The notes: generated by a model from the sequence alone, not told the origin. Counted from the stretch's first letter, positions 1 to 64,000 are shown. The stretch: DNA of 64,000 bases from Bacilli bacterium (GCA_017460175.1 JAFUBO010000005.1:85082-149081), one strand, 5' to 3'. Program-made: numbers and translations.

Positions 1-1
1 A

Positions 2-1309
2 TTATCACCAAAAGACAAAAGAAAATGTTTAGAAGTAATTTATACTGGTATTGATAGATTAAGTGTTAAGAAAAAAATTAAAAAGAGAAATGGTTTTCAT
101 ATAGATTTTTTAAATAAGTTAGTTGATAGTATAAAGGGTAATGATGATAAAGAAATAAAGATAGATGAGCTTGCTAATAAATATAATATATCTGTTATTT
201 TTAATTCAGAAATAATGTGTCAGTTAGGAACATTAAAAACAAAAATTGGTATGATGGAAGATAGAATTGTTGTTGATGATTATACAATTACAATTGATAA
301 AGAAAGTGCAATAGAAATAGATGATGCATTAACTTGTAGAAGACTTCCTAATGGTAATTATTTGTTAGGAGTTCATATTGCTTCTGTATTAGCGTATTTC
401 CCTTACGAATCAGAAATTGTGCAAGAAGCAATTAATAGAAATAGATCAATTTATTTACCGAAGAAATATCAAAATAAAGAAAATGATTTTGATAGAGTTA
501 TACCAATCTTTCCATATAATTTTTCAGCTTGTCGTGCCTCGTTAATTCCAGGAGAAGAAAGATTAACAAGAAGTTATTTCTTTGAAATAGATCAAAAAGG
601 TGATGTTGTACATGAAGAATTTAGAAAATCAATTATAAAGAGTGATAAAAAAGCAACATATAATGAGATTAATGAAGTATTAATTAAAGGATCAAAAGAT
701 AAACAATTACAAGAAGTTGTTACTAATTTATCTCAAGTTACTAATTTATTAGATAAGAAGTATAAAATAGAAAAAATATATGAAGATATAAAAGAAAATA
801 TAGATGACTTTTCAGATATTACTGTTAAAAATATAGGAGCTGAAAAAATAATAAACAAAGTAATGTTATTAACAGGTAATAGAGTAGCTTCATTTTTTTA
901 TAATAATAATTATCCATGTTTATATCGAGTACATGAAGTTAATGAAGAAAATATTATTAACTTACAAAGTATGATTGATAATTTAAATAGAACTTATGGT
1001 GGTGGAGAATATCAAAAATTATTACAATTAATTAGTGGAATATATCCTAAAGGATGGTATGCAACTAGTGGATCACATTATGGTTTAGGTTTAGATCATT
1101 ATTGTCATTGTACATCAGGATTAAGACGTTCTGCTGATATTGTAGTAGAACATGGATTGGAGATTTGTTATGATAATATACCAAATAATAATGATTTAAA
1201 TTATTATAAAAATGAAGTAGAAAAAAGAGCTATACAAATTAATTCTAAAACTAGTCCAATTGAGTGGTTTATTAAAGATTATAAGAGAGCTTATCAGAAA
1301 AGAAGATAG
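2..1309 (+). CDS. Divergent RNB-family (RNase II/R-like) ribonuclease, 5' truncated by window edge
   Basis: The reading frame is open from base 2, so the N-terminus lies outside the window. RNB exoribonucleases degrade RNA 3' to 5' at a cluster of Asp residues. The signature appears as DKESAIEIDDAL (bases 296-331); the position equivalent to the second of four RNase II catalytic Asp residues is Glu (314-316). Later blocks YRVHE and HYGLGLDHYCHCTSGLRRSAD (in two parts, near 1075-1138) match the RNB C-terminal core, but the near-invariant SPIRRY segment reads SGLRRS. The protein ends soon after the RNB core, with no S1 domain, unlike RNase R. Its stop codon lies in the loop of a terminator hairpin. 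I am confident of the family, less of activity or substrate. Confidence 0.8.
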   Translation, partial: LSPKDKRKCLEVIYTGIDRLSVKKKIKKRNGFHIDFLNKLVDSIKGNDDKEIKIDELANKYNISVIFNSEIMCQLGTLKTKIGMMEDRIVVDDYTITIDKESAIEIDDALTCRRLPNGNYLLGVHIASVLAYFPYESEIVQEAINRNRSIYLPKKYQNKENDFDRVIPIFPYNFSACRASLIPGEERLTRSYFFEIDQKGDVVHEEFRKSIIKSDKKATYNEINEVLIKGSKDKQLQEVVTNLSQVTNLLDKKYKIEKIYEDIKENIDDFSDITVKNIGAEKIINKVMLLTGNRVASFFYNNNYPCLYRVHEVNEENIINLQSMIDNLNRTYGGGEYQKLLQLISGIYPKGWYATSGSHYGLGLDHYCHCTSGLRRSADIVVEHGLEICYDNIPNNNDLNYYKNEVEKRAIQINSKTSPIEWFIKDYKRAYQKRR

Positions 1310-1319
1310 TTCTTTTTTT
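1298..1319 (+). terminator. Intrinsic terminator of the RNB gene
   Basis: A 7-bp stem (AAAAGAA 1298-1304 with TTCTTTT 1310-1316) runs into a T tract. The TAG stop codon of the RNB gene (1307-1309) is in the loop. Confidence 0.55.
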
Positions 1320-1320
1320 G

Positions 1321-1349
1321 TTGATATTATTTTTATTTTATATTATACT
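1321..1349 (+). promoter_or_regulatory. Promoter for giant prepilin gene
   Basis: TTGATA (1321-1326) and TATACT (1344-1349) are separated by exactly 17 bases, a good sigma-A arrangement, 34 bases before the proposed TTG start. Confidence 0.6.
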
Positions 1350-1382
1350 ATTACTAGTATAGTAGAATAGTAGGTGATATAT

Positions 1383-4300
1383 TTGAAACTAAATAAAAAA
1401 GGATTTACTTTAACAGAATTATTAGTGGTAATTGCGATATTAGGAATTATCACGGGACTATCAATACCATTGATTAGAAAACTATCTGCTACTTTTGAAT
1501 TAAAGAAATATCAAAATTATGCAGATGGATTATTGGCTTCTGCAAAAATTTATAATAATTCTTATTCTGAGGATTTATTTGGTCATAATGAAAATGGTTG
1601 TGCATATATAACTTATGGTCAATTAGTAGAAAAAGACTTATTAAAAGATATTGGAATAGATGATGTATCTTGTAATAGTGATTCTACATTTGTTAGAGTT
1701 ATAAAACAACGTGATAAATATAGTTATGCAGGATTCTTAGGATGTGGTAAAAAAACAAATGGAAAAGTAGAAAATATTGAAGTTTCATTACCAGAAGCAA
1801 ATACAGAATATGCAATGGATCCTACTTATTGTACTGGAACACTTTCAAATAATTTACTTATTGGTGTTGATACTAGTGATATAGGAAAAACATTTAATAA
1901 GAAAAGGAAGGAAACTCATGTAATAATAAGAAGTGGTACAGGTATTGATAATAATGTAGTACTTTATACAACATGGAGTTTAGATAAAAATTTTGATACT
2001 GCTACAGGATGGACACAAGCGACTTTTAATACGAAAAGTCAAGAAAAGCAGGAAAGTGAATTATCAAAAGGAAATGTAGTATCTGCAGAGTCAAATCAGT
2101 TAAAAACTCCAGAAAATGGAAATGGACAATATTATTTATTAGTAAGAGTAGATAATTTACAAGATTTATATGGAAGTAAATGGAAAAATCTTTCACAACC
2201 AGACAGTCAATATTTAAGTTTTGGACCATTTAGTGTTGATAATACACCTCCAGTGATAACAGCTGGTATATTTAAATGTGATGAAAATAAAAATAAAGTT
2301 GGTAATACACCACTTATAACAAAGACTTCTACTGAATTAAATGGTAATACATTTAATTTGTCGACTATGCCAGGAAATAATGGTGGATGGTTAAATAGCA
2401 GTATTTTCCCTAATGGAATATGCTTTAGTATGAATTTAAAAGATAATTATTCTTTAAAATCAAGTACATGGAAATGGAATACAGCAGGATTAGATGAAAA
2501 TTCTTCAGGTGTAAAAGAATTAAATGGTGGAAGTAGTGTGTCAAATTATGATTCATCTACTACTAAAGAGACACAAAGAAATACTAGTATTACAGCAAAT
2601 GGATATAGATATATTCAATTAGCTGTGACAGATTTAGCAGGAAATGAATCTACTGTTAAAATGAAATTTAATTTAGATAATAGTTCACCAAAGATAGTAG
2701 TTAATGCTTATAAGTGTGACGAATCGAAAAATAAGACTGGTAATGCAGTTGCAACTAAGACAGTTAATTCTGGTTCTGCTACTGTAAATTCCACATCTTT
2801 TGAAGGAAATCATAATGGGTGGTTGAATAAAGCTAATTATGCTAATGGAGTATGTTTCAATTATAAAATAAGTGATCCAAATGGAATTAGATCAAGATAC
2901 TTCAATTGGAATAGTAGTGGTTTAAAGGAAAATGCAGAAGGATATCAAAATTTTGTAGATACAGATCAACATAGTATATATGATACTATAGAAACTGAAA
3001 AATCTTACACTGCATCTATTTCAGCAGATGGACATAGATATGCAAGAATAAGTGCAAAAGATAATGCTGGTAATGAAACTTATATTAATTTTGACATGAA
3101 GTTGGATAAAGTAGGACCTAATGCACCTACTGTAAAAGGATATCAAAAAGATAGTTCGGCAAATGCAACTAGTTCAAGTGGTCTAACTGAGATAGCTTCT
3201 TCTACTTGGTCTAAGAAAACAATATTTACTGAAGCAACAGGTTCATCTGATTCATTAAGTGGTAATGTTACATATACATATACAACAACAGGCGCAACGC
3301 AAAATGAGACACAAACGAAAAATTATAGAAATATAAATGCTCAGGGTGAATCAACAATATCATATAAAGCATGTGATAAAGCGGGAAATTGTTCTTCTCA
3401 AACATCGTATGTTACTAAGATAGATTATACTTCACCAACTATAGTGGCTAAAGTTTATAAATGTGATAGTAATCATAAAATAACAGGAAGTGCAATTGCA
3501 AGTAAAACATTATCATCAGGTTCGACTGTGGTAAGTCTTGCTAATGTTACTGGAGCATCTAATGGTTGGTTGAATAAAGATAAATATCCTTATGGTGTAT
3601 GTTTTGATTTTTCATATTCTGATTCAGTTGGTTTAAAAAGAATGGACTTTAATTGGAATGATAGTGGTTTAAAGGAAAATGCATCTGGTTATAAAAATTT
3701 AGTGGATGATAATGAACATAAAACTTATGGAGTTTATAGTGCTGGAACAACATCACGTGATTATTCTACTTATATAGGGGCTGACGGACATAGATATGTA
3801 AGAATAACTGTAAAAGATCATGTTGAAAATACTACTTATATTGATTTTGATATGAAAATAGATAGAACTGCACCGACAAAACCTACAATAACAAATCCAA
3901 GTGGTGGTAATTGGACAAATAAAAATTTTGCATTGACTCTTGCAAGTACTGATGCAATATCAGGAATCAATAACTGTTATTATACATATTCATCAAGTGC
4001 TACTGCAACTGGAAGTGATGATTCTACTCAATGGAAAAAATCTAGTGGAACAGTAATTTCCAAAGGATTTGAAACAAGTGATTTTTCAGCAGAGAGAAAT
4101 CAGGATGTTTATTTAAAAATATGTGATAAAGCAGGAAATTGTTCTGATAAGAATAGTACTAGAATAAGAATAGATAAAACTTCGCCAGATACACCAACTA
4201 TAAGTGCTACATCAGATGGTAGTTCATATGACGGTAGTTCGTTTACTGATGAAGATATTGATGTTACATTAAAAAGTAGTGATAGTTCTTCTGGTATAAA

Positions 4301-4931
4301 TTATTTCCAATATACTTATAATACGTCATATACTAGTATTGGTACATGTACTGATCATTATGATTGTTGGAAAACATATTTAGAAAGTGATGGTGCAGTA
4401 TACTCTGACAATAATAAAACATTAAAAACAGATCCATTTACAGCAGAAAGAGATCAAAATGCTTATTTTAGGGCATGCGATAAAGCAGGAAATTGTTCTG
4501 GAGTAAGTAGTTTAAGGATAAAAATTAAAAGAGATTCTGGAGGTTCCGGAGGCAGTGGTGGTGGATCATCATGTACACCTGATTGTGGTTATCCTAAAAA
4601 ATATGAAGGTACTTGGGGTGCAGGATGTAGTAATGGTTATTACACACAAAGCGATTGGGATAAACATGCATGTAATACTGATGTTTCACGTGGCTGTAAA
4701 GAATGGGGAAATTATACAACTTCTGGAGGACCATGGACTAAGTCTAATAGTGCTTGTGGAGGAAAAGACCCTTGTGAATTATATGATTCAACAAATAATA
4801 CACGATATAAATATAGTGGTAAAGGTTCATGTGGTTCATCAGGATGTAATTATAGTAAGAGAGCAAAATGTACTAAAGGTAATCCACCAGAGGGTCAAGG
4901 ATTAAATGTTGTATATTATTGTTGTAAATAA
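1383..4931 (+). CDS. Giant type IV prepilin-like, Ig-like-repeat surface protein with Cys-rich C-terminus
   Basis: A 1182-residue exported protein whose N-terminus is a class III (prepilin) signal: KLNKKG|FTLTELLVVIAIL, with the +5 Glu and a hydrophobic helix to about residue 30. I chose the TTG start at 1383 because AGGTGA (1372-1377) sits 5 bases before it; a GTG at 1374 overlaps that site. After a pilin-like region come repeats opening with D-x-(T/S)-x-P at about residues 286, 432, 575, 681, 827 and 931. Three (286, 432, 681) are long homologous units with KCDxxxxxxG and WLN motifs; the others resemble bacterial Ig-like domains with CDKAGNCS motifs. A GGSGGSGGGSS linker near 1053 leads to a Cys-rich tail ending YYCCK. 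Canonical pilins are 120-200 residues, so this is probably an adhesin or large minor pilin (inference). Confidence 0.85.
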   Translation: MKLNKKGFTLTELLVVIAILGIITGLSIPLIRKLSATFELKKYQNYADGLLASAKIYNNSYSEDLFGHNENGCAYITYGQLVEKDLLKDIGIDDVSCNSDSTFVRVIKQRDKYSYAGFLGCGKKTNGKVENIEVSLPEANTEYAMDPTYCTGTLSNNLLIGVDTSDIGKTFNKKRKETHVIIRSGTGIDNNVVLYTTWSLDKNFDTATGWTQATFNTKSQEKQESELSKGNVVSAESNQLKTPENGNGQYYLLVRVDNLQDLYGSKWKNLSQPDSQYLSFGPFSVDNTPPVITAGIFKCDENKNKVGNTPLITKTSTELNGNTFNLSTMPGNNGGWLNSSIFPNGICFSMNLKDNYSLKSSTWKWNTAGLDENSSGVKELNGGSSVSNYDSSTTKETQRNTSITANGYRYIQLAVTDLAGNESTVKMKFNLDNSSPKIVVNAYKCDESKNKTGNAVATKTVNSGSATVNSTSFEGNHNGWLNKANYANGVCFNYKISDPNGIRSRYFNWNSSGLKENAEGYQNFVDTDQHSIYDTIETEKSYTASISADGHRYARISAKDNAGNETYINFDMKLDKVGPNAPTVKGYQKDSSANATSSSGLTEIASSTWSKKTIFTEATGSSDSLSGNVTYTYTTTGATQNETQTKNYRNINAQGESTISYKACDKAGNCSSQTSYVTKIDYTSPTIVAKVYKCDSNHKITGSAIASKTLSSGSTVVSLANVTGASNGWLNKDKYPYGVCFDFSYSDSVGLKRMDFNWNDSGLKENASGYKNLVDDNEHKTYGVYSAGTTSRDYSTYIGADGHRYVRITVKDHVENTTYIDFDMKIDRTAPTKPTITNPSGGNWTNKNFALTLASTDAISGINNCYYTYSSSATATGSDDSTQWKKSSGTVISKGFETSDFSAERNQDVYLKICDKAGNCSDKNSTRIRIDKTSPDTPTISATSDGSSYDGSSFTDEDIDVTLKSSDSSSGINYFQYTYNTSYTSIGTCTDHYDCWKTYLESDGAVYSDNNKTLKTDPFTAERDQNAYFRACDKAGNCSGVSSLRIKIKRDSGGSGGSGGGSSCTPDCGYPKKYEGTWGAGCSNGYYTQSDWDKHACNTDVSRGCKEWGNYTTSGGPWTKSNSACGGKDPCELYDSTNNTRYKYSGKGSCGSSGCNYSKRAKCTKGNPPEGQGLNVVYYCCK

Positions 4932-4937
4932 TAAAAC

Positions 4938-4966
4938 TTGTAAAATTTAGTTAAGTGTGATATATT
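4938..4966 (+). promoter_or_regulatory. Promoter of the thrS T-box leader
   Basis: TTGTAA (4938-4943), a 17-base spacer and TATATT (4961-4966). The predicted start site falls just before the T-box stem I. Confidence 0.5.
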
Positions 4967-4976
4967 ATGTTTTGTA

Positions 4977-5172
4977 AATACATTGACAAAGGACATGATA
5001 GATTAAGATTGTTTTTAGAGAGTTTGTGGTTGGTGAAAACAAATAACATATTAATTTATTACTACCTTTTGAGTAGAACTATGAAAAGTAGTTCCGGGAT
5101 GACCGTTATTAGATTAAGTTAAACAAAGGATGGTACCGTCTATTAGACTCCTGTACTGTCCTTTTTATTTTT
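4977..5172 (+). ncRNA. T-box riboswitch (Thr specifier) upstream of thrS
   Basis: The leader contains the T-box core AGGATGGTACCG (near 5128-5139); its TGGT is complementary to a tRNA 3' end of ACCA. Stem I base closes with AAAGG (4988-4992) and CCTTT (5065-5069). The triplet just inside is ACT (5061-5063) followed by A, a Thr specifier. The distal stem I motif AGAGAGTTTGTGGTTGGTG lies upstream. The terminator pairs AAGGATGGTAC with GTACTGTCCTT (to about 5165) before a T tract; uncharged tRNA-Thr would stabilise the antiterminator and allow thrS transcription. Confidence 0.92.
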
Positions 5173-5185
5173 TGGAGGGAAGATT

Positions 5186-6949
5186 ATGATAAATATTAAA
5201 GAAGATGAAAAATTGAGTGTATTAAATCACTCATGTGCTCATTTGATGGCACAAGCAATAACTCATTTATATCCTAATGCAAAGTTTTGGGTAGGACCTG
5301 CTATTGAAGAAGGGTTCTATTATGACATTGACTTAGGAGATGAGGTAATTAAAGAAGAAGATTTAGAGAAAATTGAAAGAGAAATGAAGAAATGCTCTAA
5401 ATCTGCTAAAAATATTATTAGAAGAGAATTATCTAAAGAAGAAGCATTAGATATGTTTAAAGATGATCCATATAAAATAGATTTAATAAGTAGAATGGAT
5501 GAAAGTGAAAATGTAATTACTTGTTATTCTCAAGGAGATTTTACTGATCTTTGTCGTGGACCTCATGTAGAAAATACTAAGTTAATTAAATATTTTAAGT
5601 TATTAAAAGTTTCAGGAGCTTACTGGAAAGGTGATGCTAAAAATAAAATGCTTCAAAGAATATATGGAGTATGTTTTGAAAATGAAGAGGATTTAAATAA
5701 TTATCTTCAAGAATTAGAAGAAGCAAAAGAAAGAGATCACAGAAAAATAGGTAAAGACTTAGGTATTTATATGATGAGTGATTTAGTAGGTAGAGGACTT
5801 CCAATGTACTTACCTAATGGATTCATTTTATGGAATGAGTTAGAAAACTATATTAGAAATAAAGAATTAAAAAGAGGATATTTGCATGTTCAAACTCCAC
5901 CACTAGGAAATGTTGAACTTTATAAAACTAGTGGTCATTGGGAACATTATCAAGATTCTATGTTTCCTAAAATGGAAGTTGAAGGAGAAGAGTTTGTTCT
6001 TCGTCCAATGAATTGTCCACATCACATGGTTATTTATGGTAATGATATTCATTCATACCGTGATTTACCTTTAAGAATAGCAGAGATTGCTAGAGACTGT
6101 AGATATGAATCTAGTGGGGCTTTAAAAGGAATTGAAAGAGTTAGAACTTTCTGTCAAAATGATTCACATATATTCTGTACTTTAGAACAAGTTGAAAGTG
6201 AATTTAAAGGTGTAGTTGATTTAATATTAGAATGTTATAAAGAATTAGGTATTAAAAATTATAGATTTGAATTATCACTTAGAGACCCTGAAGACAAAGT
6301 AAAATATCATCATGATGATGAAATGTGGGATAAAGCAGAAAATATGTTAAGACAAGTATTAAATGATTTAAAAATTGATTATGTTGAAAAAATTGGTGAA
6401 GCAGCATTTTATGGACCAAAACTTGATGTACAAGTTAAACCTGCAGTAGGTAATGAAATAACTTTATCAACTTGTCAATTAGATTTCTGTCTACCAGCTA
6501 AGTTTGATTTAACTTATGTAGATAGTGATGGAGGACATAAAACTCCTGTAGTTTTACATAGAGCTGTATTTGGTTCAATCGATAGATTTATTGCTTATTA
6601 CTTAGAAGAAACTAAGGGTAATCTTCCTACATGGTTAGCACCAACTCAAGTTGTTGTGATGCCAGTAAACATAGAGTATCAAGGTGAATATGCTAAAGAA
6701 ATCTATGAATTATTAAAAAATAATGATATTAGAGTAGAGTTAGATGATCGTAATGAGAAATTAGGATATAGATTAAGAGAGGCTCAAACAAAGAAAATAC
6801 CTTATACATTAATCTTAGGTGATAATGAAAAGGAAAATAATCAAATTAGTTATAGATTATTTGGTAGTAAGGATACTACTACATTAGGTAAAGATGAATT
6901 TGTTAAACTTATTAAAGATGAAATAGCTAATAGATTATTAAGAAAGTAG
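5186..6949 (+). CDS. thrS: Threonyl-tRNA synthetase lacking the N-terminal TGS domain
   Basis: Class II aminoacyl-tRNA synthetase that charges tRNA-Thr in the cytoplasm. At 587 residues it is about 50-60 shorter than usual: it begins directly at the editing domain (HSCAHLMAQA, residues 11-20), so the ubiquitin-like TGS module is absent. The strong site GGAGGG at 5174-5179 supports this start, so the shortness is not an annotation error. Class II motif 2 (FVLRPMNCPHHM), the zinc/active-site region and a C-terminal anticodon-binding domain (QVVVMPVN onward) are present. It is controlled by the T-box just upstream and ends in a hairpin containing its stop codon. Confidence 0.95.
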   Translation: MINIKEDEKLSVLNHSCAHLMAQAITHLYPNAKFWVGPAIEEGFYYDIDLGDEVIKEEDLEKIEREMKKCSKSAKNIIRRELSKEEALDMFKDDPYKIDLISRMDESENVITCYSQGDFTDLCRGPHVENTKLIKYFKLLKVSGAYWKGDAKNKMLQRIYGVCFENEEDLNNYLQELEEAKERDHRKIGKDLGIYMMSDLVGRGLPMYLPNGFILWNELENYIRNKELKRGYLHVQTPPLGNVELYKTSGHWEHYQDSMFPKMEVEGEEFVLRPMNCPHHMVIYGNDIHSYRDLPLRIAEIARDCRYESSGALKGIERVRTFCQNDSHIFCTLEQVESEFKGVVDLILECYKELGIKNYRFELSLRDPEDKVKYHHDDEMWDKAENMLRQVLNDLKIDYVEKIGEAAFYGPKLDVQVKPAVGNEITLSTCQLDFCLPAKFDLTYVDSDGGHKTPVVLHRAVFGSIDRFIAYYLEETKGNLPTWLAPTQVVVMPVNIEYQGEYAKEIYELLKNNDIRVELDDRNEKLGYRLREAQTKKIPYTLILGDNEKENNQISYRLFGSKDTTTLGKDEFVKLIKDEIANRLLRK

Positions 6950-6969
6950 TATTATTACTACTTTTTTTT
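6943..6969 (+). terminator. thrS terminator
   Basis: AAAGTAGTA (6943-6951) pairs with TACTACTTT (6956-6964) across a TTAT loop, followed by T's. The thrS stop codon is in the left arm. Confidence 0.75.
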
Positions 6970-7016
6970 ATATACAAAATATGTTATTATATATAAGTGT
7001 ATGGGTGGTGATGTCT

Positions 7017-8738
7017 ATGAATAATGATTTAATTAATCAAATTAGAAGTAAAGTAGATATTGTAGACATCATTGGTGAAAGAATACCATTAGTTTCAAAG
7101 GGTAAAAACTTTTTTGGGGTATGTCCTTTTCATGATGATACAAATCCATCTATGAGTGTATCAAGAGAAAAGCAAATTTATACTTGTTTTTCTTGTCATG
7201 CTACTGGTAATGTATTTAATTTCTTAATGGATTATGAACATATGGATTTTAAGGAAGTATTAAAATACTTAGGTGATAGAGTAGGAATAGATACTGGTAG
7301 TGTTCATGTGAGTAAGAAAAATACTAAATTTGATAAGTTTTATGATGTTTATAATTTTGCTTTAAAATATTATCAAAATAATTTAAATAGTAACATAGGA
7401 ATTAATGCTAAGAATTATTTATTAAAGAGAAAAATAGATGAAAAAATAATAAAAGAATTTGAAATAGGATTATCTTTAGAAACAAGAGATGATTTAACTA
7501 AATTACTTACAAGTAAAAATTATGATTTAGTAACTTTAAATAGAATAGGATTATCTAGTGATGATCATGATATATATAATGATAGAATAATGTTTCCATT
7601 ATATGATGTTTCTGGTAAAGTAGTAGGTTTTAGTGGAAGACGATATGATGATATTAAAGATAATAAATATGTTAATACAAAGGAAACAGATATATTTAAA
7701 AAAGGTGAAATGTTATATCACTTTCATATTGCGAAAGATGAGTGTAGAGTAAAGAAATCTGTAATAGTAATGGAAGGATTTATGGATGTTATTAGAGCAA
7801 GTACTATAGGTATTAAAAATACTGTTGCTTTAATGGGAACAGCAATGACTCATGATCAAATAAATCTTTTAAAAAGACTTTCTAAAAATATAATTTTGTG
7901 TTTAGATGGTGATGAGGCTGGAGTAAAAGCAGCACTTGCAAACGGAGAGTTATTATTAAATGAAGGTATTGAGGTTAAAGTAGTAGCACTTCCTAATCCA
8001 GATGATCCTGATAGTTATATTTTAAATAATGGTAAAGATAGATTTGTAGGGTTAATTGAAAATGCTTTAAACTTCAGTGATTTTAAAATACAAAAGTTAA
8101 AAGAAAAAGTTAATTTTTCATCTGATGAAGAGAAAGCGGATTATATTAACAAGGTTATTGAAGAAACGTCTAAGTTAGATGATGAAATAAGAAGAGAAGT
8201 TGTATTAAAAAGACTTGCAAAAGAGTTCGATATAGGGTATAATACACTGGAAATGCGTATGAATAGGCTTCTTAAAAATAAAGAAAAAAAAGAGGTTATT
8301 ATCATACCAAAAAAGAAAGTTCCTAAAAAGGATAAATATGAGAAAGCTTTTGAACAAATAATATACTTTATGCTTAATAATGATTGGATAATTACACAGG
8401 TTGAGAAGGAAAAGTTAATATTTCCTACAGAAGTAATGAGAAGTATGTGTAATGAGATAATTTATTATTATAAAAATAATGGTAATATTAATATTGCAGA
8501 TTTTTATACTTATTTAAATGGTAAAGAAAGTTTGATTGCTTTTCTAAATAGTATTTTAGCTGAAAAATATATGGAGACTACTGATAAAGAAGAGTTATTT
8601 CGTTATTTCAAAGTGGTACGAGAATATAGTACTAATGAAGAAATTAAGAGACTCACTAATTTAATGAAGAAGGAAGTAGATCCTATAGAACAAGCAAAAA
8701 TAGTAGAAAAGATTAGAAAGCTTAGGTTAGGAGAATAG
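7017..8738 (+). CDS. dnaG: DNA primase
   Basis: Synthesises RNA primers at the replication fork with DnaB helicase. The CHC2 zinc ribbon is at the N-terminus (C36-x2-H39 and C57-x2-C60), followed by the DnaG catalytic core with the TOPRIM motif VIVMEGFMD near residue 250 and LDGDEAG about 50 residues later. The C-terminal helicase-interaction region is present but poorly conserved. Of several in-frame ATGs I chose 7017, because GGGTGGTG ends at 7010 and gives a 6-base spacing; ATG 7011 is too close. The 573-residue length is typical. dnaG-rpoD is a conserved macromolecular-synthesis pair, here three bases apart. Confidence 0.95.
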   Translation: MNNDLINQIRSKVDIVDIIGERIPLVSKGKNFFGVCPFHDDTNPSMSVSREKQIYTCFSCHATGNVFNFLMDYEHMDFKEVLKYLGDRVGIDTGSVHVSKKNTKFDKFYDVYNFALKYYQNNLNSNIGINAKNYLLKRKIDEKIIKEFEIGLSLETRDDLTKLLTSKNYDLVTLNRIGLSSDDHDIYNDRIMFPLYDVSGKVVGFSGRRYDDIKDNKYVNTKETDIFKKGEMLYHFHIAKDECRVKKSVIVMEGFMDVIRASTIGIKNTVALMGTAMTHDQINLLKRLSKNIILCLDGDEAGVKAALANGELLLNEGIEVKVVALPNPDDPDSYILNNGKDRFVGLIENALNFSDFKIQKLKEKVNFSSDEEKADYINKVIEETSKLDDEIRREVVLKRLAKEFDIGYNTLEMRMNRLLKNKEKKEVIIIPKKKVPKKDKYEKAFEQIIYFMLNNDWIITQVEKEKLIFPTEVMRSMCNEIIYYYKNNGNINIADFYTYLNGKESLIAFLNSILAEKYMETTDKEELFRYFKVVREYSTNEEIKRLTNLMKKEVDPIEQAKIVEKIRKLRLGE

Positions 8739-8741
8739 ACA

Positions 8742-9833
8742 ATGGTTGAAGAAATTAAGACAATTGATGAAAGAAAAAATAAGTTACTTACGATTGGTAA
8801 ACAACAAGGTTTTGTAACTTATGAACAATTAGCTGATCAACTTAAGGGGTTAGATGTTGATAGTGATACATTAGATGAATTGTATAACTTTTTAGTTGAA
8901 AATAATATTGAAATAGTGGCTGAAGATGGTAGTGATGAAACAACAGGAGAAGAAATTACAGCTGATATGTCAGTTGAAAATTTAACATTATCTAAAGATG
9001 TTAAAATTAATGATCCAGTACGAATGTACTTAAAAGAAATTGGACGTATTAACTTACTTACATCAGATGAAGAATTTGAATATGCTCAAAGGGCTGTTGA
9101 AGGTGATGAAGAAGCTAAAAGAATGTTAGCTGAATCTAATCTTCGTTTAGTAGTATCTATAGCTAAAAGATATGTTGGTCGTGGAATGTTATTCTTAGAT
9201 TTAATTCAAGAAGGTAATATAGGATTAATGAAAGCAGTTGATAAATTTGATCCAACTAAAGGATATAAATTCTCAACATATGCGACATGGTGGATAAGAC
9301 AAGCAATAACAAGAGCTATTGCAGATCAAGCGAGAACTATTCGTGTACCAGTACATATGGTAGAAACAATTAATAAACTTGCTCGTGTTCAAAGACAATT
9401 AACTCAAGAATTAAATAGAGAGCCAACAGATGAAGAAATAGCTAAGAAGTTAGGAATTACTGTTGAAAAAGTACGTGAAGTTTATAAGATAAGTCAAGAT
9501 CCTGTATCACTTGAAACTCCAATTGGTGAAGAAGATGATTCTCACTTAGGTGATTTTATAAAAGATGAAAGAACTATGGGTCCTGAAGAGTATGCAACAG
9601 TTGAAATGTTAAAAGAAGAATTAAAAGGTGTACTTTCTACTCTTACTGAAAGAGAAGAAAAAGTATTAAGATTAAGATTTGGTCTTGATGATGGACAATG
9701 TAGAACATTGGAAGAAGTAGGACAAATTTTTGGGGTTACTCGTGAAAGAATTCGTCAAATAGAAGCTAAAGCTTTAAGAAAATTAAGACATCCATCTCGT
9801 TCTCGTAAGTTAAAGGATTTTTTAACAGATTAA
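8742..9833 (+). CDS. rpoD: Primary sigma factor (sigma-70 family, RpoD/SigA)
   Basis: Directs RNA polymerase to housekeeping promoters. The 363-residue protein has a compact region 1.1 (residues 1-75), region 1.2 ([11 protein letters not shown]), region 2 ([25 protein letters not shown], and [14 protein letters not shown] for -10 recognition), region 3, and region 4.2 ([18 protein letters not shown]) for -35 contact. AGGAG lies shortly before the ATG. It lies immediately after dnaG, and its stop codon overlaps the ATG of trmK. The consensus -10 and -35 elements elsewhere in the window are the promoters expected for this sigma. Confidence 0.97.
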
Positions 9834-10501
9834 TGAAAATAAATGCAAGACTTAAAAAAATAGGGGATTTAGTGGAAGCTAATTCCTTTTGTTTAGATAT
9901 AGGTTGTGATCATGGATTATTGGATATTTATTTAGTAAAACTAAATAAAAATATAAGAACAATTGCTTCAGATATAAAAGAAAGTCCACTTAATCAAGCT
10001 AAAAATAATATAAAACGAGAACACTTAGAGGACAAAATAGAAACACGCTTAGGTGATGGGTTGAGTACATATACTGATCCTGTGAACACTGTAATTATTT
10101 CTGGTATGGGTGGTAGAAATATAATTGGTATATGTAAAAATAATTGTAAAATATTTAAAAAGATAGATACTTATTTGATTAGTCCTAATAATTATCAAGA
10201 GGATGTTAAAAGATTTTTTTGTAAAAATGGTTTTTATGTAGAAAATGAAGAATTTGTAAAAGATGGTCATTTTATATATCAAATAATAATATTTAAAAAA
10301 GGAAAAAAGAAATACAGTAAAAAAGATTATTTCTTTGGACCAGTATTTTTAATAAAGAAAGGTCCTTTATTTAGGGAATATTATGAAAGAGAAATGAAAA
10401 GCCGTGAAATATTGTTGACGCTTTTACCAAAAAATTATAGATTAAAGAGATATCAAACAAAGAAAGAAATTCAAATGATTAAAAATGAAATAGAAGACTA
10501 G
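9833..10501 (+). CDS. trmK: tRNA (adenine(22)-N1)-methyltransferase, TrmK family
   Basis: SAM-dependent methyltransferase expected to make m1A22 in the D-arm junction of certain tRNAs. The N-terminal Rossmann motif CLDIGCDHGLLDIYL (residues 20-34), the acidic SDIKESPLNQA loop and the SGMGG motif (near residue 90) are diagnostic of TrmK/YqfN. Its ATG overlaps the rpoD stop codon by one base (TAATG), so it is translationally coupled. The rpoD-trmK order also occurs in Bacillus. The 222-residue length is normal. It ends inside a terminator hairpin. Confidence 0.9.
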   Translation: MKINARLKKIGDLVEANSFCLDIGCDHGLLDIYLVKLNKNIRTIASDIKESPLNQAKNNIKREHLEDKIETRLGDGLSTYTDPVNTVIISGMGGRNIIGICKNNCKIFKKIDTYLISPNNYQEDVKRFFCKNGFYVENEEFVKDGHFIYQIIIFKKGKKKYSKKDYFFGPVFLIKKGPLFREYYEREMKSREILLTLLPKNYRLKRYQTKKEIQMIKNEIED

Positions 10502-10517
10502 TAATTAGTCTTCTTTT
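10492..10517 (+). terminator. trmK terminator
   Basis: AGAAGACTA (10492-10500) pairs with TAGTCTTCT (10506-10514), then T's. The TAG stop codon of trmK (10499-10501) straddles stem and loop. Confidence 0.75.
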
Positions 10518-10547
10518 GTTTTATAATATTATTATATGAGGTGTCAC

Positions 10548-11840
10548 ATGAATATAAAGAAAATATTGTTTATAATTATTCTGTTATTGATAGGAATTTA
10601 TAATGTATCTGCAAAGGATATTTCTTATTCAATAAATAAATATGATGATGAAATATTTAAATATATTGAAAAAGGCTATGATAAGGATTTAAAAGAAGAT
10701 GGATATGTACTTGGTGGTAATTTTTTAAAAGAAAAAATTGAACAAGATGATGTTTTATATAATGATTATCAAGTAATTCTTGCAAAATATAATAATAAAG
10801 ATAAGTTGATTTGGAAATATACTTATGGTGATACTAAAGAAGATTATATTGATTGTTTAACATATACTTATGATGAAAGTGGTAATATTGATGGTTATTT
10901 AATAATTACTAAAAAAACAGGTAGTATAACTGATAATACTACTAATAATAATTCTGTTTTATTGAAAATAAATTTTGATGGTAAATTAGTATGGGAAAAA
11001 GAAATTTTTGATGGTTCTATTATTAAGATTATTCCTACATATAATTCTGATAATTTAATAGATGGATATGTTAGTATAATGAATAATGAATCTGGATCTA
11101 GTTTAGTAAAATATGATAAAAATTTTGAAGTGATATCAAAAAGAGATTTTTTGAACACTACTTTAAAAGATTTAACATTAATAAAAGAAGATGAAAAAAT
11201 AATTGGATATGCTGTTATTCAAGATTCTAGTCTAATTGGTTTAGATATAAATGGATATTCAGATGTTGTGTTGGATGATTTATCTAAATATAAAAGTTCT
11301 AATTTATTAGAATCTAATAACGGATTTATTTTATATGGTATTACTTCGGAAGTTAAATTAAAGAAAGGTGATAGTAGTTATTATTTAATTAACTATGTTA
11401 ATAATGAACAAAAGTGGGAAACAATTGGTAATACGTCAGTTTCAAAGAATGGTAAAATAATACTTTTACCAATTTATAAGAATAATATTATTGAAGAATA
11501 CTTGTTAATGTATAAGAATGGTGTTGATTCTTCATATGAAGTTGTTAAATTAGATATAGATGGAAATATTTTAAAGAAGGTTAAAAAAATTAACAATAAT
11601 TATTATGATATAGAGAATTTTTATGCTAAAGGAACTACTATTTATTTTATAGGTCAAATTAATTGCCCTGAAGATGATAATTGTGAATATGATAATAATT
11701 CATTATACTTAGTTAGTGATGAAGATAAAGTAATAGAAGTTCAAGATAATACTAGTAGTAATGTTATTATAGTATTCAGTATTATATTTATTATTTTAAT
11801 TGGTGGGGTATTAATAATTAGAAAAAAAACAAAAAAATAA
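10548..11840 (+). CDS. Exported membrane-anchored protein of unknown function
   Basis: No family recognised. The ATG at 10548 follows GAGGTG with good spacing; an upstream in-frame ATG (10536) would place the ribosome-binding site inside the gene. The 430-residue protein starts with a Sec-type signal peptide (MNIKKILFIIILLLIGIYNVSA). A large extracellular region carries recurrent short beta-strand blocks such as ILAKYNNKDKLIWKYTYG and LLKINFDGKLVWEKE, resembling a beta-propeller or PQQ-type fold (inference). A C-terminal membrane helix (NVIIVFSIIFIILIGGVLII) is followed by RKKTKK. It therefore looks like a sheath-exposed protein with a short cytoplasmic tail. Confidence 0.75.
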   Translation: MNIKKILFIIILLLIGIYNVSAKDISYSINKYDDEIFKYIEKGYDKDLKEDGYVLGGNFLKEKIEQDDVLYNDYQVILAKYNNKDKLIWKYTYGDTKEDYIDCLTYTYDESGNIDGYLIITKKTGSITDNTTNNNSVLLKINFDGKLVWEKEIFDGSIIKIIPTYNSDNLIDGYVSIMNNESGSSLVKYDKNFEVISKRDFLNTTLKDLTLIKEDEKIIGYAVIQDSSLIGLDINGYSDVVLDDLSKYKSSNLLESNNGFILYGITSEVKLKKGDSSYYLINYVNNEQKWETIGNTSVSKNGKIILLPIYKNNIIEEYLLMYKNGVDSSYEVVKLDIDGNILKKVKKINNNYYDIENFYAKGTTIYFIGQINCPEDDNCEYDNNSLYLVSDEDKVIEVQDNTSSNVIIVFSIIFIILIGGVLIIRKKTKK

Positions 11841-11868
11841 AATAAGAGATTAACTCTTATTTTTTTTT
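11841..11868. terminator. Shared bidirectional terminator
   Basis: AATAAGAG (11841-11848) pairs with CTCTTATT (11854-11861). There is an A tract on the left and a T tract on the right, so it can serve the plus-strand gene ending at 11840 and the minus-strand gene ending at 11850. Confidence 0.75.
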
Positions 11869-12221
11869 GCTTTACCTATCATACTACCTAATGTTGAAGT
11901 AATTAAAATAAGTGGATAATATATCAATAATTTGTATTGTAGTTTATAAGTAATTAATGTAATTATTAATATGATAGTAATGAGTATTACTCCATATTTA
12001 ATTCCTTCTAAGTAGCCTTTAATATTTGATTTTGATCCTAATATAAAACTATTTATAAATATGGATATTAGTAGAACTATTAATTTTAATATTTGATATG
12101 TTTTTTCATTTATTATATTAAAATAATAAAGTAAAGTTAATAAAAATATTAATATAAGTAATTCTAAAATATTACTAAGTAGAGTTTTTCCATATTTTTT
12201 TAGATATTTTATATAAATCAC
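11850..12221 (-). CDS. DUF3792 / TIGR04086-family small membrane protein
   Basis: About 120 residues with four predicted membrane helices, and the GSKSNIKGYLEGIKYGV and STLGSMIGKAKKNK motifs typical of the TIGR04086/DUF3792 family; function unknown. The start is uncertain. The only standard start codon in place is GTG (12219-12221), but that GTG is inside the apparent ribosome-binding site GAGGTGAT. At the position where neighbouring genes with the same leader (AGGTGATTTAT then ATG) begin, this gene has ATA (12212-12210). It shares a bidirectional terminator with the preceding gene. Confidence 0.75.
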   Translation of the reverse strand: MIYIKYLKKYGKTLLSNILELLILIFLLTLLYYFNIINEKTYQILKLIVLLISIFINSFILGSKSNIKGYLEGIKYGVILITIILIITLITYKLQYKLLIYYPLILITSTLGSMIGKAKKNKS

Positions 12222-12287
12222 CTCTTTTTAAATAATATGTAAAGTATAAAATAATATGAATAGTGCAAAATATATTTAGGTGATTTT

Positions 12288-12932
12288 ATGGAATACTTTA
12301 TAATCTTATTTAGAAGTGTTTTTTTCTATTTTTTAATAACAATATTATATAGAATAATGGGAAAAAGAGAAATTGGTGAACTCTCTATAATGGATTTTAT
12401 AGTATCTCTTTTTATTGCAGAATTAGTTGCGATATCAATTGAAAATTATAAAGAAAGTATTCTTATGTCTTTAATACCAGTGGTTTCTTTAGCACTAATA
12501 CAAATATCATTATCATATTTATCAATTAAAAGTAAAAGAGTAAGAAATATTTTAGATGGCAATCCATCAGTGATAATAGAAAATGGAAAAGTTAATTTTA
12601 AAGAAATGAAAAAACAAAGATATAATATAGAAGACTTATTAATGCAATTAAGAGATAATTCTGTAAAATCAATTAATGATATTGATTATGCAGTTTTAGA
12701 AACAAGTGGTAAGCTTTCAATATTTAAAAAAAATGAAGATTCTAGAGGAGATTATCCACTTCCATTAATATTGAATGGTGAAATAGATTCTACTACTTTA
12801 TCTAAAATAAATAAAAATGTAAAATGGTTAAATGCGGAACTTGAAAAACAAAATTTAAAATTAGAAAATGTATTTTATGGTTTTTATCAAAATAATAATT
12901 TATTTATAATTGAATCAAACAAGATAAAATGA
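12288..12932 (+). CDS. DUF421 / YetF-family membrane protein
   Basis: The 214-residue protein has three N-terminal membrane helices (residues 5-25, 35-52, 58-78) and the family motif YRIMGKREIGELSIMDFIVSL. The cytoplasmic part contains the DUF421 core NPSVIIENGKV, MKKQRYNIEDLLMQLR and the DIDYAVLETSGKLSIF strand pattern. YetF/YdfS relatives are common in Bacilli and have been linked to spore biology in some species; the molecular role is not established. ATG follows AGGTGAT. It ends within a perfect 12-bp inverted repeat. Confidence 0.9.
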   Translation: MEYFIILFRSVFFYFLITILYRIMGKREIGELSIMDFIVSLFIAELVAISIENYKESILMSLIPVVSLALIQISLSYLSIKSKRVRNILDGNPSVIIENGKVNFKEMKKQRYNIEDLLMQLRDNSVKSINDIDYAVLETSGKLSIFKKNEDSRGDYPLPLILNGEIDSTTLSKINKNVKWLNAELEKQNLKLENVFYGFYQNNNLFIIESNKIK

Positions 12933-12956
12933 CAATTTTTTTATAATTGTCATTTT
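12926..12956 (+). terminator. YetF-gene terminator
   Basis: Perfect 12-bp arms, AAAATGACAATT (12926-12937) and AATTGTCATTTT (12945-12956). The TGA stop codon is in the left arm. Confidence 0.75.
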
Positions 12957-12976
12957 ATACTTTTATTGGTGAAAAT

Positions 12977-14131
12977 ATGAAAAAAATTATCTTTATTATA
13001 GTTTTGTCAATTATTATAATCATTATTAATAGTTTAAATGCAGTTAATGAAATTAAATATGAGGATAAGGGAATTTTTATTAGTTATATTGAATTAGATA
13101 AATATGTAAAAAATAAAAGTGTAAATATAAGTAAGAAAAATATTGATAATATGATTAATAATATTAAGAAAAATCATTTTAATACAGTTATTTTACAGGT
13201 TAGATCTAATTGTGATGCGATATATGATTCTAAAATATTTCCATATAATTTATATTCAAATGATAAAAGTGATAATAAAAAATATGATGTATTAGAATAT
13301 TTCATAAAAAAAGCACATAAAAACAATTTAAAATTAATAGCATGGATTAATCCTTATAGAGTAAGGACTAATGATGATGTTTCTAGTATTAGTGAAGAAT
13401 CACCTGCTTATAAATATATCGATACAGATATACTTTATGTTAATCATGGTATATATTTAAATCCTTCAAAAAAGGAAGTTGAGGATTTAATTATTGATGG
13501 TGTAAATGAGGTATTAAAATATGATGTAGATGGAATACTTTTTGATGATTATTTTTATCCTAGCAATGATATTGATAATAATGATTATGAAAACTATTTG
13601 AAAAGTAATGTGTATATTTCAAAAGAACAGTATCATTTAAATATAATTAATCATATGATTAAAAGAGTATATAAGAATTGTAAGAAAAAACATGTTTTAT
13701 TTGGTGTAAGTCCGGATGGAAATATAGATAATAATTATAATAAAAATTATGCTGATGTTAAAAGATGGATGGAAGAAGATGGGTATATTGATTTTATAAT
13801 GCCACAAGTTTATTATGGTTTTTATAATAGTACTAAGGATTATGTAAAAGTTATTCATGAGTGGGAAGATTTATTAAAGAATGATAATATTAATTTATAT
13901 ATTGCTTTAGCTTTTTATAAGGTTGGGATAGAAGATAATTATGCTAAAGAAGGAAAAGATGAATGGGTTATAAATAATAATATTATTATGAGAGAAGTAT
14001 TGTTATCTCGAAATTTAAAAAATTATAAGGGTTTCTCTTTATTTAGATATGATAATGTGTTTGATGTAGATCATTATACAAATAATAGTATAGAAGAACT
14101 TGAAAATTTAAAAAAAATAATAAATTATTAA
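12977..14131 (+). CDS. GHL10-family (DUF187/YngK-like) glycosyl hydrolase-like protein
   Basis: A 384-residue exported or membrane-tethered protein. An N-terminal hydrophobic segment (residues 4-22) is followed by a TIM-barrel-like domain: FISYIELDKY, FNTVILQVRSNCDAIYDS, LKLIAWINPYRVRTNDD, DGILFDDYFYP and DFIMPQVYYGFY are hallmarks of the GHL10 family, thought to act on cell-wall or related polysaccharides. The catalytic acids are expected in the DGILFDDYFYP segment. I chose ATG 12977 after TTGGTGA; an upstream TTG lies inside the preceding terminator. Substrate unknown. Confidence 0.88.
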   Translation: MKKIIFIIVLSIIIIIINSLNAVNEIKYEDKGIFISYIELDKYVKNKSVNISKKNIDNMINNIKKNHFNTVILQVRSNCDAIYDSKIFPYNLYSNDKSDNKKYDVLEYFIKKAHKNNLKLIAWINPYRVRTNDDVSSISEESPAYKYIDTDILYVNHGIYLNPSKKEVEDLIIDGVNEVLKYDVDGILFDDYFYPSNDIDNNDYENYLKSNVYISKEQYHLNIINHMIKRVYKNCKKKHVLFGVSPDGNIDNNYNKNYADVKRWMEEDGYIDFIMPQVYYGFYNSTKDYVKVIHEWEDLLKNDNINLYIALAFYKVGIEDNYAKEGKDEWVINNNIIMREVLLSRNLKNYKGFSLFRYDNVFDVDHYTNNSIEELENLKKIINY

Positions 14132-14137
14132 TTTATA

Positions 14138-14146
14138 TGCTATAAT
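14138..14146 (+). promoter_or_regulatory. Extended -10 promoter for prepilin gene
   Basis: TGCTATAAT at 14138-14146, ahead of the ribosome-binding site at about 14153-14159. Confidence 0.55.
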
Positions 14147-14167
14147 GAAGTTGAAGGTAGTGATGGA

Positions 14168-14884
14168 ATGAAGAAGAATGGTTTTACATTTGCAGAATTA
14201 CTTGCCATGTTAGTAGTATTGGGAATATTAATGTTAATAGCTATTCCTAATATTAGCGGTATGTTAAAAAATCAAAGAGTTAATAGTTTAAAGGCTGATT
14301 TAACTAATATGGTTGAAACTGCTAAAATAAAAGGAAGTAAAGAGAATATTAAACCTAAAAATGGGGAATGTTATGTATTTACATTAAATTATCTAAATGA
14401 TGATGGTAATATTGAAAAAGGACCTAATGGTGGTCTATACAATCAATTTGATTCATTAGTTTTATATACTCGTGAAGGAAGTAGATATAAATACTATGTT
14501 AGATTATTAGAAAGTTACAAAGAAAAGTATACGGGTATTTCATTTAGAGATGGTGAAGTAATTAAAAATATTGAAAATAGTGATATAGAAACAATAGAAA
14601 ATGAAATTGGATTGACAAAAAATGATACTTTAGCAACTGCTGTTCCAAAATTAAATTCATTTGGTAGTATTTCTTCTAAATGTAGTAGTGGAATAAAAGG
14701 TTATTATTCTGGAGAAGCCGGTTGTACTATATATAATGGTCATTATTATGATGCAAATGGAAATGCAGTTTCAGAAAATCAATATAAGGCGTCATGTTTA
14801 CGTTGTACTATATATGATGGTGAGTATTATGATAATCGTGGTAATGTAGTATCAGAAGAAGAATATCATGAGTTATGTTCATAA
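14168..14884 (+). CDS. Type IV prepilin-like protein with two C-terminal Cys/Tyr motif repeats
   Basis: A 238-residue prepilin: KKNG|FTFAELLAMLVVLGILM carries the prepilin-peptidase cleavage motif and +5 Glu, followed by the membrane and assembly helix. The middle part is pilin-like and not assignable. The C-terminus has two tandem units of the pattern C-T-I-Y-x-G-x-Y-Y-D-x-x-G-x-x-V-S-E-x-x-Y-x-x-x-C (residues about 186-237). It is followed 100 bases later by another prepilin gene with its own promoter, so it may be a minor or adhesive pilin (inference). Confidence 0.87.
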   Translation: MKKNGFTFAELLAMLVVLGILMLIAIPNISGMLKNQRVNSLKADLTNMVETAKIKGSKENIKPKNGECYVFTLNYLNDDGNIEKGPNGGLYNQFDSLVLYTREGSRYKYYVRLLESYKEKYTGISFRDGEVIKNIENSDIETIENEIGLTKNDTLATAVPKLNSFGSISSKCSSGIKGYYSGEAGCTIYNGHYYDANGNAVSENQYKASCLRCTIYDGEYYDNRGNVVSEEEYHELCS

Positions 14885-14927
14885 AATGACAAATAATGTC
14901 AAAAAAATCAAATTTAATTAAAAAAAG

Positions 14928-14956
14928 TTGTAAAGAAAATTAAAGCATGATAACAT
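14928..14956 (+). promoter_or_regulatory. Promoter for the 184-residue prepilin gene
   Basis: TTGTAA (14928-14933), 17-base spacer, TAACAT (14951-14956), 35 bases before the ATG. Confidence 0.5.
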
Positions 14957-14991
14957 TTAAGTATAAGAAAATATGAAAGAGAGTGAAAGAA

Positions 14992-15546
14992 ATGAAGAAA
15001 ATAAATAGAAAAGGTTTTACATTAATAGAGTTATTGGCTGTTATTACTATTATGGGTATATTATTAATTGTAGCAATTCCAGCAATTACAAGAACAATTG
15101 AAAATTCAAGACGTGATACATTTGCAGATATTTCAAAAACATATCTTAATACAGTAAGAAATGCTGTATTAGAGGATGAACTAACATGTGGTGATAAAAG
15201 CGTTGCTGCTACAGGTGATGGTACATATTACTATAAATTAGATAGTACAAAAGAATCTACTACAGATCTTATTGAACAAGGTGGTACTTCTTCATGGAGT
15301 AATGCTGAAGTTAAAGGTTATGTTAAATGGGTAAAAGCGACAAAAAAAGAAGAAGGAAAAGCAGAAAAAGTAACAACAACTTACTATGTAATGTTAGTAG
15401 ATGCTGGTGGTCATGGTATTGAAAATGAAACTGAAGAAAAAATTATAAGCAGAGCAAAAGTAAGTACTAAGACTTCAACAACAGCAGCTACTGAAGAGGC
15501 TAATTTCCCATATCCAGAAAGTGGAACTGTATGTACTTTAAAATAA
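14992..15546 (+). CDS. Type IV prepilin (major-pilin-sized)
   Basis: A 184-residue protein starting KKINRKG|FTLIELLAVITIMGIL, a textbook prepilin cleavage site with +5 Glu and long N-terminal helix. The C-terminal half has strands and a single pair of Cys residues (in ELTCGD and near the end, TVCTLK), which could form the pilin D-loop disulphide. I chose ATG 14992; the GTG at 14983 overlaps the AGAGAGTG purine stretch. Its own promoter and strong terminator make it monocistronic, and its size makes it the best candidate in the window for a major pilin (inference). Confidence 0.88.
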   Translation: MKKINRKGFTLIELLAVITIMGILLIVAIPAITRTIENSRRDTFADISKTYLNTVRNAVLEDELTCGDKSVAATGDGTYYYKLDSTKESTTDLIEQGGTSSWSNAEVKGYVKWVKATKKEEGKAEKVTTTYYVMLVDAGGHGIENETEEKIISRAKVSTKTSTTAATEEANFPYPESGTVCTLK

Positions 15547-15552
15547 TTAATT

Positions 15553-15573
15553 AAGAGCGTAAGCTCTTTTTTT
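15553..15573 (+). terminator. Terminator after prepilin gene
   Basis: AAGAGC GTAA GCTCTT (15553-15568), then a T run. The same 16-base hairpin recurs after efp. Confidence 0.85.
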
Positions 15574-15574
15574 A

Positions 15575-15583
15575 TGTTATAAT
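15575..15583 (+). promoter_or_regulatory. Extended -10 promoter for nfo
   Basis: TGTTATAAT at 15575-15583, seven bases before the GGTGAT ribosome-binding site; the predicted leader is only about 10 bases. Confidence 0.6.
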
Positions 15584-15598
15584 TATTTTGGTGATGTT

Positions 15599-16477
15599 AT
15601 GTTATATATTGGAAGTCATGTTGGCTTTAATAAAAATACACAGATATTAGGTAGTGTATTGGAAGCTTGTAGTTATGGAGCAAATACATTTATGTTTTAT
15701 ACAGGGGCTCCTCAAAACACTATGAGAAATCCTATTGATGATAAATTGGTTAATGATGCAATTAGTAAAATGAAGGAAGTAGGAATTGATTTTTCTAAAG
15801 TAGTTGTTCATGCACCATATATTATTAATTTATGTAATGAAGAAAAATTTGATTTTTCTGTTGGCTTTTTGAGAAGTGAAGTAGAACGTGTTCATAAATT
15901 GGGAGTTAAGTATATGGTACTTCATCCTGGTAGTCATGTAGGACTTGGTGTTGATAAGGGAATAGAGAATATAATTAGTGGATTAAATTTAGTTTTAAAA
16001 GGTGATACTGATGTAGTTATTTTACTAGAAACAATGGCTGGTAAAGGTAGCGAAGTTGGTTCTACTTTAGAAGAGATTAAACGAATAATTGATGGAGTAG
16101 AAGATAAATCTCATATTGGAGTTTGTTTGGATACATGTCATTTGAATGATGCGGGATATGATATGAGTGATTTTGATAAATATTTAGATTATTTTGATGA
16201 TGTTATTGGTATTGAAAAGATAGGGTGTATCCATATTAATGATTCTAAAAATGAATTGAATTCACATAAAGATAGACATGAAAATATTGGTTTTGGTACT
16301 ATAGGTTTTAATAATTTAATTAACATTATCTACAATGAAAGACTAAAAGAAATCCCAAGAATATTAGAAACTCCTTATGTAGATAAAGAATATCCTCCAT
16401 ATAAATATGAAATAGAAATGATTAGAAGTAAGATTTTTGATGAAAATTTATTAGATAAAATAAGAAAACAAAGTTAA
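15599..16477 (+). CDS. nfo: Endonuclease IV (AP endonuclease)
   Basis: Zinc-dependent AP endonuclease of base-excision repair. The 292-residue TIM barrel carries the family blocks GSHVGFNK, NTFMFYTGAPQNT, VVHAPYIINLCN, VLHPGSHVG, LLETMAGKG, GVCLDTCHLNDAGYD, HINDSKNELNSHKDRHENIG and ILETPY, which contain the His, Asp and Glu metal ligands. The ATG follows GGTGAT. It is convergent with a DUF2624-like gene; the two stop codons overlap in the loop of one shared hairpin. In Bacillus nfo (yqfS) is also next to a DUF2624 gene (yqfT). Confidence 0.96.
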   Translation: MLYIGSHVGFNKNTQILGSVLEACSYGANTFMFYTGAPQNTMRNPIDDKLVNDAISKMKEVGIDFSKVVVHAPYIINLCNEEKFDFSVGFLRSEVERVHKLGVKYMVLHPGSHVGLGVDKGIENIISGLNLVLKGDTDVVILLETMAGKGSEVGSTLEEIKRIIDGVEDKSHIGVCLDTCHLNDAGYDMSDFDKYLDYFDDVIGIEKIGCIHINDSKNELNSHKDRHENIGFGTIGFNNLINIIYNERLKEIPRILETPYVDKEYPPYKYEIEMIRSKIFDENLLDKIRKQS

Positions 16478-16502
16478 AAATATTTAGCTTTGTTTTCTTT
16501 AT
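16462..16502. terminator. Bidirectional terminator containing two overlapping stop codons
   Basis: Perfect 12-bp arms AAGAAAACAAAG (16462-16473) and CTTTGTTTTCTT (16488-16499). The 14-base loop holds the nfo TAA (16475-16477) and, on the other strand, the stop codon of the converging gene (16474-16476). Confidence 0.85.
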
Positions 16503-16731
16503 ATTCAATTAATATTTTTTCATATAAATCATTTCTAATTAATGGTTTTAATTTTACTAATATATTATCATTGTTTAATAGTTCTAAATAATGATTCATT
16601 ATAAAACTATATATTATATTTGTTTCTTCTTCACTGATATATATATTTTTACTATTTGCATAATTTTTAATATGTATTGGTTCTAAATACTTTATATATT
16701 TTTGTATAATTTCTTTATAAATAATAATCAC
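16474..16731 (-). CDS. DUF2624-like small protein
   Basis: An 82-85 residue helical protein with the layout of Bacillus YqfT/DUF2624 (xxIxKYAxxxNIxxSxEExxxIxxFI, then a short second helical unit). The assignment rests on this resemblance and on its neighbour nfo, since yqfS-yqfT are adjacent in Bacillus. The start is unclear: the GTG at 16731 lies within the site TAGGTGAT, and the codon at the usual spacing is ATT (16722-16720). Function unknown. Confidence 0.6.
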   Translation of the reverse strand: MIIIYKEIIQKYIKYLEPIHIKNYANSKNIYISEEETNIIYSFIMNHYLELLNNDNILVKLKPLIRNDLYEKILIEYKENKAKYF

Positions 16732-16790
16732 CTAATAAATTATATGAATTAAGTTATAAAATATGTGTTAAACTAATAGTAGGTGGAAAT

Positions 16791-18839
16791 ATGAAAAAAA
16801 TAAACAGAAAGAGGAAGAAAACTAATTATACTAGAATAGTTAATAATAGATTTATTACTTTTTTTGTTGTATTTATAATTTTGTTTATATATATATTTGT
16901 GCAATTATTTAATATGATGGTTATTAATAAAAATAAATATATTGATGACTTATCACTTCTTACATATTCAAAAGTATATGGGACAAGTACTCCTCGTGGA
17001 AGAATTTATGATAGAAATTATAATTTATTAGTTGATAATAAGTCTTTAAAAACGATTACTTATAAAAAGGAAAAATCTACTACCAATCTAGAAATGATTG
17101 AGGTGGCTACAAGACTTGCTCCTCATATTGATATTCCTTATACTAGAATAAGCGATAGAAATAAAAGAGAATATTATTGTGCTAAAAATAGGGATAAATG
17201 TAATAAACTAGTAACTAAAAAAGAAATAGAAAAGGTTAAGCAATTGAAGATTACTACAAAAGAACTTGAAGAATTAAAATTAAAAAGAATAAAACCTAAA
17301 GATTTAGAATTTAATGATGAAGAATTAAAAATAGCTTATTTATTTTATTTAATGAATAAAGGTTATACATATGAAGAAAAAATTATTAAAAGTAATGTTA
17401 CAGATACTGAATATGCTTATGTATCAGAAAATAATACACTTTTAGATGGATTTAATACTAAGATAGATTGGGAAAGAGTATATCCTTATGGAGATACTTT
17501 TAAAAGTATGTTGGGTTCTGTTTCTACTAGTAGTCAAGGAATACCTTTAGAAGAAAAGGATTATTACTTAGAAAAGGGTTATAGTTTGAATGATAGAGTA
17601 GGACTTAGTTATATAGAAAAACAGTATGAAGAGTATTTACATGGAGAAAAGGATTTATATGAAGTAGTTAATTCACACGAAATGAAATTAATAAAAGAAG
17701 GTAGTCGTGGTAAAGATATTGTTTTGAGTATAGATATTAATCTTCAAAAAGAAATTGAAAAGATATTAGAAGAACAAATACTTCGTGCTAAACAAGAACC
17801 TAATACAGAGTTTTATGATCATTCTAGCGTAATAATACAAGATCCTCGAACGGGAGAAATCCTTGCAATGGCTTCTAAAAGAATTGTCAATGGTGAAATA
17901 CAAGATAATATTACTAGTCTTTTGATGCAACCAATAACACCTGGTTCTGTTGTTAAAGGGGCTTCTATGTTAGTTGGATATAATACAGGTGCAATAAGGC
18001 CTGGTGAGTATATTCATGATGAATGTGTTAAGGTAGCTGGGGTTGCCCCTAAGTGTTCTTCAGTTGATAATTTAGGTACTATTGATGATATTACTGCTTT
18101 AGCTAAATCTAGTAATGTATATCAATTTAAAACAGCAATTCGTGTTAATGGTCAAGAGTATTATCCTGATATGAAACTTAATTTTAATCAATCTAGTTTT
18201 GATACTTATAGAAATATGTATCATTCATTTGGTTTAGGTGTCAAGACAGGAATAGATTTACCTCGAGAAAGTAGTGGCTATTCTTCGAAAGATAAAGCGG
18301 CTGGTAATTTACTTGATTTTGTTATGGGACAGTATGAAACTTATACGCCAATTCAATTATCACAGTATATTTCTACAATTGCGAATAATGGAGAAAGAAT
18401 TACACCACATTTGTTAAAAGAAGTTCATTCTAGTAGTAATACAGAAGAGATTGGTAAAAAGGAATTTGAATTTGAAAGAAAATTGTTAAATAAAGTAGAT
18501 ACTAAGGATGAATATATGAATCGTGTTAAAGAAGGTTTTTCAGCAGTTATGGATTGGGGATATGGAGTAGGTTATATAGATTCGTCTTTTAGGGCGGCTG
18601 GTAAGACAGGTACTAGTCAAAGTTTTATTGATACTAACAATGATGGAAAAATAGATACAGAGACAATTACCAGTTCTTTTATAGGATATTTACCTCGAGA
18701 AAATCCGAAAATGAGTATTGTTGTGACTTCACCTGATTCATCTCATCCTAATTCTTCAATTGATTTTGCATCACTTGTTACATATAGAATTACTGGAGAA
18801 GTATCAAGAAAATATGTTGAAATGTATGAAATTGACTAA
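16791..18839 (+). CDS. Class B penicillin-binding protein (transpeptidase)
   Basis: D,D-transpeptidase that cross-links peptidoglycan. The 682-residue protein has a basic cytoplasmic N-terminus, one membrane helix (about residues 23-45), a PBP dimerisation domain beginning TPRGRIYDRN, and a transpeptidase domain with SVVK (S386, K389), SSN (440-442) and KTGTS (K605). It resembles PBP2/PBP2B (PbpA, PbpH or FtsI type) but lacks PASTA domains. The N-terminal domain has an unusually Lys/Glu-rich insertion around residues 115-200. ATG follows AGGTGG. Together with FtsW at 52764 it shows a walled cell. Confidence 0.92.
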   Translation: MKKINRKRKKTNYTRIVNNRFITFFVVFIILFIYIFVQLFNMMVINKNKYIDDLSLLTYSKVYGTSTPRGRIYDRNYNLLVDNKSLKTITYKKEKSTTNLEMIEVATRLAPHIDIPYTRISDRNKREYYCAKNRDKCNKLVTKKEIEKVKQLKITTKELEELKLKRIKPKDLEFNDEELKIAYLFYLMNKGYTYEEKIIKSNVTDTEYAYVSENNTLLDGFNTKIDWERVYPYGDTFKSMLGSVSTSSQGIPLEEKDYYLEKGYSLNDRVGLSYIEKQYEEYLHGEKDLYEVVNSHEMKLIKEGSRGKDIVLSIDINLQKEIEKILEEQILRAKQEPNTEFYDHSSVIIQDPRTGEILAMASKRIVNGEIQDNITSLLMQPITPGSVVKGASMLVGYNTGAIRPGEYIHDECVKVAGVAPKCSSVDNLGTIDDITALAKSSNVYQFKTAIRVNGQEYYPDMKLNFNQSSFDTYRNMYHSFGLGVKTGIDLPRESSGYSSKDKAAGNLLDFVMGQYETYTPIQLSQYISTIANNGERITPHLLKEVHSSSNTEEIGKKEFEFERKLLNKVDTKDEYMNRVKEGFSAVMDWGYGVGYIDSSFRAAGKTGTSQSFIDTNNDGKIDTETITSSFIGYLPRENPKMSIVVTSPDSSHPNSSIDFASLVTYRITGEVSRKYVEMYEID

Positions 18840-18886
18840 ATTTCAGCATTTTTTTTATTATTATGACTAATATTATTAAAAAACTT

Positions 18887-18915
18887 TTGCAAAATAAGGA
18901 ATCCTTTGCTATAAT
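18887..18915 (+). promoter_or_regulatory. Strong promoter for rpmG
   Basis: TTGCAA (18887-18892), exactly 17 bases, then TATAAT (18910-18915) with an upstream TG (TGCTATAAT from 18907). Confidence 0.8.
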
Positions 18916-18943
18916 ACATGTAGACGTTTAAGGAGGGAAAATT

Positions 18944-19108
18944 ATGGCTAAAGTAGGAAATAGACAATATAAAACTCTTGTATGTAGTGAATGTAAAGAA
19001 GAAAACTATAGAGAAGAAAAAAATGTAAAGAATACAACAGATCGTCTTGAAATGAATAAATACTGTCCTAGATGTAGAAAACACACAGTACATAAGGAAA
19101 AGAAGTAA
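18944..19108 (+). CDS. rpmG: 50S ribosomal protein L33
   Basis: A 54-residue protein starting [20 protein letters not shown]. It has two CxxC pairs (CSEC at 14-17, CPRC at 41-44) of the zinc-binding L33 type, and ends in a basic tail (HTVHKEKK). AGGAGGG sits at the ideal distance from the ATG, with a consensus promoter just upstream and a terminator just downstream, so it is an independent, probably highly expressed unit. A minus-strand open frame over it is a shadow. Confidence 0.93.
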
Positions 19109-19130
19109 AATAAGTTTTAACTTATTTTTT
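19107..19130 (+). terminator. rpmG terminator
   Basis: AAAATAAG (19107-19114) pairs with CTTATTTT (19121-19128), followed by T's; starts within the stop codon. Confidence 0.75.
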
Positions 19131-19147
19131 AATTTAGGAGTGATAAT

Positions 19148-19705
19148 ATGATAAGTACAAATGATTTAAAAAATGGTATTACTATTGAATATGAAGGAAA
19201 TATTTATGTAGTAATGGAAACTCAACATGTTAAACCTGGTAAAGGTGCTGCTATTGTAAAGGCTAAACTTAAAAATTTAAGAACTGGAGCTATTTTTGAA
19301 CAAACATTTAATGCTGGTGTTAAAGTAGCTACTGCTAGAATTGAAAAACAATTAATGCAATATTTATATAATATGAATGATGTTTATTATTTTATGAATA
19401 TGGAAACTTATGATCAATTAGAAATTCCAGCTAGTAAAATTGGAAATCAATCTAAGTTATTAAAAGAAAACTTAGAAGTATATATTACTAGTTATGAAGG
19501 TGAAATATTAGGAATAGATTTACCTGATAAAGTAGAATTAGTAATTACTCATACTGAACCAGCTGTTAAAGGTAATACAACAACAAATGCGCTTAAAGAC
19601 GCTGAATGTGAAACAGGTTTAATGGTAAGAGTTCCGTTATTTATTGAAGAAGGAGAAACTATTATTGTTTCTACTGCAGATTCTAAATATGTATCAAGAG
19701 CGTAA
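19148..19705 (+). CDS. efp: Translation elongation factor P
   Basis: EF-P enters the ribosomal E site to relieve stalling at polyproline stretches. The 185-residue protein has the three OB-like domains. The tip loop of domain I reads VKPGKGAA, with Lys at residue 32, the same position that carries 5-aminopentanol in Bacillus EF-P. The downstream YmfF/YmfH-like pair (22906-25426) belongs to families implicated in that modification. ATG follows AGGAGTGA. The stop codon is in the loop of its terminator. Confidence 0.97.
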   Translation: MISTNDLKNGITIEYEGNIYVVMETQHVKPGKGAAIVKAKLKNLRTGAIFEQTFNAGVKVATARIEKQLMQYLYNMNDVYYFMNMETYDQLEIPASKIGNQSKLLKENLEVYITSYEGEILGIDLPDKVELVITHTEPAVKGNTTTNALKDAECETGLMVRVPLFIEEGETIIVSTADSKYVSRA

Positions 19706-19719
19706 GCTCTTTTTTTTAT
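19696..19719 (+). terminator. efp terminator with stop codon in loop
   Basis: AAGAGC GTAA GCTCTT (19696-19711) plus T8. The efp TAA (19703-19705) is in the GTAA loop. Identical hairpin to 15553-15568. Confidence 0.85.
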
Positions 19720-19854
19720 GATTATTATTAAAATAACTAAAAAAATAGTATAAATAATAAAATAAACTGTTTAATTGTGACAAGTAGAGTGTTAAATTCA
19801 TTTGTATTTTATTATTTTGTAGTATAATAAAATTAGAAGGATTGGGTGGACTTA

Positions 19855-22092
19855 ATGGCTAAAAGAAAGAAAAGAAGAAATAAGACTAAGAAAATTGAAT
19901 TGTCTATAGAGTTATATGGAATAGTATTAGCTATTTTATGTATTATTGGTGTTGGTAAATTTGGACCTGTTGGTAGATTAATAGCATCTTTTGGTTTGTT
20001 TTTATCAGGTTCAGTATATATGGTATTTTTAGTTTTACTATTTATAGTAGGAATATATACTTTTTGGAAAAGAGATTGGCCAGATTTTATTTCCACTAAG
20101 ATGTTTGGATTTTATTTATTTACAATTGGTATTTTAACATTTATGCATTGGAAATTTGTTTCATTAAATGGCGCAAATAGCAGTTTAATATTTAGAGAAA
20201 CAATGGATGGATTAATAAAAGGATTTAATAGTTTAATGGCAACAGGTACTATTGGGGAAAATGCATCTGTTGGAGGAGGATTAATTGGAGGTGTTTTTTC
20301 AATTGTCTTTTCTAAATGTTTCTCATATACAGGTATGCAAATAATTACAGTTACATTAATAGCAGTAGGTATTTGTATGTTTACAGGTTTTTCAATTATT
20401 GATTTCTTAAGGGATAGAGTGGAAATAGTTAAAGGAACTAAGGAAAATAAGGAAAAAGATAATGAAGTAAATGAAAAGGAATCATTTTTTAATAAGAAGG
20501 TTAAAATTAGTAATGGTAACGAAATAGAAGAAGCTGATCAAAAAGTAGTTAAAAATATAGATGAATTAAAGAAAATAAATATCGAAGAGGAAAAACAAGA
20601 TGTACCTGAAAAAGTTAATGTGACAAATCCAGCATATCAGTTACCACCTCTTGATATATTAAATAAACCTAATAATAAAAATGTAGAAACTGATAATGCA
20701 GCTATAGAAGGAAATATTGCTAAGTTAGAAAATGTTTTAAAAAGTTTTAATGTTTTAGCTAGAGTAGTTGAAGTTCATATTGGACCTACTGTTTCACAAT
20801 ATGAATTAGAAATAGAAAGTGGAACCAGAGTAAATAAGATTACGACTTTAAATAGAGAAATAGCTTTGGCTTTATCTAAAAAAGATGTAAGAATTGAAGC
20901 ACCAATTCCTGGTAAAAGTACAGTGGGAATTGAGTTTGCCAATGATAATCCAAAAGCTGTTAGTTTTTATGAAATAATGGCTAGTAAATTAATGCAACAA
21001 TCAAAAGACAAAACATTAATGGTGCCATTAGGTAAATCAATAATGGGAGATATTGGTGTTTGTGAAATTAATAAGATGCCACATATGTTGATAGCAGGTA
21101 CTACTGGTAGTGGTAAATCTGTTTGTGTTAATGGTATTATTTGTTCAATACTTATGAGGGCTAAACCTGATGAAGTAAAACTTGCTATGGTGGATCCTAA
21201 AGTGGTTGAATTATCTTGTTATAACGGAATACCTCATTTAATGTGTCCAGTTGTTAGTGACCCTAAAGAAGCCTCTATTTTACTTAGAAAAATGGTTAAT
21301 GAAATGGAGAAAAGATATCATATGTTTGCTAATACTGGAACAAAGCAAATTGAAGGTTATAATGAATATGTTAGACGTCATAACAAAGCACATCCAAATG
21401 AGCAACTTGAAAAAATGCCTTACATAGTAATTATTATTGATGAGTTAAGCGATTTAATGATGGTAGCTGCTAAAGAAGTTGAAGATTCAATTCTTAGAAT
21501 TACTCAAAAGGCAAGAGCTGCTGGAATTCATTTAATAGTAGCTACACAAAGACCATCAACAGAAGTTATTACAGGTTTAATTAAAGCAAATATTCCATCA
21601 CGTATTGCATTTGCTGTAGGAAGTGGAATTGATTCACGTACAATATTAGATCAAACAGGAGCTGAAAAATTACTTGGTAAAGGTGATATGTTATTTTTAC
21701 CAATAGGAATGAATTCGCCAATACGTATTCAAGGTTCTTTTATTCATGATAATGAAATTGAAAAAATTATTAAATATACAAAAGAACAACAAGGTGAATC
21801 TTATGATGATACATTTATGAAATTAGAAGAAGAAAAGAAAGAAGAATTAAGTGAATCATCATCATCTGCTAAGTCATCAAGTGATGATCAGTTATATAAT
21901 GAAATAGTTGATTTCGTAGTAAAGAGTGGTAAAGCTAGTGCTTCGCTTTTACAAAGGAAGTTTAAAATTGGTTATAATAAGGCTGCAACTATGATTGATG
22001 AATTAGAAGAAAATGGTATTATTGGACCAGCTACTGGTAATTCTAAACCACGTGAAGTATTAGTAAAATATAGTGGGGAAGACCAAGAATAA
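19855..22092 (+). CDS. ftsK: DNA translocase FtsK/SpoIIIE
   Basis: Membrane-anchored ATPase that pumps chromosomal DNA through the division septum. The 745-residue protein has four N-terminal hydrophobic segments (about residues 20-175), a charged linker (185-260), the alpha/beta motor with Walker A AGTTGSGKS (414-422), Walker B region VIIIDELSDLMM and the motif ARAAGIHLIVATQRP, and a C-terminal gamma winged-helix (about 685-745) for DNA orientation signals. I chose ATG 19855, spaced from GGGTGG; the GTG at 19846 overlaps that site. Its position near ymfF/ymfH mirrors the spoIIIE-ymf region of Bacillus. Confidence 0.95.
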   Translation: MAKRKKRRNKTKKIELSIELYGIVLAILCIIGVGKFGPVGRLIASFGLFLSGSVYMVFLVLLFIVGIYTFWKRDWPDFISTKMFGFYLFTIGILTFMHWKFVSLNGANSSLIFRETMDGLIKGFNSLMATGTIGENASVGGGLIGGVFSIVFSKCFSYTGMQIITVTLIAVGICMFTGFSIIDFLRDRVEIVKGTKENKEKDNEVNEKESFFNKKVKISNGNEIEEADQKVVKNIDELKKINIEEEKQDVPEKVNVTNPAYQLPPLDILNKPNNKNVETDNAAIEGNIAKLENVLKSFNVLARVVEVHIGPTVSQYELEIESGTRVNKITTLNREIALALSKKDVRIEAPIPGKSTVGIEFANDNPKAVSFYEIMASKLMQQSKDKTLMVPLGKSIMGDIGVCEINKMPHMLIAGTTGSGKSVCVNGIICSILMRAKPDEVKLAMVDPKVVELSCYNGIPHLMCPVVSDPKEASILLRKMVNEMEKRYHMFANTGTKQIEGYNEYVRRHNKAHPNEQLEKMPYIVIIIDELSDLMMVAAKEVEDSILRITQKARAAGIHLIVATQRPSTEVITGLIKANIPSRIAFAVGSGIDSRTILDQTGAEKLLGKGDMLFLPIGMNSPIRIQGSFIHDNEIEKIIKYTKEQQGESYDDTFMKLEEEKKEELSESSSSAKSSSDDQLYNEIVDFVVKSGKASASLLQRKFKIGYNKAATMIDELEENGIIGPATGNSKPREVLVKYSGEDQE

Positions 22093-22098
22093 GTATTT

Positions 22099-22121
22099 AA
22101 AAAAGAGTTTTCTCTTTTTTT
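22099..22121 (+). terminator. ftsK terminator
   Basis: AAAAAAGAG (22099-22107) pairs with CTCTTTTTT (22112-22120) across a TTTT loop. Confidence 0.75.
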
Positions 22122-22156
22122 GTGAATAATATATAGATTTGAAAGAAGGTATATTT

Positions 22157-22870
22157 ATGTCTACTGCTCATATTGAAAGTAAATTAGAAGATATTGCTCC
22201 TATTGTGTTAATGCCTGGAGATCCATTACGTGCTAAATATATTGCAGAAAATTTTTTGGAAAATGCAAAATTAGTTAACGAAGTACGTAATATGTATGGA
22301 TATACAGGTACTTATAAAGGTAAAAAAGTAACAGTTTTTGCTAGTGGTATGGGTATACCAAGTATTGGTATATACGCATATGAATTGTTTAAATTTTATA
22401 ATGTAGAAAAAATAATAAGAGTAGGTTCATGTGGTTCATTTAATAAAAACATAAAATTATTAGATGTAGTTTTATCTAAAGGAGCATATTCTAAAACAGA
22501 TTTTGATTTTTTGCTTGATGGTAATGATAAAGTTTTTGTTTTGGCTAATGAAAAATTAAATAATAAAATTATTGATATTGCAGAAATTAATAATATAAAT
22601 ATAAAATATGGTAATACTATTACTAGTGAAGTATTTGATTTATATTGTGATGATCCAGAAAAATTTAGAAGTAATTTTCCGGATATGAATTTTTTAGCTG
22701 TTGAAATGGAAGCTTATGCATTATTTTATCTTGCTGAAAAATTTAATAGACAAGCAGCTTGTTTAATGACTGTTGTTGATTCACTATATGATAAAAAATC
22801 AATTAGTTCAGAAGAACGAGAAACTTCTTTGAATGATATGATTAAACTTGCTTTAGAATCTATTATATAA
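22157..22870 (+). CDS. deoD: Purine-nucleoside phosphorylase (DeoD type)
   Basis: Hexameric PNP that phosphorolyses purine nucleosides for salvage. Motifs: MPGDPLRAKYIAE, GMGIPSIGIYAYEL, IIRVGSCGS, and AVEMEAYALFYLA with the purine-binding region. At 237 residues it is normal length. I chose ATG 22157 because AGAAGG is seven bases before it; the upstream TTG frame extension (22139) has no site. No strong terminator separates it from the following M16 peptidase genes. Confidence 0.94.
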   Translation: MSTAHIESKLEDIAPIVLMPGDPLRAKYIAENFLENAKLVNEVRNMYGYTGTYKGKKVTVFASGMGIPSIGIYAYELFKFYNVEKIIRVGSCGSFNKNIKLLDVVLSKGAYSKTDFDFLLDGNDKVFVLANEKLNNKIIDIAEINNINIKYGNTITSEVFDLYCDDPEKFRSNFPDMNFLAVEMEAYALFYLAEKFNRQAACLMTVVDSLYDKKSISSEERETSLNDMIKLALESII

Positions 22871-22905
22871 AGAATAAAAAGGTATAATAAAATAGAGGTG
22901 AAAAG

Positions 22906-24177
22906 ATGAAATACATAAAAAAAGATTTAGGTTCCTATAACCTTCATTTAATTAATACCGATAAGTTTAAAACTATTACAGTTAAAGTATTATTTCATGC
23001 GCCAATAAAAAAAGATGATATAACAAAAAGGTCTATAATTTCTAATCTTTTACTTCAATCAACAAATAAATATAATAGTAGAAGAAATTTAACAATAAAA
23101 TCAGAGGAGTTATATTCAGCAGATATAAATGTTAATAAACAAAGATTAGGTAATTATATTTTTACTAGTTTTAATCTTCAAGTTTTAGAAAATAAATATA
23201 CGGAGAATAATAATTTTGAAGAAGCAATTGAATTTTTAACTGAAATACTTTTTAATCCTGATGTAGAAAATAAAAAATTTAAAAAAGAAAAAGTTGATTA
23301 TGTAAAACAAGATTTACTAGTAAAACTTAATTCTATAAAAGAAACTCCAGGGAGATATAGTTCTATTAGACTTTTTGAAACATTTGATAATAAAAGTCCT
23401 TTATCTTACAGAATTATGGGGTATTTAGATGATTTAGAAAAAATAGATGAAAAAAATTTATATGAGACCTATATAGATATGATTAATAATGATTTTGTTG
23501 ATATATTTGTAGTAGGTGATTTTGATAATAAAGAGATGATAAGTCTAATCAAAAAATATTTTAAATTTAAAAAGATTAAGAAACCTAAAAAATCATATAT
23601 ATTAAAAAATAGAAAAGCACGTTTAAAAAGGCTTTTTGTTAAGGAAGAAATTGATAATACACAATCTAATTTATCTATAGCTTGTCCAATTTATAAATTA
23701 ACTAAATATGAAAGAGATTATGCTCTTGTTTTAGGTAATTTAATATTTGGTGGTGGGGTAGATTCTAAATTATTTAGAGATGTTCGTGAAACTAATTCGT
23801 TATGTTATTCAATCTTTTCTTATTATAATAAAATGGATAATATGATTATCATAAAATCTGGTATAGATAAAATAAATTATCAAAAGGCTGTTACTTTAAT
23901 AACTAAGAAATTAGATGAAATGAAAAAAGGTAAATTTAATGAAGATGATATTTCTAGTGCCAAAGAAGAATTAATTAATTATTTAGAAGGTTTAGATGAA
24001 GATGAAGGTAGAATGATAAATGAGGTTTTAACAGAAGAAATTTTGGAATCTGATGATATAAAAACAAGAATTAATACTATTAAAAAAGTGAAAAAATCTG
24101 ATATTGTTAAAGCTTTTAAAAAAGTTCATATGGATACTGTATTTTTACTTGAGGGGGTATTAGATGAAGAAAACTAG
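22906..24177 (+). CDS. M16-family peptidase-like protein, YmfF-like (inactive subunit)
   Basis: A 423-residue two-lobed M16 (pitrilysin-clan) protein without the HxxEH zinc motif, as in the non-catalytic partner of M16 pairs. Recognisable features are the start LGSYNLHLINTDKFKTITV, the FGGGVDSKLFRDVRETNSLCYS block of the C-lobe and the order YmfF-YmfH. In Bacillus, YmfF and YmfH are associated with EF-P 5-aminopentanol modification; efp lies 3 kb upstream. ATG follows GAGGTGA. Its 3' end overlaps the next gene by 14 bases, implying tight coupling. Confidence 0.88.
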   Translation: MKYIKKDLGSYNLHLINTDKFKTITVKVLFHAPIKKDDITKRSIISNLLLQSTNKYNSRRNLTIKSEELYSADINVNKQRLGNYIFTSFNLQVLENKYTENNNFEEAIEFLTEILFNPDVENKKFKKEKVDYVKQDLLVKLNSIKETPGRYSSIRLFETFDNKSPLSYRIMGYLDDLEKIDEKNLYETYIDMINNDFVDIFVVGDFDNKEMISLIKKYFKFKKIKKPKKSYILKNRKARLKRLFVKEEIDNTQSNLSIACPIYKLTKYERDYALVLGNLIFGGGVDSKLFRDVRETNSLCYSIFSYYNKMDNMIIIKSGIDKINYQKAVTLITKKLDEMKKGKFNEDDISSAKEELINYLEGLDEDEGRMINEVLTEEILESDDIKTRINTIKKVKKSDIVKAFKKVHMDTVFLLEGVLDEEN

Positions 24178-25426
24178 TTTAAAGGGTCTTGATATGACTT
24201 TATATAGTGAAGTTTTATCTAATGGTCTAGAAATATATATGTTGCCTTATGCAAATAAGAAAAACTATTATGTTACTTTTGTTTCTAAATATGGTTCTGA
24301 TGTTATAGAGTATATTGATGTTACTAAAAAGAATCATAAACCTCCACTTGGAGTAGCTCATTTTTTGGAACATAAGTTATTTGAAGAAGAAAATGGAATA
24401 GATCCTTTTAGTTTTTATGCTAAAAGTGGTACTGATTGTAATGCATGTACAACATATGATAATACTCAGTATATGTTTTGGGGAAATAAAAATTTTAATA
24501 AGAATTTAGAATATTTATTAAAATTTGTTACTCATCCTTATTTTACTTCTGAAAATGTAAAAAAGGAAAAGGGTATAATTACAGAAGAAATAAAAATGTA
24601 TAATGATAATCCTGATTATAAATTAGAAATGAAATTAAGGGAATGTTTATATAAAAATCATCCTAGAAGAATTGATATTGCTGGTACTGTATCTGAAGTA
24701 AATAAAATTACTAAAGATGATTTATATGATTGTTATAATAGTTTTTATATACCTAGTAATATGTTCATTTTAATAACTGGTAATTTTGATCCTGATATTG
24801 CATTAGAAATTGTAAGAAATGAATTAGATTCTAATAGTAATAAAAAGATACCTAAAATAAAAGAAGTAGTTGAACCAGTTAAGGTTAATAAAGAAAAAGA
24901 AATTATAAAAGCTAATATAGAAATACCTAAAGTAGCTATAGGATTGAAAGTATCCACTAAAAATATAGAATTAAAAGATTTTGATTTATCACTTTACTTA
25001 AATATGTTAAGTACTATTTTATTTGGAGATTCATCTTTGTTTAAAGAAAGAGTACGAGATAAGAAAATATTAAATGGGTTCTATACTGGATGGGAACATC
25101 TTGATGATATTAGTACTTTTTATATTACAGCAGCATCAATTAAACCTGAAGAGTTGATAAATGAAGTTATGAATGAGTTTAAAAATGTTAAAATAGATGA
25201 GGAGTCTTTTAATAGAATAAAAAAAGTTTGGATAGCAAAAGAAATCAGAATAGTTGATGATTTGGAATATATGGCTGATAACATAATATATGATATTATA
25301 AAATATGATAAAATTATTTCTAATAAAATAGATATTATTAAAAGTATGAAATTTAAAGTATTGAAAGACTTAATTAAAAAAATTGATTTTAATAATATAA
25401 GTATTGTTATTATGAATAAAAAATAG
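24164..25426 (+). CDS. M16-family zinc metallopeptidase, YmfH-like
   Basis: The catalytic partner of the preceding gene. The 420-residue protein carries the inverted zinc motif HFLEH (residues 66-70, in GVAHFLEHKLFEEE) and a downstream Glu about 75 residues later (EEIKMYNDNPDY), the M16 zinc-ligand arrangement. The C-lobe has LFGDSSLFKERVRDKKIL. GAGGGGG before the ATG is a strong ribosome-binding site inside the YmfF coding region. It probably forms a heterodimer with YmfF; the substrate is not known from sequence. Confidence 0.92.
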   Translation: MKKTSLKGLDMTLYSEVLSNGLEIYMLPYANKKNYYVTFVSKYGSDVIEYIDVTKKNHKPPLGVAHFLEHKLFEEENGIDPFSFYAKSGTDCNACTTYDNTQYMFWGNKNFNKNLEYLLKFVTHPYFTSENVKKEKGIITEEIKMYNDNPDYKLEMKLRECLYKNHPRRIDIAGTVSEVNKITKDDLYDCYNSFYIPSNMFILITGNFDPDIALEIVRNELDSNSNKKIPKIKEVVEPVKVNKEKEIIKANIEIPKVAIGLKVSTKNIELKDFDLSLYLNMLSTILFGDSSLFKERVRDKKILNGFYTGWEHLDDISTFYITAASIKPEELINEVMNEFKNVKIDEESFNRIKKVWIAKEIRIVDDLEYMADNIIYDIIKYDKIISNKIDIIKSMKFKVLKDLIKKIDFNNISIVIMNKK

Positions 25427-25482
25427 ATTTGTATATTTTTTGTTTATTTGTTAAAATAAATTTATAAGATAGAGGTGTTTGT

Positions 25483-26412
25483 ATGGATTTTAAAATAGGT
25501 GAAGAAATAAATGAAGATAATGATGTAAAAGTAAAACATGATAATAGTAAGTTAAAATTAATTCTAATAATAATTGGAGCTGTTATTATTGGATTGATAA
25601 TATTTCTTCTAATAAATAAAACTTTAAATAATAAAGAAAAATCAACTACTCCTGAAGTTCCTACTAGTCAAAAAAGATCTCTTAATGAATCAAATGTTAA
25701 AATACTATATGATTATGTTACATATGGTACTAGTGGAATTAGAAATGATAAATTTGTAAAAGAGAAAAAAGTTACAATAAATAGTTTTAATAATCAAGAA
25801 AAGTTTTATTATGCATTACAATTTGCTCAAGCAAGTGACTTTACTAAAATTACAGAAGAAGAAAATAAAGAAAAAAATAGTATTCAATATTATATTAGTG
25901 ATAAAAAAGTAAAAAAGTTTATGGAAAAATTCTTTGGTAAAAATGTTAAGTATAGTAAGGATGAGAAAATTAAATATAAATTTGATTTTACTCTTGATGA
26001 TATTCCTGTAAAAGAATCTGTTTTGGTATATTCATCTAAATTAGATGGATATATAACTTCATTTGATAAGGATAATGAAAGTACTGATAATTCTAAAAAT
26101 GTAGATAATGAGGTTTTATTAGATCCATACATAGGAAAATTGGTAGAAGCATGGAAAGAATCTGATGGAAGTTATCGTTTGGTTGAAAAAGTTATATATC
26201 CAGTTTATTCTAAGCAGAATGATGGTACATATGAAGTTAATATATATAGTGATTTTGATCATAAAAATATTATAGAAAAAGTAACTGATAAAGATGAAAA
26301 TTATATAAGAAAAATAAAGATAGATAAATATATTGATAAAGGTGCTACAATCACTTATATATTTAAATTAAATGGTAATGTTTTATACTTTGATAGTAGT
26401 AAAATAAGTTAA
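25483..26412 (+). CDS. Single-pass membrane-anchored protein of unknown function
   Basis: The 309-residue protein is not recognised. A cytoplasmic acidic N-terminus (about 25 residues) precedes one membrane helix (KLILIIIGAVIIGLIIFLLI), then a Thr/Pro-rich linker and an extracellular domain rich in Lys, Asp and Tyr with alternating strands; no Cys. ATG follows GAGGTG. It is followed by a terminator and the lepA promoter, so it closes the ymfFH group or is monocistronic. Topology suggests an envelope role (inference). Confidence 0.7.
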   Translation: MDFKIGEEINEDNDVKVKHDNSKLKLILIIIGAVIIGLIIFLLINKTLNNKEKSTTPEVPTSQKRSLNESNVKILYDYVTYGTSGIRNDKFVKEKKVTINSFNNQEKFYYALQFAQASDFTKITEEENKEKNSIQYYISDKKVKKFMEKFFGKNVKYSKDEKIKYKFDFTLDDIPVKESVLVYSSKLDGYITSFDKDNESTDNSKNVDNEVLLDPYIGKLVEAWKESDGSYRLVEKVIYPVYSKQNDGTYEVNIYSDFDHKNIIEKVTDKDENYIRKIKIDKYIDKGATITYIFKLNGNVLYFDSSKIS

Positions 26413-26437
26413 AAGTGCTGTATAAGTGCTTTTTTTT
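26411..26437 (+). terminator. Terminator before lepA
   Basis: AAAAGTGC pairs with GTGCTTTT (two G-U pairs) across about seven bases, then T's. Confidence 0.55.
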
Positions 26438-26438
26438 A

Positions 26439-26447
26439 TGGTATAAT
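26439..26447 (+). promoter_or_regulatory. Extended -10 promoter for lepA operon
   Basis: TGGTATAAT, ten bases before GGAGGG; embedded just after the preceding terminator. Confidence 0.55.
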
Positions 26448-26467
26448 TTTTTGTAGGAGGGCTTGAG

Positions 26468-28258
26468 ATGCAGGAAAATATTAGAAACTTTTGTATTATA
26501 GCTCATATTGATCATGGTAAAAGTACTTTAGCAGATAGAATACTTGAATTAACTCATGCCATTGATAAAAGAGAATTAAAGAATCAGATGTTAGATTCAA
26601 TGGATTTAGAAAGAGAAAGAGGTATTACTATAAAGTTAAATGCAGTTACACTTTCTTATAATAAAGATGGAAAAGAATATAAGCTTAATTTAATAGATAC
26701 TCCAGGTCATGTAGATTTTTCTTATGAAGTATCAAGAAGTTTGGCTGCTTGTGAAGGAGCTATTTTGGTGGTTGATGCATCCCAAGGTGTTGAAGCACAA
26801 ACACTTGCTAATTTATATTTGGCTCTTGATAATAATTTGAAAGTAATACCAGTTATTAATAAAATAGATTTACCATCAGCTGATGTTGATAAAGTAATTA
26901 AAGAACTTGAAAATATAGGATTTGATAAAACAGAAATAGTATTAACCAGCGCAAAAACTGGAGAAGGAGTAGATAAATTATTAGATAAGATAATTGATGT
27001 AGTACCTTCACCAGCTGGTGATATAAATAAACCATTAAAAGCATTAATTTTTGATAGTTTATTTGATTCTTATAGAGGTGTTATAACTAGTATAAGGGTA
27101 GTAGATGGTGAAGTTAAAGTAAAAGATTTAATTAAAATGATGGAGACTAATGCAGTATATGATGTAGTTGGTTTATCAATTAATACCCCTAGAGAGAAAG
27201 AAGTAGAATGTTTAAAAACTGGAGAAGTAGGATATTTATATGCATCAATTAAAAGTATTAGTGACATTCATGTTGGTGATACAATTACATTAGAATCTAC
27301 TCCTGCTAAGGAAAAATTACCTGGATATAAGCCAATGAAACCTACTGTATATTGTGGACTTTATCCAATTGAATCTAATAAATTTGAAGACTTGAGGGAA
27401 GCTCTTGAAAAATTAAAATTAAATGATGCAGCTTTAACATTTGAACCTGAAACTTCAAAAGCATTAGGATTTGGATTTAGATGTGGTTTTTTAGGACTTT
27501 TACATATGGAAATAATTGAAGAGAGAATTGAAAGAGAATTTGGTATTTCATTAATTGCTACATCTCCTTCGGTTGTTTATGAAGTTATTTTAACAGATAA
27601 TACAAAATTAATGATAGATTGTCCTAGTAAAATGCCTAAAAGAGAAATTATTTCAAAAGTATTAGAACCATATGTAAAATGTAGTATATTTACACCATCA
27701 GAGTATATTGGGCCTATTATGGAATTATGTCAAGATAAACGAGGAACTTTTATAAATATGGAGTATTTAGATGAGGCTAGAGTTACTATTAATTATGATA
27801 TTCCGTTATCTGAAATAGTATATGATTTTTTTGATAAATTGAAATCATATACTAAGGGATATGCTTCTTTTGATTATGAAATAACAGATTATAAAGAAAG
27901 TAATCTTGTAAAAATGGATATTTTATTGAATGGGGAGATAGTTGATGCATTAAGTGTAGTTGTTCATAAAGATTTTGCTTATTCTAGAGGTAGAATAATA
28001 TGTGAAAAATTAAAGGAAATAATTCCAAGACAATTATTTGAGGTACCTATCCAAGCTGCAATAGGATCACACATTATATCTCGTGAAACTGTTAAAGCAT
28101 TAAGAAAAGATGTTCTTGCTAAGTGTTATGGTGGGGATGTTACACGTAAAAAGAAATTATTAGAAAAGCAAAAAGAAGGAAAGAAAAGAATGAAACAAAT
28201 AGGTAGTGTAGAAGTACCTCAAGAAGCATTTTTATCTATCCTTTCTACTAAGGAGTAA
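26468..28258 (+). CDS. lepA: Elongation factor 4 (LepA GTPase)
   Basis: Ribosome-associated translational GTPase. The 596-residue protein has the G1 motif [10 protein letters not shown] (12-21), G3 DTPGHVDF, G4 NKIDLP, EF-G-like domains II, III and V, and the LepA-specific C-terminal domain ([26 protein letters not shown] near residues 545-575, quoted in outline). GGAGGG precedes the ATG. It heads a run with a SpoIIID-like regulator, hemW and an HD hydrolase; lepA-hemW adjacency is conserved in Bacilli. Confidence 0.97.
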
Positions 28259-28260
28259 TT

Positions 28261-28716
28261 ATGAATAATGATATGATTATTAATGAAGTTAATGAATATA
28301 TAAATAATAATTTAACAGTGAAAGAAACAGCAGAAAAGTTAGGTATATCTAAAAGAACTTTTCAATTGCATTTAAAGAAAGTAAAAGATTTAGATTTAAA
28401 GTTACATAATTTAGTATTAAAAAAACAACAAAAAAATATTCGAAATGGTAGAATATTAGGAGGAAAAAAAGGTAAAGTAAAACCTAGATATTCTATGGAA
28501 GAAGCTGTTAATATGGCATATGAAATTATTAAAAATGAATTAACGTATGAAGAAGCTTCACTTAAATTTGATATACCTAAATCAACTATATATGAAATGG
28601 TACATAGTAGTTATATATCGCCTGAAATGAAAGCAATGTTAGAATTAGTAGCTATCTCTAATACAAAAGGAGTTATGGTATCAGATATAGTTGAGCGAAA
28701 AGGATATAATTTATGA
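28261..28716 (+). CDS. Double helix-turn-helix DNA-binding protein, SpoIIID-like
   Basis: The 151-residue protein has two consecutive units, each with a SpoIIID-type helix-turn-helix. Unit 1 (residues 8-65): INNNLTVKETAEKLGISKRT, then LDLKLHNLVLKKQQKNI and RILGGKKGK, which parallels the SpoIIID layout (HTH, then helix, then basic Gly-Gly segment). Unit 2 (residues 74-145): IKNELTYEEASLKFDIPKST followed by a related helix. Canonical SpoIIID is about 93 residues with one HTH. It lies two bases after lepA and overlaps hemW by ATGA. A regulator role is inferred; whether sporulation exists here is unknown. Confidence 0.72.
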   Translation: MNNDMIINEVNEYINNNLTVKETAEKLGISKRTFQLHLKKVKDLDLKLHNLVLKKQQKNIRNGRILGGKKGKVKPRYSMEEAVNMAYEIIKNELTYEEASLKFDIPKSTIYEMVHSSYISPEMKAMLELVAISNTKGVMVSDIVERKGYNL

Positions 28717-29816
28717 TAAAAAACTGTTATATACATATACCATTTTGTGATAGAATTTGTTCTTATTGTGATTTTTGTAAAATGGTTAAATATGATAAAT
28801 ATATTGATAAATATTTGGATGCATTAAAGAACGAAATAATTGATAAATATGAAGGAGATGTACTAGATACTATATATATTGGTGGAGGAACTCCTAGTTG
28901 TTTGAATTTAGGTCAATTGGATAAATTATTTTCTATATTAAATATATTAAAAAAAAGTGACAATGTTGAATATACTATAGAAGGAAATTTTGAAAGTACA
29001 AATGAAGATAAATTGTTATTATATAAAAAATATGGAATAAATAGATTGTCATTTGGTATTGAGTCAATTAACCGTGATAATTTAAAATTACTTGAAAGGG
29101 AATTAGATGATGATAAAGTTAGAAATACTATTTCAATAGCTAGAAAACTAGGATTTAATAATATAAATGTTGATTTGATGTATGCTTTTCCAAATGAAAG
29201 TATGGGTGATTTAAAAGAAGATTTAAAATATATATTTTCTTTGGATGTTGAACATATTTCAACTTATTCATTAATAATTGAAGATCATACTAAATTAAAA
29301 ATTAATGGTTATGAAAATATTTCTACTGATTTAGATAATGATATGTATAAATATATATGTATTAAAATGAGAAATAATGGTTATGATCATTATGAAATAA
29401 GTAATTTCTCAAAAAAAGGTTTTGAATCAAAACATAATCTATGTTATTGGAATAATGCTAATTACTATGGATTTGGCTTAGGAGCTAGTTCATATATTTT
29501 AAACCAGAGAATCACCAATACAAGAAGTTTGAATCATTATGGAGAAAAAAAATATACAAGAGAAATAGAATATTTAAATGAAAAAAGTGAAATAGAATAT
29601 GAAATTATTTTAAATTTAAGAAAAAATGATGGTATAGATTTAAATCGATTTAAAGAAAAGTATAAAAAAGAATTAAAAGAAGTATATAATTATAAAGATT
29701 TAATAAATAATAATTTATTAATAGAAGAAAATAGACATCTTTTTATTCCGGAAGATAAATGGTATATTAGTAATAGTATTATAGTGTGTATTTTAGAGAG
29801 GGAAATTTATGGATAG
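28713..29816 (+). CDS. hemW: Radical SAM heme chaperone HemW
   Basis: The 367-residue radical SAM protein has CxxxCxxC as C12, C16, C19 (PFCDRICSYCDF), GGGTPSCL, IEGNFEST, SFGIESIN and INVDLMYAFP motifs. The HemN-type auxiliary residues and the C-terminal HemN_C domain (YYGFGLGASSY, NTRSLNHY) fit HemW rather than true coproporphyrinogen dehydrogenase. HemW is thought to deliver heme to respiratory proteins; no heme enzymes are visible here. Start overlaps the upstream stop (ATGA); the 3' end overlaps the HD gene by eight bases. Confidence 0.92.
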   Translation: MIKNCYIHIPFCDRICSYCDFCKMVKYDKYIDKYLDALKNEIIDKYEGDVLDTIYIGGGTPSCLNLGQLDKLFSILNILKKSDNVEYTIEGNFESTNEDKLLLYKKYGINRLSFGIESINRDNLKLLERELDDDKVRNTISIARKLGFNNINVDLMYAFPNESMGDLKEDLKYIFSLDVEHISTYSLIIEDHTKLKINGYENISTDLDNDMYKYICIKMRNNGYDHYEISNFSKKGFESKHNLCYWNNANYYGFGLGASSYILNQRITNTRSLNHYGEKKYTREIEYLNEKSEIEYEIILNLRKNDGIDLNRFKEKYKKELKEVYNYKDLINNNLLIEENRHLFIPEDKWYISNSIIVCILEREIYG

Positions 29817-30390
29817 AGAAGAGTTATTTTTAGATGAGTTAGAATATATTAAGGATGAAAATTTACAAGAAGTATTACTTAATATTATTAATATGTTACC
29901 AGATTATTGGTTTATTGAGGCTGCTTCATCAACTGGTAAATATCATCCAGAGTATGCATTAGGAGAAGGTGGACTTCTTAGACATTCAAAGGCTGCGATG
30001 AGAATAGGATATGAATTATTAAGTAATCCATGTATTGGTGATAAATATAATGATAAAGAAAAGGATTTAATACTTATTTCTTTACTTGTACACGATGGAT
30101 TGAAGTTAGGTTTGCCTAAGGAAAAATATACAAGATTTGATCATCCTATTTTAATGGCTAATTTTATTACAGATAACTATAAGGAAATTGGTCTTGATAA
30201 AAATGATGCAGAATTTATGAGTGATGTTATTAAGACTCATATGGGACCATGGACTACAGATTATAATGGTAATGAAGTATTAGAAAAACCTAAAAATAAA
30301 TATCAAAATTTTGTGCATATGTGTGATTTTCTTGCTTCACGTAAATGCATATTAGTTCCTTTTGATAGTGATAATAATATAAGTGTCTAA
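29809..30390 (+). CDS. HD-domain hydrolase
   Basis: A 193-residue protein with metal-binding HD-type residues: LLRHSKAAMR, the HD dyad in LLVHDGLKLG (about residues 100-109), FDHPIL, KTHMGPW and HMCDFLASRK. This set suggests a phosphohydrolase acting on a nucleotide or related phosphate ester; the substrate cannot be told from sequence. ATG follows GAGAGGGA and overlaps hemW. The gene's TAA is in the loop of a perfect terminator hairpin. Confidence 0.85.
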   Translation: MDREELFLDELEYIKDENLQEVLLNIINMLPDYWFIEAASSTGKYHPEYALGEGGLLRHSKAAMRIGYELLSNPCIGDKYNDKEKDLILISLLVHDGLKLGLPKEKYTRFDHPILMANFITDNYKEIGLDKNDAEFMSDVIKTHMGPWTTDYNGNEVLEKPKNKYQNFVHMCDFLASRKCILVPFDSDNNISV

Positions 30391-30406
30391 TGACACTTAT
30401 TTTTTA
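30379..30406 (+). terminator. HD-gene terminator, stop codon in loop
   Basis: ATAAGTGTC (30379-30387), loop TAAT containing the TAA stop (30388-30390), GACACTTAT (30392-30400), then T6. Confidence 0.88.
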
Positions 30407-30475
30407 GGTATTGTTTAAAATTTATATTTTTGATATATTTAAATAGGATGATATAGTAATGGAGAAGGTGATAAT

Positions 30476-31147
30476 ATGGGAAAAATTATTGTTATTGAAG
30501 GAACAGATTGTTCTGGAAAAGAAACTCAATCAAAATTACTGGAAAAAAGATTAAATGATAGTGGTAAAAAATGCATTCGTTTTGAATTTCCAATGTATGA
30601 TACACCAACTGGTAAAATAGTAGGTGGTTCTTATTTAGGAAAAGAAGAAATTGGCAATAGTGTATTTCCTGAAGGTGCTGTAAATGTTTCTCCTATGGTA
30701 GTTAGTTTATATTATGCTGCTGATAGAAAATATAATTTACCAAAAATTGAAGAGTATTTAAAAAAAGATTATTATGTTTTACTTGATAGATATACAACTT
30801 CAAACATGGCACATCAAGGAAGCAAAATAAAAGATAAGGACGAAAGATTTGTAATGTATCAATGGATAGATAAATTAGAGTACTGGTTATTACAATTACC
30901 AAAACCTGATATGACTATATTTTTGCATGTTCCATATGAATATACTTTAGAACTTAGAAAAAACAGAACTAGTATAGATGAACATGAAAAATCTATTGAT
31001 CATTTAAGACAAGCAGAAGAAGCTTATGTTGAATTAGCATCATTATATAATTGGAATACAATAGAATGTATAAAAAATGAAAAATTAAGGACAGTTGAAG
31101 ATATAAATGATGAAATATTTAATATAATAGAAAAAGAACCTTTTTAA
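30476..31147 (+). CDS. tmk: Thymidylate-kinase-like deoxynucleotide kinase
   Basis: A 223-residue P-loop kinase: EGTDCSGKETQ (residues 8-18) is the Walker A, DRYTTSNMAHQG the DRY/substrate region, and LRKNRTSIDEHEKS the lid. dTMP kinase makes dTDP for DNA synthesis. The P-loop has GTDCSGKET rather than the usual bacterial GxDGAGKTT or GxEGSGKTT, and the region around residues 40-80 (YDTPTGKIVGG, NVSPMVVSLYYAADR) resembles a distinct bacterial branch, so substrate preference is less certain. ATG follows GGAGAAGGTGAT. Confidence 0.82.
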   Translation: MGKIIVIEGTDCSGKETQSKLLEKRLNDSGKKCIRFEFPMYDTPTGKIVGGSYLGKEEIGNSVFPEGAVNVSPMVVSLYYAADRKYNLPKIEEYLKKDYYVLLDRYTTSNMAHQGSKIKDKDERFVMYQWIDKLEYWLLQLPKPDMTIFLHVPYEYTLELRKNRTSIDEHEKSIDHLRQAEEAYVELASLYNWNTIECIKNEKLRTVEDINDEIFNIIEKEPF

Positions 31148-31158
31148 GGTTCTTTTAT
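31132..31158. terminator. Bidirectional terminator between tmk and pilB
   Basis: AAAAGAACCTT (31132-31142) pairs with AAGGTTCTTTT (31146-31156); the tmk TAA is 31145-31147. A's on the left and T's on the right make it usable from both strands. Confidence 0.82.
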
Positions 31159-31159
31159 A

Positions 31160-32638
31160 TTAGTTTAATTTTTGTAATTGATTATTTGGTACAACTGGTT
31201 GTACTTGTTGTACTTGTTGAACTGGTTTAACTTGTTGTACTTGTTGTTGTACTTGTTGAACTGGTTTAACTTGTTGTAATTGTTGTTGTACTTGTTGAAC
31301 TGGTTTAACTTGTTGTTGATTTGGTGTAGTAATTGTTTGTTGTACAACTGGTTGTATTTTAGTTTTTGTTATTTCATTTTCATAATTTTCATCATCTTCG
31401 TCTTCTATTTCAATAATACGATATATTTCTTCAAAAGATGTTTTTCCTTCTAAACATTTAATTAAAGCATCTTGTAACATAGTTATAGTATTGCCACTAT
31501 ATACCATTTTAGCAAAATCCTTTTTTTCTAATTTTTCATTACTTAGAGAATCACGGATGTCATCATCTATTTCAAGTACTTCTTGAACAGCTAAACGACC
31601 ATGATAACCGTTACGACAATGTGGACATCCTTTAGGATTAGCATCCCAAACTTTTTGAACGTCCATATTCATATATTTTTTAAATACCTTTTTCTCATAT
31701 TGTGTTGTGGCTCTTTGAAATCTACAATGAGGACATAACATTTTAGCTAGTCTTTGAGAAATAATACCTGTCAAAGCAGTAGATAATAAATATCTTTCAA
31801 CATCCATATCTAATAAACGTTCTACTGTTGCTAGAGTGTTATTTGTGTGAATTGTAGATAAAACTAAATGACCTGTAATAGATGCACGAACAGCAATTTT
31901 GGCTGTTTCAGAGTCACGAATTTCTCCAATTAGTATGATATTTGGATCTTGACGTAATATAGATCGAAGTGCAGTACCAAATGTCATTCCAATTTCAGAA
32001 TTTACTTGAACTTGATTTACTCCTTCAATATTCATTTCAATTGGATCTTCAACAGTAATAATATTAGTTTCTGGTTTGTTTAATTCTTGTAGAATAGAGT
32101 AAGTTGTTGTAGATTTACCTGAACCAGTAGCACCGGTAGTTAAAATAATACCATTAGGTATATTCATCATTCTTCTAACTTTCTCTAAATTTTTAGGATG
32201 AAAATCTAAAGTATCGACACCTTTTAAACTACGTGAATAATCTAAAATACGAATAACTATTTTTTCTCCTTCATTTAATGGTAGTGATGATACACGCATA
32301 TCTAAGTCCATACCACCAAATTCACCTTTAATCGCTCCATCTTGTGGAAGACGTGATTCAGTAATATTCATATTAGCAAGTAGTTTAAGTCTGGTAGTTA
32401 AATTTTTTTCGTAAGCTTTAGGAACAAAAGTATAATCTTGGCAATCACCATCAATTCTAAATCGAACCATCATTCCATCTTCTCTTGGATCGAAATGAAT
32501 ATCACTTGAATTGTGTTTTGCAGCAGAAATAATGATATAATCTGCAATTTGAGTAACAGGTGTTTTTGTGAAGTCAAAAGACACCATGAAATTTTTGTTC
32601 TTAGTTTGTACACTATTGACATCAAATTGAACCATCAT
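31160..32638 (-). CDS. pilB: Type IV pilus/secretion assembly ATPase PilB (GspE family) with Gln/Val-rich repeat tail
   Basis: Cytoplasmic hexameric ATPase that powers pilin polymerisation. The 492-residue protein has SSDIHFDPRE (44-53), Walker A TGATGSGKST (168-177), Walker B NIILIGE (233-239), the His box HLVLSTIHTNN, and two CxxC pairs (302/305 and 338/341) of the GspE zinc domain. It lacks the N-terminal GspE_N domain. The last 60 or so residues are Gln/Val/Pro repeats of about 13 residues (QQVKPVQQVQQQ) not seen in typical PilB. AAAGGGG precedes ATG 32638. It diverges from two prepilin genes. Confidence 0.95.
   Translation of the reverse strand: MMVQFDVNSVQTKNKNFMVSFDFTKTPVTQIADYIIISAAKHNSSDIHFDPREDGMMVRFRIDGDCQDYTFVPKAYEKNLTTRLKLLANMNITESRLPQDGAIKGEFGGMDLDMRVSSLPLNEGEKIVIRILDYSRSLKGVDTLDFHPKNLEKVRRMMNIPNGIILTTGATGSGKSTTTYSILQELNKPETNIITVEDPIEMNIEGVNQVQVNSEIGMTFGTALRSILRQDPNIILIGEIRDSETAKIAVRASITGHLVLSTIHTNNTLATVERLLDMDVERYLLSTALTGIISQRLAKMLCPHCRFQRATTQYEKKVFKKYMNMDVQKVWDANPKGCPHCRNGYHGRLAVQEVLEIDDDIRDSLSNEKLEKKDFAKMVYSGNTITMLQDALIKCLEGKTSFEEIYRIIEIEDEDDENYENEITKTKIQPVVQQTITTPNQQQVKPVQQVQQQLQQVKPVQQVQQQVQQVKPVQQVQQVQPVVPNNQLQKLN
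31195..31325 (-). repeat. 39-bp tandem repeat encoding QVKPVQQVQQ units
   Basis: Three imperfect in-frame copies of about 39 bases inside the 3' end of pilB. The plus strand shows a recurring mix of TTGTTGTACTTGTTGAACTG and GGTTTAACTTG. The low complexity and in-frame unit make copy-number slippage likely. Confidence 0.8.
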
Positions 32639-32681
32639 TTCAACCCCTTTGTCTACTTTTTATGGTATTTTACTAAAATAT

Positions 32682-32691
32682 ATTATATAAT
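32682..32691. promoter_or_regulatory. Palindromic -10 shared by pilB and the divergent prepilin gene
   Basis: ATTATATAAT is its own reverse complement and gives a TATAAT on each strand, about 37 bases before the pilin start and about 44 before the pilB start. No clear -35 seen on either side. Confidence 0.4.
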
Positions 32692-32727
32692 ACTTTTAGA
32701 AGAATATCAAGGAGAGGAATGGTTAAA

Positions 32728-33324
32728 ATGAAAAAAAATAATTCATCTGGATTTGTACTTGCTGAAACTCTTGTTGTAACTGTCTTTTTAATGGTAATTT
32801 TTGGACTTATTTATAGAAATTTTGTACCTTTAATTGGTGAATATGAAAAAAGAGAAAACTATGATAGTGTTGATGGAAAGTATTCTGCTTATTTAATAAA
32901 AAGAATGATAGAAGATTCTTCTTATGATATTCCTAGTACGAAAACTCAGAATTTTACAGATAAGGGATTTGTACAATTTGAATGTAGTGATATTACTTCT
33001 GATAACGAAAAAAGAAATTATTGTATTAAAATTGTTAGAAATTTAGAAGTAAACGGTTGTGATGATAATGGTAATAATTGTGAAATATATATTACAAGGT
33101 ATAGATTAAACAATGCATCAGATACTTCTAAAGTTTGGTTTAAACAAACTGTAAAAAAAGAAAAAAGTTTATTTCGTTCTGGGTTTAGAGATTATATAGA
33201 ATCTTTACCTGATTATTCGGCAGAATCATTAAATTATGCAAATTATCGTGTTATTATATGTTTTAAAAATACTAAGGGTAATAATAATTATTATTCTTAT
33301 GCCACAATTGAGGTGAGTCGTTAA
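32728..33324 (+). CDS. Minor prepilin-like protein
   Basis: A 198-residue protein with a prepilin signal, KKNNSSG|FVLAETLVVTVFLMVIF, including the +5 Glu, then a helix and a globular part with four Cys residues (C-S-D, N-Y-C, G-C-D, N-C-E) that could form disulphides. I chose ATG 32728; ATG 32719 is too close to GGAGAGG (32711-32717). It overlaps the next prepilin gene by one base and diverges from pilB, so it is probably a pilus component. Resembles GspI/GspJ or ComG-type minor pseudopilins in size. Confidence 0.82.
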   Translation: MKKNNSSGFVLAETLVVTVFLMVIFGLIYRNFVPLIGEYEKRENYDSVDGKYSAYLIKRMIEDSSYDIPSTKTQNFTDKGFVQFECSDITSDNEKRNYCIKIVRNLEVNGCDDNGNNCEIYITRYRLNNASDTSKVWFKQTVKKEKSLFRSGFRDYIESLPDYSAESLNYANYRVIICFKNTKGNNNYYSYATIEVSR

Positions 33325-33941
33325 TGAAAATGAATAATAAGGGTATTACAACAATTGAGGTTATTGTATGTTTTGTATTGATTTCAATTATAACTGTATC
33401 TTTATATACTACTGTTTCTAATTTTAATGAGAAAAAGATAATTGAGGGTTATAAAGAAGAAATATATGATTATAAAAATATATTAACTAAGGATATTCAA
33501 GATGATTTTATTAAAATAGGAATTGCTAATGCAAAGTATGAGAAAACAACAGAAGGTAGTAAAAATATATATACTGTTACATGTATTTTAAAAGATGGAA
33601 CGACACGTAAATTAGTTGTAGAACAGTTATTAGCTAAGAGTTCTTATCATACAGAAGGTGTAACAGATGCTGATGATTATTTTATGATTAAATATGGAAA
33701 AAGTGATGATTTAATTGAGTATCCTATACCTGAATTGGGATATTCAGAAAATGAAAGTGGTCATAAAGTTCAAGATTTATCTATTAATACTGTTTCTATT
33801 AGTATAGATAATGAAAATGTATTATCTATATACATTGGTTTTTATCATCCTGATCTTGATACAAAATATGGAATAAGTATAGTAAGCCCAATAAACTATA
33901 CTTTTAGTGGAGCAGAGGGTACAACTCCATGGAATTATTAA
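33324..33941 (+). CDS. Minor prepilin-like protein
   Basis: A 205-residue protein beginning MKMNNKG|ITTIEVIVCFVLISIITV: Ile replaces Phe at +1, but Glu at +5 and the hydrophobic helix are kept. The remainder has strands and one extracellular Cys (YTVTCILKDG). The ATG overlaps the preceding stop codon (TAATG) with GAGGTGA eight bases before. A second ATG at 33330 is possible. It forms a two-gene unit with the previous prepilin, next to pilB on the other strand. Confidence 0.8.
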   Translation: MKMNNKGITTIEVIVCFVLISIITVSLYTTVSNFNEKKIIEGYKEEIYDYKNILTKDIQDDFIKIGIANAKYEKTTEGSKNIYTVTCILKDGTTRKLVVEQLLAKSSYHTEGVTDADDYFMIKYGKSDDLIEYPIPELGYSENESGHKVQDLSINTVSISIDNENVLSIYIGFYHPDLDTKYGISIVSPINYTFSGAEGTTPWNY

Positions 33942-34813
33942 GATATATTAATTAATATTATAAAAATTATAAATGATAGGATAGTACCAATTATCCTCCC
34001 TTTTATAAAACTTTTATATAAGAAAGTATCTTCTAAGATACTTTTTATTTGCATATGTATTGAAATACTTCCAAATGATGTGAAAAATAATATAAAAAGA
34101 GCTTTATATAAATTATTATTTATGATACTAGTAGAAAATATGCCTTTTGTTAAATCAAAAGTACCAGATATTAAAATATAAATATATGGATTTAATTGTA
34201 TATATTTAGTAATTATACAGGAAATTAAATAATAAAAAATAGATGTTCCATAGATTAGTAATATTACTTTTAAAGAAGATATAATTGAATTATTTAATAC
34301 TTTAGAAAAGTTATTTTGATATACAATAATATGATTATTAGAATTATTATTTTTTTTAGTAAATAAAAATATTATAAAATTACTTAGTATAATGGATAAT
34401 AACAATTTAATACAAAGTAACTTATTATTTAATAAAATATTGACTGATCCTAAAATAAATAATGGATTTGGAAAATGACTATACATGATAATATGTGATG
34501 CTATTTCTTTTGTTATATTACCTTTATTTAGTAAATCTTTTGTATATTTGGCTCCACTAGGGAATCCACTAATTAAGCTTAAAATAAAAACATATATATT
34601 ACTTATATTTATTGGTATAATATCTAGTATTTTATATTCAATTAATAGTGTAGAGAATACAAAAAAAATGAAACTAACTGGGAATAATTTAGTATAAAAG
34701 AGTTTTGTATAATCTAAAAAATTATTAATAATAAATTCTGAATTAATAAAGTAAAGTAATAAAATAATGATTAAAGTGACAAGTATAAGTATAGTTTTAT
34801 AAGTTTTTTTCAT
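33938..34813 (-). CDS. YlbJ-like integral membrane protein (nucleoside-recognition/Gate domain family)
   Basis: A 291-residue hydrophobic protein with about eight membrane helices. The motifs SGFPSGAKYTKDLL and SHFPNPLFILGSV, and GSISIHMQIKSIL near the C-terminus, match YlbJ, a sporulation-associated membrane protein of Bacillus. The adjacent divergent gene is YlbL-like, and ylbJ and ylbL are near neighbours in Bacillus, which supports the call. AAAAGGA precedes ATG 34813. It is convergent with the prepilin pair; the coding ends overlap by four bases. Confidence 0.75.
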   Translation of the reverse strand: MKKTYKTILILVTLIIILLLYFINSEFIINNFLDYTKLFYTKLFPVSFIFFVFSTLLIEYKILDIIPINISNIYVFILSLISGFPSGAKYTKDLLNKGNITKEIASHIIMYSHFPNPLFILGSVNILLNNKLLCIKLLLSIILSNFIIFLFTKKNNNSNNHIIVYQNNFSKVLNNSIISSLKVILLIYGTSIFYYLISCIITKYIQLNPYIYILISGTFDLTKGIFSTSIINNNLYKALFILFFTSFGSISIHMQIKSILEDTFLYKSFIKGRIIGTILSFIIFIILINIS

Positions 34814-34828
34814 AAAATTCCTTTTATT

Positions 34829-34837
34829 TGTTATAAT
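34829..34837 (+). promoter_or_regulatory. Extended -10 promoter for ylbL-like gene
   Basis: TGTTATAAT; the predicted transcription start coincides with the AGGTGAT ribosome-binding site (34844-34850), giving a leader of about 12 bases. Confidence 0.6.
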
Positions 34838-34855
34838 TATTTTAGGTGATAATAT

Positions 34856-35875
34856 ATGAAGAAATTATTATCTTATATAATTGATACCATTGTGCAAGAA
34901 TACAAATTTATTATATTTATGATTCTTTTATTAATTATATTCGAGTTTCCACTGAATTATTATATTATTGTTGGTGGTGGAACTAGTGATGTATCAAGTA
35001 GAATTAAAGTAGATGATAATTATAATAGCAAGGGTAGTTTTAATATTAGTTATGTAGAAGAATTACAAGGTAATGTAGGTACTTATCTTTTAAGTTATAT
35101 TATTCCAACTTGGGATAGAGAAGATGCTAATAATTATAAATATAGTGATAAAGAAGATATAAAAGATATAGAATTTAGAAGTGATTTGGATTTATTAACT
35201 TCCAATGGAAATGCTACTTATTGGGCTTATACCTTAGCTGGTAAAAAGATAAAAAAAACTGATTATAAGTTATATGTAATTACAGTTTTTGATGGGTATG
35301 ATACCCCTTTAAAAGTAGGAGATGAAATACTTAGTATAAATAATAATACATATGAAAGTATTGATGAATATCGAGAATATTTACAAACTACTTCTGTAGA
35401 TGATGAAGTAGAAGTAAAAATAAAAAGAAATAATAAAGAAAAGATAGTAAAATCAAAAATGTATAAGTATAAAGATAGACTTATAATGGGTGTAGGATTA
35501 CAAATTGTTAATAAATATAGTACTCAACCTAAAGTAAATATAAAGTTTAGAAATAGTGAATCTGGTCCATCAGGAGGATTGATTTCAACATTAGAAATAT
35601 ATAACCAATTAACTAAAAAAGATTTAACTCATGGATTAAAAATAACTGGTACTGGTACAATTGAAGATGATGGTAGTATTGGTGAAATCGGTGGTGTTGA
35701 ATATAAATTATTAGGAGCTAGTCAAGATAAAAGTGATATATTTTTAGTACCTAGTGGTGATAATTATAAGACTGCACTAAAATATAAGAAAGATAAGAAA
35801 CTTAAAATTAAAATAATTGAGGTAAAAAATATACAAGATGCCATTTCAAAATTAGAAGGAATAGAGGTAAATTAG
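34856..35875 (+). CDS. PDZ-Lon-type serine protease, YlbL/SepM-like
   Basis: A 339-residue protein with an N-terminal membrane helix (about residues 18-38), an outward PDZ domain (LKVGDEILSINN at about 150-161) and a C-terminal Lon-type (S16) protease domain. The Ser-Lys dyad is S239 (SGPSGG) and K284 (GGVEYKLLGA), the usual spacing for Lon catalytic residues. SepM in streptococci trims a secreted signalling peptide; the substrate here is unknown. It is followed one base later by a membrane-anchored unknown, so the two probably form an operon. Confidence 0.9.
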   Translation: MKKLLSYIIDTIVQEYKFIIFMILLLIIFEFPLNYYIIVGGGTSDVSSRIKVDDNYNSKGSFNISYVEELQGNVGTYLLSYIIPTWDREDANNYKYSDKEDIKDIEFRSDLDLLTSNGNATYWAYTLAGKKIKKTDYKLYVITVFDGYDTPLKVGDEILSINNNTYESIDEYREYLQTTSVDDEVEVKIKRNNKEKIVKSKMYKYKDRLIMGVGLQIVNKYSTQPKVNIKFRNSESGPSGGLISTLEIYNQLTKKDLTHGLKITGTGTIEDDGSIGEIGGVEYKLLGASQDKSDIFLVPSGDNYKTALKYKKDKKLKIKIIEVKNIQDAISKLEGIEVN

Positions 35876-35876
35876 T

Positions 35877-36641
35877 ATGAAAAGAATTGTTGGTTTAATA
35901 TTAATATTGTTAATTGGTGGTTTAGTATTAGAAGTACATGCTGAGAATTATAAAATAAAGGAATTAATACCTAAAAATATTGAAACTACTATTCATACAA
36001 ATAATTTTAGTTATAAAGGACTTTATTTTGATGATGAAGGAATACATTTTAAGGGTATAAAAAATTTAACTGATCAGGAATTACCAATAACTATTAGTAT
36101 TGGATTGTTTAATAAAGAAGGAAGAAATGTTGGTACTATTAATTATTGTGGTTATTCTTTAAATAGTAAAGAAGAGATGAGTTATTTAATTAAATTTAAG
36201 AAGAAATATCTAAGTGAAAATAGTGGTATTAAAGATATACGATATATTTCAGTATTAGGTGACAATATTAATTGTAGAAGAGAAGGTAGTTTAGATTATA
36301 TAGGTAAAGGTATTGATACATTAGGAATAAGCAGTAAATATAGATTTACTAATGATACTGAAATATTTTTAACTATTTTATCAATCTTAGGTAGTTTTTT
36401 AATTATATTATTTTTATATAAATTCTTGTTTTCAAAGAAATATTATAATATTGATGGTAGAGATGTACGAAATGGTTATAAAAATATAAATGAAGAATTA
36501 AGACGTGAAAGAAAAGAGAAAAAAGTAGAATCAAAAGAAAAAAATATGAAGATTTCTAAGCCTGCTGAAATTATAAAGCAAGAAAAGGAAATGAATAGTG
36601 CTGATAAGAATGATACAGATTTACATAATTTGTATAAATAA
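35877..36641 (+). CDS. Exported single-pass membrane protein of unknown function
   Basis: A 254-residue protein with a signal peptide (KRIVGLILILLIGGLVLEVHA), an extracellular beta-rich domain (residues 24-160) with two Cys (INYCGYS, NINCRRE) that may pair, a membrane helix (about 164-186) and a charged cytoplasmic tail rich in Glu, Arg and Lys (about 195-254) likely to be coiled coil or disordered. Family not recognised. It follows the ylbL-like protease by one base, so it might be its partner or substrate (inference). Confidence 0.72.
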   Translation: MKRIVGLILILLIGGLVLEVHAENYKIKELIPKNIETTIHTNNFSYKGLYFDDEGIHFKGIKNLTDQELPITISIGLFNKEGRNVGTINYCGYSLNSKEEMSYLIKFKKKYLSENSGIKDIRYISVLGDNINCRREGSLDYIGKGIDTLGISSKYRFTNDTEIFLTILSILGSFLIILFLYKFLFSKKYYNIDGRDVRNGYKNINEELRRERKEKKVESKEKNMKISKPAEIIKQEKEMNSADKNDTDLHNLYK

Positions 36642-36650
36642 ATGTAAATT

Positions 36651-36685
36651 AAGAATGTAAACTTACATTAGTTTACATTCTTTTT
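36651..36685 (+). terminator. Terminator
   Basis: AAGAATGTAAAC (36651-36662) pairs with GTTTACATTCTT (36671-36682), 12 bp, then T's. Confidence 0.85.
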
Positions 36686-36731
36686 GTTTATATCTAATTT
36701 TATATTTGATAAAATGATAGTAGGTGGTAGT

Positions 36732-37604
36732 ATGAAGAGATTAAAAAATAAAAGTATTAGAAAAATGTTTGAATATCTAATTTTAACATTGGGAACTTTA
36801 TTATCTGCTTTTGCTTTAGAACAATTTTTAATTCCTAATACTATTTTAGATGGAGGAGTTACTGGTATTTCAATAATTATTTATAAATTAACTAATATTC
36901 CATTAAGTATTTTAATTTTAATTATAAATGTTCCTTTTATTCTTTTAGGTTATATGAATTTAGGAAAGAGATTTTTAATTAGAACAATATATTCAATATT
37001 ATGTTTTTCGTTTTTTCTAACATTTTTTGAATTATTAGATCCTTTTACAGAAGAAATGTTATTAGCTACTGTATTTGGTGGGGCAATACTAGGAATAGGT
37101 ACAGGACTTATTATTAAATCAGGTGGTTGTACTGATGGTACTGAAAGTGTAGCAATTATTATTAGTAAGAAAACAAGTTTAAGTGTTGGGCAAATCGTTT
37201 TAGCTTTTAATTTAATTATATACGGAATAGCTGGTTTCATATTTGGATTTGATAGAGCAATGTATTCTTTATTAACTTATGTTATTACTTTTAAAGTAAT
37301 TGATTTTGTGTATGAAGGATTAGAACAAGCTAAAGCTGCGATGATTATTACTGATAAAGGAAGTAATATATCAGAAGAAATATATAAGAGACTTGGTAGA
37401 ACAACTACTAAAATAAAGGCAAAAGGCTTAATTAGTGGAGAAAAAGAAGTAATGTATTGTGTATTAACTAGAATAGAAATATTTGAATTAAGGCATATTG
37501 TAGAAGATATGGATGAAAGTGCTTTTGTTACTATAACAGATGTTTCTGATATAATTGGTGATCATATTAAAAGCACTAATAAAAGAAAATTATTTAGAAA
37601 ATAG
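36732..37604 (+). CDS. YitT-family membrane protein (DUF161 + DUF2179)
   Basis: A 290-residue protein with about five membrane helices in the N-terminal two-thirds (motifs EQFLIPNTILDGGVTGISI and GTGLIIKSGGCTDGTE) and a cytoplasmic C-terminal DUF2179 domain ending TITDVSDIIGDH. YitT proteins are widespread in Bacillota; their transport role is not established. I chose ATG 36732 after AGGTGG rather than the unsupported upstream ATG at 36684. Ends in a hairpin that includes the TAG stop. Confidence 0.9.
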   Translation: MKRLKNKSIRKMFEYLILTLGTLLSAFALEQFLIPNTILDGGVTGISIIIYKLTNIPLSILILIINVPFILLGYMNLGKRFLIRTIYSILCFSFFLTFFELLDPFTEEMLLATVFGGAILGIGTGLIIKSGGCTDGTESVAIIISKKTSLSVGQIVLAFNLIIYGIAGFIFGFDRAMYSLLTYVITFKVIDFVYEGLEQAKAAMIITDKGSNISEEIYKRLGRTTTKIKAKGLISGEKEVMYCVLTRIEIFELRHIVEDMDESAFVTITDVSDIIGDHIKSTNKRKLFRK

Positions 37605-37621
37605 ACATTTGTCTATTTTTT
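37598..37621 (+). terminator. YitT-gene terminator
   Basis: AAAATAGAC (37598-37606), ATTT loop, GTCTATTTT (37611-37619), then T's; the stop codon is in the left arm. Confidence 0.82.
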
Positions 37622-37646
37622 TTGTACAATATTTTTAGGTGATTTT

Positions 37647-38492
37647 ATGTTAGGAGCAATAATTGGTGATGTAGCAGGTTCTTATTATGAAGTATTGGAA
37701 GTAAAACATTTAAAAGAATATAAAACTTCGCGTCCATATGAAGAAAGAATAAAAATATTAGATAGAAATGTTCCATTATTTGATGATTTTTCTACTTATA
37801 CAGATGATACAGTTTTAACATGTGCTATATATGATGCTATTAAGAATGGTAATTGTGATTATAAAAAATATTTAAAAGAATATGGATTAAGAGAATTAGA
37901 ACTTGGAAAAGATAATTTTAACAGAGCAAGATTTGGTAAAGGTTTTGTTAAATGGTTAACTAGTGATAATATTGGTATTAGTTATGGAAATGGTGCAGCT
38001 ATGAGAATAAGTCCAGTAGGATATTTATTTAATGATTTAACAACTGTTCAAATGGAAACAGTAAAAGCGACTATTCCTAGTCACAATAATGTTGAAGCTA
38101 TTACTGGAGCAATGGCTGTTTCTACTGCAATATTTTTGCTTAGAAATAACAAAAGTAAGGAAGAAGTAATTAATTATTTAAAAGAAGATTTTTATGATTT
38201 AGAATATAATTTAGAAGAATTACAAAGAAATAATAGATTTTCATCACGTAGTAGTGAATCTGTACCAGTAGCATTATATGTATTTTCTATATCAACTGGT
38301 TTTGAAGATGCTATTCGTAAAGCAATATCAGTAGGTGGAGATAGTGATACTATTGCTTGTATTGTAGGAAGCCTTGCTGAAGCATGTTATGGTGTAGATG
38401 AAAATTTAAAAGAAGAGGTTAAGAAATACTTAAATGATGATATTATAAATTTATTAAATAGTTATTATGGAGAAAAAGAATGGAAGAAGTAG
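37647..38492 (+). CDS. ADP-ribosylglycohydrolase family protein (DraG/ARH-like)
   Basis: A 281-residue Mg-dependent ADP-ribosyl-hydrolase fold. The N-terminal GAIIGDVAGSYYE, the metal motif YTDDTVLTCAI (about residues 51-61) and the C-terminal GGDSDTIACIVGSLAEACYG (residues about 229-248) are diagnostic. The family removes ADP-ribose from proteins or other acceptors. It overlaps a PncC-like gene by 13 bases, a pairing that suggests recycling of NAD breakdown products (inference). Confidence 0.92.
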   Translation: MLGAIIGDVAGSYYEVLEVKHLKEYKTSRPYEERIKILDRNVPLFDDFSTYTDDTVLTCAIYDAIKNGNCDYKKYLKEYGLRELELGKDNFNRARFGKGFVKWLTSDNIGISYGNGAAMRISPVGYLFNDLTTVQMETVKATIPSHNNVEAITGAMAVSTAIFLLRNNKSKEEVINYLKEDFYDLEYNLEELQRNNRFSSRSSESVPVALYVFSISTGFEDAIRKAISVGGDSDTIACIVGSLAEACYGVDENLKEEVKKYLNDDIINLLNSYYGEKEWKK

Positions 38493-38944
38493 TAGAAAGA
38501 TTAAGAAAGTTAAATAAAACAATTTCAACAATGGAATCTTGTACAGGTGGTGCAGTAGTTAATGCTATTACTAATATAGAAGGTGCCAGTGATGTAATTA
38601 AATTTAGTGCAGTTACTTATTCTAATGAGTTTAAAGTTAAAATGGGTGTTAGCGAAGAAATAATTAATAAGTATACTGTATATAGTATGAAAGTAGCAGA
38701 AGAAATGAGTAAAAATATATCTCTTTATACAAATAGTGATTACGGTATAGGAATTACTGGTAAATTAAATAGAATAGATAAAAATAATTTATATGGTGAT
38801 GATTGTGTTGTATATGTTAGTATCTATATAAAAGAATCAGATGAATTTGATAATTTTATTTTAAAAGTAACTGAATCTAATAGAGTAGATAATAAAAACT
38901 TAATTATAAAAAGATTAGAAGAAAAACTATTATTATTAATGTAA
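38480..38944 (+). CDS. CinA C-terminal domain / nicotinamide-nucleotide amidohydrolase PncC-like
   Basis: A stand-alone 154-residue CinA C-terminal domain protein: TMESCTGGAVVNAIT contains the conserved Ser-Cys-Thr-Gly-Gly block, and ITGKLN corresponds to the usual GIAGP segment, here altered. PncC deamidates NMN in the pyridine nucleotide cycle. The usual GPGG motif after GIxG is replaced by GKLNR, so activity is less certain. Start overlaps the ADP-ribosylglycohydrolase gene by 13 bases. Confidence 0.82.
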   Translation: MEEVVERLRKLNKTISTMESCTGGAVVNAITNIEGASDVIKFSAVTYSNEFKVKMGVSEEIINKYTVYSMKVAEEMSKNISLYTNSDYGIGITGKLNRIDKNNLYGDDCVVYVSIYIKESDEFDNFILKVTESNRVDNKNLIIKRLEEKLLLLM

Positions 38945-38954
38945 TAGTTTTTTT
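38922..38954 (+). terminator. pncC-like gene terminator
   Basis: AAAAACTATTA (38922-38932) pairs with TAATAGTTTTT (38942-38952); the stop codon starts the right arm. Confidence 0.7.
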
Positions 38955-38960
38955 TATTTA

Positions 38961-38969
38961 TGGTATAAT
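38961..38969 (+). promoter_or_regulatory. Extended -10 promoter for acyltransferase pair
   Basis: TGGTATAAT, with AGGTGAT beginning six bases later. Confidence 0.6.
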
Positions 38970-38984
38970 TAAATAGGTGATTTT

Positions 38985-39563
38985 ATGAAAGATACTTTAT
39001 TTTATAAAATAGTAAAGCCATTAGTTATATTTTTTATAAAAGTTTTTTATCATCCAAAAGTGTTGGGTTTAGAAAATATTCCTAAAGATGGTAGAGTAGT
39101 ATTGGCAGGAAATCATACTAAATGGTTAGATCCAATTATGTTGATTGCTTATAATAAAAGACAAATACATTTTCTAGCTAAAGATGAATTATTTCATGGA
39201 GTAACTAAGTTCATAGTTAAAGGTATGGGTAGTATTCCAGTAAATAGAAAGATACATGATAAGGATGCTTTAATAAAGGCAATAGAATCATTAAACAATG
39301 ATTTATGTGTAGGAATATTTCCTGAAGGAACAATAAATAGAACTAATGACATAATAATGCCTTTTAAAATAGGTGCAGTTAAGATGGCTTTTGAAACTGA
39401 TTCTAGAATAATACCGTTTATAATTACTGGTAAATATAGAATTATTGGTAAAAGTGTTACTTTAGAATTTTTGAAACCTATTAAAATAGGGAAAGATTTA
39501 GATAAATCAAATGATAAATTAATGCATAATATTTCAAAAAAAATAAAGGAGAATAGAAAATGA
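38985..39563 (+). CDS. PlsC-type 1-acyl-sn-glycerol-3-phosphate acyltransferase
   Basis: Membrane-associated acyltransferase of phosphatidic acid synthesis. The 192-residue protein has an N-terminal hydrophobic segment, the catalytic HxxxxD motif (NHTKWLD near residues 43-49), FLAKDELF, and the glycerol-phosphate-binding motif FPEGTINR. Length is typical. ATG follows AGGTGAT. It overlaps a second acyltransferase gene by four bases (ATGA). Confidence 0.92.
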   Translation: MKDTLFYKIVKPLVIFFIKVFYHPKVLGLENIPKDGRVVLAGNHTKWLDPIMLIAYNKRQIHFLAKDELFHGVTKFIVKGMGSIPVNRKIHDKDALIKAIESLNNDLCVGIFPEGTINRTNDIIMPFKIGAVKMAFETDSRIIPFIITGKYRIIGKSVTLEFLKPIKIGKDLDKSNDKLMHNISKKIKENRK

Positions 39564-40366
39564 TTGGATATAGAATAATGAGGGCAATTCTTTCTCCAAT
39601 TTATAAGTTTTGGTATAATCCAAAGATTGTTGGAAAAGAAAATATATTAGTAGATGGTCCTATAATATTGGCAGGTAATCATATTCATATAATGGATCAA
39701 TGTAATGTAATTATTTCTACTAAAAGAAAATTGCACTATATGGCTAAGAAAGAATACTTTGATAATAAAAAAGTTGCTTGGTTTTTTAAATTAGTTGGAT
39801 GTATTCCAGTAGATAGAACTAAGAAAGATGAAAATGCTAAAACATCAGCTTTAAATGTATTAAAAAGTGGTCATGCTTTAGGAATATTTCCTGAGGGAAC
39901 TAGAAATGGTTTAAAAGAGACGTTAATTAAAAAATTACATTCTAAATATTTTAAAGATATGAATATAAATGAATTTACTAAAAAAATTAATGGTAATAAA
40001 ACTTCATTGGTTTTATATTTAGAAGAATTAAAAGATAATGGTATAATTAGTGAAACTGAGTTTTTAAATAATATATTTGATGTAGATAATTATTTAAAAG
40101 TATTAATTAAAAAGAAAGTAATTAGTGAAAAGAATTATTACGATCATATTTTATTACCTTTAAAATTTGGTGCTGTATCTATGGCTTATAAGACAGATGC
40201 ATATATTATTCCTTATGCAATAACAGGAACTTATAAATTTAGGAGTAAAGATTTAAAGGTAAAAATAGGTAAACCTTTTAAAGTAAAAGGTGATTTAGAA
40301 AAAGCAAATTTAAAATTAGAAAGTGAAATTAAAAAATTAATAAAAGAAAGTAGTAAAATAATGTAA
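39560..40366 (+). CDS. PlsC-type acyltransferase with internal SHOCT-like insertion
   Basis: A 268-residue paralogue of the preceding gene. HxxxxD is HIHIMD, with YMAKKEYF and FPEGTRNG (to residue 117). Family members then continue directly to a block like PLKFGAVSMAYKT, but here about 80 residues (118-199) intervene. The insert has two short helical units, LEELKDNGIISETEF and LKVLIKKKVISEKNY, of the pattern seen in SHOCT oligomerisation motifs. Start ATG overlaps the upstream TGA. Enzyme family is clear; the role of the insert is unknown. Confidence 0.88.
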   Translation: MIGYRIMRAILSPIYKFWYNPKIVGKENILVDGPIILAGNHIHIMDQCNVIISTKRKLHYMAKKEYFDNKKVAWFFKLVGCIPVDRTKKDENAKTSALNVLKSGHALGIFPEGTRNGLKETLIKKLHSKYFKDMNINEFTKKINGNKTSLVLYLEELKDNGIISETEFLNNIFDVDNYLKVLIKKKVISEKNYYDHILLPLKFGAVSMAYKTDAYIIPYAITGTYKFRSKDLKVKIGKPFKVKGDLEKANLKLESEIKKLIKESSKIM

Positions 40367-40372
40367 AATTAT

Positions 40373-40405
40373 AGAACCTAATATTTAAATTAAGGTTCTT
40401 TTTTG
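40373..40405 (+). terminator. Acyltransferase operon terminator
   Basis: AGAACCT (40373-40379) pairs with AGGTTCT (40393-40399), then T6. Confidence 0.7.
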
Positions 40406-40429
40406 TTATTATTTTAATAGGTGATTTAT

Positions 40430-41230
40430 ATGATAAACAATGAATTTGATACTGAGATTAAATATAAATTATTTCGTACAGTTAAAGAAATATTACATCC
40501 TACAATATCAAAAAAAAATATTAGTGATTATAAGATAATATTAGATGAAAATATATTACCAGTTAGAGTATTTTATCCTAAGAAAATAACAGATATTGAG
40601 AAAGTAGTTATATATATTCATGGTGATGGAGTAGTCTCAAATTGTATGGAAGAGTATTCAAATATATGTAAGAATTTTGCACTTTCTGCTAACTGTTTAG
40701 TTATTGCTTTAGAATATGATGAAATGCATGATGAATATAAAAAAGTTATTAATAAAATAATGGATACTATCAAATATTTATATGAAAAATTAATTATTAA
40801 TAATATAAAAGAAAATAATATTACAGTCATGGGTGATTCAACTGCTGGGCATATAATTGGTGAAATAAATAAGATAAATAATGATATTCCTATTAAGAAA
40901 GAATTATTGTTCTATCCAGTATTTAAAACAAAATATAATAAGAGTGATTTGAAAAATGAAGATTTTAATATTGGTTTAATAGAAAGAATAAATTCTTATT
41001 TTAAAGATTTATCATTAGAGGATATTAAAACTATTGATAATGATAATTTAGATAAATGTTTAATAGTAATAGGTAATGTAGATATGTTAAATGAAGATGT
41101 TGCTATAGTATCTAATGAATCAAAAAAAGTAGATTATGTTCAAGTACCATTTTCTTCACATGGTTTTTTAAAAAATATGGATAAAGAATTATCTATTGAA
41201 GTTTTTTCTATAGTTAATAAGTTTATTTAA
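40430..41230 (+). CDS. Alpha/beta hydrolase (HSL-like)
   Basis: A 266-residue hydrolase. The oxyanion motif reads YIHGDG instead of HGGG; the nucleophile elbow is GDSTAGH (near residue 140) in place of GDSAGG. A candidate acidic residue lies in IGNVDMLNED and the catalytic His in SSHGF near residue 245. These fit the hormone-sensitive-lipase branch of carboxylesterases; substrate unknown. I chose ATG 40430 after AGGTGAT; the GTG at 40421 is part of that site. Confidence 0.8.
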   Translation: MINNEFDTEIKYKLFRTVKEILHPTISKKNISDYKIILDENILPVRVFYPKKITDIEKVVIYIHGDGVVSNCMEEYSNICKNFALSANCLVIALEYDEMHDEYKKVINKIMDTIKYLYEKLIINNIKENNITVMGDSTAGHIIGEINKINNDIPIKKELLFYPVFKTKYNKSDLKNEDFNIGLIERINSYFKDLSLEDIKTIDNDNLDKCLIVIGNVDMLNEDVAIVSNESKKVDYVQVPFSSHGFLKNMDKELSIEVFSIVNKFI

Positions 41231-41245
41231 TATATTTTATTATTA

Positions 41246-41254
41246 TGATATAAT
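41246..41254 (+). promoter_or_regulatory. Extended -10 promoter for lipoprotein gene
   Basis: TGATATAAT; the GGTGAT ribosome-binding site starts seven bases after it. Confidence 0.55.
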
Positions 41255-41266
41255 TTAGTTGGTGAT

Positions 41267-41782
41267 ATGATGAAAAAAATTATTTTTGTTATTATGATTG
41301 GTTGTATTTTATTATGTGGTTGTGAAAAAGAAAAAAAATCAAGTACTAAAGTTATTAGTAATGGAAAAGTGGTTGACACAACAAAAATGGAACATAAGCA
41401 TTGTACAAGGGAAGCATCTATAACGGATGGAGACGTAAGTTTAAATTATGATATTTTCTATACTGGTGATATTTTAAATATTCTAAAATCTGAAGAAAAA
41501 ATTATATCAGCATCTGAAGAAGTTTTAGATACATATGAAAAAGCATATCGAGATATATTTCAACATTATGATGGATTTGAATATTATGATACAAGTGTTA
41601 CACGTGGTGATACTACAGTAGTTAGTAGCATTACAATTAATTATGATAAGATTGATATAGATAAGTTAATTGCACTTGAAGGTGAAGAAGATAGTGTTTT
41701 TCAAAATAAAAAACCATTAGTAAGTAAATGGTTAGAATTTGCTAAAAAATTTGGTACTAAATGTGAATTAGTAGAGGATTAA
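41267..41782 (+). CDS. DUF1307-like (YehR-type) lipoprotein
   Basis: A 171-residue lipoprotein: the signal peptide ends ILLCGC, with the lipobox Cys near residue 19. The mature part (SLNYDIFYTGDILNILKSEE, then GFEYYDTSVTRGD and INYDKIDIDKL) has the strand order of DUF1307/YehR proteins, whose role is not established. ATG 41267 or 41270 are both possible after GGTGAT. Terminator hairpin contains the stop codon. Expected location is the outer face of the membrane. Confidence 0.78.
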   Translation: MMKKIIFVIMIGCILLCGCEKEKKSSTKVISNGKVVDTTKMEHKHCTREASITDGDVSLNYDIFYTGDILNILKSEEKIISASEEVLDTYEKAYRDIFQHYDGFEYYDTSVTRGDTTVVSSITINYDKIDIDKLIALEGEEDSVFQNKKPLVSKWLEFAKKFGTKCELVED

Positions 41783-41794
41783 TCCTCTTTTTTA
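41773..41794 (+). terminator. Lipoprotein-gene terminator, stop codon in loop
   Basis: AGAGGA TTAA TCCTCT (41773-41788) then T's; the TAA stop (41780-41782) is in the loop. Confidence 0.8.
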
Positions 41795-42460
41795 GTATGG
41801 TAAATTATTACATATGTATATTAAGTTTTGATCATTGATTTCATTCACATTTTGAATAGTCCATACTAATATTGGATATTCTTTTTTTAATTTATTAATT
41901 TTTCTATTATTTAATAACTTTTTATTAATTGATAAAAAATCGGCTTTACTATATTTAATAATAAATTTACTTGATAAATATTTATGTTTATCAGTTATTA
42001 AATAACCTACTTTTATATTAGGATTAGTTTCCTTTAAAAATTTTACTATTTTGGGATTAAATGATTTTAAAATATAATTATTGTAGTTAGATAATTCTTT
42101 TTTTAAAATACTACATGTATCAGTAATTCTTTTAGTATCTTTTATTTCAATGTCTAATAATACTTTATTATTTACTAATTCTAATACTTCTTTTAGTGTA
42201 GGTATATTTTCATTTGTATTTAATAGGTTATATTTTTTTAATTCGGTATATGTTGTATCTTTCAATAATTTATCAATATTAGTCATTCTTTTTAAGTTTT
42301 CATCATGAAAAACAACTAATATATTATCTTTTGTTAGTTGAACATCTAATTCAATAGAATAATTATACTTGAGAGCTTTTTTAAATGCTTTAATAGAATT
42401 TTCTGGTATTTTCTTATTATCAAACATACCTCTATGGGCTATTTTATTATTTGGTATCAT
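41792..42460 (-). CDS. Glycerophosphodiester phosphodiesterase
   Basis: A 222-residue GDPD TIM barrel that hydrolyses glycerophosphodiesters to glycerol 3-phosphate and an alcohol. HRG at residues 9-11, ENSIKAF, ELDVQLTKD (Glu/Asp metal ligands), VVFHDENLKR and LLDIEIK are the family motifs. No signal peptide, so a cytoplasmic enzyme. ATG 42460 follows GAGGTGA. Neighbouring acyltransferases suggest a link with phospholipid or lipoteichoic-acid turnover (inference). Confidence 0.92.
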   Translation of the reverse strand: MIPNNKIAHRGMFDNKKIPENSIKAFKKALKYNYSIELDVQLTKDNILVVFHDENLKRMTNIDKLLKDTTYTELKKYNLLNTNENIPTLKEVLELVNNKVLLDIEIKDTKRITDTCSILKKELSNYNNYILKSFNPKIVKFLKETNPNIKVGYLITDKHKYLSSKFIIKYSKADFLSINKKLLNNRKINKLKKEYPILVWTIQNVNEINDQNLIYICNNLPY

Positions 42461-42500
42461 AATTCACCTCTAATAATATTATACATTCTTTTTTTATTTG

Positions 42501-42509
42501 TGTTATAAT
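42501..42509 (+). promoter_or_regulatory. Extended -10 promoter for tRNA-Thr
   Basis: TGTTATAAT, 12 bases before the tRNA 5' end. Confidence 0.6.
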
Positions 42510-42520
42510 TTATTTGTGAT

Positions 42521-42596
42521 GCCGATTTAGCTCAGTTGGTAGAGCAATGCCCTCGTAACGCATAGGTCAAAGGTTCAAGTCCTTTAATCGGCACCA
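42521..42596 (+). tRNA. tRNA-Thr, anticodon CGU
   Basis: A 76-base cloverleaf: acceptor GCCGATT/AATCGGC fully paired, D arm GCTC/GAGC, anticodon stem ATGCC with loop CTCGTAA (anticodon CGT in DNA, reading ACG), stem CGCAT, T arm AAAGG/CCTTT with TTCAAGT loop, discriminator A and encoded CCA. The anticodon stem has a C-C mismatch at positions 31-39. It precedes a small gene with no terminator between, so it may be co-transcribed. The ACCA end matches the T-box bulge of thrS. Confidence 0.93.
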
Positions 42597-42614
42597 TTAT
42601 ATAGGAGGGTTCAT

Positions 42615-42995
42615 ATGGATAAGTATTTTGATGATGATTCAGAGAAAAATGATAATAAACAAGAACAATTTAAAAGTATGGCAAAATATTTTACTAAAGA
42701 TTTAGTTTTTAGTAAGAGAAAATACAAGAAATTATTAATTTCATTTGAAGCAGAAGAAATTGGTATTTCTAGAGCGGTTTATGAATTAAAACATAGTATA
42801 ATATTTGATATTGATAATAACAGAGATATAGTTAAATCTTTACTAGAATCTGGTGATATTGATAAAAAAACTTGTGATAGATTAATAGTTTATTTAGACA
42901 AGATGTTAAAGAAACAAATGGAATTTATTGATAATTTTGATTATTCTAAGGTCAATTTAAAAGAAAATGTTAAAGTAAAAAGAAAAAAGAGATAA
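42615..42995 (+). CDS. Small charged protein of unknown function
   Basis: A 126-residue, Lys/Asp/Glu-rich helical protein with no membrane segment and one Cys; not recognised. AGGAGGG gives a strong start. It lies 19 bases after the tRNA-Thr gene and before a bidirectional terminator. The middle part (YKKLLISFEAEEIGISRAVYEL) looks like a helical bundle. The C-terminus is basic (VKVKRKKR). Confidence 0.65.
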   Translation: MDKYFDDDSEKNDNKQEQFKSMAKYFTKDLVFSKRKYKKLLISFEAEEIGISRAVYELKHSIIFDIDNNRDIVKSLLESGDIDKKTCDRLIVYLDKMLKKQMEFIDNFDYSKVNLKENVKVKRKKR

Positions 42996-43012
42996 GATAT
43001 CTCTTTTTTTAT
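42983..43012. terminator. Bidirectional terminator
   Basis: AAAAAAGAGATA (42983-42994), AGA loop, TATCTCTTTTTT (42998-43009). It serves the small plus-strand gene and the minus-strand NlpC/P60 gene ending at 43009. Confidence 0.82.
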
Positions 43013-43467
43013 TCTATTATGTTTTTTTTACCTACTAATTTTTTATTCCAATATTTATTATTTAATGTATTTGTTAATACTATTCCTTTGTTTTTAGGAC
43101 AATGAATAAATTCCATATTACCAATATAAATGCCACAGTGACCAGGATATTTATTAGTAGGAGTTGGTTCAGTCTCTTTAAGAGCTTGTCTATGAAATAA
43201 CAAAATATCTCCTAATTTAAATTCATTGCTTTTTAATACTTTTAAATTTTCTTTATATATTTTTATTGTTCCATAAGAACTAGTCATTATTTTGCCAGTA
43301 GTAGATTTTCCTCTTCCATCTTTATATATATCTATCCCTAAAACTTTATTATATATATACCATACTAATCCAGCACAATCAAAACTATTTGGACCATGTT
43401 TTGTATGTTCATATGGTTTATTAATTTGTTTTAAAGCTACTTCTACTAAATATTCTTTAATATCCAT
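43009..43467 (-). CDS. NlpC/P60-family cysteine hydrolase
   Basis: A 152-residue NlpC/P60 domain with catalytic Cys31 (SFDCAGLVWY), His110 (PGHCGIYIG) and His122 (FIHCPK). The family usually cleaves D-Glu-meso-DAP or related peptidoglycan peptide bonds. There is no signal peptide or wall-binding domain, so either it acts inside the cell or is released by lysis. ATG 43467 is preceded by GGAAGTGA. It is adjacent to a transglutaminase-like gene that starts divergently. Confidence 0.9.
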   Translation of the reverse strand: MDIKEYLVEVALKQINKPYEHTKHGPNSFDCAGLVWYIYNKVLGIDIYKDGRGKSTTGKIMTSSYGTIKIYKENLKVLKSNEFKLGDILLFHRQALKETEPTPTNKYPGHCGIYIGNMEFIHCPKNKGIVLTNTLNNKYWNKKLVGKKNIIE

Positions 43468-43562
43468 AATATCACTTCCAAATTTATTTGATAATATATC
43501 ACAAATTTATTATATTGTAAATAAAGGGTATTTATACTATAATACTTTGAAAGGTGATTTAT

Positions 43563-44537
43563 ATGAATTTTTATGAATTAATTAGGAAGATACCTTTAGA
43601 AGAATTAGAAACATTAATTAATAAAAAAATAGAAATTCTGGAAAAAAAGTCTAAAGAAAAAAATGATTTTAACTATTTAGGTTATAAGTTAGATTATAAT
43701 CCTTTAGATTATTCAATTACTTCTAAATTGGATAAAAAAAATGTTCAAATTGGGCTTAGATGTTTTTGTAATGGTTATATTCCTAAAAATACAAAAATAA
43801 TTTATAAAGTAAAAATAGAAAATAATTCACTTAGTTCTAATGATGGATGTTATTATTATTTAGATGATGATAGTTATATATTAGAATTTTGTAAGTATAT
43901 AAGAAATAAAAAGATAAATGATGAATTTACTTTATTTCAGCAAATATTGGAATTTTTAAATAATTATTTTGGTTCATTTTCTAATGTAGATAGGGATAAG
44001 ATGTTTCAAATGATTTTAAAAAATGATAGAATTTATCATGCTCCTATTAGGGAACATAGTATAAAAAAATTCAAAAATAGTGGTAACGCTATGTGTAGTG
44101 AATATTCAGTACTTGCACAGAATATTTTAAGTATATTTGATTTTAATACTTCAGTTGTTATAGGACAAATAAATGATAAAGGTAATATTGAATCTCATGC
44201 GTTTAATTTAGTTTTTTATAAAGAAAAAAATAGTGAGGAAGATGTTTTTGAATTAATTGATTTTGCTAATAGTACGGATTTAGTTGATGCTAATTATAAG
44301 AAAATTACAGATATACCATATATAGTTGACTTAGATGATTTTGATGATGAATTTTTAAATAATTTCATTAATAATGAATTTAAAATTATTTATCATGATT
44401 ATGTTTATATGCTAATTGGTGATAGTTTATTACAATTGGGATTTGATAAAAATAGAGAATACTTTATTGGTAATATGTTAACATCAAATAATGAAGTTAA
44501 AAAATTAAAAATATGTTATAATATATTTAGAAAGTAG
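43563..44537 (+). CDS. Transglutaminase-like cysteine-protease-fold protein
   Basis: A 324-residue protein without signal peptide or membrane helix. The Cys-His-Asp triad of the transglutaminase-like superfamily is plausible as C178 (NAMCSEYSVLA), H212 (ESHAFNLV) and D233 (LIDFANS), in the proper order and spacing. The N-terminal 110 residues form an unassigned helical plus beta region. ATG 43563 follows AGGTGAT. It precedes an SDR gene by 12 bases, so the two are probably co-transcribed. Function and substrate unknown. Confidence 0.75.
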   Translation: MNFYELIRKIPLEELETLINKKIEILEKKSKEKNDFNYLGYKLDYNPLDYSITSKLDKKNVQIGLRCFCNGYIPKNTKIIYKVKIENNSLSSNDGCYYYLDDDSYILEFCKYIRNKKINDEFTLFQQILEFLNNYFGSFSNVDRDKMFQMILKNDRIYHAPIREHSIKKFKNSGNAMCSEYSVLAQNILSIFDFNTSVVIGQINDKGNIESHAFNLVFYKEKNSEEDVFELIDFANSTDLVDANYKKITDIPYIVDLDDFDDEFLNNFINNEFKIIYHDYVYMLIGDSLLQLGFDKNREYFIGNMLTSNNEVKKLKICYNIFRK

Positions 44538-44549
44538 AGGAGATTATAT

Positions 44550-45308
44550 ATGTTTAATTTAAAAGGTAGAGTTGCGGTTATTACTGGAGCATCTAGTGGT
44601 TTAGGTAAGCAAATGGCTAAAGGATTTGCAGAAGCTGGAGCTGATTTAGTTATTCTTGCAAGACGTATAGAAAGATTAGAAGAATTAAAAACAGAATTAG
44701 AAACTAAAGGTGTTAAAGTATTACCTATAAAATGTGATGTTACAAGTACTTTAGATATAGATAATGCTGCACAATTGGCAGAAAAAACATTTGGTAAAGT
44801 AGATATATTAGTAAATTGTGCTGGTTCAAGCAAAGATAAAGGTGTTTTAGATATGAATGATGAAGAATGGGATTTTACTATAGCTACTGATGAGACAAGT
44901 GTATTTAAAATGACTAGAGCTTTTGGAAATATTATGAAGAAAAATAATTATGGTAGAATAATCAATATAGCTTCAATGTATGGTATGGTAGGAAATACTG
45001 AAATACCAACAATTGCATATCATTCATCAAAAGGGGCAGTAGTTAATTTTACTCGTGCAGCAGCTGCGGAACTTGCAAAATATAATATTACGGTTAATTG
45101 TATTTGCCCAGGATATTTTTATACAGAATTAACTACAGAAGTACTTGATACAGAAATGTTTAAGACTTTTGCAAATAATCACGTACCTATGAAAAGATAT
45201 GGTAAAGAAGGAGAATTAAATGCTGGAGCTATCTTTTTAGCTAGTGATGAAGCAAGTTATGTTACAGGTGTTATTTTACCAATAGATGGTGGATATACTT
45301 GTGTATAG
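44550..45308 (+). CDS. Short-chain dehydrogenase/reductase (gluconate 5-dehydrogenase-like)
   Basis: A 252-residue classical SDR: cofactor motif TGASSGLGKQ (12-21), ILARR, CDVTS, NCAGSS, INIASMYG, catalytic Y-x-x-x-K in YHSSKGA, and CPGYFYTEL. A family close to gluconate 5-dehydrogenase or FabG-like reductases; ILARR after strand 2 hints at NADP(H) use. Substrate cannot be settled. AGGAGAT precedes the ATG. Ends with a clear hairpin terminator. Confidence 0.92.
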   Translation: MFNLKGRVAVITGASSGLGKQMAKGFAEAGADLVILARRIERLEELKTELETKGVKVLPIKCDVTSTLDIDNAAQLAEKTFGKVDILVNCAGSSKDKGVLDMNDEEWDFTIATDETSVFKMTRAFGNIMKKNNYGRIINIASMYGMVGNTEIPTIAYHSSKGAVVNFTRAAAAELAKYNITVNCICPGYFYTELTTEVLDTEMFKTFANNHVPMKRYGKEGELNAGAIFLASDEASYVTGVILPIDGGYTCV

Positions 45309-45336
45309 AAAAAGTTGTTGTATACAACTTTTTTTC
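45309..45336 (+). terminator. SDR-gene terminator
   Basis: AAAAAGTTGT (45309-45318), five-base loop, ACAACTTTTT (45324-45333) and further T's. Confidence 0.85.
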
Positions 45337-45397
45337 TTTTATTGGATACTTATTTATGATAAAATATATATAGAATAGATACTTTGGAGGTGTTACT

Positions 45398-45910
45398 GTG
45401 ACTGATGATAATAAAAAAGAGGAAAAACTAGATTTTAAATATAATAATCTATTAATAGAAAACACATTTAAAGACAAAATAAACTCTTCATCAATATCAA
45501 AAGAAAAAATGGTAAAGTTAATACAATTTGAAGAACAAAAACAATTAAGAAAACTTGAAAAAATAAAAGAAGCTTTAAAAGATAAAAATCCGAAAAAAGA
45601 AGAAAAAGAATATTTTGATATTTTTGGTTGTTTTACAGAAAAAGCTAAGATAGAGTTGGAAGCAAAATATATTAAATCAAAGGTTCTTACTGAACAAGAC
45701 AAATATAGTTTTCATCCAAATTTTGTTATAAATATGAATGTGGTTAGACATATTTTAGATATTATAGATAGAATAGGTCCTAATGATGTAGAAGATATTA
45801 AACAAGCTTTAATTCTTATAGAACTTGATTTTGGATTAGATATAGCATTTTTTTCAGAAGTAGATAATGTTTATAAATTAAAAAAGAATGACATTAAACC
45901 AGGTAGATAG
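45398..45910 (+). CDS. Unknown protein, first gene of a four-gene unknown operon
   Basis: A 170-residue protein starting at GTG 45398 after TTGGAGGTG. No family recognised. The N-terminal half is very charged (Lys/Glu) and probably helical or coiled coil; the C-terminal half (PNFVINMNVVRHILDIIDRIG onward, in part) looks compact and helical. No membrane segment. It is followed 14 bases later by a 635-residue coiled-coil protein, and its terminator-isolated 5' side shows this is the operon start. Confidence 0.7.
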   Translation: MTDDNKKEEKLDFKYNNLLIENTFKDKINSSSISKEKMVKLIQFEEQKQLRKLEKIKEALKDKNPKKEEKEYFDIFGCFTEKAKIELEAKYIKSKVLTEQDKYSFHPNFVINMNVVRHILDIIDRIGPNDVEDIKQALILIELDFGLDIAFFSEVDNVYKLKKNDIKPGR

Positions 45911-45924
45911 ATAGGGGATGTACT

Positions 45925-47832
45925 ATGGAAGAAATAATACAAATAATAGAAGATCAAATAAATGAATTAATCGAAAGTCAAGAAAAGAATAAAGAATATA
46001 TAAGACAGCTTGAAGAGTTAAAACAAAGGATAAATAGTTACAGAGAAAATCCAAATATAATTGATTCAAATGAATATGCTTTCAAAGAAGATTTTTCTGA
46101 TGAAAATGTTGAATCAATTATTGCTTTAAAAGGATTATATGAATATAAAGAAGAACCACAAGTAAGTAGTGCTTTAGAGTATCTAGATAAATTAGTAACT
46201 AAAAAACTAGATTCGATAGATAAAGAAATTAGTCAATACGACGATAATTTAGAAAATAAAATAAATGAGTATAATGATATTTTAAATTTATTGAAAAATT
46301 ATAATGATAGACAATATATTACTTTAGAACAAATAAATAAAATAAAAGAAATAGTTGGTAGTAAACAAGTTTTATTAAAACTATATAGTATAGTAGTTAT
46401 TAATAATTCAACTATAGAAAATGAGAAAAGTATAAGCAGAAATGATGAAGTATTGCCTATTGAAGTTGTTGAAGATTTAGATAATAGAAGAGCTAGTATA
46501 AATGTTACTCAAGAACAAATAGATGAAAAGAAAGTTAAAATAGAAGAATATTTAAATAGAATAAATTATTTCTTAAATAATAGTGAATATAAAGAAATGA
46601 ATGTTGATTTATATAATATTTCTTCAAGAATTATGAATTATGCTAAAGAAGTTTTAGAAAGAGAAGATATAGAATTAGATGTATTTGATGTTGTAGAAAA
46701 TGATATGGTGGCAGATGATATCAAATGGTTAGAAGATAATTATCTTAAATTAGGAATTGTTAAAGCACTGTTATATGCTTATGAAAATAATGATATTCAA
46801 CAAGTAAAAGAATTATTAGAAATATATAAAATAAATCCAACTAATGATATAAAAGATTATCTTGAATTAGAAGGTTATAAAGAATATTTTGATATATTAT
46901 CATTATTAGAAACTAAATATAATGCAAAAGAAAAACTTACTTCTGTAATAGGAATAAATTATGATGATGTTAAAAATCTAAGTGATAGATCAAATCTTCA
47001 AGATGATACATATCTTTTACAAATTATATATAAAGATATTGTAGAATTGTTAAATGATAGAACGATGAACGATGAAATAAAAGGTAAACTTGATGAATTA
47101 ATTAAACGAGCTAATAAGATACTTGAAAGTTATGGAGAAGTTATTAAAATAACTGTAGAAAAAGATGAAATTGCTGATCATTATGGAAGCTATGATAATT
47201 ATATAGTATTTTATGATGAGAATAGTTTTATGGAATCTTATGATGAATTAAGAAATGAACATCGTGAAATGGCAGCTGCTTTATCAAGTGATGTTTCTAG
47301 AAAAATTAATAAACTAATAGGAACAGAATTACCTAAACTTATAGCTGATGATGATTGTGCTCATAATATACATGTAAAAAGAAATACACCTAATTCATAT
47401 GAGATTTTAGCTGTTAGAAAAGGAAAAACTAGATTATCATATAAAGTAATTGAAGATGCGTATGTAACAGATGAAAATGGAAGAAAACATCCAATTATAA
47501 TGGTAATCCATTCTTGCTTTGGGGAAGCTGATGGTCGTTCGAAGAGTACTAATTTATTAAAAGGTATTAAAATATTTGAAAAAATTGAATTAGTTAAAGA
47601 TGAAAATGGTAAAACAAGATATGATAGATTGAAAGAAATATTTACAGTTGGTAAAGATGAACATATTATAAGTAAAGAAGCTCAAAAAGAACTAGAAAAA
47701 GCTTTAAATATAATTAAAAAGGTTCAAGAAGATTCTTTACAGAATCGTGATGAAAATTATATAGAAGAATTACTGGATGAAGAAATTGAAGAAGATAAAG
47801 AATTAGGAGGTAATGGACATGGAAGAAAATAA
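45925..47832 (+). CDS. Large coiled-coil protein with possible RelE/ParE-like C-terminal region
   Basis: A 635-residue cytoplasmic protein. Residues 1-420 are mostly charged helix with coiled-coil character, including repeated Glu/Lys/Asn-rich segments. Residues about 440-555 differ: a pair of helices (ELRNEHREMAAALSS, RKINKLIGTELPKLI) then strands YEILAVRKGKTRLSYKVIED and IIMVIHSCFG. This order resembles the RelE/ParE toxin fold (helices, then YExR-x-G-x-x-R-x-x-Y, then IxxLxxF), but the match is weak. The acidic tail overlaps the next gene. ATG follows AGGGGATG. Not recognised as a known system. Confidence 0.7.
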   Translation: MEEIIQIIEDQINELIESQEKNKEYIRQLEELKQRINSYRENPNIIDSNEYAFKEDFSDENVESIIALKGLYEYKEEPQVSSALEYLDKLVTKKLDSIDKEISQYDDNLENKINEYNDILNLLKNYNDRQYITLEQINKIKEIVGSKQVLLKLYSIVVINNSTIENEKSISRNDEVLPIEVVEDLDNRRASINVTQEQIDEKKVKIEEYLNRINYFLNNSEYKEMNVDLYNISSRIMNYAKEVLEREDIELDVFDVVENDMVADDIKWLEDNYLKLGIVKALLYAYENNDIQQVKELLEIYKINPTNDIKDYLELEGYKEYFDILSLLETKYNAKEKLTSVIGINYDDVKNLSDRSNLQDDTYLLQIIYKDIVELLNDRTMNDEIKGKLDELIKRANKILESYGEVIKITVEKDEIADHYGSYDNYIVFYDENSFMESYDELRNEHREMAAALSSDVSRKINKLIGTELPKLIADDDCAHNIHVKRNTPNSYEILAVRKGKTRLSYKVIEDAYVTDENGRKHPIIMVIHSCFGEADGRSKSTNLLKGIKIFEKIELVKDENGKTRYDRLKEIFTVGKDEHIISKEAQKELEKALNIIKKVQEDSLQNRDENYIEELLDEEIEEDKELGGNGHGRK

Positions 47833-49840
47833 AGAATTAGATGTTTTAACCTTAGTTAATTCTTATAATGATAAGTTAATTCAAAGAAGAGAACGTAATA
47901 ATAATAGTAGTAGTATACTAAAAAAAATAATTAATGGTAATGATTTGACTGAAGAAGAAAAAGAAAATATATTAAAATCTTTTCCTAGTTTTGATGAAGG
48001 TATGTTTAAAAGAATTTATGCTATTAATCAAATAATGGAAAGGGGATTTGAATTATATTCTGAACAACAAGAACAATTAAATATATATAATCAAATAATT
48101 TCAACAATTGCTGAATCATTGGAACAAATAAGTGCTAGTATGAAAAATATTCAAGAAATATTAAGCAAAATAAAATTAAATGAGCATCTAAATCCAGATA
48201 TATTAAATTCATTAGTAGATGGTATTTTAGATAAATCTTGTGAACTTAGTTTAGATGATAAAATAAAATTAATGGAAGAATTAATCAAATATAATGCTAA
48301 TTGTAAAATTATTGGTTCTGATAATAAAACTAATAATAATGATATAAATGAAGGTACTAGAAAGCATGTGGTTAATTTAAATCTTACAGAACATGAAATA
48401 AAAGATTTAGATGAAAAAATAAAATTTATTTTATCAAAATATGATTATGTATATGAAGATTTAGATGAATATAGTAAAAACTATTTAAGAAAAGCTGGAT
48501 ATGAAAATTTAGATACTATTGATAAAGTATTAGAGACATTAATAAATAATGGTATTAGAATTGATACTGCTAAAATGATAAGCAGTGGAGATGAATTGAT
48601 AGATGAGTATAAGAATCCAATTAATCTTGTATTTTGTAAGATTATAGTATCTCCTAATACTATTGAATTATTTAATGATTTAAAAGAAGATTTTAAATCA
48701 ATTAAGTTAGAAGAATTTATTAAATTTATTAGGGAGAATCCTAGAATTTTAATTCCTAATAGTAAGAAAAGTTCTAAGTCTTCTTTAGGAGAAAGTTTAA
48801 ATGAAGAATATGTAGGTGGATTAAATACTAGTTATAGAGAAATTAAAACATTCTTAGATAGTAAAAATATAAGTTTTAATTATGTATTTAAGAAAGTAAA
48901 AACTATGTTATTGAAACCAAATTCTGATAATGTTAAAAGAAATTATAATATTTATAATGATGTATATAATATTCCGTTTATTACTGATAATACTCCAAGA
49001 GATGAAGAAGGTAAATATAAACCAGGAATGTTATCGGCTTTAAATGCTGATACTAATACAATAGTTGAAAATATTGATAAACTTATTGAGTCATCAGTAA
49101 CAGGATATGAATATGTTAGAAATAATCCTACTATATCATTATCTATAACTACACCAAAAGAACTTGATAATTTATATAAAATTAAAATTTCAGAGAAAGT
49201 AAAATATCCTAAAGAAAATAATAAATATGATAATCATATTTTCTTTACAAATGGTAAGAAAGGTATTCAATTACGCAAGAGTAGTAGTGCTGTTGAAGAT
49301 GAAGAATTAAAGGTGATTCTTGATTATACATTAGAAGAAGCACAAAAAGTATTTGATCCTACATCTATAGATAACATTAGTGGTAATTGGAAAAAAAGAC
49401 AATTATTTGATGTTAGTAGGGATGAAGAAGAAAATAATTCTAATATAAAAATTAAGAGGGTAATTGGAAGATTTAAAGAACTTGCTAAGGATGAAGCAAG
49501 TATAACTAAAAAATGGGAAGTAAATCCAGAAGTAATAAATAATCCTTATATTAGGTATTTAGAAGATAATTGTAGAGTTGATTCTAATGATATGGCTTAT
49601 GATTATATTTATAAGATCAATGATGATTCTAGTGATACTTATACAATTATTTCAAGAAAGAAAGTTTTAAGAATATTTGGTCAATTAATTAATCAAGGAA
49701 TAAGTGATGATGTAATGATTAAACTTGCGCTTTCTTATGAATCAATTATTAATGAAGCTGATGCTATTAATATATTGGTATTGGTAGATGAGATGCAAAA
49801 TAAGATTAATGAAAAATCATTGACTGGGGGTGTAAAATAA
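47819..49840 (+). CDS. Large helical protein of unknown function
   Basis: A 673-residue, Asn/Lys/Glu-rich protein without membrane segments. I chose ATG 47819, eight bases after AGGAGG; ATG 47813 is too close. It looks like helical repeats: loops with FIRENPRILIP (near residue 306) and YVRNNPTISLS recall the x-N-P-x-(I/L) turns of mTERF-like helical repeats, which is only a suggestion. The C-terminal third (IKRVIGRFKELAKDEASIT, YTIISRKKVLRIFGQLI) is another helical domain. It overlaps the 635-residue gene by 14 bases and touches the next gene. Confidence 0.7.
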   Translation: MEENKELDVLTLVNSYNDKLIQRRERNNNSSSILKKIINGNDLTEEEKENILKSFPSFDEGMFKRIYAINQIMERGFELYSEQQEQLNIYNQIISTIAESLEQISASMKNIQEILSKIKLNEHLNPDILNSLVDGILDKSCELSLDDKIKLMEELIKYNANCKIIGSDNKTNNNDINEGTRKHVVNLNLTEHEIKDLDEKIKFILSKYDYVYEDLDEYSKNYLRKAGYENLDTIDKVLETLINNGIRIDTAKMISSGDELIDEYKNPINLVFCKIIVSPNTIELFNDLKEDFKSIKLEEFIKFIRENPRILIPNSKKSSKSSLGESLNEEYVGGLNTSYREIKTFLDSKNISFNYVFKKVKTMLLKPNSDNVKRNYNIYNDVYNIPFITDNTPRDEEGKYKPGMLSALNADTNTIVENIDKLIESSVTGYEYVRNNPTISLSITTPKELDNLYKIKISEKVKYPKENNKYDNHIFFTNGKKGIQLRKSSSAVEDEELKVILDYTLEEAQKVFDPTSIDNISGNWKKRQLFDVSRDEEENNSNIKIKRVIGRFKELAKDEASITKKWEVNPEVINNPYIRYLEDNCRVDSNDMAYDYIYKINDDSSDTYTIISRKKVLRIFGQLINQGISDDVMIKLALSYESIINEADAINILVLVDEMQNKINEKSLTGGVK

Positions 49841-50146
49841 ATGAATAATTTATTAAAAATAGGTATAAGTCAAGAAACATTAGATGAGATGATTAGAGTT
49901 AATGGTTTACATAGAGTTGCATATTTAAATAAAGATTATAATATTGTATATCATATAAGAGATGCTTTAAAACAAATATTAATTACTGATGATAATATTA
50001 ATTCTTTATTGATAAATATGATAGATTTATTTTCTATGGATTACAGTAAGTTTATTTTTAAATTAAAAAATAGTAATTTAAAAGAAATATCTGATAATAT
50101 CAATTCTGATTATAATTATGCATTCGATATATTTTTAGATGATTAA
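49841..50146 (+). CDS. Small unknown protein, last gene of the operon
   Basis: A 101-residue helical, mildly acidic protein beginning MNNLLKIGISQETLDEMI; the ATG directly follows the stop codon of the previous gene, with GGGGGTG inside that gene as ribosome-binding site. No family recognised. Position at the end of the tightly packed set and before a hairpin terminator suggests it works with the two large proteins. Confidence 0.68.
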   Translation: MNNLLKIGISQETLDEMIRVNGLHRVAYLNKDYNIVYHIRDALKQILITDDNINSLLINMIDLFSMDYSKFIFKLKNSNLKEISDNINSDYNYAFDIFLDD

Positions 50147-50191
50147 ATTATCTTTTAATGTTTTCTTCTTAAGATTTTGATTTATGTAAAT

Positions 50192-50215
50192 AGTAGACTT
50201 TGTCTACTTTTTCTT
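50192..50215 (+). terminator. Terminator of the unknown operon
   Basis: AGTAGAC TTT GTCTACT (50192-50208) followed by a T-rich run. Confidence 0.75.
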
Positions 50216-50224
50216 TTTTTTATA

Positions 50225-50262
50225 TGTTATAATAATATTTGAAAAAATAAATATGGTATAAT
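50225..50262 (+). promoter_or_regulatory. Two extended -10 elements upstream of tkt
   Basis: TGTTATAAT (50225-50233) and TGGTATAAT (50254-50262); the second is nine bases before GAGGGAG. Possible tandem promoters. Confidence 0.5.
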
Positions 50263-50285
50263 AAAAATATGAGGGAGTTGTGATT

Positions 50286-52262
50286 ATGATAAATATAACT
50301 GATATATCTGAGATTAATCAACAAAAGATAGTAGATCAAATTAGATGTTTGGCTATTGATATGATAAAGAAAGCAAATAGTGGACACTCTGGAATTGTTT
50401 TGGGAGCAGCGCCAATTATTTATGCCTTGTATGCTCATCATTTAAATATAGATCCAGAAAATCCTAAATACTTTAATAGAGATAGATTTGTAATGAGTGC
50501 TGGACATGGTAGTGCACTTCTATATGCAACACTTTATATGGCAGGATATCCAATTACTTTAGATGATTTAAAAGCATTTAGACAACTAGGATCTATTACT
50601 CCAGGACATCCTGAATATGGTGTTACGCCTGGTGTTGATGTAACAACAGGCCCATTAGGAGAAGGTTTTGCGACTGCTGTTGGTATCGCAATGGCTGAGG
50701 CTAATTTACGTACTAGATATAAAGGTTTGATTGATTATTATACTTATGTTTTATGTAGTGATGGAGATTTAATGGAAGGAATTTCTTATGAAGCTGCTTC
50801 ACTTGCGGGAACGAATAAATTAAACAAGTTGATTGTTTTATATGATTCTAATGATATATGTTTAGATGGAAAAACATCTCTAACATTTAACGAAAATATT
50901 ATAATGCGTTTTGTATCTCAAGGATGGAATGTTTTAACTGTAGAAGATGGTAATAATTATGATGCAATATCTAAGGCAATAGAAGAAGCAAAAAAACAAA
51001 CAGAAAAACCTACTTTAATAGAAGTAAAGACAACTATAGGTAAATATTCTAAGTTAGAAGGTACAAATGAAGTTCATGGTGCTGTACTTGATGATGATGA
51101 TATTTCTTCTATCAAAGAAAAATTAGGATTAAGAGATATTCCTTTTATGATTAGTCAAAATTCAATGGAAGAATTTAAGTATATTATTAATAAAAGATGT
51201 AAAAATTTAGGTGAAAAATTTAATAAAAAAATTGAGGAATTAGATGAGAAAACAAAAGAGGAAATTAATTATTTTATTAATGATAACAAAAAAATTGCTT
51301 TTAAAGAATTATTTTATGATGCACCAGAAAATTTAGCTGAATCAACTAGAGTTACTTCTTCAAAAATATTAAATTCAATAGTATTAGATAGTCCATATTT
51401 AATAGGTGGAAGTGCTGATTTGTTTAAAGCAAATAAAACATATATTGATGATGGTGGTAATTTCAGTAGTATTAATTATTTAGGTAAAAATATATTTTAT
51501 GGAGTAAGAGAGAATGCGATGGGAGCTATTTCAAATGGACTTGCCTTATGTGGATTTAGACCATATTTATCAACTTTTTTAGCTTTTTCTGATTATTTAA
51601 AACCAAGTTTAAGATTAACTTGTATGATGAATCTTCCAAATATTTTTATATTTACTCATGATTCTATTAGTGTTGGTGAAGATGGGCCAACACATCAACC
51701 TGTTGAACAGTTACTTGCTTTACGTACTATGCCAAATTTAGATGTTTTTCGTCCAGCTGATGCTAATGAAGTAATTGGTGCATATAAGACTATATTTGAC
51801 AAAGAAAGTGGACCTTCGGCAATTACTTTATCTAGAAATACAGTACCAATTTTAGAAGAAACAAAAGCTAATGAAGTAGAAAAAGGTGGATATATTGTAT
51901 TTGATTCTAATAGAAAACCTGATGGTATAGTATTATCTAGTGGTGAAGAATTACATCAAGTAATTGAAGTGGCAAAAAGATTAAGAACTAAAGGTATTGA
52001 AATAAGAGTTGTTTCAGTTCCTAATTTAGGTAGATTTTTGAATCAAGATTTTAATTATATTTCAGAAGTTTTACCAGTAGAAGTTAGAAAAATAGTAGTT
52101 GAGGCATCATCTAGTTTTTCTTGGAATAAACTAATTTATAATAGTAAATATTTAATTACTTTAGATAATTTTGGTGCTAGTGGTAAAAAAGATGATTTAT
52201 ATAAACAATATGGATTTGATGTAGATACTTTAGAAGAAAAAATTGAAAATTTACTAAAATAA
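50286..52262 (+). CDS. tkt: Transketolase
   Basis: Thiamine-diphosphate enzyme of the pentose phosphate pathway. The 658-residue protein has the TPP/Mg motif GDGDLMEGISYEAA-type block (CSDGDLMEGISYEA), the N-terminal His residues in SGHSGIVLGAAP, GPLGEGFATAVGIAMAE, the pyrimidine domain with VRENAMG and the PTHQPVEQ segment, and a C-terminal domain. ATG 50286 is eight bases after GAGGGAG; the GTG at 50280 is not needed. The next gene is a SirA homologue, the same order as in Bacillus (tkt-yneE). Confidence 0.96.
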   Translation: MINITDISEINQQKIVDQIRCLAIDMIKKANSGHSGIVLGAAPIIYALYAHHLNIDPENPKYFNRDRFVMSAGHGSALLYATLYMAGYPITLDDLKAFRQLGSITPGHPEYGVTPGVDVTTGPLGEGFATAVGIAMAEANLRTRYKGLIDYYTYVLCSDGDLMEGISYEAASLAGTNKLNKLIVLYDSNDICLDGKTSLTFNENIIMRFVSQGWNVLTVEDGNNYDAISKAIEEAKKQTEKPTLIEVKTTIGKYSKLEGTNEVHGAVLDDDDISSIKEKLGLRDIPFMISQNSMEEFKYIINKRCKNLGEKFNKKIEELDEKTKEEINYFINDNKKIAFKELFYDAPENLAESTRVTSSKILNSIVLDSPYLIGGSADLFKANKTYIDDGGNFSSINYLGKNIFYGVRENAMGAISNGLALCGFRPYLSTFLAFSDYLKPSLRLTCMMNLPNIFIFTHDSISVGEDGPTHQPVEQLLALRTMPNLDVFRPADANEVIGAYKTIFDKESGPSAITLSRNTVPILEETKANEVEKGGYIVFDSNRKPDGIVLSSGEELHQVIEVAKRLRTKGIEIRVVSVPNLGRFLNQDFNYISEVLPVEVRKIVVEASSSFSWNKLIYNSKYLITLDNFGASGKKDDLYKQYGFDVDTLEEKIENLLK

Positions 52263-52268
52263 AACAAA

Positions 52269-52321
52269 AATAGACTTTTATATTTGTTACTATGTAAATG
52301 GTGATAATATGAAAGTCTATT
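52269..52321 (+). promoter_or_regulatory. Hairpin enclosing the sirA ribosome-binding site and start codon
   Basis: AATAGACTTT (52269-52278) is the reverse complement of AAAGTCTATT (52312-52321). The loop holds GGTGAT and the ATG, and a TATATTTTT stretch follows. It could terminate tkt transcripts or control sirA translation. Confidence 0.45.
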
Positions 52322-52716
52322 ATATTTTTAAAATAAAAAAAGAATTTATTGATTTGTATAAGGATACTCCTAGTGTTTTATTTAATATTTTAAGAAATAT
52401 ATATTATTTGGATAAATCTGAGGTAGATTATGGTTATAATCTTTTCAAACAATTAACTCTTCCTATTGAGAAAAATAAATTAGATAGAGATTTATTTATA
52501 AAGTTTCATCAAGAAATTCCATATTCAAAAAGAAAAGATGTACATTATATAAATAATTTATATCGTAATGAAATAAGTAGATTGGTTGTTAATAATTCGT
52601 TTTTAAAATTAGAAGTAGAACAAAATTATTCTAGTTTTTTTAATATATTAAAAGAAGAAGATAATAATTTATTTGCATGTTCATTTCAAAAAACTGATTT
52701 CTTTTTTATAACTTAG
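52309..52716 (+). CDS. sirA: SirA-like (YneE) inhibitor of DnaA
   Basis: A 135-residue protein resembling Bacillus SirA, which binds DnaA domain I to block replication re-initiation during sporulation. The match covers the whole length: VYYIFKIKKEFIDLY at the start, TLPIEKNKL in the middle and a final segment like FEVLKK...FLAMDF here as FFNILKEEDNNLFACSF. Gene order tkt-sirA is as in Bacillus. Its role in this organism is unknown, since sporulation is not demonstrated. The start is inside a possible hairpin. Confidence 0.78.
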   Translation: MKVYYIFKIKKEFIDLYKDTPSVLFNILRNIYYLDKSEVDYGYNLFKQLTLPIEKNKLDRDLFIKFHQEIPYSKRKDVHYINNLYRNEISRLVVNNSFLKLEVEQNYSSFFNILKEEDNNLFACSFQKTDFFFIT

Positions 52717-52763
52717 TTTTGTATTTTATTAAAATTTTATCATATATTTTAGTAGGTGATATT

Positions 52764-53849
52764 ATGAAAAAAGATTTTGATAAGATACTTTTTTTTATGA
52801 TTGTTTTATTATCTATATTTGGTCTTTTAATGATATATTCAGCTTCTAGTGTATGGGCTTTATATAAATTTAATGATAGTTTTCATTATATAAAATATCA
52901 AAGTATTTTTTTTATAATAGGTATAATTTTAATGTTTTTTATTTCTAAGGTAGATTATAAACTTTATTATAAATATTCTAATATAATATTATTAATTAGT
53001 TTCATTTTATTAATATTGGTACTAATACCAGGTATAGGTAGTATAAGAAATGGTAGTAGAAGTTGGTTTGGAATAGGTTCTTTAGGAATTCAACCTAGTG
53101 AAGCTGCAAAGATTAGTTTAATTATTTTTACTAGTAAATATTTAAGTAATAGTAGTAATTATATTAATAAATACTTTAAGGGTATAATTCCTATTTTATT
53201 AATAACATTATTATTTTTTGGTTTAATAATGTTACAACCAGATTTAGGTACTGCGACTATTATTTTTATTTCTATAATAATGATTCTTTTTATTGCTGGG
53301 GCAGATATGAAGTTTTTTATTGGAGGAGGAATACTAGGTGTAATTGGTGTTGTTTTTTTAATTATAATTGCACCATATAGAGTGGATCGAATTACATCGT
53401 TTTTAAATCCTTGGAAAGATCCTTTAGGTACTGGATTTCAGATGATTCAAAGTTTATACGCAATAGGTCCAGGAGGATTACTTGGAAATGGTTATTTGAA
53501 TTCAATACAAAAACATTTTTATTTACCTGAACCACAGACTGATTTTATATTTTCTATAATTACAGAAGAGTTTGGTGTAGTAGGGGCAATTATAGTTATA
53601 TTATCATTTGGAATAATTTTATATAGAGGTATTAAAATATCATTGAATTCTAATGATGCATTTGGAAAGTATTTATCGTTTGGTATTCTATTTCAATTAA
53701 TATTTCAAGCAATTATGAATTTATCAGTAGTAGTAGGATTAATTCCTGTTACAGGAGTAACACTTCCTTTTCTTTCTTATGGAGGTTCATCGTTATTGGT
53801 AAGTATGTTAAGTATGGGTATTATTCTTAATATTTCTAGATGTAATTAA
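52764..53849 (+). CDS. FtsW/RodA/SpoVE-family peptidoglycan polymerase
   Basis: A 361-residue SEDS glycosyltransferase with about ten membrane helices. Motifs: MIYSASS near the start, NGSRSWFGIGSLGIQPSEAAK, the catalytic-site loop region with PEPQTDFIFSIITEEFG and the final PFLSYGGSSLLVSM. I chose ATG 52764 after AGGTGAT; the upstream frame is not preceded by a site. Works with a class B PBP such as the one at 16791; FtsW versus RodA/SpoVE cannot be decided. Confidence 0.94.
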   Translation: MKKDFDKILFFMIVLLSIFGLLMIYSASSVWALYKFNDSFHYIKYQSIFFIIGIILMFFISKVDYKLYYKYSNIILLISFILLILVLIPGIGSIRNGSRSWFGIGSLGIQPSEAAKISLIIFTSKYLSNSSNYINKYFKGIIPILLITLLFFGLIMLQPDLGTATIIFISIIMILFIAGADMKFFIGGGILGVIGVVFLIIIAPYRVDRITSFLNPWKDPLGTGFQMIQSLYAIGPGGLLGNGYLNSIQKHFYLPEPQTDFIFSIITEEFGVVGAIIVILSFGIILYRGIKISLNSNDAFGKYLSFGILFQLIFQAIMNLSVVVGLIPVTGVTLPFLSYGGSSLLVSMLSMGIILNISRCN

Positions 53850-53891
53850 ATGTAAATGATTGATAAAATATTAATTATTTTATATAAGTTT

Positions 53892-53900
53892 TGATATAAT
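53892..53900 (+). promoter_or_regulatory. Extended -10 promoter for ldh
   Basis: TGATATAAT, nine bases before AGGTAGGG. Confidence 0.55.
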
Positions 53901-53921
53901 ATAAATAAAGGTAGGGATATT

Positions 53922-54833
53922 ATGAATAAAGTAGTTTTAGTTGGTTGTGGTAATGTAGGTATGGCTTATGCCTATGCTTTAGTTAATCAAAAGGTATATG
54001 TTGATGAGTTAATATTAATAGATGTTAATAAGGATAAATGTGAAGGAGAAGCTCTTGATTTAAATCATTGTATGGCATATTCTCCATCAAAAATTAAAGT
54101 TAAAGTTGGAGATTATAAAGATTGTAAAGATGCTAAAATAGTTGTTATTGCGGCCGGAGCTAATCAGGCTCCAGGAGAATCTAGAATGGATTTAATTGAT
54201 AAGAATAGTGTGATTTTTAAATCAATTGTAGGAAGTGTAATGGAAAGTGGTTTTGATGGTATATTTATAGTAGCTACTAATCCTCTTGATGTAATGACTT
54301 ATTTAACTCTTAAGTATTCAAAATTACCATATAATAGAGTAATAGGTTCAGGTACTACACTTGATACTTCTAGACTTAGATATATTTTAAGTGAAAAAAC
54401 AGGTGTTAATGCTAAAAATATAGAGGCATATGTTATAGGTGAACATGGAGATAGTGAATTTATTCCATGGAGTAATGTTAATATTGCTTATAAAAAAATA
54501 TCTGATATTTTAAGTAATGAAGAATTAGTTAACATTGAAAATGAGGTTAGAAATTCTGCTTATGAAATTATTAATAAAAAGGGTGCAACAGCATATGGCA
54601 TTGGAATGTGTTTAGTTAAAATTACTAATGCGATTATAGAAGATAAAAATTCAATATTGCCAGTATCTAGTTGGGATGAAGAAAATGAAATTTGTATTTC
54701 AACTCCAGCTATTGTATGTAAAAATGGTGTTAAAGAAAAAATATTTATCCCTTTAAATGAAATAGAAAAAGATAAATTAATTAATTCTATTAGAATAATA
54801 AAAGAGGCTATTAAAGAAGAGGAGATAATATAA
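53922..54833 (+). CDS. ldh: L-lactate dehydrogenase
   Basis: NAD-dependent reduction of pyruvate to L-lactate. The 303-residue protein has GCGNVG (8-13), the substrate-specificity loop NQAPGESRMDL with Gln82 (lactate rather than malate dehydrogenase) and Arg88, ATNPLDV, Arg151 region (DTSRLRY) and catalytic His175 in GEHGDSEF. A key enzyme of fermentative NAD+ regeneration. Ends in a long bidirectional hairpin. Confidence 0.95.
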   Translation: MNKVVLVGCGNVGMAYAYALVNQKVYVDELILIDVNKDKCEGEALDLNHCMAYSPSKIKVKVGDYKDCKDAKIVVIAAGANQAPGESRMDLIDKNSVIFKSIVGSVMESGFDGIFIVATNPLDVMTYLTLKYSKLPYNRVIGSGTTLDTSRLRYILSEKTGVNAKNIEAYVIGEHGDSEFIPWSNVNIAYKKISDILSNEELVNIENEVRNSAYEIINKKGATAYGIGMCLVKITNAIIEDKNSILPVSSWDEENEICISTPAIVCKNGVKEKIFIPLNEIEKDKLINSIRIIKEAIKEEEII

Positions 54834-54864
54834 AAAGAATGCTTAAATTTAAGCATTCTTTTTT
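54833..54864. terminator. Bidirectional terminator between ldh and deacetylase gene
   Basis: AAAAGAATGCTTAAA and TTTAAGCATTCTTTT form a near-perfect 30-base palindrome (54833-54862) with A's left and T's right. Confidence 0.85.
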
Positions 54865-56500
54865 AATTAACTATATCTATAAATTGATTAAGTGTTATAT
54901 CACTTGTTATTGGATATCTTGGAATTAACCATTTATCATTGGTTCTTTTTGCACTTATATTACCTCCAATAAATGATAATTTGAATCCTAAATCTTTAAT
55001 AACTTTTAATGATCTTTCACTTGTCATATAGAAAGGAAAGCAGAATGAATCATCATTTCCAATTATATCGATTGATTTTTGAACGTCAGCTTTAGCTTCT
55101 TCATAACTATAACAGTTTATTTGACCTCTACCACAAGTACCATATTGATGCATATCGTTAGTATGGGATTGAATATCTAAATAATTTCCACGATAGTTTT
55201 CAATATCCCACCAACCAGTAATTAAGAATAGAGTTGCATTAAGTTCATATTCTTCAAGTAATGGATTCAATTTGTTACCATTATGTTTTCCTGTACCCAT
55301 AGCTCCATCATCAACGGTAATTAAAACAGATTTAGATGGTATTTCTATTTCACCATACATCCATTTTTTGAATTCTTCCATAGTTAATGTTTTAAAATTA
55401 TTATTTTTTAAATACTCTAAATGTTCTCTAAATTTACTAACGTTTAAGCAAATTGCTTCTCCACATTTTTCACCGTCAGCATAGAAAAAGTGATAATTAA
55501 GTACTGGTACACTTTGACGATTTATTTCATTATCTGTTGATTGTTTTAATTCTTCACCATTTGCCATTTTTAATACATCTTCAACTGAAGTGTAATTTTT
55601 TATTTGATATCTATTAATACGTTTTGTATCAGAGTTACTTTTAACTGGTTTATATGTAGATATAAATCTATAATTATATTTTTCTTCTAGTTTTTCTATA
55701 TTTATTTCTAATTCTTTACTTAAATTATTAATATTATCATCATAATTAGCGGTATTTATAAGAATAGCTTTTTCTTTTAAATTTTTTTGCCCACTAACAT
55801 AATTTTTAAATTCTTCATTAGTTAGTGTATAGTATCCATTTTCTTTTAATTTATTAATTGTATTTTTAAAATTTTCTGTAGTGGTACAATTATAATCGTT
55901 ACATGAATCACTGATAAATTCATAAAATAATACACTTATGGTATCTGCTGCTTTGTCTTTTGTGTTATTACTTTTTATTTCTTTGATTGATTTATCTTTT
56001 TTTACTTTATAAGTATCATTTAAGAAACTAATATAATAGTTTTCTGTATCAATTGATTCAATAGGTGAATTAATATTGTTTAATGTAATTATTTTTTTAT
56101 TATCTTTATATAAGTCTACTTTTTTATTAGATTTAATATTTTTATTAAATACAACATAATTAGAAGTTACTTTTTCAGATTCATTTTCATTTTCTTTTTT
56201 AGTATCTTTATAATATACATAATAATCAGTATTTTTTATTTTATAGTATTTTCCTTTTATTGATTCTAGACTTAATTTAATACTTTCATGATTAATACCA
56301 ATTTTTTTACTTTTATAATAAATATTAGATTCTTTTTTTAGAGAAACTACTTTACTAAAGTGTTTTTTTATTTCTTTTTCCTTAGTTTTATTTATTAATT
56401 TTAATAAAAAAAATGACGCTACAATCAAAATTAATAGTATTAATACAATTACTAAACTTTTTTTCTTTAATTTTTTTCTTTTATTTTTCTTTTCTTTCAT
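54863..56500 (-). CDS. Membrane-anchored polysaccharide deacetylase with a degenerate second copy
   Basis: A 545-residue protein: basic N-terminus, membrane helix (15-36), an extracellular SH3-like or linker region (45-180), then a C-terminal NodB/polysaccharide deacetylase domain (330-545) with VDDG (D397, D398) and the metal-binding SHTNDMH (H446, H451). Residues 188-280 repeat the start of this domain (ISVLFYEF ... FKNTINKLKENGYYTLTNEEFKNYV ... KAILINTANYDD) but lack the catalytic Asp pair and His motif. Probably modifies peptidoglycan or another surface glycan outside the membrane. ATG follows ATGGTGAT. Confidence 0.87.
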   Translation of the reverse strand: MKEKKNKRKKLKKKSLVIVLILLILIVASFFLLKLINKTKEKEIKKHFSKVVSLKKESNIYYKSKKIGINHESIKLSLESIKGKYYKIKNTDYYVYYKDTKKENENESEKVTSNYVVFNKNIKSNKKVDLYKDNKKIITLNNINSPIESIDTENYYISFLNDTYKVKKDKSIKEIKSNNTKDKAADTISVLFYEFISDSCNDYNCTTTENFKNTINKLKENGYYTLTNEEFKNYVSGQKNLKEKAILINTANYDDNINNLSKELEINIEKLEEKYNYRFISTYKPVKSNSDTKRINRYQIKNYTSVEDVLKMANGEELKQSTDNEINRQSVPVLNYHFFYADGEKCGEAICLNVSKFREHLEYLKNNNFKTLTMEEFKKWMYGEIEIPSKSVLITVDDGAMGTGKHNGNKLNPLLEEYELNATLFLITGWWDIENYRGNYLDIQSHTNDMHQYGTCGRGQINCYSYEEAKADVQKSIDIIGNDDSFCFPFYMTSERSLKVIKDLGFKLSFIGGNISAKRTNDKWLIPRYPITSDITLNQFIDIVN

Positions 56501-56581
56501 ACTATCACCATTATAAGTATATTATAAATATAATTATTTCTCAATATAATTTTAAAATAAGTAGAAATACTTTCTTTTTCT

Positions 56582-56590
56582 TGTTATAAT
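56582..56590 (+). promoter_or_regulatory. Extended -10 promoter for FAD enzyme pair
   Basis: TGTTATAAT, ten bases before AAGGAGA. Confidence 0.55.
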
Positions 56591-56612
56591 ATGAGTGATT
56601 AAGGAGACGCTT

Positions 56613-57833
56613 ATGTGTGATGTAATAATAATTGGTGGAGGAGCTAGCGGTATTGTTAGTTCAATTTTTGCAAAAAAACAAAATAATAAAGTAATTGTTC
56701 TTGAAAGAAATAATGATGTGTTAAAGAAATTATTAATGACAGGTAATGGAAGATGTAATTATTTAAATGAAGTTTATAGTGTTAATAATTATCATAGTAA
56801 TAATATTGATATTGTAGATGAGATTATTAGTAGTGATAATATTGAGAATGTTAAAGATTTTTTTGATTCTATAGGTATTATTCCTAAAAATAAAAATGGA
56901 TATTTTTATCCATCTACTAATCAAGCTATTACTATTAAAGATGCATTATTTGATAAAGCTATGCAAGAAGGGGTAGATATTAGGTGTAATAGTTTAGTTA
57001 CTAATATAGATAAAATTAATAATAAATTTGTAGTTACTTGCAATGGGGAAAAACTTACTTCAGATAAATTAATTATTTCAACAGGATCATGTGCTTATCC
57101 AAGTACTGGTAGTGATGGTATGGGTTACAATTTCTTAAAAAAATTTGATCATAGTATTATCAAGCCATTGCCTGCACTTGTACCATTAATTAGTAATTTT
57201 AAGTATTTAAATGATTGGGCTGGAGTAAGAAGTGAAGTAGTACTTGAATTATTCGAGGATGGTAAATATATTTCTAGTGAAATGGGAGAAGTTCAACTAA
57301 CTAATTATGGTATTAGTGGTATATGTACATTTAATCTTAGTCATTTTGTAACTAGAGGATTAGAATTAGGTAAAAAAGAAGTAATAAAAATAAATTTTGT
57401 ACCTTTTATAGAAACATTAATTACTCCATGGATTGATAGTTATGCAAAGAAAAATCCTAAGAAAAATTTAGATAAATTATTATGTGGATTTATAAATAAA
57501 AAATTGGTATCAATTATATTAAAAGTATCTAATTTAGATAAAAATAGATATTATAAAGATTTAAGTAATGAAGAAAAATTAATTTTATGTAAAAATTTAA
57601 AAGGATTAGATATAGAAATAATAGATACAAAATCATTTGATAATGCACAAGTTGTAAATGGTGGAGTTAGTTTATTAGAAATTAATTTTAAGACAATGGA
57701 GTCATTAAAAGTAAGTAATTTATACATAATAGGTGAATTGCTAGATATTAATGGTAATTGTGGCGGATATAATTTAACAACTTGTTGGATAAGTGGAATG
57801 TTGGCAGGTAAAGATGTGTATGATAAGAATTAA
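56613..57833 (+). CDS. HI0933/YhiN-family flavoprotein (BaiN-like)
   Basis: A 406-residue FAD-binding protein: Rossmann motif IIGGGASGIVSS (residues 6-17), VLERNNDVLKKLLMTGNGRCN, STGSCAYPSTGSDGMGYN and a C-terminal GGYNLTTCWISGMLAG. The family (aminoacetone oxidase / BaiN-like) reduces or oxidises various substrates; the reaction here is unknown. I chose ATG 56613 after AAGGAGA. It overlaps the next FAD gene by 14 bases. Confidence 0.9.
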   Translation: MCDVIIIGGGASGIVSSIFAKKQNNKVIVLERNNDVLKKLLMTGNGRCNYLNEVYSVNNYHSNNIDIVDEIISSDNIENVKDFFDSIGIIPKNKNGYFYPSTNQAITIKDALFDKAMQEGVDIRCNSLVTNIDKINNKFVVTCNGEKLTSDKLIISTGSCAYPSTGSDGMGYNFLKKFDHSIIKPLPALVPLISNFKYLNDWAGVRSEVVLELFEDGKYISSEMGEVQLTNYGISGICTFNLSHFVTRGLELGKKEVIKINFVPFIETLITPWIDSYAKKNPKKNLDKLLCGFINKKLVSIILKVSNLDKNRYYKDLSNEEKLILCKNLKGLDIEIIDTKSFDNAQVVNGGVSLLEINFKTMESLKVSNLYIIGELLDINGNCGGYNLTTCWISGMLAGKDVYDKN

Positions 57834-59394
57834 TAATTTAAAAATAAGAGTTGAAGATGATAATTTATTAAAAGAAAAAATATTAAAAAAATTAAGAATT
57901 GATGATTTAATAAATTATAAGATAATAAAAAAATCAATAGATGCAAGAGATAAAAATAATATATTTTATGTATATGAAATTAACGTATTGGTAAATGAAG
58001 AAGAAAAAGCATTAAAAAAAGTTAATGATAAAAATGTATTTATTACTACTGAAAAAGATTATTCTTATAAAGTTACTGGTAAGAAAGAATTAAATAATAG
58101 AATAGTTATTGTGGGTAGTGGTCCTAGTGGATTATTTTGTGGTTATTTACTTAGTGAAGCAGGATATAAAGTTACTATTTTAGAACAGGGTAAACCTATT
58201 GAAGATAGAATAGTGGATGTAGAGAATTTTTTTAAAACTAATAAATTAAATCCTTTATCAAATGTTCAATTTGGTGAAGGTGGAGCTGGTACATTTTCTG
58301 ATGGAAAGTTAAATACACTTGTTAAAGATAAATTAAATAGGGGTAAAAAAGTATTTGAAATATTTATAGAGAATGGAGCACCAGATAATATAATGTATTT
58401 AAATAAACCTCATATAGGTACAGATATATTAAGAAAAGTTATTGTAAATATTAGAAATAAAATTATTAATATGGGTGGTGAATTTAGATTTAATACTAAA
58501 TTAACAGATATTAATATCATTAATAATAAAGTAAATTCTATTGAAGTTAATAATAAGGAAATAATTAATTGTGATTTATTAGTTTTAGCTATTGGTCATT
58601 CTGCAAGAGACACATTTTATATGTTATATGATAAGGGCTTAAATATGAAATCTAAAAATTTTGCAGTAGGTTTAAGAATAGAACATCCTAAAGACATGAT
58701 TAATATAAGTCAATATGGTAAATATAAAGATATATTACCTACAGCTAGTTATAAATTAACATATCAAACTAAAGATGGAAGAGGAGTTTATTCATTTTGT
58801 ATGTGTCCTGGTGGTTTTGTAGTAAATGCTTCTTCAGAAGAAAAAAGATTAGTGGTTAATGGTATGAGTAATTATAATCGTGATGAGATTAATTCAAATA
58901 GTGCAATAGTAGTTACAGTTTCTAATAAAGATTTTGGAGATAATATATTTAGTGGATTAGAATTTCAAAGAAGATTAGAAGAATCTGCTTATAAACTAGG
59001 TAATGGGTTAATTCCAGTTCAATTATTTAAAGATTATAAAAACAATAAATTAAGTACTAAATTTGGTGAGGTTATTCCTAATACTAAGGGTGATTATATA
59101 TTAAGCAATTTACATGATTTATTTAGTAAAGAAATAACTAATTCTATAATAGAAGGAATAGATTATTTTGGTTCTAAGATAAAAGGTTTTAATAGGGATG
59201 ATGCAATTCTTTTAGGTGTAGAAAGTAGAACTAGTTCACCTATAATTATAGAGAGAAATGAAGAATTAATTTCATCAGTGGAAGGAATATATCCATGTGG
59301 TGAAGGTGCTGGATATGCAGGTGGTATTACTACTGCGGCTATTGACGGTGTTAAAGTATTTGAATCAATAATTAGTAAATATAAAATTAATTAA
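57820..59394 (+). CDS. FAD-dependent dehydrogenase, COG2509-like
   Basis: A 524-residue flavoprotein of the uncharacterised COG2509 type. An N-terminal ferredoxin-like region (residues 1-90, with SIDARDKNNIFYVYEI) precedes the FAD Rossmann motif VGSGPSGLFCGYLL, then NVQFGEGGAGTFSDGKLNT, IGHSARDTFYML and a final YPCGEGAGYAGGITTAAIDG. I chose ATG 57820, nine bases after AGGTAA within the upstream gene. Co-translation with the preceding flavoprotein suggests a linked redox role; substrate unknown. Confidence 0.88.
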   Translation: MIRINNLKIRVEDDNLLKEKILKKLRIDDLINYKIIKKSIDARDKNNIFYVYEINVLVNEEEKALKKVNDKNVFITTEKDYSYKVTGKKELNNRIVIVGSGPSGLFCGYLLSEAGYKVTILEQGKPIEDRIVDVENFFKTNKLNPLSNVQFGEGGAGTFSDGKLNTLVKDKLNRGKKVFEIFIENGAPDNIMYLNKPHIGTDILRKVIVNIRNKIINMGGEFRFNTKLTDINIINNKVNSIEVNNKEIINCDLLVLAIGHSARDTFYMLYDKGLNMKSKNFAVGLRIEHPKDMINISQYGKYKDILPTASYKLTYQTKDGRGVYSFCMCPGGFVVNASSEEKRLVVNGMSNYNRDEINSNSAIVVTVSNKDFGDNIFSGLEFQRRLEESAYKLGNGLIPVQLFKDYKNNKLSTKFGEVIPNTKGDYILSNLHDLFSKEITNSIIEGIDYFGSKIKGFNRDDAILLGVESRTSSPIIIERNEELISSVEGIYPCGEGAGYAGGITTAAIDGVKVFESIISKYKIN

Positions 59395-59396
59395 TA

Positions 59397-59405
59397 TGAT
59401 ATAAT
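59397..59405 (+). promoter_or_regulatory. Extended -10 promoter for YugP-like gene
   Basis: TGATATAAT, followed eight bases later by AAGGTGAT. Confidence 0.6.
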
Positions 59406-59423
59406 TTAGAAGAAGGTGATTTT

Positions 59424-60092
59424 ATGATAGGATATGGTTTAATTATTATAGCAATAATTATCACATTAGCTTCTCAAGGCTATATTAAAAGTATGTATAA
59501 TAAAACAAGAAAGATTTCTGTAAAATCAAATATGACTGGAAGAGAAGTAGCAAGAAAAATACTTGATGAGAATGGATTAAATGATGTTGATGTTATTAAA
59601 GTAAATGGAGTTATGACAGATCATTATGATCCTAGAAGTAAAGTTGTAAGATTATCTACTGAAGTTTATGAGAATGATTCCATAGCTTCTGTTAGCATAG
59701 CAGCACATGAATGTGGTCATGCTATTCAAGATAGCGTTGGTTATACTTTTTTAAGATTTAGAAATAGTATTGTACCATTAGTTAATTTTGCATCACGTGC
59801 AGGATATGTAATTATCATGATAGGATTATTTACAACATTAGTAAAATTATTATGGGTAGGTATTATACTTGAACTTGTGATTTTATTATTTCAACTTATA
59901 ACTTTACCAGTAGAGTTTAATGCTTCTAATAGAGGATTAGAACAAATAAATAAAATAAGTATTGTAGATAGTAGTGAATTAAATAAATGTAAAAAAATGT
60001 TAAAAGCAGCAGCCTTAACATATGTTGCAAGTGTGGCTGTGGCTATTCTTGATATATTAAGATTAGTTTTAATTGCAATTAGAAGGGATTAA
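59424..60092 (+). CDS. YugP-like zinc metallopeptidase
   Basis: A 222-residue membrane protease of the neutral zinc metallopeptidase family: a helix at the N-terminus, HECGH (H95, E96, H99) in SVSIAAHECGHAIQ, and further helices (about 120-160 and 200-220). PVEFNASNRGLEQ corresponds to the conserved downstream segment with the third ligand. Role unknown; membrane-embedded. Two bases separate it from the MYG1 gene. Confidence 0.9.
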   Translation: MIGYGLIIIAIIITLASQGYIKSMYNKTRKISVKSNMTGREVARKILDENGLNDVDVIKVNGVMTDHYDPRSKVVRLSTEVYENDSIASVSIAAHECGHAIQDSVGYTFLRFRNSIVPLVNFASRAGYVIIMIGLFTTLVKLLWVGIILELVILLFQLITLPVEFNASNRGLEQINKISIVDSSELNKCKKMLKAAALTYVASVAVAILDILRLVLIAIRRD

Positions 60093-60094
60093 TT

Positions 60095-61000
60095 ATGATA
60101 AAAGTAGTAGATAATATAAAAGATGCTAATTGTATTACACATAGTGGAACTATGCATGCTGATGAAGTTTTTTCTACAGCATTTTTATCGTTGTATTTAG
60201 GGAATATCAGTGTATATAGAACTAGTGGCAATGATCTAAGTTATGCTAATAGTAATAGTTTAATTTATGATATTGGTAGAGGTGAGTATGATCATCATCA
60301 AATAGATGCTGTTAAAAGAGATAATGGTATTACATATTCATCATTTGGTTTACTATGGAAAAAATTTGGAAGAGATTATTTAGAAAAAAATAATTATAAT
60401 AATATAGAAGATTTATTTAATGGAATCGATAAAGATTTAGTAGAAGGAATAGATGCTGATGATAATGGATTTTTTCCTAAAATAGATTCTCCTTATAAGG
60501 TTAAAACTTTACCTAATATTATTAAAATTTTTAATCCTAGTTATGATTCAGGTGAAACAGAACAAGAACAATTTCTTAATGCTGTTAATTTAGCTAGAAT
60601 TATATTAGAAGAAGAAATAGTATATGTAAATGGAAAAGTAATATCAGATAAAAGAGTAGAGAAAATATTAAATACTGCTGATGTATCTAAAGGATATTTA
60701 TATTTAGAAGAATATATTCCATTTGAAGATGTGATTGTAAATGATTCAAAATGGGATAATATATTGTTTGTTTGTTATCCTTCGAATAGAGGGGGATATG
60801 CAATAAAAACAGTAGCTAAAAATGCTAATGATAGAACTGCAAGACGTTTATTTCCTGCTGAATGGGCTGGATTACAAGACGATGAGTTAGAAAATGTATC
60901 TAATATATCTGGATTAAGATTTTGTCACAATGGTAGATTTATAGTTAATTGTAGTTCATATGAAGCTATGTTAAAAGTACTTGAAGTAGTATGTAAATAA
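60095..61000 (+). CDS. MYG1-family (UPF0160) DHH-like hydrolase
   Basis: A 301-residue protein with the DHH-superfamily-like metal motifs of MYG1: THSGTMHADEV (16-26), YDIGRGEYDHHQ, and later FVCYPSNRGGYAIKTV, PAEWAGLQDDEL and FCHNGRF. Eukaryotic MYG1 is a 3'-5' exonuclease; bacterial members are not well characterised. Normal length. Starts two bases after the YugP-like gene, so it is in the same transcript. Confidence 0.9.
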   Translation: MIKVVDNIKDANCITHSGTMHADEVFSTAFLSLYLGNISVYRTSGNDLSYANSNSLIYDIGRGEYDHHQIDAVKRDNGITYSSFGLLWKKFGRDYLEKNNYNNIEDLFNGIDKDLVEGIDADDNGFFPKIDSPYKVKTLPNIIKIFNPSYDSGETEQEQFLNAVNLARIILEEEIVYVNGKVISDKRVEKILNTADVSKGYLYLEEYIPFEDVIVNDSKWDNILFVCYPSNRGGYAIKTVAKNANDRTARRLFPAEWAGLQDDELENVSNISGLRFCHNGRFIVNCSSYEAMLKVLEVVCK

Positions 61001-61073
61001 ATGTAAAAAGAAAGTAAAATATTATTTATTAATTTAATTATATTAATTATAATTATATACAAGAGGTGTTAAT

Positions 61074-61637
61074 ATGTATCAAATAAATAGAAGACGAGAA
61101 ATTATAAAAAATACTGTTTATATATTTTTTATAATGTTACTTGCAATTATCCCAACATATTATATTTATAATAAGTTCCAAGGAGATAGAAATATTGATT
61201 TTAATTCTGAATCTTTAGATGTTACATATCATGAAAAAAGTGGTAATAAATTATCTCTTACAAAAATAACTCCTGTTACTGATTCAGTGGGGTTATCATC
61301 TAAGACATATTTAATATCTATAAAGAATAATTTAACTGAGGATGTTGATTACAAATTAAAAGTATTAGATGATATTGAAAAAATAAAAGAAGATGAATGC
61401 CAAGATATTACTATTCCAAAAGATGATATTAGAATATCAATAAAAACTAATAAAAAGGCAACTAAGATATATTCATTAAATGAATTAGAAAACGATGTTT
61501 TATTGACAGATACTATAAATGCTTTGGAAAAGAAAGATATTTCAATTCGTGTATGGATAAGACAAGATAGTTCTTTACCTAGAGGAAGTAAAATGCATTA
61601 TCATGGTATTATGCAAATAGAAGAGGAAGATAGATAA
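61074..61637 (+). CDS. Single-pass membrane protein of unknown function
   Basis: The 187-residue protein has a short basic cytoplasmic N-terminus, a membrane helix (TVYIFFIMLLAIIPTYYIYN, residues 14-33), and an extracellular beta-sandwich-like domain whose TYLISIKNNLTEDVDYKLKV segment resembles Ig-like or DUF916-type strands. One Cys (DECQD). Not recognised. ATG follows AGAGGTG. It is one base upstream of the yceD-rpmF pair, so it may be co-transcribed with ribosomal protein L32. Confidence 0.7.
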   Translation: MYQINRRREIIKNTVYIFFIMLLAIIPTYYIYNKFQGDRNIDFNSESLDVTYHEKSGNKLSLTKITPVTDSVGLSSKTYLISIKNNLTEDVDYKLKVLDDIEKIKEDECQDITIPKDDIRISIKTNKKATKIYSLNELENDVLLTDTINALEKKDISIRVWIRQDSSLPRGSKMHYHGIMQIEEEDR

Positions 61638-61638
61638 G

Positions 61639-62118
61639 ATGGATATTGATTTAAGTTTATTACACAGTAATACAGTTGATAAAATTGATATTTCAAATAC
61701 TTATAATATTCCATCTGATTACTTTAAAAATACGGATATTATTAAATTAGATGAAATAAAAGTAAATGTAATTATTACTAGAAGGGTTAACGAAGATAAT
61801 GATTTTTGTGATTATTTAAATGCAGTGATTGATGGTGTTATGATAATACCAGATTCTATATCTTTAGAAGAGGTAGAATATCCATTTCATATAGAATATG
61901 ATGATTATTTAGAAGAAAACTATAAAAAAAGTGAAAATATACTTGATATTTTTGCCTTTTTGTGGGAAAATATTGTACTGGAGGTCCCCTTACAGTTTAC
62001 TAAGGTTCGAGATCTCAGTAAATTTCATGGGGATGGATGGAAGCTTATAAGTGAAGATGATGTTATTCATAAAGATAATCCATTTAGTGAATTATTAAAA
62101 GATTTTGATAAGGAGTGA
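61639..62118 (+). CDS. YceD-family (DUF177) protein
   Basis: The 159-residue DUF177 protein is recognised from its position directly before rpmF, as in most bacteria, and from the blocks VNVIITRRV and [10 protein letters not shown] ... [19 protein letters not shown] near the middle. The usual Cys-containing central motif is replaced here. YceD is linked to 23S rRNA maturation or stability in some bacteria and plants. It overlaps no other gene; its end is just before the rpmF start. Confidence 0.85.
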
Positions 62119-62122
62119 GAAT

Positions 62123-62329
62123 ATGTTAAGATTAGACATTCAAATGTTTGCTGTTCCTTTTCGTAAAGTTTCAAAAACTAGAAAAAGAATGAGAAGAAGT
62201 CATAATGCTATGGAATTACCTGGTATGACTAAATGTCCAAAATGTGGGGAAATTATTAAACCTCATAGAATATGCCCAAAATGTGGTAGTTATAAAGGAA
62301 AAGTAGAAGTTGTAAAAGAAGGAGAATAA
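62123..62329 (+). CDS. rpmF: 50S ribosomal protein L32 with L27-like cleavable leader
   Basis: A 68-residue protein. The canonical L32 body starts at [18 protein letters not shown] and ends with the zinc ribbon CPKC ... CPKC. The ribosome-binding site AGGAG (62111-62115) sets translation at ATG 62123, adding MLRLDIQMF before that Ala. Those residues match the leader of Bacillota L27 (MLRLDLQFF in Bacillus), which the protease Prp removes at F9|A10. The ATG at 62144 (giving MFAVPF) has no ribosome-binding site. Cleavage is inferred, not shown. An alternative ATG at 62105 would extend further but is not spaced for AGGAG. Confidence 0.9.
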
Positions 62330-62340
62330 TCTTCTTTTTT
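62314..62340 (+). terminator. rpmF terminator
   Basis: AAAAGAAG (62314-62321) pairs with CTTCTTTT (62331-62338); the TAA stop is in the loop. Confidence 0.75.
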
Positions 62341-62362
62341 TATTTACAAATATTTACAAATA
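62341..62362 (+). repeat. Short direct repeat upstream of a prepilin promoter
   Basis: TATTTACAAA occurs twice in tandem (62341-62360). No known protein-binding site recognised; possible operator. Confidence 0.4.
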
Positions 62363-62386
62363 TAGAGAAAAACTTGTTATTTTTAT

Positions 62387-62415
62387 TTGATAACTTAATC
62401 TCATCCGCTTATAAT
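62387..62415 (+). promoter_or_regulatory. Promoter for prepilin gene
   Basis: TTGATA (62387-62392), exactly 17 bases, TATAAT (62410-62415). Confidence 0.75.
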
Positions 62416-62434
62416 AAAATTATAAACAGGTGAT

Positions 62435-63208
62435 ATGATGAAAAAGAATAATAAAAAAGGATTTACTTTAGTAGAATTATTATGTGTTATTGTAATACTA
62501 GGTTTATTAATAACAGGTTCTGTTCTAGCTATTACAAAAATGATTGAACATTCTAAGAAAAAAAGTATAGAAGTACAAGAAAAACTTGTAGTAAAAGCTT
62601 GTCAAAGTTATGTTCAAGATCATAGAGAAAAAGCTCCTAAAGTAGTTGGAGAAAGTAAAAATATTACTTTGAGAGAATTAAAGGAATATAAGTATTTAAC
62701 TGAAGATATTTATAATCCTAATAAAGAATCATGTATGGAAAATTCTTATGTCCTTGTTACTAGACAAGAGAATAAAGAATTAAAGTTTTTACCATATTTA
62801 TATTGTGGTAATGATTCAAATGAGACAGGAATGATAGTACCTGAGCCAACTGTTAAAGTGTTATTTATTGATGATAATAATGAGAATACTAATAATTCAA
62901 TATTTAATAATCTAGATGCTAGTAGAATCTATATAGAACTTACAGGTGGAAGTACAAAAAATGGAAATTTAATTTCACTTGATAAATATAATTTGTCTAT
63001 TTCTATGCGTACAAAAAAAGATAAAGAATTAAAAGAATACTATAATTCGGGACCAATTTATGTTAGTACAAAAGATACTGTAACTATAGATGATAAAATT
63101 ACTAAATATGTTAATGCATATGATGCTACTAGTATAAATATAACAGTAACTGCTAAAAATGTTTTTGGTGGTGTTAAAGAAACTACAAGTATTGCTCAAA
63201 TAAACTAA
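62435..63208 (+). CDS. Type IV prepilin-like protein
   Basis: A 257-residue prepilin: KKNNKKG|FTLVELLCVIVILGLLI with +5 Glu. The pilin-like middle (residues 40-130, three Cys) resembles the corresponding part of the giant prepilin at 1383, and the C-terminal region (ASRIYIELTGGSTKNGN ... ISMRTKKD, then ITVTAKNVFGG) looks like an Ig-type domain. ATG 62435 or 62438 are both possible after AGGTGAT. It has a near-consensus promoter and its own terminator. Confidence 0.85.
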   Translation: MMKKNNKKGFTLVELLCVIVILGLLITGSVLAITKMIEHSKKKSIEVQEKLVVKACQSYVQDHREKAPKVVGESKNITLRELKEYKYLTEDIYNPNKESCMENSYVLVTRQENKELKFLPYLYCGNDSNETGMIVPEPTVKVLFIDDNNENTNNSIFNNLDASRIYIELTGGSTKNGNLISLDKYNLSISMRTKKDKELKEYYNSGPIYVSTKDTVTIDDKITKYVNAYDATSINITVTAKNVFGGVKETTSIAQIN

Positions 63209-63215
63209 ACTAGTA

Positions 63216-63245
63216 GAAACTAATATTTAATTAGTTTCTTTTTTT
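63216..63245 (+). terminator. Prepilin-gene terminator
   Basis: GAAACTAAT (63216-63224) pairs with ATTAGTTTC (63230-63238), then T's. Confidence 0.8.
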
Positions 63246-63254
63246 TGATATAAT
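63246..63254 (+). promoter_or_regulatory. Extended -10 promoter for AddB-like gene
   Basis: TGATATAAT, seven bases before GGTGAAG. Confidence 0.55.
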
Positions 63255-63270
63255 AATTTTGGTGAAGTAT

Positions 63271-64000
63271 ATGAATGAAAAGATGAAAATAATTATTTGC
63301 CCTAATGAAGAAAAGATGAAAATACTTTTGTCTTTTCATGATGATATAAATATATATCCTATTAAATTTATGACTAAAAATGAGTATATATCTAATTATT
63401 ATTTTTCATATAATGATGAAACTATTTACTATTTAATGAAAAAATATAATTTAAATATAGATGTATGTAAAGTATATTTAAATAATTTATATGTAATAGA
63501 TATAAATAAAGAGTATAAATCTTCAAAATTAAATTTTTTAAATGATATAAAAAAAGAACTTATTAATAATAATTTATTAAATTTTAATAATGGTTTTAAA
63601 AATTACTTAAAAGATAAGGATATAGAAATAAAAAATTACTATGATTTAGATTTATATGAAGAAGAAGCTTTAAATTATAAATGTAGTTTTAATAGTAATC
63701 CTATTAATTGTCCAGTATATGAATTTAATACTATGGAGGAAGAAGTTAGTTTTGTCTGTAGTGAGATAGTCAAATTATTAAATGATGGAGTAGATATTAA
63801 TAAGATTAGTTTATGTAATGTAAAAGATGACTATTATTACACAATAAAGAGAATTTTTTCTTACTATAATATTCCTATTAATATTCCGTTTAAACATAGT
63901 ATTTATTCTACTAAAGTAGTAAAAGATTATTTAGAAACTGGAATTGTTGATTTAGATGATATTAATAAATATCATATTAATAAGAAATTGATTAATAATA
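63271..64000 (+). CDS. AddB/RexB-like helicase-nuclease subunit, 3' truncated by window edge
   Basis: The frame opens with ATG 63271 after GGTGAAG and remains open to the end of the window (243 codons seen). MNEKMKIIICPNEEKMK and the later NCPVYEFNTMEEEVSFVCSE...VDINKISLCNVKDDYYYTIKRIF (quoted in pieces) match the E-x-x-x-I-x-x-L-x-x-G-x-x-x-x-x-I-x-x-x pattern of the inactivated helicase N-terminus of AddB proteins. The nuclease domain would lie beyond 64000. AddAB processes double-strand breaks. Confidence limited by truncation. Confidence 0.55.
   Translation, partial: MNEKMKIIICPNEEKMKILLSFHDDINIYPIKFMTKNEYISNYYFSYNDETIYYLMKKYNLNIDVCKVYLNNLYVIDINKEYKSSKLNFLNDIKKELINNNLLNFNNGFKNYLKDKDIEIKNYYDLDLYEEEALNYKCSFNSNPINCPVYEFNTMEEEVSFVCSEIVKLLNDGVDINKISLCNVKDDYYYTIKRIFSYYNIPINIPFKHSIYSTKVVKDYLETGIVDLDDINKYHINKKLINN

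Follow-up and report, generated by a model that had tools for sequence, protein, structure and literature searches.

A four-gene operon of uncultured gut Bacilli with a predicted mTERF-fold protein pair and a predicted RelE/HigB-fold partner

To our knowledge, proteins of the mTERF type had for a long time been described solely from mitochondria and chloroplasts. The pTERFs, their prokaryotic relatives, followed in 2024; they were presented as single DNA-binding proteins made of tandem repeats with detectable mTERF motifs. Nucleic-acid binding was shown for pTERF1 and pTERF2, with a Kd of 1.87 nM for the binding of pTERF1 to DNA (PMC11417379). The RelE/ParE (BECR-fold) superfamily, which includes HigB and multidomain toxins, is characterised by the RelE topology β-α-α-β-β-β-α as given by Gerdes (PMC11980606). 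TAC systems consist of a toxin-antitoxin pair complemented by a SecB-like chaperone (PMC6377645). In the gene set described here, a predicted mTERF-fold pair stands at the conserved centre of an operon of several genes and is often accompanied by a putative RelE/HigB-fold partner. Both folds are already known; what appears to be new is the system, a mTERF-fold pair with a RelE/HigB-fold partner in most copies, for which no described counterpart was found. The literature search yielded no paper joining mTERF, bacteria and toxin-antitoxin, and a single paper was found on mTERF-like proteins of prokaryotes, which deals with single DNA-binding proteins (PMC11417379).

The window, that is the whole stretch of 64,000 nucleotides analysed, has a G+C content of 25% and originates from a 0.99-Mb draft genome of six contigs. 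The features of the operon, which lies between an SDR gene and tkt, are as follows.

45309..45333, + strand: terminator-like hairpin with 10-bp arms, a 5-base loop and a T tail, between the SDR gene and the operon (sequence)
45398..45910, + strand: P1, 170 aa, GTG start, in no known family (ORF; counterparts in other P1-P2-P3-P4 loci)
45925..47832, + strand: P2, 635 aa, with an N-terminal helical module common with P3, a long helical middle and a predicted C-terminal RelE/HigB-fold domain
46270..46428, + strand: P2 aa 116-168, homologous to P3 aa 106-171, the shared N-terminal module (hhalign E 1.5e-5, probability 80%)
47188..47637, + strand: predicted RelE/HigB-fold domain of P2, aa 422-571 (AlphaFold model, structural alignment, sequence alignments)
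47819..49840, + strand: P3, 673 aa, with an N-terminal helical hairpin, a predicted mTERF-fold core and a conserved C-terminal IISRxKVLR motif
48386..49213, + strand: predicted mTERF-fold core of P3, aa 190-465 (pLDDT mostly 80-93; structural alignment)
49646..49672, + strand: P3 motif IISRKKVLR, aa 610-618 (conservation, 45 homologues)
49841..50146, + strand: P4, 101 aa, putative mTERF-repeat-like mini-protein, homologous to a P3 repeat
50192..50218, + strand: intrinsic terminator 3' of P4, stem-loop 50192-50208 plus T tail (terminator scanner)

A sequence-only reading of the window had described four packed genes of these lengths, bounded by terminators at 45309 and 50192, whose products could be placed in no nameable family. 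The packing is confirmed by the ORFs, by the spacing (a gap of 14 bases between P1 and P2, an overlap of 14 bases between P2 and P3 and no gap between P3 and P4) and by the Shine-Dalgarno-like sites present for all four genes; P3 measures 673 aa from an ATG with a good GGAGG site and 675 aa from an ATG six bases upstream. Both hairpins are real and only the second appears in the list of the terminator scanner, since the first, an inverted repeat that reads AAAAAGTTGT-TGTAT-ACAACTTTTT, has too few G-C pairs for the scanner rule of 3 G-C pairs. Third-position G+C in the four genes (7-11%) equals that of the window (10.4 +/- 1.9%), and they thus carry no compositional sign of recent import. Searches of Pfam, NCBIfam, PHROGs and PADLOC likewise gave no credible family match for any of the four proteins; weak library matches to pAgo, DUF445, REX1B and the like were treated as coiled-coil noise. 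The same reading took the two large proteins for long helical proteins of the coiled-coil type, a description that fits their long helical N-terminal parts but is incomplete, P2 ending in a predicted RelE/HigB-type fold and P3 having a predicted mTERF-type fold.

Relatives of the operon were not readily recognised. Searches with the single sequence of P2 or P3 found nothing credible in 35 other genomes of the genus or among viral contigs, phages and plasmids, and P2 likewise found nothing credible in 291 genomes of the taxonomic family or in 84,980 species; an orphan operon would have been implied by these searches alone. A weak match of P2 in one genome (G346) was judged by eye to be a chance hit to a coiled coil resembling the small exonuclease VII subunit, and a weak match of P3 in another (G386) a chance hit to an FtsK-like protein. 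A composite query of P1, P4 and the P2 C-terminus had no match in 38 genomes of the genus. With a longer composite query, run over 385 genomes, a faint match to P4 (E 2.6e-4) was obtained in two genomes of another genus, and both loci proved to be complete four-gene operons (146/675/613/100 aa and 161/656/597/98 aa), with the C-terminal IISRxKVLR motif common to their P3 proteins and the P3 of the window. The recurrence of the gene order and of similar lengths in other genera argues that the four-gene arrangement is not due to chance.

A P3 profile built from six copies recognised relatives in 71 of the 386 genomes of the family, and one built from 45 copies in 112 of 386, distributed over 58 of its 150 genera; about 100 genomes is a fair count of the P3 family, because some of the weakest matches cover only the coiled coil or contain stops. 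Between about a quarter and a third of the genomes in this large family of uncultured gut Bacilli, which we take to belong to the GTDB order RF39, thus carry the gene set. Genomes outside the taxonomic family were surveyed only lightly. A scan of one genome per species over the 84,980 species gave 25 loci, all in uncultured MAGs mostly labelled Bacilli, with 14 complete P1-P2-P3-P4 copies that partly come from the same genomes as the family survey. Records of the protein family are labelled as uncultured Bacilli or related Bacillota MAGs. Within one other genus the gene set occurs in four of the seven genomes, one of them carrying two copies. The suggestion that the operon is a self-contained, undescribed set with a patchy presence among relatives is therefore upheld, complete operons being found in other genera at other chromosomal sites and no known family covering them; profile matches that would place all four proteins in a known, unrelated family were looked for and none was found. 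The expected co-occurrence of all four genes holds for the core pair of P3 and P4 and does not hold for P1 and P2, which are exchangeable and replaced by other partners elsewhere. The proteins diverge so fast that the gene set is invisible to ordinary annotation.

The fold of P3 was examined on an AlphaFold model derived from 23 sequences (mean pLDDT 67.4, core mostly 80-93). The core superposes on human MTERF1 bound to DNA (3mvb; Z 10.3 over 258 residues, 7.1 A) and on a second MTERF1 entry (Z 9.3), which occupy ranks 1-2, and also on MTERF4 (Z 7.8 for 7of3 over 213 residues, then 7.5 and 7.1). Such Z values alone are insufficient for a helical protein, as helical models often score middling Z by chance, and a resemblance of the N-terminal 165 residues of P3 to helical hairpins such as CHMP3 (Z 8.6) was set aside as generic rather than homologous. 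Sequence comparisons provide evidence independent of the models. A profile of P4 aligns with that of P3 at E 4.7e-5; no other Pfam family is matched by as many P4 members as mTERF (weak matches in 7 of 42, best E 6.5e-4); and the Pfam mTERF model (PF02536), run over 328 genomes, strikes ORFs of the P3/P4 family in at least eight genomes. All eight of the mTERF-model sites of this kind that were opened are recognised by the P3 or P4 profiles, a set that is not a random sample because the sites were picked by ORF length or known coordinates. One P3 homologue among them (G267) scores 24.2 bits, above the curated mTERF cut-off of 23.1; P3 and P4 of the window have no Pfam mTERF match, and their families lie mostly below Pfam detection. 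Since the P4-P3 match, the Pfam tallies and the genome scan agree with the structural alignment, P3 is predicted to be a mitochondrial-termination-factor-like solenoid and P4 a short protein of the same repeat. Among 45 P3 sequences, Asp420, Glu424, Ser612 and Lys615 are invariant and Arg618 is conserved in about 95%. MTERF1 and MTERF4, on both of which the P3 core superposes, differ in being eukaryotic, organelle-targeted single proteins without a shared N-terminal module or a P4-like mini-protein. The pTERFs share with P3 and P4 the mTERF-type three-helix repeats and their occurrence in MAGs of uncultured gut Bacillota, and mTERF proteins above the cut-off are also encoded in genomes of the present family; in contrast, pTERFs were reported without operon partners or a RelE-like domain (PMC11417379).

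The model of P2, built from 22 sequences, has a mean pLDDT of 62.8 and of about 80 in the C-terminal domain, where the order of elements is β-α-α-β-β-β-α (E426-429, H432-445, H447-466, E494-499, E502-515, E521-532, H540-555). The best structural match is a Streptococcus pneumoniae toxin (6af4; Z 8.8 over 114 residues, 3.6 A), which together with 6af3 is presumably HigB, followed among others by Mycobacterium tuberculosis HigB1 (7awk, Z 8.1), RelE (4v7k, Z 6.9) and several ParE structures (Z 6-7). HigB-type toxins hold ranks 1-4, and of the 50 rows in the structural alignment about 24 are RelE/HigB/ParE-type chains. At the sequence level, a profile of 14 partner domains from other loci was compared with all PDB sequences and gave E. 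coli RelE in four of six matches, including the top three, at E 0.27-0.99, which are individually not significant; a conserved Arg stands in register with E. coli RelE in this alignment. In P2 it corresponds to Arg503, about 90% conserved, at the position that we take to be Arg61 of RelE. A Tyr near the position presumed to be Tyr87 is found only in compact homologues, and the other RelE catalytic residues are not uniformly kept in the P2 family. The P2 of the window has no match to curated RelE-type family models; among the partners, matches to Gp49, a RelE-type family, outnumber those to any other Pfam family (3 of 42, best E 0.0016), the best-scoring homologue reaching 18.9 bits, below the cut-off of 23.9. 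On the model, the C-terminus of P2 thus has a RelE/HigB/ParE fold. P2 resembles multidomain toxins of that superfamily in the fusion of the domain to a longer N-terminal part, and differs from members of the superfamily in its length of 635 aa, in the N-terminal helical module common with the operon neighbour, in the predicted mTERF-fold operon and in the absence of a recognisable antitoxin from the operon of the window. The P2 model also matches 8phj (Z 6.7), which we take to be Cami1, a ribosome-dependent RNase linked to CRISPR that carries a RelE-type domain; in both, an effector domain of RelE type would be coupled to a sensor, which in Cami1 is a CARF domain for cyclic oligoadenylate and here the predicted mTERF-fold partner. 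The N-terminal module common to P2 and P3 suggests that the two proteins pair.

The claims for the folds of P2 and P3 rest on models of modest confidence and on Z values near the range that helical proteins reach by chance. None of the window proteins matches RelE or mTERF significantly at the sequence level. In Foldseek searches with the full P2 and P3 models, nothing in the PDB scored better than E 0.4 and nothing viral better than 0.06; full-length profiles of the two proteins returned mostly coiled coils and helical bundles from the PDB, and a profile of the P3 core returned nothing useful. The composition of the four-gene unit and its predicted folds carry high confidence.

The neighbourhoods of P3 reveal several types of loci. 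P4 follows P3 directly in 41 of the 44 loci read, and a co-directional partner directly precedes P3 in 43 of 44; P3 and P4 are the conserved core of the gene set. Type A loci have the order P1-P2-P3-P4 of the window. In type B, a partner of 210-400 aa without a toxin-like domain precedes P3 and P4 in a neighbourhood common to several genera, and in type C a partner of ~480 aa and a ~65-aa HTH-like gene take this place. A compact type consists of a ~340-aa RelE-like partner and P3, with no P4 (L168-L170, L172-L174, L142, L145, L148); two of the compact loci (L145, L148) lie directly before dnaG-like and rpoD-like genes. P1 has counterparts in the other P1-P2-P3-P4 loci, and elsewhere it is absent or swapped for the ~65-aa HTH-like gene, which follows the toxin-like gene in about 10 loci. 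The RelE-like domain cannot be essential to the P3-P4 core, because some partners lack it (L118, L121, L124, L126, L128, L129, L131, L166). Copies of different type coexist in single genomes (G403, G355). The likeness to TAC systems lies in a toxin-type fold with extra operon members and, in one locus type, in the HTH-like gene right after the toxin-like gene; the difference is that P3 and P4 are predicted to have the mTERF fold rather than that of SecB, and that the antitoxin is only putative. Family scans detected no SecB-like protein among P1-P4, and P1 of the window showed no similarity to any antitoxin in the family libraries or PADLOC.

In the genus of the window, the gene content of the interval between the SDR gene and tkt changes from one genome to the next in almost all cases, and a PMR1-type P-type ATPase usually sits beside tkt; this ATPase was not found in the window's 94.6%-complete genome, where the operon stands at that spot instead. 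An earlier interpretation of the 870-aa protein beside tkt in relatives as ValS was dropped, the protein being a P-type ATPase. Genes for a ClpX-like AAA ATPase, HTH-AAA_28, GNAT, capsule-type and unknown proteins come and go in this interval (window:45309-50279, L042-L061). Housekeeping genes flank most of the related operons; a few have AbiD, DolB-like or further candidate defence genes nearby. When ten neighbours of related operons were tested for defence genes, four gave PADLOC-like matches, strong only for AbiD and PDC-S26; the AbiD-like abortive-infection gene (L158:3783-4709, E 5e-61) is two genes upstream of a related operon. Compared across three species of the other genus, the P2 and P3 proteins share 71-78% identity, against 85-100% for most flanking genes, and thus evolve faster than most of their neighbours, two flanking genes being equally variable.

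It is proposed, at what we consider an even chance for the whole with its mechanism, that P1-P4 constitute one functional unit around the mTERF-fold pair. By analogy with pTERF1, the P3-P4 solenoid would grip DNA or RNA, or a ribosome; P2 would join P3 through the common N-terminal module, and its RelE-like domain would cut or clamp RNA where P3 and P4 have chosen, while P1, or the HTH protein, may restrain the complex or its expression in the manner of an antitoxin. The specific form of a modular, nucleic-acid-addressed effector, in which a RelE-type nuclease is brought to its target by mTERF repeats that recognise specific DNA or RNA and the partners are exchangeable, is a doubtful one at present. 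The sequence-only reading had suggested structural, RNA-related or defence roles; an RNA-related or defence role is still a fair guess, and a structural one is less likely.

A role in defence against phages or in plasmid stability is possible on a tentative basis: P3 and P4 would sense foreign nucleic acid or its transcription and free the RelE-like domain of P2 from P1, so that translation stops in an abortive response of the toxin-antitoxin kind. The predicted RelE/HigB-type fold of the partner, the toxin-then-HTH gene order in one locus type, as in higBA, and the loci beside an AbiD gene and a DolB-like gene are consistent with this role, as are the distribution, patchy even within a genus, the differing chromosomal sites of the P1-P2-P3-P4 loci and the copies of different type within single genomes. 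However, most copies lie between housekeeping genes, none was found in the viral contigs, phages and plasmids searched, PADLOC has no credible match for P1-P4, and the persistence of partners without a RelE-like domain speaks against this role and against a simple toxin-antitoxin pair alike.

An alternative is an endogenous complex of this bacterial family for the control of nucleic acids, acting in transcription, on R-loops or in RNA decay as in the case of organelle mTERF proteins, with the RelE-like domain as an optional RNA-binding or RNase accessory; we regard it as possible to the same tentative degree. The P3-P4 pair keeps one neighbourhood across several genera in the locus type whose partner lacks the domain, and pTERF proteins bind DNA at nanomolar affinity (PMC11417379). 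In several genera, P3'-P4'-like pairs (P4-like protein of 95-101 aa) stand directly upstream of pcrA/UvrD, separate from the operon studied here (L191, L192, L193, L196), and in the window's genus the gene of a canonical mTERF-repeat protein (G021, L197:2767-3933) neighbours that of RNase HIII (L197:1462-2373), the two being separated by a second mTERF-like gene of 127 aa; it is these neighbours that raise transcription or R-loop management as an alternative. Against an endogenous role, the best profile did not find the gene set in about 70% of the genomes, close relatives included, a proportion in which fast divergence could hide copies.

It is improbable that the large proteins are long coiled coils serving cell structure or the cytoskeleton, without any function on nucleic acids and similar to the known folds only through chance resemblance of helical bundles: the long helical N-terminal parts and the middling Z values that helical models often reach would agree with it, whereas the RelE match concerns an alpha/beta fold and not a helical bundle, and mTERF leads, on independent evidence, the Pfam families matched by P4 and strikes P3/P4 loci in the genome scan. 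A remnant of a prophage or mobile element, compatible with the variable SDR-tkt site in the window's genus, is very improbable given the host-like composition and the lack of an integrase and of viral or plasmid relatives.

The operon opens a testable route to the function of the mTERF fold in bacteria and possibly to a modular, addressable system acting on RNA. Should the nucleic-acid-addressed effector be real, it would represent a bacterial targeting system unlike any known in defence or regulation, and one related to the mTERF machinery of organelles.

A few further observations concern the surroundings of the operon and the genomes of the family. Canonical pTERF-like mTERF-repeat proteins above the Pfam cut-off occur in 22 of 328 genomes of the family. 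Upstream of the operon, a 327-aa protein (window:43554-44537) shows by eye a transglutaminase-like Cys/His arrangement with no library match; several relatives retain it beside the SDR gene, with 35-45% identity. Elsewhere in the window, scattered pseudopilin-like genes and a PilB/GspE-like ATPase were recognised by eye (window:1374-4931, 14168-15546, 31160-33941, 62435-63208), which suggests that this small genome encodes a type IV pilus or an apparatus of the competence type.
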